Source of the DNA: a virus
Direction: 5' to 3' (one strand)
Virus record (IMG/VR): IMGVR_UViG_3300042906_000949
Coordinates: 1-38,111 of that record
Length of the DNA stretch: 38,111 nt
This document shows positions 1 through 38,111 of this stretch, piece by piece. The notes beneath the pieces are model-generated. The model did not search any database. It was not told where the DNA came from and saw nothing but the letters and a program-made list of their open reading frames with translations. Position 1 is the first letter of the stretch; each line of letters starts with the position of its first letter. The translations under genes and the position numbers were made by a program.

Positions 1-870
1 CGTGGTGATACTAATATTAAGTTTCTTGTAGATAATGGGTGTCATATTTGGGATGGTGATGCTTATAAGAATTATTGTATGTCCTATAAAGATGGGCATG
101 AATTTTATGAGGATGAAACAGTTAAACGTTCATATACGCAAGAAGAATTTACCAACAAAATCAAAACAGATGATGAGTTTGCGAAACAGTGGGGTGAACT
201 CGGTCCTGTATATGGTAAGCAATGGAGAAGTTGGGAAGGATTAAATTCCAACACAGACCAAATCAAAAATCTAATCAACGACCTTAAAACAAATCCTGAC
301 TCTAGACGATTAATGGTTAATGCTTGGAATGTTGGGGAATTAGATTCAATGGTTCTCCCACCTTGTCATTATGGATTTCAAGTGTATACAAAGGAATTAT
401 CATATAAAGAAAGATATCATATTTGGTTTACAAATAATTATGAGGGTGGTATGGAATATTGTGAAGAAATAATGCCTAATTTTGATGATCCGTATTATGT
501 ACCAACACCAACCAGATCAATCTCTTTAATGTGGAATCAAAGATCCGCAGATTTATTTTTAGGGTTACCTTTTAATATCGCCAGTTATGGTTTACTATTA
601 CACATTTTAGGTAGTATAGTAAATATGGTACCTGATGAGTTAGTGGGTAATTTAGGTGATGTTCATTTATATGAGAATCATCTATCACAATCTACTGAAC
701 AACTGAGAAGAGAACCGATCCAACTACCGAAATTGGTTCATATGAAAACAGATGAATTTTATAAATCACTATCTGAAGATACGTCTTTATTTTTTCATTT
801 AAAAAATACGGATTTTGTTGTTGAAAATTATCAATCACACCCAACGATTAAAGCCCCTTTATCAAATTAA
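1..870 (+). CDS. thyA: Thymidylate synthase (5' end beyond window)
   Basis: Makes dTMP from dUMP using methylenetetrahydrofolate, supplying thymidine for phage DNA synthesis (the counterpart of T4 td). The reading frame is open from base 1. The first visible residues, RGDTNIKFLVDNG, already match the ThyA N-terminal region, so the gene starts upstream of the window. Visible signatures are GPVYGKQWRSW, the catalytic cysteine in LPPCHYGFQ, the dUMP-binding stretch NQRSADLFLGLPFN and the GDVHLYENH motif near the C terminus. All are intact, so the enzyme should be active. No intron is visible in the part present, unlike T4 td. It is the first gene of a closely packed plus-strand run of small accessory genes. 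Confidence 0.96.
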   Translation, partial: RGDTNIKFLVDNGCHIWDGDAYKNYCMSYKDGHEFYEDETVKRSYTQEEFTNKIKTDDEFAKQWGELGPVYGKQWRSWEGLNSNTDQIKNLINDLKTNPDSRRLMVNAWNVGELDSMVLPPCHYGFQVYTKELSYKERYHIWFTNNYEGGMEYCEEIMPNFDDPYYVPTPTRSISLMWNQRSADLFLGLPFNIASYGLLLHILGSIVNMVPDELVGNLGDVHLYENHLSQSTEQLRREPIQLPKLVHMKTDEFYKSLSEDTSLFFHLKNTDFVVENYQSHPTIKAPLSN

Positions 871-874
871 GATT

Positions 875-1132
875 GTGATTAGATTAATAATAAAATTCTG
901 GATTGTTAGAATTAAACATTTTTTTAAAACGGGCAGTGACTTTGAAAAACTTACACCGCCAACAGAAGGTTATTGTAGAGTATATTTTTGTGAACCAGAC
1001 ATAGATGGGTGTACTTGGAGACACCACGAAATGCCTTTATATCTTAATGATAAATTTCACGAAGAATATAAAGATAAGTTAGTTGGTTTAACTAGAAAAG
1101 AAGTTGTTGAATGGATTATAAAAAATAAATAA
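875..1132 (+). CDS. Small protein of unknown function
   Basis: An 85-aa protein if translation begins at the GTG at 875, five bases after the thyA stop. A longer version could begin at a TTG cluster at 815 inside thyA, but its extra N-terminal codons lie within the conserved end of thyA, so I prefer the later start. The N-terminal part is hydrophobic and basic (RLIIKFW). The rest is a polar domain with PPTEGYCRVYF, CTWRHHEMPLYL and a C-terminal helix. I do not recognise the family. The start is weak and no ribosome site is visible, but the codon use and tight placement between thyA and the acetyltransferase gene fit a real gene. Confidence 0.6.
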   Translation: MIRLIIKFWIVRIKHFFKTGSDFEKLTPPTEGYCRVYFCEPDIDGCTWRHHEMPLYLNDKFHEEYKDKLVGLTRKEVVEWIIKNK

Positions 1133-1143
1133 ATTAAAATTGT

Positions 1144-1476
1144 ATGATAGGAGAGGCAAAGATAGTACACTTAAAGAGTAATGCACAAAAATTAGAGACA
1201 TGGATTGCAATGATTAATGGTGAGATTGTCGGTCACATTTATATGGAAAGAGAAGATGGGTTAAAAATAAAATTCTTAGACGCTTGGGTACATGAGGATC
1301 ATAGACGTAAAGGTATTTTTAGAATGTTATGGGAGGCTAGATGGAATTATGTGGCAGATAAATATAGTGGGTGGTTAGCGTACGCATGGTGTAAACCAGC
1401 ATCATTACCTTTATTATTAGAAAAAGGTTTCGATGCGGGTGAAATGTGTACATATGTAGAAAAGAAAATAGAATGA
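1144..1476 (+). CDS. GNAT-family N-acetyltransferase
   Basis: A 110-aa GCN5-related acetyltransferase, near the minimal size of the fold. The acetyl-CoA pyrophosphate loop (motif A) is seen as HEDHRRKGIFRML at about residues 52-64, which fits the usual Q/RxxGxG/A pattern in relaxed form. It is preceded by the strand KIKFLDAWVH, and the C-terminal half ends with LLLEKGFDAGE, typical of motif B. The acceptor cannot be told from sequence; small metabolites, antibiotics or protein N-termini are all possible. The stop overlaps the start of the next gene (ATGATG), indicating translational coupling. It sits in an accessory block beside thyA. Confidence 0.85.
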   Translation: MIGEAKIVHLKSNAQKLETWIAMINGEIVGHIYMEREDGLKIKFLDAWVHEDHRRKGIFRMLWEARWNYVADKYSGWLAYAWCKPASLPLLLEKGFDAGEMCTYVEKKIE

Positions 1477-1673
1477 TGTCGTTTATAAAATATACATTAC
1501 TCTGGGTATCCCAAAATTTATCAATCCCTTTTTGGACTGTGGGTCATATTCATCTTATGACTACAGTGTATCAAGATATTCATGAAATATTGATGTCTTT
1601 AGGGATGAATATAGTAGTAGGTGTAGGATTTTATATAGGATGGGTAGATTATAAAAATGAATTAAAAAAATAA
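1473..1673 (+). CDS. Small predicted membrane protein
   Basis: A 66-aa protein beginning at the ATGATG that overlaps the acetyltransferase stop. The in-frame ATG at 1446 lies inside the preceding gene and is a less likely start. It is hydrophobic, with two probable membrane segments: about residues 3-22 (around KYTLLWVSQNL) and about 42-60 (around MNIVVGVGFYIGW). It ends with a charged tail (DYKNELKK). No family is recognised. Size and hydrophobicity would suit an inner-membrane accessory protein such as a superinfection or lysis modulator, but nothing specific supports that. Confidence 0.6.
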   Translation: MMSFIKYTLLWVSQNLSIPFWTVGHIHLMTTVYQDIHEILMSLGMNIVVGVGFYIGWVDYKNELKK

Positions 1674-1681
1674 AAAAAGAA

Positions 1682-1954
1682 ATGGAAAAAGTTATATTAA
1701 AGGAAACAGTTATTAGTGGTGACACTAGAAATTATAAAAAGTATTCTAAAAATAGAAAACCTAAAAGCAAAGTAGAAAATGGTGAGAATAATAATAGGGT
1801 AAAAAATGACTTTTTACTTATCAAAGGAATAAAAATGATTGGTTCGTATAAGATAGGGAATAATTACTATATTTATTTACAAAAAAAACCTAATTTTGTT
1901 CATAGATTTTTCACTAAATTATTGTTAGGTTGGGTTTGGAAAGATGCGAAATAA
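1682..1954 (+). CDS. Small basic protein of unknown function
   Basis: A 90-aa protein starting eight bases after the preceding stop. The first half is strongly basic and low complexity (SKNRKPKSKVENGENNN) and probably disordered. The second half is a compact domain with alternating hydrophobic residues (GSYKIGNNYYIYLQKK) ending in an aromatic stretch (LLLGWVWK). It is not recognised. The strong positive charge would permit nucleic-acid or membrane contact, but this is not evidence of function. It belongs to the run of small accessory genes downstream of thyA. Confidence 0.6.
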   Translation: MEKVILKETVISGDTRNYKKYSKNRKPKSKVENGENNNRVKNDFLLIKGIKMIGSYKIGNNYYIYLQKKPNFVHRFFTKLLLGWVWKDAK

Positions 1955-1960
1955 AAAACT

Positions 1961-2155
1961 ATGGAAAAAAATTATCAGATTAAAAAAATAATGTTGTTAA
2001 AGGGTAAACTACAACACGTTATACTACTTAACTCACAAGGTGAGGTTTTCGAAACTAATTGTTTCGGTGAGGCGATGAAGATATGTGAACTATTGAATAC
2101 AAACACTGATAGTGGGTGGAAATATGAAATAGTACAAATATTAAATAATAAATAG
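1961..2155 (+). CDS. Small protein of unknown function
   Basis: A 64-aa protein that starts six bases after the previous stop. The pattern KLQHVILLNSQGEVFET followed by AMKICELLNT resembles a small beta-beta-alpha fold of the kind common in phage accessory proteins, but I cannot assign a family. The gene ends at a TAG. One arm of a 9-base inverted repeat (AACGGGCGT, 2157-2165) begins immediately after. A same-size reading frame on the opposite strand is rejected because the plus-strand frame fits the gene spacing and direction. Confidence 0.6.
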   Translation: MEKNYQIKKIMLLKGKLQHVILLNSQGEVFETNCFGEAMKICELLNTNTDSGWKYEIVQILNNK

Positions 2156-2156
2156 G

Positions 2157-2629
2157 AACGGGCGTTCAAAATAACAAATAAAATAAAAAATAAAAATTAT
2201 GGAAACAATTTCATTCGCTTTAGGTGTGGCTTCTGTATTAGTTGTGCTTTTGGGTACAGTTACTGTATGGGTTACGCTTAAGGTTAAAAATTTAATTAAA
2301 GAAAATCGTGATTTATTAATTACAATTAACAATTTAGATCAAAATATTGATCGTAGACTTGAAAATCTGGAACATCACTATTCAGATGAAATAAAAGATA
2401 TACATGACACTATAAATGTTAGAACTGATGGTGTTTATATTAGAATAAAAGAAGAAACAGAGGCTATTCGTAGAGATATAGAATTTTTAAACGAAAGAAT
2501 TGGTAGAACCAATGATGAATGTCTTAGATACACTGATTCTAGAATAGATAAATTAGTTAATAACCCAAAATTTTGTCTTAATAAAGATAAAGAATTATTA
2601 ACTGACTAATAAATAAGATTACGCCCGTT
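2157..2629. repeat. 9-base inverted repeat flanking one gene
   Basis: AACGGGCGT at 2157-2165 is the exact reverse complement of ACGCCCGTT at 2621-2629. The two arms bracket the coiled-coil gene. They stand out because six of nine bases are G or C in a strongly AT-rich region. The left arm also sits in a short palindrome, GAACG-GG-CGTTC (2156-2167). Pairing in the mRNA is possible; a role is not known. Confidence 0.5.
2199..2609 (+). CDS. Membrane-anchored coiled-coil protein
   Basis: A 136-aa protein with one N-terminal membrane segment at about residues 6-28 (ALGVASVLVVLLGTV within it), then a long charged helix with heptad-like spacing to about residue 115, and a short polar tail. The predicted topology is a membrane anchor with a cytoplasmic or periplasmic coiled coil. 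Such proteins occur in phages as spanins, superinfection-exclusion proteins or cell-envelope effectors, but no diagnostic motif or lipobox is present. It is the last gene before the late-motif-driven nucleotidyltransferase, and GC-rich inverted repeats lie on both sides. Confidence 0.7.
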   Translation: METISFALGVASVLVVLLGTVTVWVTLKVKNLIKENRDLLITINNLDQNIDRRLENLEHHYSDEIKDIHDTINVRTDGVYIRIKEETEAIRRDIEFLNERIGRTNDECLRYTDSRIDKLVNNPKFCLNKDKELLTD

Positions 2630-2661
2630 TCTTATTTTAAGAGATATTTATCCATAAAGAT

Positions 2662-2671
2662 TATATTTATT
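2662..2671 (+). promoter_or_regulatory. Candidate late promoter motif
   Basis: TATATTTATT lies 12 bases before the ATG of the nucleotidyltransferase gene. A second near copy, GATATTTATC, is at 2643-2652. It matches the element found before nine other genes in this window. Confidence 0.55.
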
Positions 2672-2683
2672 TAAAAATAGTTT

Positions 2684-3478
2684 ATGGATATTAAAAAAAT
2701 TACAGAACAGGAAGTTAATGATATCATTAACAAAGAAAATATAGATTTATCCTCTTTTGAAGTTAGAAGTACTTTAAACCCAAAAATTTTCGATAAAGAT
2801 CAACACATGTATGAAGAAATAAGAAGAAGACTTCTTATGATTGCAGATGATTTTTTTGAAACCCTTAGTGTTGATTGGGTAGACATAGACGATATTATAT
2901 TAACAGGTAGTTTAGCCAATTTTAATTGGTCTAAATTTTCGGATGTAGATTTACATATATTAGTGGATTTTGAAGAGGTGGATGAAAACGAAGAATTAGT
3001 AAAAGAATACTTCAACTCAAAGAAAAATTTATGGAACGATAAACACGACATAACAATAAAAGGTTATGACGTAGAGTTATATATGCAAGACACAGAGGAA
3101 CCTCACGTTTCTAGTGGGGTATATTCTATTTTATGGGATGGATGGGTAGTTAAACCAGACTCAACTAAAAAAGATATTGACGCAAAAAAGGTAGAACAAA
3201 AAGTTAACGGTATTATAGATTCAATAGATGAAATATTTTTTATGTATAAGTCAGGTGAATATGACAAAACAATTAGGAAGATAACCAATCTTAAAGAAAA
3301 AATCAAAAAGATGAGACAAACTGGATTAGATAGAGAAGGGGAGTATTCTTTTGAGAATATAGCGTTCAAAGTATTAAGGAGAACTATGTATTTAGATAAA
3401 TTAAGTGAAATAGAAACTAAGGCATATGATAAATCTTTAACACTAGACGAATCATTAATAAGAATTAAAAATTTATAA
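2684..3478 (+). CDS. Nucleotidyltransferase-fold protein
   Basis: A 264-aa protein with a polymerase-beta-type nucleotidyltransferase core. The GS signature is at residues 75-76 (TGSLANFNWSKFSDVDLHI region) and is followed by the DVD metal-binding pair, Asp87 and Asp89. A likely third acidic residue lies in the strand YDVELYMQD near residues 128-135. All catalytic elements look intact. The C-terminal half is helical and charged, as in MNT-like or KNTase-like enzymes. The substrate is unknown: RNA ends, proteins (AMPylation) or small molecules are all possible. It is a single gene unit with its own candidate late promoter, so it may be made late and possibly packaged. Confidence 0.8.
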   Translation: MDIKKITEQEVNDIINKENIDLSSFEVRSTLNPKIFDKDQHMYEEIRRRLLMIADDFFETLSVDWVDIDDIILTGSLANFNWSKFSDVDLHILVDFEEVDENEELVKEYFNSKKNLWNDKHDITIKGYDVELYMQDTEEPHVSSGVYSILWDGWVVKPDSTKKDIDAKKVEQKVNGIIDSIDEIFFMYKSGEYDKTIRKITNLKEKIKKMRQTGLDREGEYSFENIAFKVLRRTMYLDKLSEIETKAYDKSLTLDESLIRIKNL

Positions 3479-3509
3479 AAATCTAATTTTGTTTTTTTAT
3501 TAAAACTGC

Positions 3510-3519
3510 AATATTTATT
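3510..3519 (+). promoter_or_regulatory. Candidate late promoter motif
   Basis: AATATTTATT, 14 bases before the ATG at 3534. The same sequence with the same spacing occurs before the gene at 8500. Confidence 0.6.
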
Positions 3520-3533
3520 TAATAAATATAATT

Positions 3534-3857
3534 ATGGCTTCAACTTATTTAACAGGTACTTTTACAGTAATACACAACACTGGTAATACTAATTTTGATA
3601 GTTACGTTTACAGTGCAGTTTATTTTAATACAAACGGTACATATACAATAAACGGATCTTCAATAACAGGTGTTGCAGGTAAAACAATAGACTTATTAAT
3701 TCAACAGAGCGGCACTACATTAAATAACGGGTTCGCATTATTAGGTAATCCTAAACCTATAGGATTATTTCAAACAGGATTAATATCAACAACAACTGGT
3801 GGTACAGAAGAATATAGATTTGTTGACATTAGAACTGGATTACCAACTAACGGATAA
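3534..3857 (+). CDS. Small probable virion protein
   Basis: A 107-aa protein rich in Thr, Asn, Gly and Ser with few charges, for example TGTFTVIHNTGNT and TYTINGSSITGVAGKT. The composition suggests an all-beta fold, as in phage head decoration or fibre-tip proteins. There is no signal peptide. No family is recognised. It is the first gene after a candidate late promoter and leads a run of genes extending to the terminator at 8441, which fits a late structural role. The assignment as a virion protein is inference from composition and position. Confidence 0.65.
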   Translation: MASTYLTGTFTVIHNTGNTNFDSYVYSAVYFNTNGTYTINGSSITGVAGKTIDLLIQQSGTTLNNGFALLGNPKPIGLFQTGLISTTTGGTEEYRFVDIRTGLPTNG

Positions 3858-3876
3858 AAATAAAAAAATATAAAAA

Positions 3877-5508
3877 ATGAGAAAAATAGTAAATCCTAAA
3901 ACATTAAAAGGTCAAGACAAGGTAAATAGAATGTTAGACCTTATGGGTAAAATGGCAACACTTAATGAAAGTAAGTCATTTTCTGAATTGGAGTTAATAA
4001 AAAAGGGACCTAACGGTATTGTTTATGGTATTGTTAGAGAAAATCACGATTACTTTATAAAAACATCAAATAAACCTTACGGTAAATTTTTATCTGAGGA
4101 TTTCCAATACGTTGGTGGTTTACAAAATAAGGGTACTGAAAAATATCATTCTTACGCAGAAGCGTTAAAACATTTAAATATTAAATTTGATATGTTAAAC
4201 GAATCTTATGGTATTGAGTATAATACAAATATTTTTGAATCTGACGGTAATGCAGTTGCAGGTAGTACGGGATATGGTTTTGTAATAGAAAAAGAAGAAG
4301 AAATCATTTTAGATGACGATATTAAAGAACAAAAAAAGGTACTTAAAGTAGACGCACCCGCATCGGCAACTCCCGCAGCACCTGTTGAGGATGAAGTGTC
4401 AGATGACGAATTTGGTTTTTCTGATACATCTAGTGAAACAGATACAGAAGAGGATTCATTTGAGGATGAGTCTGAAACTGATGTAGAAGATACTGAATCA
4501 ACTGGTGAAGAAGGAACTGAAGATTTAGGTGATGATGAAATCACTAAAAAAATACAAAAAATGACAGGTAAAATCGGTCAGATGTTGAGAGACTCTGAAG
4601 AGGTTGACCCTAAATTAGAAAAATATGTCATCAACTCTATTATTTCGGCATTACACTTAGATGAAATGGATGAAAGTGATAAGGAGGATATCATATCTAA
4701 ATTTGAAGGTGAAGATGAAGAAGATTCATTTGGTAGCGACTCAGATTTAGATACTTTAGATAGTGAAGAGGATACGGAAGAAACTGAAACACCAGAAGAA
4801 AGTCCTGAAGCACCTGAAGAAGGTACTGAAGAATTATCGGAAAGTAGAGGTAGAGTATTTTCTAAAAAACAACTTTTAGAATCTTTTTTAAATAGAAGTA
4901 CAAAAAATTCTATTAAAAAAGTTTTAAAGGAAAGGAAAGAAATTTGTAATGAGTGTGGTGGATATAAAGGTGGAAACCTTGTTGAGGGTATGATGTGTGA
5001 ATGTGGCCCAATGAACGAAGAAGAATACGATGGATTTAAAGATGGTAGAAAAAGAATTGATTTGGCAAAACCATACGGTACAATAAATGCGGACGACTTA
5101 AGAAAAGTAAGAAGTATGAAAAGAAAAAGACATATCGATGAGGATGAAATGGATGTGATGGATGCATTACAAACAGGACAAGGATATCTTTCCGCAACAG
5201 GTGATTTAGATAGAGATTATGACGGTATACCAAATAGATTGGATTTAGATAATAACAGTGATGGTGATTTAGACTTCTCAATGAATTCTGGTAATTCTTT
5301 TGACGATGACTTCATCGAATTAGACATCAACTTTTTAAGATCTAACGCACCAGTTAAAGAACCAGGAATTAAAACACCTACAACTAAACCAGGTACTGGT
5401 ACAGATTGGGATAAAATAAAGAGACCAAAGGCTGATCCAAAACCAAAGGCAACTGATAACGGTGAAAGAATGAGACCTTCTTACAGAAGAAGAGGAATGT
5501 TTAGATAA
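3877..5508 (+). CDS. Large acidic protein with Cys cluster, probable prohead/virion component
   Basis: A 543-aa protein. Residues 1-135 form a small domain containing LNES at 29-32 and again at 107-110. Residues about 140-320 are a highly acidic, Ser/Thr/Glu-rich disordered region interrupted by a helical segment (about 221-280). Then come LSES at 320-323 and a Cys cluster with C357, C360, C374 and C376 (CNEC then CEC), which could bind zinc. The C-terminal 160 residues include an aspartate-rich DLDRDYDGIPNRLDLDNNSDGD stretch resembling calcium-binding thrombospondin-3-like repeats. The layout parallels the scaffold gene at 16305. LxES sites suggest cleavage by the gp21 protease. Function is otherwise unknown. 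Confidence 0.7.
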   Translation: MRKIVNPKTLKGQDKVNRMLDLMGKMATLNESKSFSELELIKKGPNGIVYGIVRENHDYFIKTSNKPYGKFLSEDFQYVGGLQNKGTEKYHSYAEALKHLNIKFDMLNESYGIEYNTNIFESDGNAVAGSTGYGFVIEKEEEIILDDDIKEQKKVLKVDAPASATPAAPVEDEVSDDEFGFSDTSSETDTEEDSFEDESETDVEDTESTGEEGTEDLGDDEITKKIQKMTGKIGQMLRDSEEVDPKLEKYVINSIISALHLDEMDESDKEDIISKFEGEDEEDSFGSDSDLDTLDSEEDTEETETPEESPEAPEEGTEELSESRGRVFSKKQLLESFLNRSTKNSIKKVLKERKEICNECGGYKGGNLVEGMMCECGPMNEEEYDGFKDGRKRIDLAKPYGTINADDLRKVRSMKRKRHIDEDEMDVMDALQTGQGYLSATGDLDRDYDGIPNRLDLDNNSDGDLDFSMNSGNSFDDDFIELDINFLRSNAPVKEPGIKTPTTKPGTGTDWDKIKRPKADPKPKATDNGERMRPSYRRRGMFR

Positions 5509-5906
5509 TGAATTTAGTATATATCAATAGAATTGGACAGAACTGGAAGGGGAACTACGTTTACGAGTTCCTCTTTTCTGATATTTTAGAAGATATAGAT
5601 GGTGATGGTTGGGACTCATACCCTTCGTTGGGAAATCCTGAACCACCAGAAGATAAATACATCAAAAAAAGTGGTTCTTTAACTACCACATTAAAATTAG
5701 ATTTAGTTAAAGATTCTGAATCTTTTGCAATGTGGGACGCAGTTGACGGTATAATTGCGTTGGCTTGGGAAAATATGGAGGGGTATGATGATTACCCAGA
5801 AAAAAGATTATTCTTTTCTTTCGGTGAGACATTATCTTCGGTAGAAGATAAGTTATACGAAAAGGATATGGTAATAAAATATGAAAAAGAAATGATAAAT
5901 ACTTAA
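5508..5906 (+). CDS. Conserved-looking acidic protein of unknown function
   Basis: A 132-aa protein whose ATG overlaps the preceding stop by one base (TAATG), so it is translationally coupled to the large acidic protein. It begins with a beta-rich part (NLVYINRIGQNWKGNYVYEF), has an Asp-rich loop (DIDGDGWDSYP) and ends in a helical region (AMWDAVDGIIALAWENMEG). It is strongly acidic. I do not recognise it. The coupling suggests stoichiometric production with, and perhaps contact with, the 543-aa protein. Confidence 0.7.
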   Translation: MNLVYINRIGQNWKGNYVYEFLFSDILEDIDGDGWDSYPSLGNPEPPEDKYIKKSGSLTTTLKLDLVKDSESFAMWDAVDGIIALAWENMEGYDDYPEKRLFFSFGETLSSVEDKLYEKDMVIKYEKEMINT

Positions 5907-5910
5907 AATT

Positions 5911-6219
5911 ATGGGTAACAAAATTAGAATTTATGAATCTGAAATAAAAAGAGCCACTAGAAGAAAACTAATGGAAAAATATATTGATTCAGTTGACGAG
6001 GCAGAAGAGATGACAGTTTACAATCAAGATGAATTTGATAGTTCTTTTGATAAATTAGATAAAGGTACTTATGGTGTAAAAGATAAAGAGGGTAAGATAC
6101 GTTCAGTAACCGTAAATGAGGAGGATGAATTGGAAAAAGACTCTATGGGTAAGTCTAAGTATTTAAGAAGGGCTACACGTGTAGGGAAGGGTGAAAAAAA
6201 TTCTAAAAACTTAAAATAA
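5911..6219 (+). CDS. Small charged protein, candidate internal head protein
   Basis: A 102-aa protein, highly charged, starting four bases after the previous stop. The N-terminal stretch KIRIYESEIKRATRRKLMEK has a hydrophobic-x-E site (IYE then S) about nine residues in, followed by a basic amphipathic helix. That order recalls the T4 capsid-targeting peptides that end in FIAE and are removed by gp21. The remainder is polar and probably partly disordered, with a basic C terminus. No family is recognised. A packaged internal protein is a hypothesis only. Confidence 0.65.
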   Translation: MGNKIRIYESEIKRATRRKLMEKYIDSVDEAEEMTVYNQDEFDSSFDKLDKGTYGVKDKEGKIRSVTVNEEDELEKDSMGKSKYLRRATRVGKGEKNSKNLK

Positions 6220-6240
6220 AAAATTATAATAGTGAGTACT

Positions 6241-6978
6241 ATGAGAATTAATATTTTTGAAAAGTCTAAAGAAGAAAAAAAAGATGATACTGTTCACACT
6301 AAAAAGTGGGATAGATGTGTTAAAGACGTAGAGAAAAAAAATAAAGATAATGGTACTGATTATAACCCATACGCAGTTTGTACTGATTCTATAGGTTACA
6401 AAGGTTCAGTAAAAAAATCACATAGAAAAAAAGACGAATCGATAAATCCTAAAATGAAGAAAAAAGATTTAGTAGAATATATTAATTCTAAAGTTAGGAT
6501 TAACGAAACACCAGATAATGGTGGTGGTAGACAATATTTTGTAATTAGAGAAATGCCTTCCGCAGACAAAGTTAAAGTATTTAAATTTTTAGAGAACCTT
6601 AGACAAAGTGGTTTAATTAATATGTATGGTGCATCACCATTATTAAATTGGACTAAAGATGATTTACATAGATGGTTATATGGAATGGGTAAGGATCCTG
6701 AAAGTTTAGAGGAAGAAATTGAAAACTTAGACAGTTATGATGAGGATGAAGATGAGGGTTATTCAGATGGTGATAGAGACTCATTGGAAGAACAATTAAA
6801 TCATATTAACTATCTTTTAGATAATAAACAAGAGATTAGAGACATTTTAGTAAGGGCAGCATTGGCTAGAATAGAAAATGGTGACGGTAATACTGAATTA
6901 AGAAACGTACAAAGGGTATTTGAAAAGATGGCTGGTGACTCATTTAAAATGTGGGTAAGTACGGTATATGGACAATAA
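6241..6978 (+). CDS. Unknown protein with a small Cys-containing domain
   Basis: A 245-aa protein. The ATG at 6241 is preferred over the GTG at 6232. Residues about 20-60 contain KWDRCVKDVEKKNKDNGTD and NPYAVCTDSIG, a two-cysteine module that I associate with small domains of phage structural or packaging-related proteins, though I cannot name it securely. INETP near residue 88 is a possible gp21 cleavage site. The C-terminal part is helical, with an acidic run (DEDEDEG) and ARIENGDGNTELRNVQRVFEKMAG. It is in the same unit as its neighbours and probably late. The function is unknown. Confidence 0.7.
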   Translation: MRINIFEKSKEEKKDDTVHTKKWDRCVKDVEKKNKDNGTDYNPYAVCTDSIGYKGSVKKSHRKKDESINPKMKKKDLVEYINSKVRINETPDNGGGRQYFVIREMPSADKVKVFKFLENLRQSGLINMYGASPLLNWTKDDLHRWLYGMGKDPESLEEEIENLDSYDEDEDEGYSDGDRDSLEEQLNHINYLLDNKQEIRDILVRAALARIENGDGNTELRNVQRVFEKMAGDSFKMWVSTVYGQ

Positions 6979-6989
6979 AAACAAAAAAT

Positions 6990-8417
6990 ATGAGAAGAAA
7001 AAATATCATTAACGAAGTAACTAATAGAGTTATTAAAGAAAAATATCGACTTAACAAATTAGTTGAGGCTATTGAATATGATCCTGAGCATCCAGAAAGG
7101 ATGAATCCAGATTTAGAGGGTAGACTTAGAAGTGGGGAACACTTATTCGGAAAGAGTAAATCAATTCCAGTTGGTTCTGAGTCACAAAATTATTCTGAAA
7201 AAATTGCGGGACAAAGATTCAAAGAAATTGTTAATAAAGTTAAAAGATATCACGGTGTTAGAAATATTACACCTAATATGATGCAAATGATGTTTCAAAT
7301 AATGGGTGAGATTAGTCAAATCGAAACTAGACACAAAGAATCATTGGAACAATTGGCTATTGATATAGTATCTGAAGAATTCGATATTCCTGATCAAATG
7401 TTAGAGGCAACGTTAACACCTCCAGGTTCAGAATTAAGTATTGAACCAGACGAAGATGAGGACGAAGATGAAGGTGAGGGTTATGAATTACCTAAAAAAC
7501 CTAAAAGTGCTCAACGTATGGAAGAGTTGGAAATGGAGGTTGATAAAAGGAGAGTTATCAATGCACTTATGCAAGGTGCAGCCAAAAAAGGTCACTACAT
7601 TTTCCATATGGTTGCAGATGAATTAGACGCTTTGGATCCTAGATTAATGGGACTATACGGTAAACTTATGTCATTGGCAGATTTCCAATATTGGATTATC
7701 CCTGACAGTGTTATGGGTGGACAAGTCGGTGGTGTAGAAAAAATCGAATGGAGAAAGGCTGAAAAACCTGAAGACAAAGATGAAGAAAATGATATGGAAA
7801 GAATCGATATTGAAGAGGGTGATGATATTCCAGTTGTAGTCGCTAAGGCTTGGATTTTCCCACTATTAGTACACGAATTAATTAAAGGTACATTAGAATT
7901 ATCCGCAATTAACTGGGCTGACGATCATTTAGATTTTGAAGAACAAAAAGAGGTTATTGAAAAGGCAGATACACCTGAAGGTGAGATATGGGGAATGAGA
8001 TTAGGTCCTGGTATGTGGGAGAAATTCTTAGAATGTATTGATTCTGAAAACTACGACATCAAACAATGGTTATTTAGAGAATTAACTAAGTTACCTGCAT
8101 CACAATTTCACGAATTTATGAAAGAAATACTTAGTGGTAGTCAAAGATGTAAAGAGGTTGTAGACACACTTAAAGACTTACATAATCAAGATAAGGGTGA
8201 TACTATAGAAGATATGTTTAATGACACAGGTTATGATGATATGGAAGATATTATAGATAATTTAGGTGTAGAACCTAAGGAAGATGATGTGGAAAACATA
8301 GAAACAGACGAAGTAGATTATAGTAGAATGTCTAAAAATGAAATAATGAAATTAATTGATGATGCATTGGACAAAGGTGATTTTAAAAAGGTAGAAGAAC
8401 TTCACAAATACGTTTAA
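6990..8417 (+). CDS. Large conserved phage protein, probable virion component
   Basis: A 475-aa acidic protein. An upstream GTG at 6951 would overlap the preceding gene, so the ATG at 6990, after an A-rich leader, is chosen. It starts with MRRKNIINEVTN, which contains a possible gp21 site (INE). There is an acidic linker at about residues 150-167, then a well-structured hydrophobic core with RRVINALMQGAAKKGHYIF and LMGLYGKLMSLADFQYWIIP. A C-terminal acidic tail ends in a helical hairpin. I cannot assign a named family. The dense Trp and aromatic content of the core suggests a folded domain under selection. It is the last gene before the terminator at 8441. Confidence 0.72.
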   Translation: MRRKNIINEVTNRVIKEKYRLNKLVEAIEYDPEHPERMNPDLEGRLRSGEHLFGKSKSIPVGSESQNYSEKIAGQRFKEIVNKVKRYHGVRNITPNMMQMMFQIMGEISQIETRHKESLEQLAIDIVSEEFDIPDQMLEATLTPPGSELSIEPDEDEDEDEGEGYELPKKPKSAQRMEELEMEVDKRRVINALMQGAAKKGHYIFHMVADELDALDPRLMGLYGKLMSLADFQYWIIPDSVMGGQVGGVEKIEWRKAEKPEDKDEENDMERIDIEEGDDIPVVVAKAWIFPLLVHELIKGTLELSAINWADDHLDFEEQKEVIEKADTPEGEIWGMRLGPGMWEKFLECIDSENYDIKQWLFRELTKLPASQFHEFMKEILSGSQRCKEVVDTLKDLHNQDKGDTIEDMFNDTGYDDMEDIIDNLGVEPKEDDVENIETDEVDYSRMSKNEIMKLIDDALDKGDFKKVEELHKYV

Positions 8418-8440
8418 TTAAAAAGATTATAAAATAATAG

Positions 8441-8466
8441 AATCCCACCAAAAGTGGGATTTTTTA
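8441..8466 (+). terminator. Intrinsic terminator
   Basis: The stem AATCCCAC (8441-8448) pairs with GTGGGATT (8454-8461) around a CAAAA loop and runs into a T tract. It closes the unit ending at 8417, and a new promoter motif follows ten bases later. Confidence 0.9.
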
Positions 8467-8475
8467 TTTATTACC

Positions 8476-8485
8476 AATATTTATT
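8476..8485 (+). promoter_or_regulatory. Candidate late promoter motif
   Basis: AATATTTATT, 14 bases before the ATG at 8500 and just after the terminator at 8441. Confidence 0.6.
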
Positions 8486-8499
8486 AATAAAATAAAGTG

Positions 8500-9513
8500 A
8501 TGATAAATCAAAGGGTACAAAACGCAATAAATAAGATTATTGAAAAAAAATACGGTGAACTTGAAGATTATATTGAGGTAATTGACTATATAAAAGGGTT
8601 ATTAGAATTAAGTTATAGTGATGTAATTGAGGGTGTATTTACTTATCTAATGAATAAAGGTGAAAACCCTTTTGATGAGGTTGATATAGAATTGGATTAT
8701 TATGTGGGTAACGATGATATGTTTTCAATACTAACAAATATTGGTTGGTTTGACAAATACCTTACAGATAATGAGGCTTTCTATTCAGATTTTGGGGATA
8801 TAATTAAATCGGGTGATAGGATATATATGTTTTGTAGTGAATGGAAGGATTTGGCAGATTTATTTGATGTAGACGATAAAACTTTAGTTGAGGATATATT
8901 GGATCCTGATTGGTCAGAAATATTCGGTGATTTTGATATTAGTTTCGAAAATGATGTAACTGAAGTGTTAAGTGATAAGGCAATTAACCATATTAGAGAA
9001 TACATCAAAGAAAATGATTTTATCGGTAAAGAGATTTATACGTTAGATGATGAGTATGGGGATATTTTAACTGAAGAATTATTAGAAGATAAATACACAC
9101 TTTTTCACTTAATAGACGAAGAACAAATGTTTAATGACTTAAAATGGGAATTAAAAAATATGTATAGATGGTCTTATAATAGTGCCTCTGAAGGTGAACT
9201 GTTTAATGGTATAAAAGAAACAATAACTACATTTTTAGGTTCAGAGGGTGATTGGGATGAGATTAAAAAAGGTGATAAAATCAATCACATATTAAAGTTT
9301 GATGTTACGAATATATTTTACCAATATTTAAAACTGTATGTTGAGTCCACTGGTAAATTTCCTGGTGATAACGCTAACTATTTTTTAGAAGTTTTAGATG
9401 AGGTTTTAATTGAACAAGATGATGAATTGAGAGGACCGAATATTGATAATTTTTATCCTGACAGTAGAAGGGTAGAAGAGGACATGACGGAACACGTAAT
9501 TTCTAATTTATAA
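8500..9513 (+). CDS. Large acidic protein of unknown function
   Basis: A 337-aa protein. The ATG at 8500 is chosen over the GTG three bases earlier. It is very acidic and aromatic throughout (for example DIELDYYVGNDD and DPDWSEIFGDFD), with alternating helical stretches. No motif that I recognise is present. Overall negative charge could mimic DNA or suit a chaperone or inhibitor, but this is speculation. It opens the unit carrying the terminase and its stop overlaps the start of the next gene (TAATG), so it is probably made with the packaging proteins. Confidence 0.75.
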   Translation: MINQRVQNAINKIIEKKYGELEDYIEVIDYIKGLLELSYSDVIEGVFTYLMNKGENPFDEVDIELDYYVGNDDMFSILTNIGWFDKYLTDNEAFYSDFGDIIKSGDRIYMFCSEWKDLADLFDVDDKTLVEDILDPDWSEIFGDFDISFENDVTEVLSDKAINHIREYIKENDFIGKEIYTLDDEYGDILTEELLEDKYTLFHLIDEEQMFNDLKWELKNMYRWSYNSASEGELFNGIKETITTFLGSEGDWDEIKKGDKINHILKFDVTNIFYQYLKLYVESTGKFPGDNANYFLEVLDEVLIEQDDELRGPNIDNFYPDSRRVEEDMTEHVISNL

Positions 9514-10355
9514 TGAAAGTAATAATTAATAATAGACAACATTTACTTTTGGTTGAAAATAACCAAAGGTGGGATAGATTTATTCAGTATTTTAAGGATA
9601 ATACCAATAATAAAAATATTGAAGAGTGGTTAAATAATTTTTTTAGTACGTTTGGTTTAGATAAAGAAATTTTATTAAATAATGAAACATTTTATAATAT
9701 ATTTTTAGATTTTTTTAGAAAAAATTTTGATTATTATAGTAATAGTTCTATGAAATATGGGGGTAAGATTGAAGAGATATTTGATTTAATCAGTGAAAGA
9801 GAATCTAAAAAAATTTTAAATAGTAATAATAACCCATTAGAAAAAATAAAACAGTTAATTAGGTTAGAAAAAACTTTTCCGTGGAAATATGAAAATGTTA
9901 TTTTAAACGATGCAGTAGGTGTAATATTATATGATGTAGTAGAATATCTTTTTAATAATAAAACTCCAATTGAGGCAATAACACAACTATCAATAATAAA
10001 AGATAAAATAGGTGGTAGAATAGAAAGTATTGTACCAATAGTTAAAGATTTTGCCAATAAAAACGGTATTACACTAATACCAAAACATAAGGGGATTACA
10101 TTCCAAAAAGGTGATGAATCAAGGATTAGGGATTTAATAAATTATATTAAAGATGTATCAATTTCACCTAAAAAAACTAAAAGAGGTTTTTTAAATCATA
10201 TAGGACAAACTGAAAGTGGTGGACAACTTTCTACTTTTTGGAGTGCAGCCAATCAATCAGGTATCATACAAAAAGTAGGGGGTGGTAATAATATTACATA
10301 TGAATTAGGTCCAAACTTCAAAGACTGGGAACAAGGTAAAGTAGTAGCGTTTTAA
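9513..10355 (+). CDS. Unknown protein in the small-terminase position
   Basis: A 280-aa protein directly upstream of the large terminase gene, the slot occupied by gp16 (small terminase) in T4. It is much longer than T4 gp16 (164 aa). The N-terminal two thirds is Asn- and Lys-rich and helical. The C-terminal 65 residues (from about SPKKTKRGFLNHIG, through TFWSAANQSGIIQ, to YELGPNFKDWE) look like a winged-helix-type domain with a glycine wing (GGGNN), compatible with DNA binding. LLLVEN near residue 15 is a possible gp21 site. The small-terminase role is suggested by position only; a packaged protein is the alternative. Confidence 0.7.
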   Translation: MKVIINNRQHLLLVENNQRWDRFIQYFKDNTNNKNIEEWLNNFFSTFGLDKEILLNNETFYNIFLDFFRKNFDYYSNSSMKYGGKIEEIFDLISERESKKILNSNNNPLEKIKQLIRLEKTFPWKYENVILNDAVGVILYDVVEYLFNNKTPIEAITQLSIIKDKIGGRIESIVPIVKDFANKNGITLIPKHKGITFQKGDESRIRDLINYIKDVSISPKKTKRGFLNHIGQTESGGQLSTFWSAANQSGIIQKVGGGNNITYELGPNFKDWEQGKVVAF

Positions 10356-10365
10356 ATTAAAATAT

Positions 10366-12162
10366 ATGGATAGAGGAGAACAACTAAAAATATTTGCACG
10401 TTGTTTAGGTGAACCAATTTATGCAATCGAAACTTTTTTAAAGACATTCGATTTAACTCAAGAAGGTATGGTACCTTTTAAATTGTTCCATAAACAAAAA
10501 GAAATAATAAAATCTTACGAAAAATATAATCGTAATTTAGTAACTAAACCCAGACAGGCAGGTGTGTCAACTACTACCGCAGCCTATATTGCAGTTAAAA
10601 CTGCATTTGGTGATCCAGAAAACCCACATAAGGTACTAATATTAGCCAACAAACAAACATTAGCACAAGAGTTCTTAAAAAAAATAAAGGAATTTCTAGA
10701 TCAAATACCTTATTGGGTATGGGGGTTAGATGAGGGTACCGATTATTTAGAAATAAATTCTAAAGGACATTTAAAATTAAAATCTAATGGTTGTGAAATT
10801 AGAGCGTTAGCAACATCGAAAGATGCTTTGAGGGGTTTTACACCAACATTCTTAGTAATGGATGAGGCAGCCTTTATCGATAATGGTGCAGATGTGTTTG
10901 GGGCAGCATTGGCGTCTTTAGGTACAGGTGGTAAGATTGCACTGATATCTACACCAAATGGTATGGATCCACTATATTATAAAACTTATGATGGTGCCAA
11001 AAATAAAGAAAACAATTTCAACGTAGTTGAAATGAAGTGGTATCAGGATGTTAGATACAACAGAGGATTATTTTGGGTTAGGGGTGAAGATGAAAAGATA
11101 GAGTGTAAAACTTTAAGTAGGACTAAATTGAGATGGGAATATTTAGATAAAATTTATGAAACCGATGAATCAACCATAGAATATTACGAGGTTATGGTAA
11201 AAGAAGGGTGGAAACCTTTATCCCCTTGGTACGAAGAGATGGCGGCAGATATGGGTGACCCAAAAAAGATTGCACAAGAACTTGATGTATCATTTATTGG
11301 TTCAGGAGGTAACGTTATAGATGACGAATTTATTTCATATCACGAAGAAAATTTTGTCAAAGATCCTGAATTCTCCGCAGAATTAGAAAAGGCTATGTGG
11401 ATATGGAAGAAACCTGAGGTTGGGCATAAATACATTATGGGGGTAGACGTTAGTAGGGGTGACGGTAAAGATAGTTCCACAATAGTTATTTTAGATTTTG
11501 ATAATTTAGAACAAGTTGCGGAATTTAAATATAAACTACCACCAGATATGTTGGCAGAAGTGGTTTATAAATATGGTAATATGTATAGTGCCTATACGAT
11601 AGTAGATATCACAGGTGGAATGGGTGTTGCAACAGTATTAAAACTGTTAGAGATGGAATATAACTTCTTACACTACGATGATCCTAAAAGTAGAAAATTG
11701 TCTGAAAAATACGCTAAAACTAAATATAGTGAAGGGGATAAAGTACCTGGATTTAATGTGGGTAACACTAGATTACAATTAGTTTCCGAATTTGAGGAAC
11801 ATATTAGAGAGAATAAAACTATAATACGATCACATCGTTTAATTTCGGAATTGAGGACTTTTGTTTATAAAAACGGTAGACCTGATCATATGGAAGGTTA
11901 TCATGATGATATAATAATGGCATACGCTATGTGTATATTTATTGTACAAACATCATTCAAAAAATTAGAGATGGTAGAGAAACAAACTAAGGCTATGTTA
12001 GAAAGTTGGGTAAATGTTTCAAAAAAGTCAGTTGAACCTCTATTGTCTAATCAAAAATATACTAACCCATTCTACACTAACACACCAACTTACCACCCAA
12101 AACAAGGGAATAATGGTAATAATGATAATGGTGAATACAATTGGTTGTTTGGGATAAGATAG
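10366..12162 (+). CDS. 17: Terminase large subunit (gp17-like)
   Basis: DNA-packaging motor ATPase and headful nuclease. The 598-aa length is close to T4 gp17 (610 aa). ATPase motifs are the Walker A-like KPRQAGVSTT (61-70), Walker B LVMDEAAF (163-170, with Asp166 and Glu167) and coupling motif STPNG (195-199). The RNase H-fold nuclease has acidic residues in GVDVSRG (Asp361), in VDITGG (Asp414) and in HDDIIMAYA (Asp514/515). All are intact. It docks on the portal encoded immediately downstream. A separate late motif begins the portal gene, so packaging and portal genes may be separately driven. Confidence 0.97.
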   Translation: MDRGEQLKIFARCLGEPIYAIETFLKTFDLTQEGMVPFKLFHKQKEIIKSYEKYNRNLVTKPRQAGVSTTTAAYIAVKTAFGDPENPHKVLILANKQTLAQEFLKKIKEFLDQIPYWVWGLDEGTDYLEINSKGHLKLKSNGCEIRALATSKDALRGFTPTFLVMDEAAFIDNGADVFGAALASLGTGGKIALISTPNGMDPLYYKTYDGAKNKENNFNVVEMKWYQDVRYNRGLFWVRGEDEKIECKTLSRTKLRWEYLDKIYETDESTIEYYEVMVKEGWKPLSPWYEEMAADMGDPKKIAQELDVSFIGSGGNVIDDEFISYHEENFVKDPEFSAELEKAMWIWKKPEVGHKYIMGVDVSRGDGKDSSTIVILDFDNLEQVAEFKYKLPPDMLAEVVYKYGNMYSAYTIVDITGGMGVATVLKLLEMEYNFLHYDDPKSRKLSEKYAKTKYSEGDKVPGFNVGNTRLQLVSEFEEHIRENKTIIRSHRLISELRTFVYKNGRPDHMEGYHDDIIMAYAMCIFIVQTSFKKLEMVEKQTKAMLESWVNVSKKSVEPLLSNQKYTNPFYTNTPTYHPKQGNNGNNDNGEYNWLFGIR

Positions 12163-12177
12163 TATTTATTTTTTTTT

Positions 12178-12187
12178 GATATTTATT
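12178..12187 (+). promoter_or_regulatory. Candidate late promoter motif
   Basis: GATATTTATT, 28 bases before the portal ATG. A second copy, AGTATTTATT, overlaps the terminase stop region at 12161-12170. Confidence 0.55.
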
Positions 12188-12215
12188 ATAATAGTAATAA
12201 AGTATAAAGATAAAA

Positions 12216-14111
12216 ATGGCTAAAAGAACGATATTTCAACAATTAAATGATTTGTTTGGTCCTGAGGTAAAAAGGGCACAAAATAAATCTAGATATTCTA
12301 TAAACGATAAGGAACTCCTTAAAACTAAATCTAAGGAGGATTTTGAATACGAAAAACTTAAAAGACAACAAGACGCCTATTTGTCGAATATGTGGCAGAA
12401 AGTAGATAATGAGATATATCAACACTCCATATATTATGAAACAACTAGGTTAGCCTCTTACGCAGATTTTGAGGGTATGGAATTTTTTCCCGAAATCGCA
12501 GCAGCATTAGATATAATGATGGAGGAATCTACAACTTTAAATTCAGAAAATAAAGTTTTAAATATTTTTTCTGAAAGTAGAAGAGTTAGAAGAATATTAG
12601 AAGATTTATTTTTCAATAGATTAGATATACACACTTCACTACCTATGTGGACAAGAAACACATGTAAATACGGAGATAATTTTTTATTCTTAAGTATTAA
12701 TAGTGATGAAGGTATCACAGGTGTTAAACAATTACCTAATATTGAAATAAGTAGAAAAGAGAATGAGGGTTTTGGTGAGAATTCTACTATTCCTGATAGT
12801 GATAAATTTAACCCTGTCACATTTGTTTGGGGTCAGAGGAACATAGAATTTAATGCGTGGCAAATTGCTCATTTTAGATTATTAGGGGATGATAGAAGAT
12901 TACCTTATGGTACATCTATGTTGGAGAAGGCTAGAAGGATATGGAAACAATTATTATTATCTGAGGATGCGATGTTAATATATAGAGTAACGAGAGCACC
13001 TGAAAGAAGAATATTCAAAATATATGTAGGTAATATAGACGAAAAAGATGTACCTGCATATGTGAATAAAATTGCAGATAACTTTAAAAGAAGTCCAGTT
13101 ATTGATCAACAAACTGGACAGATAGATACTAGATATAATCAAATGGCACAGGATCAGGATTATTTTATACCTGTTAGAGATCCAAATGCACCGAGCCCTA
13201 TTGATACATTGGCGGGTGCGACTAACCTTTCTGAAATTGCAGATATACAATACCTTCAAAAAAAGTTATTCACTGCACTTAGAGTACCCAAACCTTTCTT
13301 AGGTTTCGAAGAAGCAAATGGTGATGGTAAAAATTTGGCGTTACAAGATATTAGATTTGCTAGAACTATTAATAGAATACAACAATCAATGTTGCAAGAA
13401 CTTAATAAGATTGCAATTATCCATCTCTATATTTTAGGTTTAGAGGATGAATTAGAAAATTTTACACTTTCACTTAATAACCCATCTACTCAGGCTGAGA
13501 TGTTGAAGGTTGAGCAAACTCAACTTAAGGTAACTCTTTATAAAGATTCTGTTGCAGACGCAGGTAATGGTTTTGGTGCAATGTCTATGACTAGAGCCAA
13601 AAAAGAAATATTAGGTATGTCTGATGAAGAAATCAGAAATGATTTAGAACAACAAAGATTAGAAAAGGCGGCAGCAGCGGAAATGGAACAAACTGCAGAA
13701 GTTATTAAGAAGACAGGTATATTTGATAGAGTGGATAAACTTTATGGTGACTTTGACGCATTATTATCAGGTGCTGGTGAAGCCGAAGCAGGTGCTGGTG
13801 GTGACGCAGGTGGTGCAGATATGGGTGCAGGTGGAGATATGGGTGCAGGTGCAGAACCAGCCGCAGAACCAGCCGCAGAACCAGCAACTACTGAATCTTT
13901 TAGAAAAGACGGTAACCTTTTAACAGAAGAAAAAAGAAGAATATATGAAGAAAAAACTAAAAGATATCAGGGAATATATTTAAGACGATTAACTGAAAGT
14001 TTAGAAAAAAATGATCATATTTACAATTTAGATTCTTTTGAAAAAGGTACTGATGTGTTAAATTCTAAAATTAGTGAAATGACTAGAGAAATAGATAAAC
14101 TAACTAAATAA
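12216..14111 (+). CDS. 20: Portal protein (gp20-like)
   Basis: Forms the dodecameric portal vertex for DNA packaging and the head-tail connection. The 631-aa length compares with 524 aa in T4. Family hallmarks are PEIAAALDIMMEES near the N terminus, RVTRAPERRIFKIYVGN, the PIDTLAGATNLSEIADIQYL stretch and LFTALRVPKPFLGFE. The extra length lies at the C terminus: an Ala/Gly-rich segment (GADMGAGGDMGAGAE and three AEP units, about residues 524-557) followed by TTESFRK, then a charged tail. The TES and LLTEE sites could be cut by gp21. The low-complexity insert is coded by short DNA repeats and is unusually GC-rich. Confidence 0.96.
   Translation: MAKRTIFQQLNDLFGPEVKRAQNKSRYSINDKELLKTKSKEDFEYEKLKRQQDAYLSNMWQKVDNEIYQHSIYYETTRLASYADFEGMEFFPEIAAALDIMMEESTTLNSENKVLNIFSESRRVRRILEDLFFNRLDIHTSLPMWTRNTCKYGDNFLFLSINSDEGITGVKQLPNIEISRKENEGFGENSTIPDSDKFNPVTFVWGQRNIEFNAWQIAHFRLLGDDRRLPYGTSMLEKARRIWKQLLLSEDAMLIYRVTRAPERRIFKIYVGNIDEKDVPAYVNKIADNFKRSPVIDQQTGQIDTRYNQMAQDQDYFIPVRDPNAPSPIDTLAGATNLSEIADIQYLQKKLFTALRVPKPFLGFEEANGDGKNLALQDIRFARTINRIQQSMLQELNKIAIIHLYILGLEDELENFTLSLNNPSTQAEMLKVEQTQLKVTLYKDSVADAGNGFGAMSMTRAKKEILGMSDEEIRNDLEQQRLEKAAAAEMEQTAEVIKKTGIFDRVDKLYGDFDALLSGAGEAEAGAGGDAGGADMGAGGDMGAGAEPAAEPAAEPATTESFRKDGNLLTEEKRRIYEEKTKRYQGIYLRRLTESLEKNDHIYNLDSFEKGTDVLNSKISEMTREIDKLTK
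13818..13886 (+). repeat. Short in-frame direct repeats in portal gene
   Basis: GATATGGGTGCAGGT occurs twice (13818-13832 and 13836-13850). It is followed by three 12-base units of GCAGAACCAGCC type (13851-13886, the last with one change). They encode Gly/Ala and Ala-Glu-Pro repeats and probably arose by slippage. Confidence 0.85.
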
Positions 14112-14129
14112 GTTTTTTTATAAAAGTTT

Positions 14130-14139
14130 AATATTTATT
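14130..14139 (+). promoter_or_regulatory. Candidate late promoter motif
   Basis: AATATTTATT, 15 bases before the ATG at 14155. Confidence 0.6.
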
Positions 14140-14154
14140 ATAAAAAACTAACAC

Positions 14155-14919
14155 ATGAAAAATTTTGGTAATATAAAAGATACTTTTAAACAGTTAATGA
14201 TTGAGTCTATCATTAATAAAGATGATAAGGGTAAAAAATTGTTTAATAAATTCTTAAAAACTATTGGTAATAATGATACTTTAAAGGAACAGTATTTAAT
14301 CTATAGTAATTTACAGAATACTAAGTTTGATGATTCCACTGAGGCAAAAGAATATATAAAAGAGAATATTGATTTATTAAAATCATTAAATAAAAAACAT
14401 ATTGATAGTGGAAATGAATATTTCACCAAATTACTTAAAGGTGTATCGTTGGTTAAGGAAAACGAATCTTTTTACAATGATATTAATTTTTTAGTGAATA
14501 CGAATAAAAACGCATCTAATATCAATAAAATTCAAGAATCAATTAATAATATAACTAATAGGATGTTGGAGAAGGAGGAAGAAACTGTAGTTACGGAATC
14601 CATAGATTTACCACCTAGTATGTTGGCAAATATTTTAGTTACGAAATTCAATACAAAATACTCTGAAATAAATGAAACTGAAAAAGAAATAATTAAAACG
14701 GTTTTAAATGGTAATAAAGAAGATAAAAAATCTTTATTCGAAACAGTAAAAAGAGAGTGTATAAAAAATATAGATAATAAAGTAAATGAATCATCAGATG
14801 TTGAGATAAAAGATAAATTATTAAAAGTAAAAGATAAGTTATTAAACACTAATTTTGATTATGAAAATTTCAACTCACAGATAAGTAAAATTTACAATTT
14901 AAAAGAATCGATAGATTAA
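14155..14919 (+). CDS. Lys/Asn-rich helical protein between portal and protease genes
   Basis: A 254-aa protein, almost entirely helical and rich in Lys, Asn and Glu. It lies between the portal and protease genes, where T4 has the prohead core genes 67 and 68. It carries many hydrophobic-x-E-S sites: MIES near residue 18, IQES, VTES, VNES, and LKES at the very C terminus. That density is expected of a core protein that is chopped up by gp21 during maturation. I therefore suggest a prohead core component. No homology to gp67 or gp68 is visible by eye. It is the last gene before the terminator at 14925. Confidence 0.7.
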   Translation: MKNFGNIKDTFKQLMIESIINKDDKGKKLFNKFLKTIGNNDTLKEQYLIYSNLQNTKFDDSTEAKEYIKENIDLLKSLNKKHIDSGNEYFTKLLKGVSLVKENESFYNDINFLVNTNKNASNINKIQESINNITNRMLEKEEETVVTESIDLPPSMLANILVTKFNTKYSEINETEKEIIKTVLNGNKEDKKSLFETVKRECIKNIDNKVNESSDVEIKDKLLKVKDKLLNTNFDYENFNSQISKIYNLKESID

Positions 14920-14924
14920 ATACG

Positions 14925-14950
14925 AACCCCTCCGAAAGAGGGGTTTTTTA
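14925..14950 (+). terminator. Intrinsic terminator
   Basis: AACCCCTC (14925-14932) pairs with GAGGGGTT (14938-14945) around a CGAAA loop, then a T tract. It ends the portal-region unit. Confidence 0.92.
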
Positions 14951-14960
14951 TTTCCATAAT

Positions 14961-14989
14961 TTGACTACTAACTATTTTAATAGTATAAT
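14961..14989 (+). promoter_or_regulatory. Sigma70-like promoter
   Basis: TTGACT (14961-14966) and TATAAT (14984-14989) are separated by 17 bases, matching the standard bacterial vegetative promoter at 11 of 12 positions. It lies between the terminator at 14925 and the gene at 15031, which has no late motif. In AT-rich DNA the -10 part is easily found by chance; the combination and placement are more telling. Confidence 0.5.
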
Positions 14990-15030
14990 TACATAAACTT
15001 TAAAATAACAATATATGAAAAATTTTATGA

Positions 15031-15468
15031 ATGAAATTAGGAAAAGAAATCAAGTTAGATTTATTAGAAAACTATAAAACAAAAATCGGTACCGTAAATA
15101 ATAAAGAATCAAAAAGTTTATATTTAAACTTGTGTGCATGGGGTGAGTTAAAAGAAAATTACGAAAATTTTAACTACGAATTTTTCTTAAGTAATATAAG
15201 AAAAAAAATAAAACAAAAAATAAGTAACAATATCAATAAAGAATTATTTCACGATAATAAATACATTGTTGATTTAGATATGAGGACTTCAGGATTAAAT
15301 GTAAACAAAAGAAGTTTTATGTCATGTGAAATAACATTATATCAAAAAAAACATTTACCAATTAATAAAATTAATATCATAGAAAATAGTAAGAGAATAA
15401 TCTATGATGTGGTAAACGAGTGTTTAGAAAACAATTCAGTTTTTACTTTCCATAAATCTAAAAAGTAA
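15031..15468 (+). CDS. Small protein of unknown function
   Basis: A 145-aa basic, Lys/Asn-rich protein in the region between portal and protease genes. It has a helical N-terminal part (LGKEIKLDLLENYKTK) and a beta-rich middle (YIVDLDMRTSGLN, SFMSCEITLYQKK). I do not recognise it. Unlike its neighbours it follows a terminator and a sigma70-like promoter rather than the late motif, so it may be expressed at a different time. A 20-codon frame (15015-15077) overlaps its start and could be a leader peptide or chance. Confidence 0.65.
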   Translation: MKLGKEIKLDLLENYKTKIGTVNNKESKSLYLNLCAWGELKENYENFNYEFFLSNIRKKIKQKISNNINKELFHDNKYIVDLDMRTSGLNVNKRSFMSCEITLYQKKHLPINKINIIENSKRIIYDVVNECLENNSVFTFHKSKK

Positions 15469-15477
15469 TTTTTTACT

Positions 15478-15512
15478 ACAGTGGTATATTTATAATAAAA
15501 GTATATCACTGT
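15478..15512 (+). promoter_or_regulatory. Hairpin in the protease gene leader
   Basis: ACAGTGGTATA (15478-15488) and TATATCACTGT (15502-15512) are inverted repeats with one G-T pair and a 13-base loop. The right arm ends one base before the protease ATG and the left arm overlaps the late motif. It could be an operator or an RNA stem limiting translation of the protease. Confidence 0.55.
15485..15494 (+). promoter_or_regulatory. Candidate late promoter motif
   Basis: TATATTTATA, 19 bases before the protease ATG at 15514, embedded in the inverted repeat. Confidence 0.5.
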
Positions 15513-15513
15513 T

Positions 15514-16203
15514 ATGGAAATTCTTAAAAAAAACGAAATAAATATAAAAGGTATCCTTGTTGAATACGACGCAGGATACATTTCCCCAAAAGATAATAGA
15601 CATTTTGTGAATGAGATGTCAAACTTAACCAAAGGTCAACCTATTATAGAAGAACCTTTGGTTGTTTATGCCGTAATGCAAAAGTATGGTGTAGAAAATA
15701 GAAATGGTAGGATATACCCTGAAGCCATCTTAAGGAGAGAGGCAGAAAACTATTTAAAATTAATCAAAGAAAAAAGAGCGTTAGGTGAGGCAGATCACCC
15801 AGAATCTTCAATAGTTGCAGTAAGTAGAATTTCTCACAACGTAGTTGACTTGTGGTGGGAAGGTAATGTATTGATGGGTAAATTAGAAATTATTATGTCA
15901 CCAGGATTTGTTAATCAAGGAATAATTTCTTGTGAGGGTGATAGAGTTGCTAATTACATTAGAAAAGGTTTAAAGATTGGTGTATCGTCAAGAGGTGTAG
16001 GTTCTTTAGAAAAAGAAGGTGGTAAAAATATTGTACAAGATGACTTCGAATTGATTTGTTGGGATATTGTCACATCACCATCAACACCAGGTTCTTGGAT
16101 TTATAGTGAAGAACCTTCTAGAGAACAACAAATGTCAGAATCTAAAATTAAAAATGAAGATAATCTTTTAAAAGACTCTTTAAATAATTTTTTACTGGAT
16201 TAA
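15514..16203 (+). CDS. 21: Prohead protease (gp21-like)
   Basis: The maturation serine protease of the T4 prohead (MEROPS S80 type, herpesvirus-assemblin-like fold). It cleaves core, capsid and internal proteins after hydrophobic-x-Glu. The 229-aa length is near the T4 value (212 aa). The catalytic His is His95 in GEADHPESS, and the catalytic Ser is in KIGVSSRGVGS (Ser148/149). Other family features are YAVMQKYGVENRNGRIYP and VTSPSTPGSW. MSES near residue 207 could be a self-cleavage site that releases a short acidic tail. It lies directly upstream of the scaffold and capsid genes, as in T4. A hairpin covers its ribosome-binding region. Confidence 0.95.
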   Translation: MEILKKNEINIKGILVEYDAGYISPKDNRHFVNEMSNLTKGQPIIEEPLVVYAVMQKYGVENRNGRIYPEAILRREAENYLKLIKEKRALGEADHPESSIVAVSRISHNVVDLWWEGNVLMGKLEIIMSPGFVNQGIISCEGDRVANYIRKGLKIGVSSRGVGSLEKEGGKNIVQDDFELICWDIVTSPSTPGSWIYSEEPSREQQMSESKIKNEDNLLKDSLNNFLLD

Positions 16204-16232
16204 TAAAAAAATAACACTTTTTAAAAGTATTG

Positions 16233-16242
16233 CATATTTATT
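16233..16242 (+). promoter_or_regulatory. Candidate late promoter motif
   Basis: CATATTTATT, 62 bases before the scaffold ATG, giving a longer leader than the other copies. Because no motif precedes the capsid gene, this may also drive major capsid expression. Confidence 0.5.
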
Positions 16243-16304
16243 AAGAAATGCGAAATATTTTGCGTTATTTAATAATAAATAAAAAAAAATAAAAAAAGAA
16301 AAAA

Positions 16305-17801
16305 ATGGCTGAAAAAAAGAAATCAATCATCGAAGAGGCTTTACTAGAAGCAAAGTCTTTAGAGGATGCCTTAAAAGCCAACACGAAAGAAATACTTGCG
16401 GCACATATGTCGAAAGAAATTGAAAGCATCGTTGAGTCATCTTTAAAAAATAAAGGTGAAAAGAAAGAAGAACCAATCTCAGAAGAAGAAGATGATGAGA
16501 TTAGTGTTGACGATGTAGAAACTAAAGGATCCGATGATGAAGAAGACGTTAAGTTAGATCTTGACGATGAAGAAGAATCTGATGAAGATGATTCATTACA
16601 GTTTGGTGATGATGAAGATGATGAAGATGAGGAACCAAATAAAATTGACTTAGACTTAGACACTGACCTAGACTTAGATGCTGGTGAAGGTGTAGAAGAT
16701 GATGACGATGAAATTGGTTTAGGTTTAGAATTACCTATGATGGGTTCAGATGATGAAAGTGAAGAAATTTTAGATTTAACAGGTGCTTCTGATGAAGAAG
16801 TAGTTAAAGTATTTAAAAAACTTTCTGATAATGACGAAGTAGAGGTAGTTAAAGACGAAGGAGGTATTCATCTAAAAGATAACGGAACGGGTGCAGAGTA
16901 TTATATTAAGGAATCTATGGAAGAAGGATGGGGTTCTATGCACGAAGAAGGTGAACAATGTTCTGAATGTGGTTCAGGCGCAATGTACGAAGACGAAGAA
17001 GGTAAATACTGTTCTGAATGTGGTTCAGGTATGTATGAAGAAAAAGATGAAATCGTCTACGAAATTGAAATGAATGAACCATCGGAAGATTATGTACCTG
17101 GAGATTATGTACCAGGAGGAAAAGTTTCAGATGCAACTATGAATTTTAAAATAAACAATTCAGATGATGCTTCAAGATGGTTAAGAGATACTCCAGAAGG
17201 AAGACATGCTGGAAGTAGACCGATTGAAGATTTTGAAGATCTTGAAAGTTTTGAAGAAGGTGCATACATTGAAGAGGATAAGTTGCAAAGACACTCTAGA
17301 ACTAGTGGTAAACAAAGATATCATGGTGCTAGATTAGCGGCTAGAGAATCTAGAACAACAAGTAAACCTATAGTTCGTAGAGAACCAACAAAAAACACAG
17401 TTTCCGAATCCAAAATAATGAGAGAATACAAAGAGTTGAAAACTAAAAACGAAGAGTATAAAAAAGCACTTAATGTATTCAAAGAAAAACTAAACGAAGT
17501 TGCGTTGTTTAACACTAACTTGGCTTATGTTAATAGATTATTTACTGAGCATTCAACTACTAAGAAAGAAAAAATGGATATTCTTAAGAGATTTGATAAT
17601 GCTGAGACTATTAAAGAATCTAAAAACATCTACAAAACTATCAAAACGGAATTAGATAATAAATCCCCTATGAATGAATCTGTAGAAAATAAAGTTAATA
17701 AAACAATCCAATCTTCTAAGTCCACTAATTTGAATGAGTCTACTGCTTATGTAGATCCACAAATTACGGCAATTAAAGATTTAATGAGAAGAATCTCATA
17801 A
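16305..17801 (+). CDS. 22: Prohead core scaffold (gp22 position)
   Basis: The expected internal scaffold around which the capsid assembles and which gp21 then degrades. The 498-aa length is greater than T4 gp22 (269 aa). It has a helical N terminus (residues 1-50), a very acidic Asp/Glu region (about 55-180), a double Cys motif (CSECG twice, about residues 219-240, C-x2-C-x13-C-x2-C) that could bind zinc, and a C-terminal helical domain with FNTNLAYVNRLFTEH. Likely gp21 sites are VSES, MNES and LNES; the last would release a 20-residue C-terminal peptide. Position between protease and capsid genes and the acidic helical character support the call; the zinc ribbon is unusual. Confidence 0.85.
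   Translation: MAEKKKSIIEEALLEAKSLEDALKANTKEILAAHMSKEIESIVESSLKNKGEKKEEPISEEEDDEISVDDVETKGSDDEEDVKLDLDDEEESDEDDSLQFGDDEDDEDEEPNKIDLDLDTDLDLDAGEGVEDDDDEIGLGLELPMMGSDDESEEILDLTGASDEEVVKVFKKLSDNDEVEVVKDEGGIHLKDNGTGAEYYIKESMEEGWGSMHEEGEQCSECGSGAMYEDEEGKYCSECGSGMYEEKDEIVYEIEMNEPSEDYVPGDYVPGGKVSDATMNFKINNSDDASRWLRDTPEGRHAGSRPIEDFEDLESFEEGAYIEEDKLQRHSRTSGKQRYHGARLAARESRTTSKPIVRREPTKNTVSESKIMREYKELKTKNEEYKKALNVFKEKLNEVALFNTNLAYVNRLFTEHSTTKKEKMDILKRFDNAETIKESKNIYKTIKTELDNKSPMNESVENKVNKTIQSSKSTNLNESTAYVDPQITAIKDLMRRIS
16959..17029 (+). repeat. Exact 20-base repeat encoding the twin Cys motifs
   Basis: TGTTCTGAATGTGGTTCAGG occurs at 16959-16978 and 17010-17029, 51 bases apart and in frame. Each copy encodes a CSECGSG motif of the scaffold protein. 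Confidence 0.95.
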
Positions 17802-17838
17802 AAATAATAAAATAACAAAATAAAAAATAAAAATTAAA

Positions 17839-19635
17839 ATGGGACATTTGTTAAACTCAGGTGAAGTCGGAAATATCGGACTAGAACACCTAAAGCAAAT
17901 TAGATCTAAAACTATCTCTAAATGGAACAAATTAGGTTTCTTAGAAGGTTTAAAAGGTCACGTAAAAGAGAACATCGCTCAATTGTATGAAAACCAAGCA
18001 TCTGCTTTGTTGAATGAATCAACTTCTGCAGACTCATCAGGTTCTTTCGAAACTGTAGTTTTCCCAATTGTGAGAAGAGTATTCTCTAAATTATTGGCTA
18101 ACGATATCGTATCAGTACAAGCGATGAACATGCCAATCGGTAAATTATTCTTCTTTGTACCTAAAACATCTGATGGACAGTTTCCATTGAATGGTGATAA
18201 TGGTACTACTAACGGTGCATTACCAGAATGTGTAATCGGAGATTGTACAGATGTATCTGCAACAACATTCTACGCAAAAAGTCTTTACGATTTATATTAC
18301 AACGATGGTTTGTATGATGCATCTAAAGGTAAGCCTACTCTTAACGTTGAGGTTGGTAACGTTAATAACACTGGTAACGTATTAATCCTTTCAGGACTTT
18401 CTGTTGATGATGAATATGCTGCTGGAGCACAAAAAGCGTTAGCGGGTGATAATTCAGTTAGATACCTTAAATTAGGTGTAAAAGGATTTAACAACCAAAA
18501 CGCTGGTAGATTAACAGGACCAGACGGAAATGAGATGGATACTGAATCATTTTTAGCATCACTTAAAGTTGTTGTTAGAGGTGGAGACATTAAAGATAAT
18601 AACGGTAATCTTATTATTGCGAGTGGTGGAGAAGTACCTTTTAGACTTATTACTCAAAAATACGGTAAAGGTATCGTAGATTATAGTAATATCTGTACTG
18701 CAGATGGTTCATTACTTTTAGAAGTAGATTTAACACACCCAACATGTGTGTCATGTTCAGATGCAACACTTGATGGATACATTGGTGCAAATTCTGGTTT
18801 AACTAGAAGTACTAATGCTACTTATTCAGGGATTACATTTGACGTAAGTTGGGTACAATACGCTTCTTTAGAATACTCTACAGAAATGGGTGAGGTTTCT
18901 TTTGAATTGGATGAGGTAGTTGTATCTGTAACTGAAAGAAAACTAAGAGCAACTTGGTCTCCTGAATTAGCACAAGACGTTAGTGCATTCCATAACATCG
19001 ATGCTGAAGCTGAACTTACGGCACTATTATCTGAGCAGGTTGCTGCTGAGATCGATAGAGAGATCTTAAGAGACTTAAGAAGAGGTGCAGCATGGCAATT
19101 GAGATGGGACTATAACGGATGGAAGAGAGCTAACTCTGGCGGTGGTTTCAACGCATACACACAAAAAGAGTGGAATCAAACATTGATTACTAAAATCAAT
19201 CAAGTTTCTGCACAAATTCACAAATCAACTTTGAGAGGTGGCGCTAACTTCGTAGTAGTATCTTCTGAGGTATCAGCAATTTTTGATGACTTAGAATACT
19301 TCCACGTATCTAACGCTTCTCCAGAGCAAGATCAGTACAATATGGGTATTGAGAAAATCGGTTCATTAGGTGGAAGATATACTGTATATCGTGATCCTTA
19401 CGCACCAGCGAACTCAATCATCATTGGACACAAAGGTAAGTCATTGTTAGATACTGGATACATTTACGCTCCGTATGTACCATTACAATTGACTCCAACA
19501 TTACAAAACCCATTCAACTTCGCACCAACGAAGGGGATTATGACTAGATACGCTAAGAAAATGGTTAATAACCGTTTCTATGGTGTAGTAACAGTTGACG
19601 GTGTTGTAACATTCGATATCAACGAATTGAGATAA
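17839..19635 (+). CDS. 23: Major capsid protein (gp23-like)
   Basis: Builds the hexamers of the phage head (HK97 fold). The 598-aa length compares with 521 aa in T4 gp23. After a helical propeptide, LLNE (57-60) followed by STSADSSG marks the likely gp21 cleavage, close to the T4 site after residue 65. Then come VRRVFSKLLANDIVSVQAMNMP, matching the T4 region after the propeptide, a variable insertion domain (about 150-330), ERKLRATWSPELAQDV, and the C-terminal part with DPYAPANSIIIGHKG. Codon use differs from its neighbours, with more C-ending codons, as expected for the most abundant protein. It is followed by a strong terminator. Confidence 0.97.
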   Translation: MGHLLNSGEVGNIGLEHLKQIRSKTISKWNKLGFLEGLKGHVKENIAQLYENQASALLNESTSADSSGSFETVVFPIVRRVFSKLLANDIVSVQAMNMPIGKLFFFVPKTSDGQFPLNGDNGTTNGALPECVIGDCTDVSATTFYAKSLYDLYYNDGLYDASKGKPTLNVEVGNVNNTGNVLILSGLSVDDEYAAGAQKALAGDNSVRYLKLGVKGFNNQNAGRLTGPDGNEMDTESFLASLKVVVRGGDIKDNNGNLIIASGGEVPFRLITQKYGKGIVDYSNICTADGSLLLEVDLTHPTCVSCSDATLDGYIGANSGLTRSTNATYSGITFDVSWVQYASLEYSTEMGEVSFELDEVVVSVTERKLRATWSPELAQDVSAFHNIDAEAELTALLSEQVAAEIDREILRDLRRGAAWQLRWDYNGWKRANSGGGFNAYTQKEWNQTLITKINQVSAQIHKSTLRGGANFVVVSSEVSAIFDDLEYFHVSNASPEQDQYNMGIEKIGSLGGRYTVYRDPYAPANSIIIGHKGKSLLDTGYIYAPYVPLQLTPTLQNPFNFAPTKGIMTRYAKKMVNNRFYGVVTVDGVVTFDINELR

Positions 19636-19656
19636 TCAATTAAAATATCAACAATA

Positions 19657-19684
19657 AAAAGGGTAGAGTTTTCTACCCTTTTTT
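19657..19684 (+). terminator. Intrinsic terminator after capsid gene
   Basis: AAAAGGGTAGA (19657-19667) pairs with TCTACCCTTTT (19672-19682) around a GTTT loop, with a following T-rich run. It is the strongest hairpin in the window. Confidence 0.95.
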
Positions 19685-19693
19685 GTTTTATAG

Positions 19694-19703
19694 AATATTT
19701 ATT
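19694..19703 (+). promoter_or_regulatory. Candidate late promoter motif
   Basis: AATATTTATT, 18 bases before the ATG at 19722, just downstream of the capsid terminator. A TATATTTG sequence at 19709-19716 also resembles the Bacteroidota -7 element. Confidence 0.6.
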
Positions 19704-19721
19704 ATTATATTTGTAATCACT

Positions 19722-20567
19722 ATGAGGGTAAAGAAAAAATATGTTCTATTAGAGTCACTATTAATTGACGTTACTAATGAATTTAATGATAACGAAAAAA
19801 GAATACTAAAATTAATACATAAAAAACACAAAGACGACAAATACAATTATAGTGTTTTTGATGTTGCCGCATGGTTAATCGAAGATTTTAATTTAGATTA
19901 TGAGACTGCTTTTGAATTATCTAAATCATATTATTGGGAGAACTCTAAATTATTTAGTGTTTACGAACCATTAAGAAAAAAATGGCCTATGGCAGAATTG
20001 TTTTTTTCTAAAATTCACGATTTTACTGGTAATTTAGTTAAATCATATAATGATGAGACATATGGGCAAATAGAAGTCCATTTTAATGGTGATGAAGGTT
20101 TTAATGATGTCAGAGACGTTAGATTGTGGTCAGGATACAACTCAATGTCACTTTATATACCTTTTAATTTCTTTCATATTGTAGATGATTATAGAAGAAT
20201 TTATATTGATATGGATGATAGGGACGCTAGAACATTAAGAGTAGATATTCAGTTTTTTCAATTAGATAGTCAAGGAAATAAACTTGAACATAATATTTGG
20301 AGAACCGATGACTATGAAAATGGTAAAATTAATTTAGATGAATTCTTAATTGAGGTGGGATATAGGTCAGGTAAAAGTGGTGATGAAACACCCCAAAAAC
20401 TAATGAGTTTTAATGCACCTTACCCAAAACCATTAAATGTGACTTCGGCAACTCAAATATTAAAAAACATATTAGAAGACGTTATTCAAAAAATTAAATC
20501 TACAACTTTTCAATTACCTTCAGGTGTAGAACCTATAGTAGTTAGTGTAGGTAGTCAACTTGGTTAA
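19722..20567 (+). CDS. Unknown protein following the major capsid gene
   Basis: A 281-aa protein. The ATG at 19722 is chosen because it follows the promoter motif; an in-frame TTG at 19683 lies upstream of that motif. The N terminus reads KKYVLLESLLIDV, with a possible gp21 site (LLES). A helical region follows (about 20-90, with SVFDVAAWLIEDFNLD), then a beta-rich domain with RLWSGYNSMSLYIPFNFF. I do not recognise it. It is a single gene unit between the capsid terminator and the convergent structural gene. Its last 26 bases overlap that gene. A packaged or head-completion protein is possible. Confidence 0.75.
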   Translation: MRVKKKYVLLESLLIDVTNEFNDNEKRILKLIHKKHKDDKYNYSVFDVAAWLIEDFNLDYETAFELSKSYYWENSKLFSVYEPLRKKWPMAELFFSKIHDFTGNLVKSYNDETYGQIEVHFNGDEGFNDVRDVRLWSGYNSMSLYIPFNFFHIVDDYRRIYIDMDDRDARTLRVDIQFFQLDSQGNKLEHNIWRTDDYENGKINLDEFLIEVGYRSGKSGDETPQKLMSFNAPYPKPLNVTSATQILKNILEDVIQKIKSTTFQLPSGVEPIVVSVGSQLG

Positions 20568-21954
20568 CTATATTAAATTTCATTGTATTAGTATATGTTT
20601 TTACTAATAAATTAGAAGTCAATTTAATATCTATATAGTATTCATTAGGTATCATCCAAGATGTATCTAAAATAAAGTAATTTTTAAGATAAGTTCTATT
20701 TACATCCATCCAATCAATAACATTAACTTCGGTGTTTCCTTCTCTTATCCAAACTCTATATTGTAATCCATCTATCACTGACGATTGATTAATAGTATAT
20801 GGTTCTCTTACATTTACAAATACTTTTCTTAAATCACCTCTTTTGATTTTTTCATCTCTCCTAATACCCGATAGATTCATTCCATATTCTATAGGTAAAG
20901 ACTCATCATCACCGAAACGATAGTATTCAGTATCATCTTTTATTTCAAATTGTAATGTTACGTCTGGTCTATTTATACCACCAATTTCTATATCTGACCA
21001 TGTGTCAGTAAATATAGTACAATCTGATTCCGTAATAGGTACAAATAGTTCAATATAATATACACCTTTTGTTTGTCTAACGACATCATTAGATGTGTAT
21101 GAAGAAAATAGTACACCTGACCCATCTTTTACTTCTACAGTAGGGTTACTGTCTAAATTAACGGGTTCTCCACCTAAATTTGTGTAGAAATATAATCTAT
21201 TTAATTTACCTCTATAAAAATTCTTCCTGTCGTCTCTAATTACACTATCATAAACTGTTTCTACGAATGGTTCATAATACGTTTGTGTGTGTCTAGTGAA
21301 GAAACCTACATACCTTGAAGGTATTACCTCTATTATCTCTAAATCTCTCTCAAATGCAATACCATAACCGTAATTAGTGGTACCAGTACCACCAGTAATT
21401 AAAGTATTTACCTCATCAGTGATATCCATCTCAATATTTTCACTACCCTGATCAAAATGTTGTATAGTTATTGTAATCGCAGATGGTGATCCTGAATAAA
21501 CACCAGGTTCAGTCCATTGTGTCGCCCCACTAGAATATAACCAGTTACTTGCAGATTCCACAAAAGTTATATTATCATGCGGTTGTATACCTTCGTATTG
21601 TTGGTAATCGTACCCACAACCTTCATCCCAAAATTCATCAATCCTAAAAAGAATTAAATTAAAAGATGATGTTCTTACTTTATTGTCTAAGGCTCTTTGT
21701 GCCTGTAAGTCCCTATCAAAAAAGGAACTATTAGTCATTCTAAGAGTATGGGTTACATTAGATAAATCACCTAATTCACCATTACTATATTTTGTTTGTA
21801 AATCCGAAACATCGAAATATATTAAATGTCTGGTGTAGTCTGGTTGGTTTTCTTTACCACCATAATATAATTCCGCAATTGGGTTTTTACCAGTGTTTAT
21901 TAATGTGTTATAAACAATTGTATTATCTTTATCTATATAAGTTCTATAAACCAT
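20542..21954 (-). CDS. Probable tail/baseplate structural protein
   Basis: A 470-aa beta-rich protein without cysteine-rich or enzymatic motifs except a single CGYDY region. The N-terminal third resembles phage fibre-like proteins, with strands such as HLIYFDVSDLQTKY and SSFNLILFRIDEFWDE. The C-terminal half has repeated immunoglobulin-like strand patterns (NPTVEVKDGSGVLFSSY; YYRFGDDESLPIEYGM). It is the last gene of the minus-strand baseplate block and has its own late motif at 21967-21976. The virion role is inferred from composition and from the gp5-like gene beside it. I cannot match it to a numbered T4 gene. Confidence 0.7.
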   Translation of the reverse strand: MVYRTYIDKDNTIVYNTLINTGKNPIAELYYGGKENQPDYTRHLIYFDVSDLQTKYSNGELGDLSNVTHTLRMTNSSFFDRDLQAQRALDNKVRTSSFNLILFRIDEFWDEGCGYDYQQYEGIQPHDNITFVESASNWLYSSGATQWTEPGVYSGSPSAITITIQHFDQGSENIEMDITDEVNTLITGGTGTTNYGYGIAFERDLEIIEVIPSRYVGFFTRHTQTYYEPFVETVYDSVIRDDRKNFYRGKLNRLYFYTNLGGEPVNLDSNPTVEVKDGSGVLFSSYTSNDVVRQTKGVYYIELFVPITESDCTIFTDTWSDIEIGGINRPDVTLQFEIKDDTEYYRFGDDESLPIEYGMNLSGIRRDEKIKRGDLRKVFVNVREPYTINQSSVIDGLQYRVWIREGNTEVNVIDWMDVNRTYLKNYFILDTSWMIPNEYYIDIKLTSNLLVKTYTNTMKFNIVNQVDYLH

Positions 21955-21966
21955 TTCTCTTTTATA

Positions 21967-21976
21967 AATAAATATC
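21967..21976 (-). promoter_or_regulatory. Candidate late promoter motif (minus strand)
   Basis: On the minus strand GATATTTATT, 12 bases before the start at 21954. It shows that the motif keeps its orientation relative to the gene on both strands. Confidence 0.6.
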
Positions 21977-23281
21977 TTAATTACTATTAATATTCTTATT
22001 TAAAATCTTATTTAAATCAAATCTTAAAACATCTGTAGTAATAGTACTAGGGTCAGCACTTAAACCGTGATAAGGGTGTACGTGTAGTTGGACATATTTT
22101 TTTACTAACTCTAAAAACTCTAATAAAATATCCCCATATACTAATGGATGTGCCTCATTATTTATTTTTTGTTGTTCATCGTCAGTTATTAATTCTTTTG
22201 GGTTTGCCAATTCAAATGTATGTTCACCGTCATGACTAATTAAATTAATTTTGTTAGCGACAATATTTATAACACTACTTTTTTCACTCTTATTTTTTAC
22301 AACTTTTAACTCTTTAATTTTTTTCTTTACTTCTACAGGTACTGCGTCAAACATTGCGATACCATCACTACCCTTATAAATCTTAATTAAATCGTCTGCC
22401 TTAGTTTTAATTTTCCATCTTGCACCTTTATTAAGGTCTATAAATATTTTTGCTGCCGATAAGGCTTGATCTCTAGATGTGGAACCAATAAAACTGTTTT
22501 CATTTTCGAAAGAAGTTTTTAAATTACCTGTGTTCGCATCAGTAACTGTTATAAATAATTCAGTTCTATTAATGTCATTTTGTGTATACCTACTTTGTGG
22601 TAAATCTCCCGATAAAATAATATTTGAGTTAGTAACGGTATTCATTGTTACAGTTATTAACGTATCTGGAGAAGGTGTTACATATGTTACAACTTCTTTT
22701 TCCTCAACCTCTCTTTTTAACTTCTCACCACCATATTTTAACTGTACATAACCTAAATTTTTATCGTTAAATTTGTTTGGTTGACCTTCAATAGTCTTAC
22801 CAACCCTTAACCACATTTGGTTATCTTTCTGTATTATATCAGTATTAAATCTACCTTGTAATATAATATCCTCATCGTTACCATACGCACCAATATCTAG
22901 ATTTGGATCTTTTAGTTTGGTGTATCCATCAGGTAGGATAGACATTGCAGAATTATATCCCTCCCCCTCAAGTTTAGTTGGTTGAGTAATTAACGGACCA
23001 ATCCAAAAACGCTTATTTTTAAACGATGCAGTAGGTGATGAATCGTTGTGTTCATATTGGAAAACGAAAACACACTCACCAACTTTAGGTAAGGTAATTA
23101 AGTATTTCGGTAGAAGTGGTACACATTCTATTAATGACGTATCACTCTCAGTATCATCTACACCTGTTATCCTAACTTGTATCCTACCAGATTTAGTTGT
23201 ATCAATCACTGATGCAACCTCACCAACCCTAATAATGGGTATGACGTTAGTATTAGTACTATCCTTATAATAATTATTCAT
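21977..23281 (-). CDS. Baseplate hub/spike protein with gp5-type OB domain
   Basis: A 434-aa protein. Residues about 15-120 form an OB-fold like the N-terminal domain of T4 gp5 and other central spike proteins (RVGEVASVIDTTKSGRIQVRI, LPKYLITLPKVGECVFVFQYE, NKRFWIGPLI). There is no lysozyme domain. Instead there is a middle region with VTVTDANTG-type strands and a small globular part (ARWKIKTKADDLIKIYKGSDG), then KINLISHDGEHTF and a C terminus with LHVHPYHG, a His cluster that could bind a metal at the spike tip. It sits at the tip of the baseplate in related phages. The start overlaps the stop of the next upstream gene (TAATG). Confidence 0.85.
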   Translation of the reverse strand: MNNYYKDSTNTNVIPIIRVGEVASVIDTTKSGRIQVRITGVDDTESDTSLIECVPLLPKYLITLPKVGECVFVFQYEHNDSSPTASFKNKRFWIGPLITQPTKLEGEGYNSAMSILPDGYTKLKDPNLDIGAYGNDEDIILQGRFNTDIIQKDNQMWLRVGKTIEGQPNKFNDKNLGYVQLKYGGEKLKREVEEKEVVTYVTPSPDTLITVTMNTVTNSNIILSGDLPQSRYTQNDINRTELFITVTDANTGNLKTSFENENSFIGSTSRDQALSAAKIFIDLNKGARWKIKTKADDLIKIYKGSDGIAMFDAVPVEVKKKIKELKVVKNKSEKSSVINIVANKINLISHDGEHTFELANPKELITDDEQQKINNEAHPLVYGDILLEFLELVKKYVQLHVHPYHGLSADPSTITTDVLRFDLNKILNKNINSN

Positions 23282-23469
23282 TAATCTTCCCCTTTATATC
23301 TTTTTACCAAAATTTTATTACCAAAATAGTATTCTTTTTCAATATCTTCTAGTTTTTCTGATAGTTTTAAAATCCTATCTCTAAGAGATATTTGTTCATG
23401 TAATAAACTCTCTAAGTTCATCTTAATAGATGAATTACTTAAATTTTCCCAATCTATTTTCTTATCCAT
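23281..23469 (-). CDS. Small coiled-coil protein
   Basis: A 62-aa protein placed directly before the spike gene, sharing the TAATG overlap. It is almost one helix with heptad character (NLESLLHEQISLRDRILKLSEKLE), ending in a short basic tail. No family is recognised. The strict coupling with the spike protein suggests a small baseplate partner or assembly chaperone. It is too short for confident functional assignment. Confidence 0.65.
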   Translation of the reverse strand: MDKKIDWENLSNSSIKMNLESLLHEQISLRDRILKLSEKLEDIEKEYYFGNKILVKRYKGED

Positions 23470-23472
23470 AAT

Positions 23473-23919
23473 TTATTGTGCAACACCTTCTACTTTTACT
23501 GATTGAGTCGTAGCACCTTGTACTACTATTGGTCCACCAGCGTTACCACCAGTCGCAGTTATTGGTACTCCAGGTGGGAATGCAGCTTCAACTTTCATTT
23601 TTGTTTTAATTGCATTAATAATTTCTTCAATCCTTATTACTTCCATTTGTAAATCTATGTTTTCCGCACCACTAGGTAACGGACCAATTCCAACACCAAT
23701 TTCTTTTTTTCTCTCAATTATTTTTGAAGCAACGTCAATCGCACTTAGTCCTTCTCTAAACTGAACACCTAATAATATTTCTTCTTTATTAAGAGGTGTT
23801 AATTTTTTTTGTACTTTAAACGCCCTTTTTAAGATTGCTGCAATCGCAACTAAAGTACCTGCAATACCAGCGGCTTTCGCTAATTCATTGTTACTACCAC
23901 CACATGATTCTGTTGCCAT
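23473..23919 (-). CDS. Small probable baseplate/tail protein
   Basis: A 148-aa protein. The N-terminal part contains a hydrophobic Ala-rich helix (AAGIAGTLVAIAAILKRAF, residues about 15-33). A helical middle follows (IDLQMEVIRIEEIINAIKTK), and the C-terminal segment is rich in Gly, Val and Pro (GVPITATGGNAGGPIVVQG), probably extended or disordered. The hydrophobic helix could be membrane-active or buried in a baseplate interface. It lies four bases from the 62-aa coiled-coil gene in the same operon. I cannot name a family. Confidence 0.65.
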   Translation of the reverse strand: MATESCGGSNNELAKAAGIAGTLVAIAAILKRAFKVQKKLTPLNKEEILLGVQFREGLSAIDVASKIIERKKEIGVGIGPLPSGAENIDLQMEVIRIEEIINAIKTKMKVEAAFPPGVPITATGGNAGGPIVVQGATTQSVKVEGVAQ

Positions 23920-23930
23920 TTTATAAAATT

Positions 23931-25640
23931 TTAATCACAAAATCTACCTTTTTTATTAAAAGATAAATTAGTATTATTTAAAGAATTTAAGTTTATTTTA
24001 TCTGTAAAACCACGAGCCAAATCAACTAAATCTTCACCCTTACCAAATATTTCATTTATTTTTTCTAAATTTTCATTAACAAATCCAGGTAATAAACTTA
24101 ATTTGGATTTAAAATAATTTATACTTTGTTCTTTTATTTTTTTTGTTATAACACAAAGTATTAAATTTTTAAGTGACTTTATAACCAAAGGTAATAAAAA
24201 GTCATAAATTAATTTTCTTAAAATTTCCGCAATTATACATCGTATAATACATTCATATTCTTTTAAAATCTTTTTTACGGAGACTTCTTTAACTGGCGAT
24301 GAATTAACTAAATAATAGAATAAATTTAACATCATCAAATTTTTGGGTGTTAGTACTATTTTAGTTAATGCAATTTGTAAGGAACTAATGAAATTCGCTA
24401 AGAATTCTGCAGATGCAGAATTTTTATCTAAATTTTTAACACCTTCAGTAGACTCACTTATTAGTGCATCTAAAGATCTTGTATATGTATTAATTTTTTC
24501 TTGTAGTGTAGATGATGCAGTTAATTCATCATTTATAGATTTTACCGTTTCGTATGAAATAGAACTAGTTTGTTTACCACAACATTTAGCGTATTGTTTA
24601 ACGCCTAATTTTTTCTGTTTTGCTATTTGTTTTATGTTAGTAATTTGTTTTGAATTAAATTCATAAAAACTATCATCTAAACTAATCTCAGGATTATCAA
24701 TACCATTATCAATATAATCACTGATGGCTTGTTCCGTTTCTACTGTCCGTAGTAAACATTCATCAGGTAAATCTATCTTATTAGTTAACGTACCATAAAT
24801 TAAATTTATAATATCGGGTACAACTTTATCCACATTAAATAATGGATTTTGACTATTAAAATAATCATTTAAAAAAGATATAAGTGTTTTACTTTGATAA
24901 GTTTGATTTATTAATCTAACATTAAAAACTCTAGGTCTTGCTTCAATATTTTGATACTCCACAGTACCATCCGATTCGATAAATGCAGTTGGGGAGTTTT
25001 CAAAATACCTAACCTCAACAATTTGTTTTCCATTTATTGGATCCGCCCAAATTAAAGGATTACCATTCTCTTGTATTACTTTCCACAAAAATGCGTTTAA
25101 GTCATTAGTCTCGTCACCATCATAAAATAGTTGCCCTACTTCACTATTAGGGTCAACCGCAAATAAACAAGTCAAGTCTAATTTATTTAACTCAATATTC
25201 ATCCCAATACCAGGACTACCTGAGTTTGGTAATGGAGTACCGTTTGCGTCAAAAACTATTGTAGTTGGGTCAGTAACAAATAACCATCCAGGTATTTTTG
25301 GATCAATTTTACAAGCGAAACAACTTTTAATAGAATTAATTAAATTTACTGATAGGTTTTCTGATAGAGGAGTTAATTGTTCGACTAACCAACTAATTAA
25401 CTGCATCCTCATTTCATCAAAATTAATACCTGTTACTAACGCCAAAATGTCGTTTAAGAAATCAATTACCTTTTGACTAGGATTTAAATCTGACAAATCA
25501 GGTAATACGTTAGGTATAGATAAATCAGGTAAATTATTACAAGTAGTTTTATTCAAAGAAATTAACTCCAATATCTGTCGTTTGATATCGGCAATTATAT
25601 CTTTAGGTTCACAAACTACATTTCTAAATTTTTCACTCAT
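23931..25640 (-). CDS. Large structural protein of baseplate region, unknown family
   Basis: A 569-aa protein with long amphipathic helices in both the N- and C-terminal thirds. It is rich in hydrophobic residues and has many cysteines (for example SCFACKID and YAKCCGKQ, CIIRCIIAEI). The middle third is beta-rich (WADPINGKQIVEVRYFENS). The C-terminal third could be read as membrane-like helices but contains regular charges, so a coiled bundle is more likely. It lies between two small genes in the baseplate operon. The size and position suit a wedge or hub component. No T4 gene number can be assigned by eye. Confidence 0.7.
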   Translation of the reverse strand: MSEKFRNVVCEPKDIIADIKRQILELISLNKTTCNNLPDLSIPNVLPDLSDLNPSQKVIDFLNDILALVTGINFDEMRMQLISWLVEQLTPLSENLSVNLINSIKSCFACKIDPKIPGWLFVTDPTTIVFDANGTPLPNSGSPGIGMNIELNKLDLTCLFAVDPNSEVGQLFYDGDETNDLNAFLWKVIQENGNPLIWADPINGKQIVEVRYFENSPTAFIESDGTVEYQNIEARPRVFNVRLINQTYQSKTLISFLNDYFNSQNPLFNVDKVVPDIINLIYGTLTNKIDLPDECLLRTVETEQAISDYIDNGIDNPEISLDDSFYEFNSKQITNIKQIAKQKKLGVKQYAKCCGKQTSSISYETVKSINDELTASSTLQEKINTYTRSLDALISESTEGVKNLDKNSASAEFLANFISSLQIALTKIVLTPKNLMMLNLFYYLVNSSPVKEVSVKKILKEYECIIRCIIAEILRKLIYDFLLPLVIKSLKNLILCVITKKIKEQSINYFKSKLSLLPGFVNENLEKINEIFGKGEDLVDLARGFTDKINLNSLNNTNLSFNKKGRFCD

Positions 25641-25646
25641 AATGTA

Positions 25647-26027
25647 TTAATCAATATCGTATTCAGTATTTTTATTGTTTGACTTTTCCTTAAACAATTC
25701 TCTTAGTAAGTTCTTATCATCTTCAGTGATACCCGACCCATTTGATTGGGTTTCATCTTCAGACTTACCTCCTAAAATTTGAGATTGTAATTTTGCTAAG
25801 GCGATTTTTTTATCTATGGTAGTTTCAATGATTTTTAATGTCTCATTATTAACTTTACCTATTTGATACTCATCGTTTATGTCCTGTATGTCAACACGTA
25901 CTTTACGTTCAGTCAATTCTCTTCTTGCATTATTCATAACGTTACTACAATCGTTATAAATTTCCTGCATCAGTTCTTGAAGACTGTTTTTATCTATATT
26001 GATTTTAGTTTTTTTTGGTCTAGACAT
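25647..26027 (-). CDS. Small charged helical protein of unknown function
   Basis: A 126-aa protein, basic at the N terminus (SRPKKTKINIDK), then helical with NSLQELMQEIYNDCSNVMNNARREL, then an acidic Ser-rich tail. It directly precedes the 569-aa structural gene and has its own late motif at 26043-26052, so it leads the baseplate unit. It could be an assembly chaperone or small structural protein. No motif gives a function. Confidence 0.65.
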   Translation of the reverse strand: MSRPKKTKINIDKNSLQELMQEIYNDCSNVMNNARRELTERKVRVDIQDINDEYQIGKVNNETLKIIETTIDKKIALAKLQSQILGGKSEDETQSNGSGITEDDKNLLRELFKEKSNNKNTEYDID

Positions 26028-26042
26028 ATTAATGTATTTTCC

Positions 26043-26052
26043 TATAAATATC
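26043..26052 (-). promoter_or_regulatory. Candidate late promoter motif (minus strand)
   Basis: On the minus strand GATATTTATA, 15 bases before the start at 26027. It lies between the late sigma factor gene and the baseplate genes, so the sigma factor would drive the unit just downstream of itself. Confidence 0.6.
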
Positions 26053-26065
26053 TAATTTTAAAATT

Positions 26066-26800
26066 TTAAATTTCATCATCATCAATTTTATCTGTCTTAA
26101 GTAATAAATACATTTTTTTAAACCTCCTCATACCAACTCTTATATCTTTAGTTGATAAATCGGATATTTCTCTTATATATGAAAGTATAAGATTTTTATT
26201 GTATTTATTACCACTTTCTATTTGTTCAAAAATAGATTCCCAATTATCTAAAATTCTAGTTAATGCGTCACCAACCTTTATTTCATTTTCAGATAATTTA
26301 CCAAACTTCATATCCGCTTTAATACTCGCAGAGATTTCTTCAATAAACTCATCTAATTGTAATTTTTGATCATCAATATGGTATATAAAATCATCCATCG
26401 TTTCGACAGTTTTATATACATCATCATATGATACATCAGATTTTAATTTTTTATCATCTTTTATTAATTGTCCTAAAAGATAATGTTTACATATCGTACC
26501 AAAATAAGAATAAGCCTTTTTATTCTTATCGGGTTTGAAGTTATGCATTTTTGTTATTAAAAAAGAAAGAGTATCAGAATGTACATCCTCATAATCATAC
26601 TCTTTTCTATATAACTTGTATCTTCTAATGATGGATTCAACCATCTTGTTAATAGGGTCTTTTAGATATTCAACATAAATTCTATTTCTTTCGCTATACG
26701 ATTCACTTGTTAAAAATTTAACTACTGCTTCTTCCTGTTCAGGACCAAAATATAGGTTATTCGTTCTCTTCCGACCCCTTTTTTTAGGTTCTTCAGACAT
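26066..26800 (-). CDS. 55: Late sigma factor (gp55-like)
   Basis: A sigma70-family regulator that directs host RNA polymerase to late promoters; in T4 it acts with gp33 and the gp45 clamp. The 244-aa protein has a sigma region 2-like core at about residues 72-118: MHNFKPDKNKKAYSYFGTIC, then KHYLLGQLIKDDKK. This matches the T4 gp55 pattern HNFDETKYKNPHAYITQAC followed by a basic helix. The N terminus is basic (KKRGRKR) and the C-terminal part helical, ending in an acidic tail. It is longer than T4 gp55 (185 aa). The matched promoter is probably the ATATTTAT element found in this window. Confidence 0.85.
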   Translation of the reverse strand: MSEEPKKRGRKRTNNLYFGPEQEEAVVKFLTSESYSERNRIYVEYLKDPINKMVESIIRRYKLYRKEYDYEDVHSDTLSFLITKMHNFKPDKNKKAYSYFGTICKHYLLGQLIKDDKKLKSDVSYDDVYKTVETMDDFIYHIDDQKLQLDEFIEEISASIKADMKFGKLSENEIKVGDALTRILDNWESIFEQIESGNKYNKNLILSYIREISDLSTKDIRVGMRRFKKMYLLLKTDKIDDDEI

Positions 26801-26809
26801 AACGAATGT

Positions 26810-27586
26810 TTATGGTTCATATGTTATTTCCCTATCTTCAGTGAAAAAATATTCTTTTTTAGCTTTGTTAACCCAAAATTTACTTTCTAAAACATCGATA
26901 GTGTTCTTATATTCTACAAATAAAGAACCTTCTCTATTGTTTGTGTGTTTATACCCCAATTTAGGAATTACCATAATAGGAATCGATAAATATGACATTC
27001 TCAATAAAAACTCATAGGTAAAAGTTAATTTAATATTTTTCTTTAACCCACCGTGTTCTAAGAAAAGTTCTTTGTTAACAACCATACCATCAAAATTAAA
27101 GTTCTGAACTCTTTGTAATGTATTATTATCTAAATATCCTGATTGTTCAGTGAAATCTTTTGCCCACACACTCTCATTAGTGAAGGAAATAAATCTACCA
27201 TTTTCGTCAGTTTCATAAACTATTGGTAAAAATATACCAACCTCAGGATAAGATTCAGAATATTGAATTCCATTTTTAATCCATATTGGTGAAAGTTCGT
27301 CATCGTATTCCACAAAAGTGAAATAATCTCCACTAGATTTTTCTACACCAAAATTAATCTGTGACTGGAAATCATACTCACCAGTTTCGTTTTCAATTAC
27401 TTTAGTGATTTCTTTTAAATCACCGTAATCATATTCTGTTAAAAATTTATTTACATCCTTATCATTTGATGTGATAAATAAAACCTCATGTGGTTTAACT
27501 TTTTGATTTTTAATACTTTCAATACATCTAGTTAGATATTCTCCTTCTAACTTATGAACTGGTACTAATACTGTTATTTTTGTCAT
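26810..27586 (-). CDS. Glycosyltransferase, GT-A fold (family 2-like)
   Basis: A 258-aa protein starting with KITVLVPVHKLEGEYLTRCI, the typical nucleotide-sugar-binding strand and loop of GT2 enzymes. SSGDYFTFVEYDDELSP includes the acidic metal site (Asp95, Asp96). NFDGMVVNKELFLEHGGL follows, as in the acceptor half of this family. No membrane segment is present, so it is cytoplasmic. The donor and acceptor are unknown. It lies between the second glycosyltransferase and the late sigma gene, well inside the morphogenesis region, so virion glycosylation is a reasonable guess. Confidence 0.85.
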   Translation of the reverse strand: MTKITVLVPVHKLEGEYLTRCIESIKNQKVKPHEVLFITSNDKDVNKFLTEYDYGDLKEITKVIENETGEYDFQSQINFGVEKSSGDYFTFVEYDDELSPIWIKNGIQYSESYPEVGIFLPIVYETDENGRFISFTNESVWAKDFTEQSGYLDNNTLQRVQNFNFDGMVVNKELFLEHGGLKKNIKLTFTYEFLLRMSYLSIPIMVIPKLGYKHTNNREGSLFVEYKNTIDVLESKFWVNKAKKEYFFTEDREITYEP

Positions 27587-27590
27587 AATT

Positions 27591-28721
27591 TTAATTGTTT
27601 TCTACTGTTAGTGTTTCTTCTTTTTGTTTTAGTTGATCGTAAGTGTGTTGTAACTCAACAATCCTCCTATCAAAAATTCCTTTATAAACTTCAGATAAAA
27701 TTTTATCTGATTCTTCTGTACTATATTTGTTTTCCCATTCACTCATACCATTCATTATGTTTTCAGGAATAGCATCCTCTAAATATAACCCAACCATAGT
27801 TGCAATAATATCGGGAATAGAATTAAGGTTAGGTGTCCAAATACCATTATCATTAAGATTAAGGTTACCATTCTCATCAATAGATCCCATCCATTCTGGC
27901 ACCATTCTCGGTATTTTACCAATAACAGGTGTTTTAGTTCTCATAGACTCTAATGGGAACGTACCAAAACTAGATAGTTCATCAATCCAAACACTAACAA
28001 AAGATTTTGACAATTCTTTTGCAAACATTTCTCTAGGTAAACCTGACATATCTCTAAATGTTACAAATCTATAGTGTGGATATTTCTGATAGAAAATTTT
28101 CACAATTTTCAATAACTCTCTTTTATCTCTAGCGGACATAGCAATAGTTGGTATTTTCGGTTCGTTAGAATTCTTAAAATATTCAGGAATACCTACTGGG
28201 ATAATATCTGTTCTTAAATTTCTAAATGTAGAATTAACATAATTACTCAAATTTTCGTTTGTAGTAATTACATCACTAATTCCAAATTGTTCCCAACCTT
28301 CACCGATTTCTAACATTTCAAAAATGTACTCATAAGACTGTAAGAATACAATTCTCTTACAAGGGAAATTAACTGTTTGTTTAATAATACTAGCAAATGC
28401 TTCAGGTATTACTACAAAATCGTAAGGTCCAACCTGTAATTTTTGTGATTCGATAGATACGTGTGGTAAGTTAGCGTATTCTTCACCTAACCATTCAGCA
28501 ATACCCATACCTTCTTCATCTTCTCTTAGTTTATAATCATTCTTATCATGAAGAACATTGGCATTATATCCCAATTCTCTAAGTTTTTTTACGTGTTCGT
28601 AAATTGTTGCGACACCTGCAGTAGGATTACCTTTGGTGTCAATTGTAAAGAAATAAATACCGAAATCTTTATTCTCTATTTTTCCAATTGATTCTTTAAT
28701 TTTTTCTAATTGTTCACTCAT
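27591..28721 (-). CDS. Glycosyltransferase, GT-B fold
   Basis: A 376-aa protein. The N-terminal Rossmann half contains a GVATIYEHVKKLRELGYNANV pattern, as in GT4-type enzymes. The C-terminal half has PTIAMSARDKRELLKIVKIF and FGTFPLESMRTKTPVIG, which matches the donor-binding Glu-containing motif of GT-B retaining enzymes. No signal peptide or membrane helix is seen. Its partner, the GT-A enzyme, is four bases downstream, so the two probably act in series on one glycan. A TATAAATA sequence lies upstream, but in AT-rich DNA this may be chance. Confidence 0.85.
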   Translation of the reverse strand: MSEQLEKIKESIGKIENKDFGIYFFTIDTKGNPTAGVATIYEHVKKLRELGYNANVLHDKNDYKLREDEEGMGIAEWLGEEYANLPHVSIESQKLQVGPYDFVVIPEAFASIIKQTVNFPCKRIVFLQSYEYIFEMLEIGEGWEQFGISDVITTNENLSNYVNSTFRNLRTDIIPVGIPEYFKNSNEPKIPTIAMSARDKRELLKIVKIFYQKYPHYRFVTFRDMSGLPREMFAKELSKSFVSVWIDELSSFGTFPLESMRTKTPVIGKIPRMVPEWMGSIDENGNLNLNDNGIWTPNLNSIPDIIATMVGLYLEDAIPENIMNGMSEWENKYSTEESDKILSEVYKGIFDRRIVELQHTYDQLKQKEETLTVENN

Positions 28722-28742
28722 AGCATTTTATTTTATTATTAT

Positions 28743-29072
28743 TTATAATTCTCTTATTATACCCTTCATTAAAAGAGTGTTGTACGCTAGTTTAAATGGT
28801 ACTGACGTTGCATTTAAGGCTACTTTACCCATTCTATTATCTATTTCCTCATTATACGATAAAAGTGTTCCCACCATCTCTCTATATAGTTCATATTTTG
28901 TTACGTCTATTTGAACTACTGAATCGTCTAATAAGTTTTCTTCTTCAGTTTCTTCTTCAGTTTCTAAATTCTTAACAATTTTTTCACTCGGTTCAATTCT
29001 AACTATCTCTGATAATCTTTCAACATCAATATATAATTCTTTACCCCCAATTTCTAATAATAAGTTTTCCAT
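28743..29072 (-). CDS. Small acidic protein of unknown function
   Basis: A 109-aa protein. It has a short N-terminal beta-like part (LLLEIGGKELYIDVERLSEI), an acidic linker (EETEEENLLDD) and a helical C-terminal half (KYELYREMVGTLLSYNEE). The domain pattern suggests a small regulatory or adaptor protein. I do not recognise it. It precedes the glycosyltransferase pair and probably shares their transcript. Confidence 0.65.
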   Translation of the reverse strand: MENLLLEIGGKELYIDVERLSEIVRIEPSEKIVKNLETEEETEEENLLDDSVVQIDVTKYELYREMVGTLLSYNEEIDNRMGKVALNATSVPFKLAYNTLLMKGIIREL

Positions 29073-29117
29073 ATTTTATTTTTTATTAATTTAATATTTT
29101 ATATTAATAAGTAAATG

Positions 29118-29750
29118 TTAAACATCTTCAAAATCTACTGTTTCTGTGTTTAAAATTTTACCTAAAAGTTTTTTATCATCAATTATTTCTTTAAGATCAA
29201 TAATTGTATAATCAGAGTTACAATTTTTATTGTAATGATTTATTACTTTTATGGAAATCTTATCATTTGGTTTACAATTCAAAGCGGATGGGTTTGCAGT
29301 GATTAATACATCAACATGATCCCATTTCTTATCATAATCTCTTACAAAAATAATATTATTAACTTTTGCTGATAATTTAGATAAAAAGAATAAAGTTGCG
29401 GGTTTACTATTATTTAATTCCTTACTTATTACCACTGGAGTATGTCCCATATCTTCTATGATATTATGTAGTTGATTTAAATGTTCCACAGAATTTAATT
29501 TTACCTCACCTGCATGTCCAAAAATCTCTAAAGATGAATCCACATATAAGAATTTATTTAATTCTTCCTCACCACCTTTAAAATCAAAATGTTCTAATAA
29601 ATCTAATGTATCTATAACTCTTCTTTCTAATTCAACTTCAACGTCATCGTTTTCAATATCCTCTTCGTTAGGGTAATATTTATCATATACAGATTCAAAT
29701 TTTGAGATGAAGTCTCTAACTACACCATCGATTGTTATACCTACTATCAT
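29118..29750 (-). CDS. HAD-fold protein with missing nucleophile
   Basis: A 210-aa protein related to phage HAD-type nucleotidases or phosphatases. Motif I should read DxDG(V/L) but here is ITIDGVVRDF, with Thr6 in place of the nucleophilic Asp. Only the second Asp (Asp8) is kept. Motif II is seen as TPVVISKE and the C-terminal acidic loop in VLITANPSAL is degenerate. Activity as a phosphatase is therefore doubtful; it may have become a structural or regulatory protein. Its start overlaps the stop of the 49-aa gene upstream. Confidence 0.7.
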   Translation of the reverse strand: MIVGITIDGVVRDFISKFESVYDKYYPNEEDIENDDVEVELERRVIDTLDLLEHFDFKGGEEELNKFLYVDSSLEIFGHAGEVKLNSVEHLNQLHNIIEDMGHTPVVISKELNNSKPATLFFLSKLSAKVNNIIFVRDYDKKWDHVDVLITANPSALNCKPNDKISIKVINHYNKNCNSDYTIIDLKEIIDDKKLLGKILNTETVDFEDV

Positions 29751-29896
29751 TCTTTTTCTATATTAAAAATTTTTAATAAATCTTCTTTACTCAACCCCTT
29801 CATTTTAGAAAAATATTTTATTGCTAAAATTTCATTTTCTTGTGTTGTGTAATTAATCACCTCACCTTTTTTAGTTTTCAAAAAAAATTTTTTCAT
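29747..29896 (-). CDS. Small protein (49 aa), overlapping start of the HAD gene
   Basis: A frame between phoH and the HAD-like gene. It starts at the ATG at 29896 and ends with a TGA that overlaps the next ATG (ATGA). The product begins MKKFFLKTKKGEVINYTTQE and ends KEDLLKIFNIEKE. It looks like a small basic helical protein. It is easily overlooked because of its size, but it fills an otherwise empty gap of about 150 bases and shows the same four-base overlap seen at other gene junctions here. No function is recognised. Confidence 0.65.
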   Translation of the reverse strand: MKKFFLKTKKGEVINYTTQENEILAIKYFSKMKGLSKEDLLKIFNIEKE

Positions 29897-29899
29897 TTT

Positions 29900-30655
29900 T
29901 TATTTATTTTCTTCTATTTGATCGAAAATATCCTCAATAGTTTTAATAAGTGGGTTCCTAACAATATCACCTTCATCTCTCAAAGTAACTGTACCAAAAT
30001 CTTCTTTATCTTCAAATCTATTTATTATTATTTCTAAAGAACTATCACTTTTCTTTTTAATATCTCTTTGTTTAACATCACCTAAAATTACCATTTTCGA
30101 ATCATTACCAATTCTAGTCATTAGAGTTCTCATATTTGAGAGTGATATATTTTGTGCCTCATCAACAATGATAATTGTATTATCAATACTTCTACCTCTA
30201 ACAAACGCTAATGGTTGTATACTAATGATACCTAATTCCCTTAATTTCCTAGTCATTGTTTCACCAATAATTTTTTCAAAGTTATCTATAAATGAAATCA
30301 TATATGGTTCTAATTTTTCTTTTAAATCACCTGGTAGAAAACCTAATTCTTCTCCTGGTAATTGTGTGACAGATTTAACTAATAGAATCTTCTTATATTT
30401 GGTTCTAGACTTAACAATTTTAAGTGCTTCGGCACACGCTATAAAAGTCTTACCTGTTCCAGGTAAACCAGATACAATAGTTATTTGATTATTTTTTATA
30501 GAGTCAACTAATTTTTTTTGGTTTTCGTTTTTACATTTAACGTTAACGAACATTGATGATAGAAATTTTTCCTCTTCATCATTTTTTCTGTAGATAAATT
30601 CTTCTACTTCTCTAAGATCTTCTTCAGAAAGTTTTCTATTTTTTCTTCTTGACAT
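29900..30655 (-). CDS. phoH: PhoH-like ATPase
   Basis: A 251-aa P-loop ATPase of the PhoH family, common in marine and T4-like phages and of uncertain function (phosphate-stress or RNA-related). Walker A is GLPGTGKT (63-70) and Walker B is IIIVDEAQN (161-169). The family stretch around LGFLPGDLKEK and the C-terminal MVILGDVKQRDIK sensor region are intact. The N terminus is basic and charged (SRRKNRKLSEEDLRE). It stands between the sugar cassette and the accessory genes in the same strand direction. Confidence 0.95.
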   Translation of the reverse strand: MSRRKNRKLSEEDLREVEEFIYRKNDEEEKFLSSMFVNVKCKNENQKKLVDSIKNNQITIVSGLPGTGKTFIACAEALKIVKSRTKYKKILLVKSVTQLPGEELGFLPGDLKEKLEPYMISFIDNFEKIIGETMTRKLRELGIISIQPLAFVRGRSIDNTIIIVDEAQNISLSNMRTLMTRIGNDSKMVILGDVKQRDIKKKSDSSLEIIINRFEDKEDFGTVTLRDEGDIVRNPLIKTIEDIFDQIEENK

Positions 30656-30679
30656 AATTTAATTTTAAGTTTGTTTTTA

Positions 30680-31663
30680 TTAATTGTGAATGTTATAATA
30701 AATTAACCAATAGTCAATCATTTCATCTAACATCGTTTCGAATGTATAATAGGGTAACCATCCTGTGTTTTTAACTAATTTAGATGAATCACCTTTTAAA
30801 TCGTGTAATTCTTCAGGTCTTAAGAATTTTTCATCTTGTTTCACATAGTCAACCCAATCTAACCCTAACCTATTGAAAACATATGTGACAAGCTCTCTAA
30901 CTGAATGTGATGTTCCCGTTGAACATACGAAATCGTCAGGATTTTTTAATTGTAGAATCTCCCACATCGCTTTAACATAATCTTTAGCGTGACCCCAATC
31001 TCTTGTAGCATCAAGATTACCCAATTTTAATTCATTAGACAACCCTAATTTTATCTTAACTGCTTCTTTACATACTTTATTGGTTACGAAGTTTGTACCC
31101 CTTCTTGGGGATTCGTGATTAAATAAAATACCATTAGAAACAAACATACCATATGAGTTTCTGTAGTTACGACAAATATTATAACTAAATACTTTAGCAC
31201 ATCCGTATGGTGAAACTGGATTCATAGGGGTAGTTTCTCTTTGGTACCCATCAGAATCGATTGAGTTACCGAACATTTCTGATGACGATGCTTGATAAAT
31301 TTTAGTGTCGGGTTTGATTAGTTTAATCGACTCAAGGAGATTTAAAGTTCCTAATCCAGTAACATTAGAAGTATATAATGGTTGATCAAATGAAATTCTA
31401 ACATGTGATTGTGCAGCCAAATTATATATTTCATCAGGCATTACTTTCTGTATAACACTAATTAATGATGACATATCCGTTAAATCACCATAATGTAATT
31501 TTACTTTATCATACACATTATCTAACCTAGCAGTTTGATTTTCTGCAACAGAATTTCTTTTTAATATACCGTGAACCACATAACCTTTTTCTAAAAGAAA
31601 TTCTGCCAAATATGAACCATCCTGTCCATTTATTCCAGTTATAAGTGCAATTTTTTTACCCAT
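30680..31663 (-). CDS. gmd: GDP-mannose 4,6-dehydratase
   Basis: Converts GDP-D-mannose to GDP-4-keto-6-deoxymannose, the entry step to GDP-fucose and GDP-colitose. The 327-aa short-chain dehydrogenase (extended type) has the Rossmann motif TGINGQDG (9-16), the catalytic SSSEMFG (126-132), and Tyr153/Lys157 in SPYGCAKVFS. NPVSPYG and RRGTNFVT are also family hallmarks. All catalytic residues are present, so it should be active. Its start overlaps the stop of the dehydratase gene upstream by eight bases, showing one operon. Confidence 0.95.
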   Translation of the reverse strand: MGKKIALITGINGQDGSYLAEFLLEKGYVVHGILKRNSVAENQTARLDNVYDKVKLHYGDLTDMSSLISVIQKVMPDEIYNLAAQSHVRISFDQPLYTSNVTGLGTLNLLESIKLIKPDTKIYQASSSEMFGNSIDSDGYQRETTPMNPVSPYGCAKVFSYNICRNYRNSYGMFVSNGILFNHESPRRGTNFVTNKVCKEAVKIKLGLSNELKLGNLDATRDWGHAKDYVKAMWEILQLKNPDDFVCSTGTSHSVRELVTYVFNRLGLDWVDYVKQDEKFLRPEELHDLKGDSSKLVKNTGWLPYYTFETMLDEMIDYWLIYYNIHN

Positions 31664-32807
31664 TATTAATGATTTTAGTTATATTTAAAATATTTTCTTT
31701 AGTTAAATTTTGATGATTCGGTACATAAAATCCATATTGGTTAATAAATTCACAGTTAGGTAATTTATTAACCCCATATTTTTCAAACCACATAGGTTTT
31801 TTAGACATATCACCAGCAATTAAAGGTCTCACTTCAATATTATTTTCTATTAATTCTTTCACTATTTTATCCCTATACTTTGATACAACAGGAAAGGCAA
31901 AGTTTGAAATAAAATTAATGGGTTCATTTTTTATACTTAATTCATTTATATTAATATTTTTAATATATTCATTAAAATTTTCATTCCTTATTACCGAATA
32001 GTTGTCTAAGTTTTGAATTGATTTAATACCAATAAATGCTTGAAGGTCAGTTGATCTTAAATTAAGTCCTGGTACATAAAAATTATAAAGGGAATCAAAA
32101 TCGTTTGTTGAGTACTTTTCTCTAAGTTCGGTTTGTTTCCATTTAGGTAAATCTCTATCCCAACCATGACTTCTCATCATTAATAATAAATGATAAAAAT
32201 CTTCATCGTCTGTATTGATGAAACCTCCCTCAATGGTACTTAGATGATGCCCAAAATACATAGAGAAGAAAGAGGCAAAACCAAACGTGCCTAAATATTT
32301 AACACCATATTTTGATCCCATACTCTCACATACATCTTCAAGTAAAACAACATCATATTTATCACATAAGTCAACAATTTTTTCCATATCAGGTACTAAA
32401 CCTAAAGGTGAGACTAATATAAAAACAGAGGGGTTGTGTTCTATAAATAATTTTTCTAAATGATTTAAATCACAAGATAAGTCACTTAAATTACAGTCAC
32501 ACATAAATGTTTCCATATTAAGTATCATAGGGGTACTAACATCTGTTGCCCAACTTAATCCAGGAACAATAATCTTATTATTTTTTAATTTTTTAGATTG
32601 TATTAGTGCCGCTAAGGTTAATAGTATTGAGGATGATCCTGAGTTAACAAAAACAGAATACTTAGTACCTATTTTTTTTGCCCATTCATTTTCTAATTCT
32701 ACGGTTAAATCCCCTTTGGTTAATCTAGGTATTTCATCTTGTGATAACCACTCACATAAAGATTTAATAATTTCTTTATTAATTGTATCACTAACTAACT
32801 TTATCAT
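31656..32807 (-). CDS. colD: DegT-fold PLP/PMP-dependent sugar 3-dehydratase (ColD-like)
   Basis: A 383-aa member of the DegT/DnrJ/EryC1/StrS aminotransferase fold. SGSSSILLTLAAL binds the cofactor phosphate and LLEDVCESMG holds the Asp that contacts the pyridine ring. The site that carries the PLP lysine in aminotransferases reads MYFGHHLSTIEGG, so His187 replaces Lys. Loss of the Lys with a His is the hallmark of ColD, which removes the 3-hydroxyl of GDP-4-keto-6-deoxymannose using PMP and glutamate, and of RfbH-type enzymes. With gmd directly downstream and a GDP-fucose-synthase-like gene upstream, ColD is the best call. It is not an ordinary aminotransferase. Confidence 0.8.
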   Translation of the reverse strand: MIKLVSDTINKEIIKSLCEWLSQDEIPRLTKGDLTVELENEWAKKIGTKYSVFVNSGSSSILLTLAALIQSKKLKNNKIIVPGLSWATDVSTPMILNMETFMCDCNLSDLSCDLNHLEKLFIEHNPSVFILVSPLGLVPDMEKIVDLCDKYDVVLLEDVCESMGSKYGVKYLGTFGFASFFSMYFGHHLSTIEGGFINTDDEDFYHLLLMMRSHGWDRDLPKWKQTELREKYSTNDFDSLYNFYVPGLNLRSTDLQAFIGIKSIQNLDNYSVIRNENFNEYIKNININELSIKNEPINFISNFAFPVVSKYRDKIVKELIENNIEVRPLIAGDMSKKPMWFEKYGVNKLPNCEFINQYGFYVPNHQNLTKENILNITKIINNG

Positions 32808-33702
32808 AATAATTTTTATAAACTAATTTTATTCCATCAGATAATGGTATTGGGTTAAATTCTGGTAATAAAGATTTTAATTTTTCAATTGAGACATCTT
32901 TTCTATATTGACCATTAGGTTTTGTATTGTCCCATATAATTTCTAAATGTTCTCCCCCACAAGATTTAAGTGCAATTTCCGACATTTCCTTAATTGATAA
33001 ATTCTCGAAAGAGGCTACATTAAAACTTTCATAAATTTCTTTATCTATGACATCATAGATAATTTTGGCAAAATCATCAGAGTACATAAATTGTCTAAGT
33101 GGTGATCCATCACCGTACAAAGTAATTTTATTCTCATTTTTTTGTTTAGCGTCGAATATTTTTTTAATCAATGCAGTGATAAAATGACTATTATTTTCAC
33201 CATCTTTATCGTCTAATCCATACAAATTACAAGGTGTGAGGTATTGATATTTAGTTCCGTATTGTTTATTATATGCATCTATTTGAACTGCCAAACTTCT
33301 TTTTGCATAACCATAAGAAAAATTAGTTTCAGTTGGTGGGCCTAAATGTAATGATTCCTCTTTCATTGGGTATTCATTGGAAACATCGGGAAAAATACAT
33401 GTACTTAAAATCCCAACAAATCTTTTTACACCATATTTTTTTGCATATTCTACCAATAGTGTATTCATTAAAATATTTTCAGTAAAATATTCTGCGGGTT
33501 TATTAATATTATCAATAATACCACCAACCTTAGCGGCTAAATGGATAACGACATTAGGTTTATATGTTTCATACATATTTTTTACACCATTTTCTGTCGT
33601 TAAATCAAAATCTTTAGACGATAAATAAACTGCATTAGGTAAGTATTTTTTTAAACTTTTACCAACCAAACCAGAACCACCTGTTACTACAATATTTCCC
33701 AT
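32791..33702 (-). CDS. fcl: GDP-sugar epimerase/reductase (GDP-fucose or GDP-colitose synthase-like)
   Basis: A 303-aa extended SDR. The NADP site is TGGSGLVG (7-14). VVIHLAAKVGG, the Ser100/Cys102 pair in ILSTCIFP, the Tyr130/Lys134 pair in SYGYAKRS and a His in NNSHFITALI all match GDP-fucose synthase. It should epimerise C5 and reduce C4. In this context the substrate may be the 3-deoxy keto sugar made by the ColD-like enzyme, as for ColC, giving GDP-L-colitose. ColC and Fcl are homologous and cannot be told apart reliably by eye. It overlaps the ColD-like gene by 17 bases. Confidence 0.88.
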   Translation of the reverse strand: MGNIVVTGGSGLVGKSLKKYLPNAVYLSSKDFDLTTENGVKNMYETYKPNVVIHLAAKVGGIIDNINKPAEYFTENILMNTLLVEYAKKYGVKRFVGILSTCIFPDVSNEYPMKEESLHLGPPTETNFSYGYAKRSLAVQIDAYNKQYGTKYQYLTPCNLYGLDDKDGENNSHFITALIKKIFDAKQKNENKITLYGDGSPLRQFMYSDDFAKIIYDVIDKEIYESFNVASFENLSIKEMSEIALKSCGGEHLEIIWDNTKPNGQYRKDVSIEKLKSLLPEFNPIPLSDGIKLVYKNYYDKVS

Positions 33703-33706
33703 AAAA

Positions 33707-34324
33707 TTATTTTAATGACCAAGCCTCAAACACAAATGGGTAATCATATAATTTTTTGAAATTATTTTTTTCTAAACCCTTTTGTATATTATTCCTTTTT
33801 TCAAGGGCATCTTCAATAAATGTATGAAACTGAACTTGTATGTTGTTAAATTTTAAAATGCTTCCAGTGTCTATCATATTCTCTAATAATGGGAATTCTT
33901 CACCTTCTATATTAATTTGCATTAATTCAACATTATCTCTTTTTATAATTTCCAACAATTCATCTATTGTAATAAAATTAACTGTAATAGGTTTGTCGTT
34001 AGTAAGATATTTTGATGTCCCATCACCATTTAGATATATGACATCAGACTTGTTGGTAGTAGATATACCATAATTTAACACCGTTACTTTAGGGTTATCC
34101 TTAAACTTATCACATAGTTGATCATAAAAATCTTTTATGGGTTCCACTATAGTAATGAATGGGTTATATTTTTCAATAATTAAATCTGCCCATAAACCTA
34201 TGTACCCACCTACATCGACTACCATAGAGTCTTCATTAATATTATAATTTATGGCATGTGTATAATTACCATTATCCGCAAACCATTTTACATTTGATTC
34301 TTGATTTATTAAATTTAAATTCAT
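33707..34324 (-). CDS. FkbM-family methyltransferase
   Basis: A 205-aa SAM-dependent methyltransferase. Motif I is VDVGGYIG (36-43), followed by an acidic residue in TIVEP (Glu61). The FkbM marker LMQINIEGEEFPLLENM is present. This family O-methylates sugars and polyketides. In the cassette it probably methylates a hydroxyl of the deoxysugar or of the growing glycan. The four-base gap to the upstream gene shows common transcription. Confidence 0.85.
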   Translation of the reverse strand: MNLNLINQESNVKWFADNGNYTHAINYNINEDSMVVDVGGYIGLWADLIIEKYNPFITIVEPIKDFYDQLCDKFKDNPKVTVLNYGISTTNKSDVIYLNGDGTSKYLTNDKPITVNFITIDELLEIIKRDNVELMQINIEGEEFPLLENMIDTGSILKFNNIQVQFHTFIEDALEKRNNIQKGLEKNNFKKLYDYPFVFEAWSLK

Positions 34325-34325
34325 T

Positions 34326-35243
34326 TTATTTTATTTTATTTATTTTATCTAAATGAGTTTTGATATTATTGTCATCATCACACCATTTTTTAGCGTATTT
34401 ACCTTTACTTTTTTCCGAAAACATCGGGCAATAATATTCATCACACCCATAAAAAAAGTAGTGGTTTGCTTGTGTCAACCTAGTTTTTTCTAAATCAGTA
34501 ACCCCTTCTACATTACAACCACCATGTAACATATTTGCTGCCCAAATTAATGCTTGCCCCTTTTTTAATGAAACTGGTTTAGTTTTACCATTTTTTGATT
34601 TAATTAAATCAATTAAAAAATTCTCATAGTAACTGTAATTTTCCGCCTCACCATTTTCTACATCATCAGGATGAGTTAATTTTAAACTTTCATAATCATA
34701 AATTTCCCATTTGTGACTGCCAGGGACAATTTGTAGTGTACCATTTTCCTCATTAACATCTTCTAAAGCAACCCAAACTCCACACATCCATAACTGAGGT
34801 ACACTATGAAAATGAATCGTATCACTATGGAGTGGTTGATTTGATCCCTTAATAAAGTTTATTGTTGAGAATGGGAAAGGATCTTTACCGTATAATAATT
34901 TTAATACATTAATAAGTTTTTCATTGACAGTTAACTCCGCAATATTCTTACTATTTTTCCATTCCTCAAAAATTCGTTTAGATGGGGTGTACGTCACATG
35001 TTCAGGATGAAAAACAGTTTTTTCATTCTCCAAAGCAATATACATATCCTTAACCACATTATCGATAACGTCATCAGTTAAATTTAAATCTATTACAACA
35101 TACCCTTCTTCGTGATATTGTTGACATATTTTTTTTTGTTCATCACTTAAATCATTTGAGTTTTCTAATAAATCATAAAAAAATGGGGATTCTACCCAAG
35201 GAATATTCAATGCACTTTTATCCGTATAAAATTTTGATTTCAT
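34326..35243 (-). CDS. Phytanoyl-CoA dioxygenase (PhyH)-like Fe/2OG oxygenase
   Basis: A 305-aa non-haem iron, 2-oxoglutarate-dependent dioxygenase. The facial triad is His139 and Asp141 (LHSDTIHFHS) with His230 (MLHGG), and Arg245 (KTRLTQ) is placed to bind 2-oxoglutarate. QIVPGSHKWE is a common PhyH family stretch. Phage PhyH proteins are often found in sugar or LPS cassettes and may hydroxylate or remodel a sugar; the true substrate is unknown. It is tightly packed with the methyltransferase and acetyltransferase genes. Confidence 0.87.
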   Translation of the reverse strand: MKSKFYTDKSALNIPWVESPFFYDLLENSNDLSDEQKKICQQYHEEGYVVIDLNLTDDVIDNVVKDMYIALENEKTVFHPEHVTYTPSKRIFEEWKNSKNIAELTVNEKLINVLKLLYGKDPFPFSTINFIKGSNQPLHSDTIHFHSVPQLWMCGVWVALEDVNEENGTLQIVPGSHKWEIYDYESLKLTHPDDVENGEAENYSYYENFLIDLIKSKNGKTKPVSLKKGQALIWAANMLHGGCNVEGVTDLEKTRLTQANHYFFYGCDEYYCPMFSEKSKGKYAKKWCDDDNNIKTHLDKINKIK

Positions 35244-35245
35244 AT

Positions 35246-35776
35246 TTATTTATTTTTTAGTTCTTCATAATATTTTTTTATTTCACCCATATTTCTTTTT
35301 TTTATCGGTTTAGCGGGATTACCAACATATATTGTCCACGGTTCAGTAGTTTTAGTAACTAATGAATTTGCACCTATTACAGAACCTTCTGACAATGTAA
35401 CACCAGGTAATACAACAGAATTTGTACCTAATATTGAAAATTCTTCAAAAATCACATCTTCTATTACTTCTTTTCTGTACTCTTTTGGTACTTGAGGGTT
35501 GGTTAATGTTCCCGAATTAAAGTCTGCCCCACCCGCAATAACTCTAGCACCAGCAGCCATACCACTATGATCTCTCATTATAACTTTACTTTCCGCACCA
35601 CCTATAATACTACAATTAGGTGCAATATGGACATAATCACCTATTTCCGCATTTGTTGTTATAGTAACAAATTGGTCGATTGCAACATGATTACCTAAAG
35701 TAATTAAATGTGGTCTTGTTATCACACATAAATTAGATACTCTTACATCTTCACCTATTTTTTTAAATTCCATCAT
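35246..35776 (-). CDS. Hexapeptide-repeat (left-handed beta-helix) acyltransferase
   Basis: A 176-aa protein with the imperfect hexapeptide repeats of the LbH fold (for example VSNLCVITRPHLITLGNHVAIDQ; EIGDYVHIAPNCSIIGG; FEEFSILGTNSVVLPG; GSVIGANSLVT). A C-terminal IYVGNPAKPIKKR motif follows, typical of sugar O-acetyltransferases. The catalytic His is probably in MRDHSGMAAGA. It would transfer an acetyl or other acyl group to the sugar. The start overlaps the stop of the SDR gene (ATGA). Confidence 0.88.
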   Translation of the reverse strand: MMEFKKIGEDVRVSNLCVITRPHLITLGNHVAIDQFVTITTNAEIGDYVHIAPNCSIIGGAESKVIMRDHSGMAAGARVIAGGADFNSGTLTNPQVPKEYRKEVIEDVIFEEFSILGTNSVVLPGVTLSEGSVIGANSLVTKTTEPWTIYVGNPAKPIKKRNMGEIKKYYEELKNK

Positions 35777-36420
35777 AATCCGCCTGTGAGTTTTATTGTT
35801 GTTCCATTAATATATTCATTATCAATTAAAAATTCTATAGTTTTAGCAATTTCATCTGGTCTTCCTAATCTTTTTGTTGGGATACCCTCAATAGTTTTTT
35901 TAATGAATTCTTCTGGTAACGTATAGGTTAATCCTCCATCCATATACCCTAGTTGGATACAGTTTGCAGTAATGTTTTTATTCGCATTCTCTAAACAAAT
36001 TGTTTTAACTATATTTTCATAGTATGATTTACACGCGGCGTATACACTGGTTCCAATGACATTTTTGTCTACCGTTATACTAGATGATAAAATAATCCTG
36101 CCAAAATTACGTTCTCTCATTTTACTTAAACATTTAGAAATTATTTTAGTAACTGAAAGAATATTCACTTCAATTTGGTTTGTTAATTCATCGAAATTAC
36201 TCTCATTATATTTGTGTAGAAAACTATTGAAGTTATAGTTTGTGAATAGTACTAAAACATCTACATTTTCAATGGTATTAAAAAAAGATGTTATACTTAG
36301 TTCATCTAAAAAATTAACATCATTACTACCTAAAATTTTAATATCATAATTATCTAAATGTTTAATTACTTGTGTACCTAAACCACCAGTACCTCCAAAA
36401 AATAAAATTGATTTTTTCAT
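35773..36420 (-). CDS. Short-chain dehydrogenase/reductase (classical SDR)
   Basis: A 215-aa NAD(P)-dependent reductase with GGTGGLG (9-15) cofactor loop, catalytic Ser in ILSSSI (112-114) and Tyr127/Lys131 in YAACK. RLGRPDEIAKTIEFLI and INGTTIKLTGGL at the C terminus are FabG-like. It is shorter than the usual 245 aa. The substrate is not predictable; in this cassette a keto-sugar is likely. It lies between the HxRRxD transferase and the acyltransferase. Confidence 0.85.
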   Translation of the reverse strand: MKKSILFFGGTGGLGTQVIKHLDNYDIKILGSNDVNFLDELSITSFFNTIENVDVLVLFTNYNFNSFLHKYNESNFDELTNQIEVNILSVTKIISKCLSKMRERNFGRIILSSSITVDKNVIGTSVYAACKSYYENIVKTICLENANKNITANCIQLGYMDGGLTYTLPEEFIKKTIEGIPTKRLGRPDEIAKTIEFLIDNEYINGTTIKLTGGL

Positions 36421-36432
36421 ATTTAAATTATA

Positions 36433-37242
36433 TTATATTTCGTCAAAATAGTAAACATTATCATATTTATTTCCATTAAAAAAAATAGAGCCGTATGATA
36501 CTCCAGAAATACTACACAAAAGACTATTACATTTAGAAAGGTTCAAAGAGTCAATTAATACTTCTTTACCCATTAAATACCTATGGTATTTTCTTTCATT
36601 AGTTATTATTCGATGATCGTCATTCCTTCCGATTCTAAAACATTCCTGATAAATTAAAATTTCTGGAATTCTACTTTTAAAATATTCAAAAATTTCTGTT
36701 TCTTCAGTTGCCAAATAAATTTTTTCAAACCCATATTTTTCATAAATTTCCATTGTTTTTTTAAAATAATCTTCGGTGTTTCTAGAAAATAAGTATTCTG
36801 GGTGATATGTTCCCATATCACTTCTTCGGCAATGAACTCCCAATGTTTTATATTCACTTATTTCTTTTTTAACTGAGTTTAAAATTTCGGGTTTTATTTT
36901 CAAATATTTATTTATTGAATTGTTAATATTAATAACAACATCTTTGTTTCTAAATATTTTTTGTCCTCCAGGTGGATAGTTTTCATAATCAATAGGACAA
37001 TACTGATGTTCATGTTTAATCGCCTCCTCAACCGTTAGTTCTTGATCAAAATAATAATCAAAAGGATTCTCACCCATTTCACTATCATAATACTCCACTT
37101 TCGGGTTCGACCAATCAACAATAGGTATTAAATTGTTATCACTACAATATTTTAATCCCCCAAAAACAGCATTAAGGTATGCAAAATAACCTGCACCCCT
37201 ATGTCTATAATTAATAATATAATATTTAGATTGTTCTTTCAT
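36433..37242 (-). CDS. Fucosyltransferase-like GDP-sugar transferase
   Basis: A 269-aa protein with the HxRRxD motif: GVHCRRSDMG, with His137, Arg139, Arg140 and Asp142. This motif binds the GDP part of GDP-fucose in alpha-1,6-fucosyltransferases, NodZ and protein O-fucosyltransferases. An N-terminal RHRGAGYFAYLNAVFGGLKY matches the start of this fold. No membrane anchor is seen. GDP-L-colitose is 3-deoxy GDP-fucose, so this enzyme could transfer colitose or fucose. The acceptor (virion protein, host glycan) is unknown. It overlaps the upstream epimerase gene by 17 bases. Confidence 0.82.
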   Translation of the reverse strand: MKEQSKYYIINYRHRGAGYFAYLNAVFGGLKYCSDNNLIPIVDWSNPKVEYYDSEMGENPFDYYFDQELTVEEAIKHEHQYCPIDYENYPPGGQKIFRNKDVVININNSINKYLKIKPEILNSVKKEISEYKTLGVHCRRSDMGTYHPEYLFSRNTEDYFKKTMEIYEKYGFEKIYLATEETEIFEYFKSRIPEILIYQECFRIGRNDDHRIITNERKYHRYLMGKEVLIDSLNLSKCNSLLCSISGVSYGSIFFNGNKYDNVYYFDEI

Positions 37243-38111
37243 AATATTCGATTGTTTTTTTTATTCCTTCTATATAATCTGTAAACACAAAATCACTAAA
37301 ACTTTGTTTAAATTTACTGTTACCTAAAATTTTAATTGGTGCACCATCTTGTTTAGTTAAATCATTAACTATCTCCACATCATAACCCATTATTGTTTTA
37401 ATAGTATTCACACTATCAATAATACTCACACCATTTTCTTTACCAAAATTAAGTGGGTTTGGTAAATCGTGTTTACCATTATCAATGATATCTTTAATAA
37501 GTCTGGCAGCATCCTCCATATATAACCATTCTCTAATTGGTGTACCAGTGCCCCACACCACAAATTCTTTATCTCCTCTTCGTTTCGATTCTATCATTCG
37601 TATAATTAAACCATTTAATGCGTGTGTTTTATGAACATCCGTGTAATCTAAAGGTCCATAAGCATTTGCTAATATTAAATTAATAGTTTTAATACCGTAT
37701 TGTTTTCTATATGTCTCAGAAAGAATAAACCCTAATTTTTTAGGATTACCGTAGGACTCTACAGATTGGTGTATTACACCGTCCCACCAGTTTTCTTCAT
37801 TTTGTATATCTATAATTCCTGGATAAGAACAATTTGATATGGGATTAATTATTATTATGTTATCATTTACCTCTTTTACTGCCCTATATAAATTAATGTA
37901 CATTAATGAATTGTCATGACAAACATCTGCACAATTTTTTGCCACATAATCCATACTACCAACATGTGCCGCAGCATTTATGATATAATCTGGATTTATA
38001 GACTCTATTTTATTTTTTAAATTTTCAAAGTTTAGTAAATCGCAACCTGTACGTTTAGATTCATTAAATAATTCATATTTTGAATCTTTAAACGCTTCAT
38101 TAATGTTTTTA
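37226..38111 (-). CDS. Second GDP-fucose-synthase-like SDR (5' end beyond window)
   Basis: The frame stays open to the window end, so the visible 294 codons are partial; the in-frame Met at 37954 is not the true start because IINAAAHVGSMDY around it is conserved SDR core. Visible signatures are the Cys in SNCSYPG, Tyr/Lys in SYGNPKKLG, NAYGPLDY, and a His in KTHALNGLI. The Cys, Tyr, Lys and His match GDP-fucose synthase. It is distinct from the copy at 32791-33702, so the cassette has two epimerase/reductases; they may act on different keto-sugars. Confidence 0.85.
   Translation of the reverse strand, partial: KNINEAFKDSKYELFNESKRTGCDLLNFENLKNKIESINPDYIINAAAHVGSMDYVAKNCADVCHDNSLMYINLYRAVKEVNDNIIIINPISNCSYPGIIDIQNEENWWDGVIHQSVESYGNPKKLGFILSETYRKQYGIKTINLILANAYGPLDYTDVHKTHALNGLIIRMIESKRRGDKEFVVWGTGTPIREWLYMEDAARLIKDIIDNGKHDLPNPLNFGKENGVSIIDSVNTIKTIMGYDVEIVNDLTKQDGAPIKILGNSKFKQSFSDFVFTDYIEGIKKTIEYYERTI

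Follow-up and report, generated by a model that had tools for sequence, protein, structure and literature searches.

The rare sugar colitose, which bacteria make from GDP-mannose, has so far been linked to bacterial O-antigens, and among the closest described systems to the phage locus studied here is the E. coli O55/O111 colitose pathway (Gmd, ColD (WbdK) and ColC). In O55, the ColD gene adjoins a gene of the GDP-fucose-synthase family, which we take to be ColC, and the cluster also contains an alpha-1,2-fucosyltransferase gene, mannose-phosphate genes, a flippase and a polymerase. The RfbH/E1 CDP-6-deoxyglucose 3-dehydratase has a DegT fold with histidine in place of lysine as well. E1 is described as carrying a [2Fe-2S] cluster on four cysteines and as requiring a reductase, whereas ColD is described as lacking this cluster, unlike E1 and SpnQ (PMC8987622).

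Large LPS-like gene clusters were reported in T4-type cyanophages in 2010, in an account that left open whether they were functional or stuffer DNA (PMC3037559). Cyanophage S-SCSM1 is described with gmd, fcl, NodZ and alpha-1,2-fucosyltransferase genes, and the product was read as GDP-fucose; its description of these genes names no 3-dehydratase, and the word "aminotransferase" is absent from the main text (PMC9602691). Two Synechococcus phages, S-CAM7 and ACG-2014f, have gmd, fcl and a DegT gene of the His type as consecutive genes, after which come genes for glycosyltransferases and tail fibres. This DegT gene is annotated as an aminotransferase or hypothetical protein, and two S-CAM7 records already bear the annotation CDP-4-keto-6-deoxy-D-glucose-3-dehydrase. 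In mycobacteriophages, capsid and tail tube proteins are described as bearing glycans (Freeman et al. 2023, via PMC12619734), and the glycosylation account in the latter source names no dideoxyhexose route.

A minus-strand sugar operon in a T4-type phage

The window is the whole 38,111-nucleotide stretch of IMG/VR record IMGVR_UViG_3300042906_000949. Its contig matches the T4-type major head protein (phrog_138, 2.1e-66), portal (phrog_213) and terminase (phrog_2), which bears out the T4-type assignment made in a first-pass annotation. The four operon genes named there (gmd, a ColD-like gene, an Fcl/ColC-type gene and an HxRRxD transferase) are all intact minus-strand open reading frames at the expected coordinates. 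The intervening genes, which that annotation had not listed, encode an FkbM methyltransferase, a PhyH protein, a hexapeptide transferase and an SDR. The features are as follows.

30680..31663 (-), gmd, GDP-mannose 4,6-dehydratase (Pfam GDP_Man_Dehyd, 9.7e-118)
31656..32807 (-), predicted ColD-type PLP/PMP-dependent 3-dehydratase (phmmer, tree, Foldseek)
32244..32249 (-), codons His187-His188, with His187 in place of the PLP lysine
32791..33702 (-), Fcl/ColC-type epimerase/4-reductase (NF047922, 1.9e-59)
33707..34324 (-), FkbM-type methyltransferase (TIGR01444, 51.6 bits, above the cut-off of 37.7)
34326..35243 (-), PhyH-type oxygenase (Pfam PhyH, 2.7e-21)
35246..35776 (-), hexapeptide-repeat acyltransferase (Pfam Hexapep, 1.3e-14)
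35773..36420 (-), short-chain dehydrogenase/reductase (Pfam adh_short_C2, 6.6e-23)
36433..37242 (-), GT23-like (FUT8/NodZ fold) glycosyltransferase, candidate sugar transferase (Foldseek, weak Pfam)
36817..36834 (-), HCRRSD motif of the GT23-like transferase (alignment)
37226..38110 (-), second Fcl-like reductase, truncated at the window edge (NF047922, 1.9e-40)

The fcl and ColD-like genes overlap at 32791-32807, and the ColD-like gene and gmd at 31656-31663; because the genes overlap end to start, the three are suggested to be transcribed as one unit. The second Fcl-like reductase is complete in locus L107 (3752-4678, 308 aa), which is 99.9% identical to the window across 7.7 kb, and it adjoins there a Lys-type DegT aminotransferase gene.

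We consider it reasonably likely that the operon encodes the conversion of host GDP-mannose into a GDP-3,6-dideoxyhexose, with GDP-L-colitose as its likeliest identity, followed by transfer in the cytoplasm, for which a virion protein is the most probable acceptor. Gmd would convert GDP-mannose to GDP-4-keto-6-deoxymannose. The ColD-type enzyme with PMP would then remove the 3-hydroxyl, with His187 as the putative acid/base and glutamate presumably regenerating the cofactor, and the Fcl/ColC-type enzyme would invert C5 and then reduce C4. The sugar would be transferred in the cytoplasm by a fucosyltransferase-type enzyme (GT23-like, or GT11 or GT10 outside the window), and neighbour enzymes could trim the glycan by methyl, acyl and oxidative changes. 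By family, the phage has the same three activities as the O55/O111 pathway, and its ColD-like gene likewise adjoins a GDP-fucose-synthase-family gene.

The DegT-fold protein and its partner enzymes

The 31656-32807 protein had been read as a DegT-fold enzyme with histidine replacing the PLP lysine, and the alignments agree. It matches Pfam DegT (2.2e-48), lacks the catalytic lysine of DegT aminotransferases, and carries at this position His187, the first H of FGHH, which aligns with ColD H188 (a position taken from the H188N and H188K structure entries). In searches that included characterised aminotransferases, ColD was the best match by sequence and by fold: phmmer against solved structures ranked ColD 2gms first (2.6e-57) and RfbH as the next family (3.1e-25), and Foldseek with the predicted fold returned ColD at all of ranks 1-12 (TM 0.76-0.80), with only 32% identity between the two proteins. 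A quick tree of 88 rows, in which the E. coli O55 protein was matched to ColD chain 2gms by eye, placed the window protein inside a His-type clade (support 100) and within the O55 ColD clade (SH-aLRT 98). All 14 Lys-type rows, which are uncharacterised DegT proteins from the fetched loci, and the RfbH-like rows fell outside the ColD clade, so that the phylogeny, proposed earlier as a refuting test, grouped the protein with ColD. Rows in this clade carried histidine in 28/28 viral and 37/37 bacterial cases, as opposed to lysine in 14/14 Lys-type rows, and the S-CAM7 and ACG-2014f proteins formed a separate branch within it. Like E. coli ColD, the phage protein has a PLP fold of the His type that lacks the cysteine-rich stretch. 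Unlike RfbH/E1, it shows no cysteine in the segment aligned with the cysteine-rich part of RfbH (3bcx), the region that was compared, and it scored 155 bits on the curated RfbH model, below the cut-off of 423. These results argue that the protein is very probably a ColD-type 3-deoxygenation enzyme, as first proposed.

Eleven solved structures matched the window Gmd at 1e-40 or better, of which ten are named GDP-mannose dehydratase; the best match, 5uzh (8e-98), has a code name only. The protein shares 46% identity with the Gmd of E. coli O55 and scored 397 bits on TIGR01472, 18 below the curated cut-off of 415, which was exceeded in 4 of the 16 longer viral records. Since no profile match over the cut-off was found for GMP-PMI, the phage probably still needs GDP-mannose from the host. 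Enzymes 62-67% identical to ColD are described as using GDP-heptose in Campylobacter (PMC10440746), and the substrate assignment of the phage enzyme therefore rests on its Gmd partner.

The 32791-33702 protein scored 202 bits on the NF047922 GDP-fucose synthase model (cut-off 500), and its S100, C102, Y130, K134 and H173 align with Fcl and ColC. These five residues are presumably the catalytic set of Fcl, and their retention is consistent with the earlier reading of a GDP-fucose-synthase-like epimerase/reductase. Among 26 viral reductase rows, 22 of them drawn from 44 reductases adjacent to a dehydratase, Cys, Tyr, Lys and His were kept in 26/26, and the serine was Ser in 23 and Thr in 3. The window protein shares 34% identity (149 bits) with O55 ColC and 27% (143 bits) with E. 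coli Fcl, which makes ColC the nearer E. coli reference by identity, and by score barely so. In the tree it fell in a phage-only clade outside that of O55 ColC, whereas the S-CAM7 and ACG-2014f reductase grouped with Fcl. The final stereochemistry of the product is best regarded as putative, since this clade is phage-only and not ColC. Phage dehydratases stand beside members of two phage reductase clades or beside another enzyme (L013), and because of these differing partners the sugar may differ from phage to phage. Fcl alone could turn the same intermediate into GDP-L-fucose, which counts against the colitose reading.

The dideoxyhexose route proposed earlier is supported by the enzyme families and active sites, and is qualified by the position of the reductase outside the ColC clade. 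Judged from the sequence, colitose is the likely product. We regard another GDP-sugar, namely a 3,6-dideoxy-D-hexose in which C5 is not inverted, a dideoxyheptose or a fucose/colitose mixture, as unlikely. GDP-heptose use by the ColD relatives, the varied phage partners and the fact that the same reductase could act before ColD or after would all suit such a sugar, but the epimerase Cys and His are invariant, the Gmd partner resembles O55 Gmd and solved Gmds, and no heptose-specific family was seen among the neighbours in a general family scan with no named heptose query.

Recurrence and selection

DegT relatives were found in 17 IMG/VR loci, 16 of which showed 67-73% identity and had gmd at most one gene away, which speaks against a chance arrangement; the remaining locus, L001, matches the window at 99.9% identity across 14.5 kb and is hence not independent. 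A wider set of 97 IMG/VR loci yielded 75 distinct ColD-type proteins. The first histidine was present in 75/75, a count partly built in, as one of the two search patterns contains it; 18 proteins were reachable only by that pattern, and the histidine was also present in 57/57 of those findable without it. A perosamine-type aminotransferase with an incidental histidine would agree with the Pfam family (DegT), the RefSeq cyanophage annotation as aminotransferase and the aminotransferase name of PHROG 3139, but this invariance, together with the ColD-clade position and the ColD best matches, makes it highly improbable.

Within 6 kb of the 75 viral genes, gmd was found in 59 cases, a reductase in 60 and both in 48, and both were present in 41 of the 61 loci with more than 1.1 kb on both flanks. 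The 16 loci in which gmd was not found within 6 kb include some cut contigs. Sixteen longer viral records, including the window's own virus and two that share one identical ColD protein, had a match to the gmd family in 15 cases and to the Fcl family in all 16, with exactly one Fcl match in 7; the whole of record G010, which holds locus L159, had no gmd match. Synechococcus phages S-CAM7 and ACG-2014f also encode a version. The ColD-type system is not unique to the window phage, and many relatives have it.

Pairwise dN/dS had a median of 0.08 and a maximum of 0.12 (20 pairs), which indicates that the ColD-type gene evolves under strong purifying selection. These values and the conserved active sites speak against functionless cargo DNA that fills the head, a possibility that was not settled for the LPS genes of cyanophages (PMC3037559), and we give this explanation very little credence.

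Transferases, export genes and the acceptor

The HxRRxD transferase noted earlier has the motif, as HCRRSD, and a FUT8/NodZ-type fold of moderate fit. Foldseek ranks 1-24 for its model were all FUT8 or NodZ (best 4.4e-7; query TM 0.49-0.61, rmsd 7-9.5 A). On Pfam FUT8_N_cat it scored 23.2 bits (3.6e-5), and because the gathering score of 27.6 was missed, it is classed here as GT23-like and not as a GT23 member. Just upstream in L107, beyond the window, are GT11 (5.5e-18) and GT10 (1.6e-8) genes. GT11-like genes lay near the ColD-type gene in 40/75 viral and 10/78 bacterial loci, and recall the alpha-1,2-fucosyltransferase gene of O55. The proposed donor sugar would match these transferases.

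Neighbour genes with at least seven membrane segments numbered 0/1043 in viral loci versus 76/881 in bacterial ColD loci, and those with at least four numbered 1/1043 versus 107/881, in similar amounts of sequence. The 16 longer phage records had no match to PF01943 (controls 13/14; also 0/2 Synechococcus phages), PF02397 (controls 9/14) or PF01061 (controls over the cut-off 13/14). The control set consisted of complete cellular genomes, which greatly exceed the phage records in size, and those records may themselves be incomplete. No O-antigen export cluster (flippase or ABC exporter, with a lipid-carrier initiating enzyme) was found beside the viral genes, nor were the mannose-phosphate genes or, as far as the membrane-segment counts go, the polymerase of the O55 cluster found with the phage operon. 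Membrane export machinery is apparently absent from the viral operon, and the sugar is probably added in the cytoplasm, to virion proteins. Since flippase, exporter and initiating enzyme were not found, a virion protein is, on balance, the favoured acceptor.

The first-pass annotation had offered virion coating or a change of host glycans; the former is favoured here and the latter less so. Phage GDP-L-colitose could alter the host LPS or capsule through host flippase and ligase, for example excluding other phages. An O-chain change was favoured for pelagimyophage glycosyltransferases (PMC7029224), host enzymes could export the product, and GT11-like genes also occur near bacterial ColD genes. 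Nevertheless, we hold this to be doubtful, as the searches around the viral genes yielded neither export genes nor proteins with at least seven segments, whereas a multi-pass gene of this kind lies within 6 kb in 44/78 of the bacterial ColD loci. Glycosylation of phage DNA, which would also provide a cytoplasmic acceptor, appears improbable: known DNA sugar routes do not resemble a cluster of many genes that includes PhyH, FkbM and acyltransferase members, and the gene at 1-870 of the window encodes a thymidylate synthase (228 bits on TIGR03284, above the cut-off of 108). Sugar-modified cytosine is, however, described in T4-like phages (RB69, PMC6024577).

One LPS-like phage module can now be read stepwise to a named sugar. 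This module is under strong purifying selection and lacks the searched export families; dozens of phage contigs carry it, as do named phages of Synechococcus. The old question of functional or stuffer DNA becomes testable as which sugar is made and on what acceptor. We tentatively suggest that T4-type phages as a group may place cytoplasmically made glycans of L-colitose or a related 3,6-dideoxyhexose on their own tail or capsid proteins, as a virus-specific glycoprotein system in which reductases and transferases are swapped between lineages, changing the glycan. If the sugar is indeed on the virion, it would be a new kind of viral glycan, likely affecting adsorption or recognition.

Organization of the minus-strand operon and its DegT protein

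The operon that the first-pass annotation had proposed on the minus strand was confirmed, with its frames intact at the coordinates listed here, in a virus whose record is 38,111 bases long and which carries T4-type head genes, namely those for the major head protein (phrog_138, 2.1e-66), the portal and the terminase. End-to-start overlaps join the reductase, DegT and gmd genes.

Genes of the minus-strand operon, in order
Minus strand, cut by the window edge: second Fcl-like reductase
36433-37242, minus strand: HxRRxD transferase
Minus strand: SDR
Minus strand: hexapeptide transferase
Minus strand: PhyH
Minus strand: FkbM methyltransferase
32791-33702, minus strand: Fcl/ColC-type reductase
31656-32807, minus strand: His-type DegT protein
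30680-31663, minus strand: gmd
Minus strand: phoH

The phrog_138 match of the major head protein (window:17839-19635) was split into two stretches, as it also was in relatives from several records, which suggests an inserted domain in these proteins. Just past the window edge, a contig of the same virus carries a Lys-type DegT aminotransferase gene paired with the second Fcl-like reductase (L107:2658-4678), and this pair suggests that a second, amino-sugar branch may lie within the same cluster.

From its sequence and its predicted structure, the DegT protein is very probably a ColD-type 3-dehydratase. ColD entries were its top four sequence matches among solved structures (2.6e-57 to 5.5e-56), with RfbH (3.1e-25) and perosamine synthetase (5e-21) matching more weakly, and H188 of ColD aligned with its His187. 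A review of this enzyme group describes the His-for-Lys exchange as its most important difference from aminotransferases, and notes that E1 and SpnQ have a [2Fe-2S] cluster and that ColD is without one (PMC8987622). The alignment placed no cysteine of the window protein opposite the cysteine-rich region of RfbH. In the structure prediction, ColD chains filled ranks 1 to 12 of the matches to the model, which had a mean pLDDT of 77 and an active-site loop (176-191) under 50.

Phylogeny, which could have grouped the protein with true aminotransferases, placed it in a clade with E. coli O55 ColD (support 98), outside which lay the 14 Lys-type rows, chosen by us as the root, and nine RfbH-like rows, all of them uncharacterised proteins of the fetched loci, with no characterised aminotransferase or RfbH among them. 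This quick tree of 88 proteins, which sampled 25 of the 74 other viral and 36 of the 78 bacterial proteins of the two surveys, gave the His-type clade a support of 100 (here and in the reductase tree, also quick, supports are SH-aLRT only). All viral rows except two from Synechococcus phages formed one group (support 85) together with a single row from a Blastocatellia MAG contig; its neighbours were rows from Pelagibacter, Prochlorococcus and a few further bacteria. The Blastocatellia row (L027:1-1062) is perhaps from a phage contig binned with that MAG. An aminotransferase identity was rejected on the sequence matches, the structure matches and the tree, and an RfbH identity on these together with the missing cysteines.

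Partner enzymes and transferases

The Gmd of the window is 46% identical to Gmd of E. coli O55 and scored 18 bits below the curated cut-off; among solved structures it had 11 matches with E-values no higher than 1e-40, the strongest listed under a code name only and the other 10 under GDP-mannose dehydratase. The window reductase shares 34% identity with O55 ColC and 27% with Fcl, at almost the same score, and has Ser, Cys, Tyr, Lys and His at positions where both enzymes have them in the alignment; the Cys, Tyr, Lys and His were retained in 26 of 26 viral rows. Membership in the ColC clade was ruled out, as the reductase tree (22 of 44 viral and all 33 bacterial adjacent reductases) put the window reductase in a phage-only clade. 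Bacterial reductases adjoining ColD-type genes came from both the ColC side and the Fcl side of this tree, and therefore the reductase clade alone cannot decide the product. At L013:6989-9152, the neighbour of the ColD-type gene is not of the Fcl type but a different, NAD-dependent epimerase-type gene, and this locus may therefore yield another product.

The operon had also been credited with its own transferase. The predicted model of the HxRRxD protein (six sequences, mean pLDDT 78) showed a GT23-like fold, with FUT8 and NodZ at ranks 1 to 24 (TM-score to the query between 0.49 and 0.61); its sequence score fell below the Pfam cut-off, and for this reason we label it GT23-like. The gene is rare, as a scan with its sequence matched just the contig of the same virus; distant homologues were obtained from ColD loci. 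Past the window edge, the 99.9% identical contig encodes a GT11 (5.5e-18) and a GT10 (1.6e-8) protein. Since GT23, GT11 and GT10 are all families known for GDP-fucose, GDP-L-colitose is a plausible donor for these transferases.

Recurrence and conservation among phages

Scanning with the window protein located 17 viral loci, among them the same virus at 99.9% identity, and a scan with a broader alignment confirmed at least 365 stretches, of which the best 80 were kept. ColD-type genes were thus counted in at least 97 viral loci with at least 75 distinct proteins, 22 loci being set aside as identical proteins and the counts from the broader alignment being lower bounds; 2 of 80 bacterial loci were dropped because none of their frames gave a ColD match longer than 250 aa. 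Among the matches listed, His occupied the lysine position in all 75 distinct viral proteins, a count biased by the catalytic His in one of the two search patterns, through which alone 18 were findable; the other 57 have His without that help. Again among the matches listed, 59 of the 75 viral ColD genes had a gmd no more than 6 kb away, 60 had an Fcl-type reductase at such a distance and 48 had both; a GT11-like gene was that close in 40.

Sixteen longer phage records were searched, among them that of the window's virus and a pair sharing an identical ColD protein. The T4 head protein was matched in 13 of them (in G004, one of these, the match was weak and broken by a stop) and the gmd family in 15; the Fcl family was matched in all 16, seven of which had a single Fcl match. 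The phosphomannose family TIGR01479 was not found over its cut-off in any of the 16, and three had weak partial matches. In Synechococcus phages ACG-2014f and S-CAM7, too, gmd and fcl stand in a row with a His-type DegT gene; the Gmd of ACG-2014f scored 559 bits, above the curated cut-off, and two S-CAM7 records had earlier been annotated with a CDP-4-keto-6-deoxy-D-glucose-3-dehydrase. Synechococcus phage S-B05 encodes an RfbH-like, cysteine-bearing His-type dehydratase (L024:7827-9122; 360 bits against a cut-off of 423) with relatives in loci L142, L149 and L025, so that both classes of 3-dehydratase may be present among phages.

Acceptor, export and implications

A search by a simple hydropathy window found no gene with at least seven membrane-like segments among 1043 genes within 6 kb of viral ColD genes. 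In bacteria, 76 of 881 genes had that many, spread over 44 of 78 loci; for at least four segments, the counts were 1 of 1043 and 107 of 881 (852 and 921 kb). The flippase PF01943, the initiating transferase PF02397 and the ABC exporter PF01061 were not found in the 16 phage records, nor PF01943 in S-CAM7 and ACG-2014f, and they exceeded the cut-offs in 13, 9 and 13 of 14 control genomes, which are whole cellular genomes, much larger than the records. A soluble cytoplasmic acceptor, most likely a virion protein, would fit these patterns best. The host surface may be changed instead, through export enzymes of the host, and a passage of a pelagimyophage paper prefers host-surface change for its glycosyltransferases (PMC7029224).

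As regards a virion acceptor, four of five extended clusters keep their genes on a single strand until large ORFs in divergent orientation are reached (765 to 1972 aa), and these ORFs are candidates only. No informative family match was found for these large ORFs, except for DUF285 repeats in the divergent 1972-aa ORF at the end of one glycan cluster (L191:11317-17235). Another phage glycan cluster contains an asparagine-synthase-like gene (L188:2423-3748), and ORFs matched to it by similar size only occur in L189 to L192.

The pathway and its enzymes are known from bacteria, and gmd and fcl have been noted in phages (PMC9602691). Among the matches listed from the open-access literature, neither colitose nor ColD of phages was the subject of any paper; within that literature, three points are new: the ColD-type assignment, its breadth across T4-type phages, and that no export genes were found with it. 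A 2010 study left it undecided if the LPS genes of cyanophages have a function or serve as stuffer (PMC3037559). For the present module, the selection data (dN/dS in 20 close pairs with a median of 0.08 and a maximum of 0.12) and the conservation favour function.
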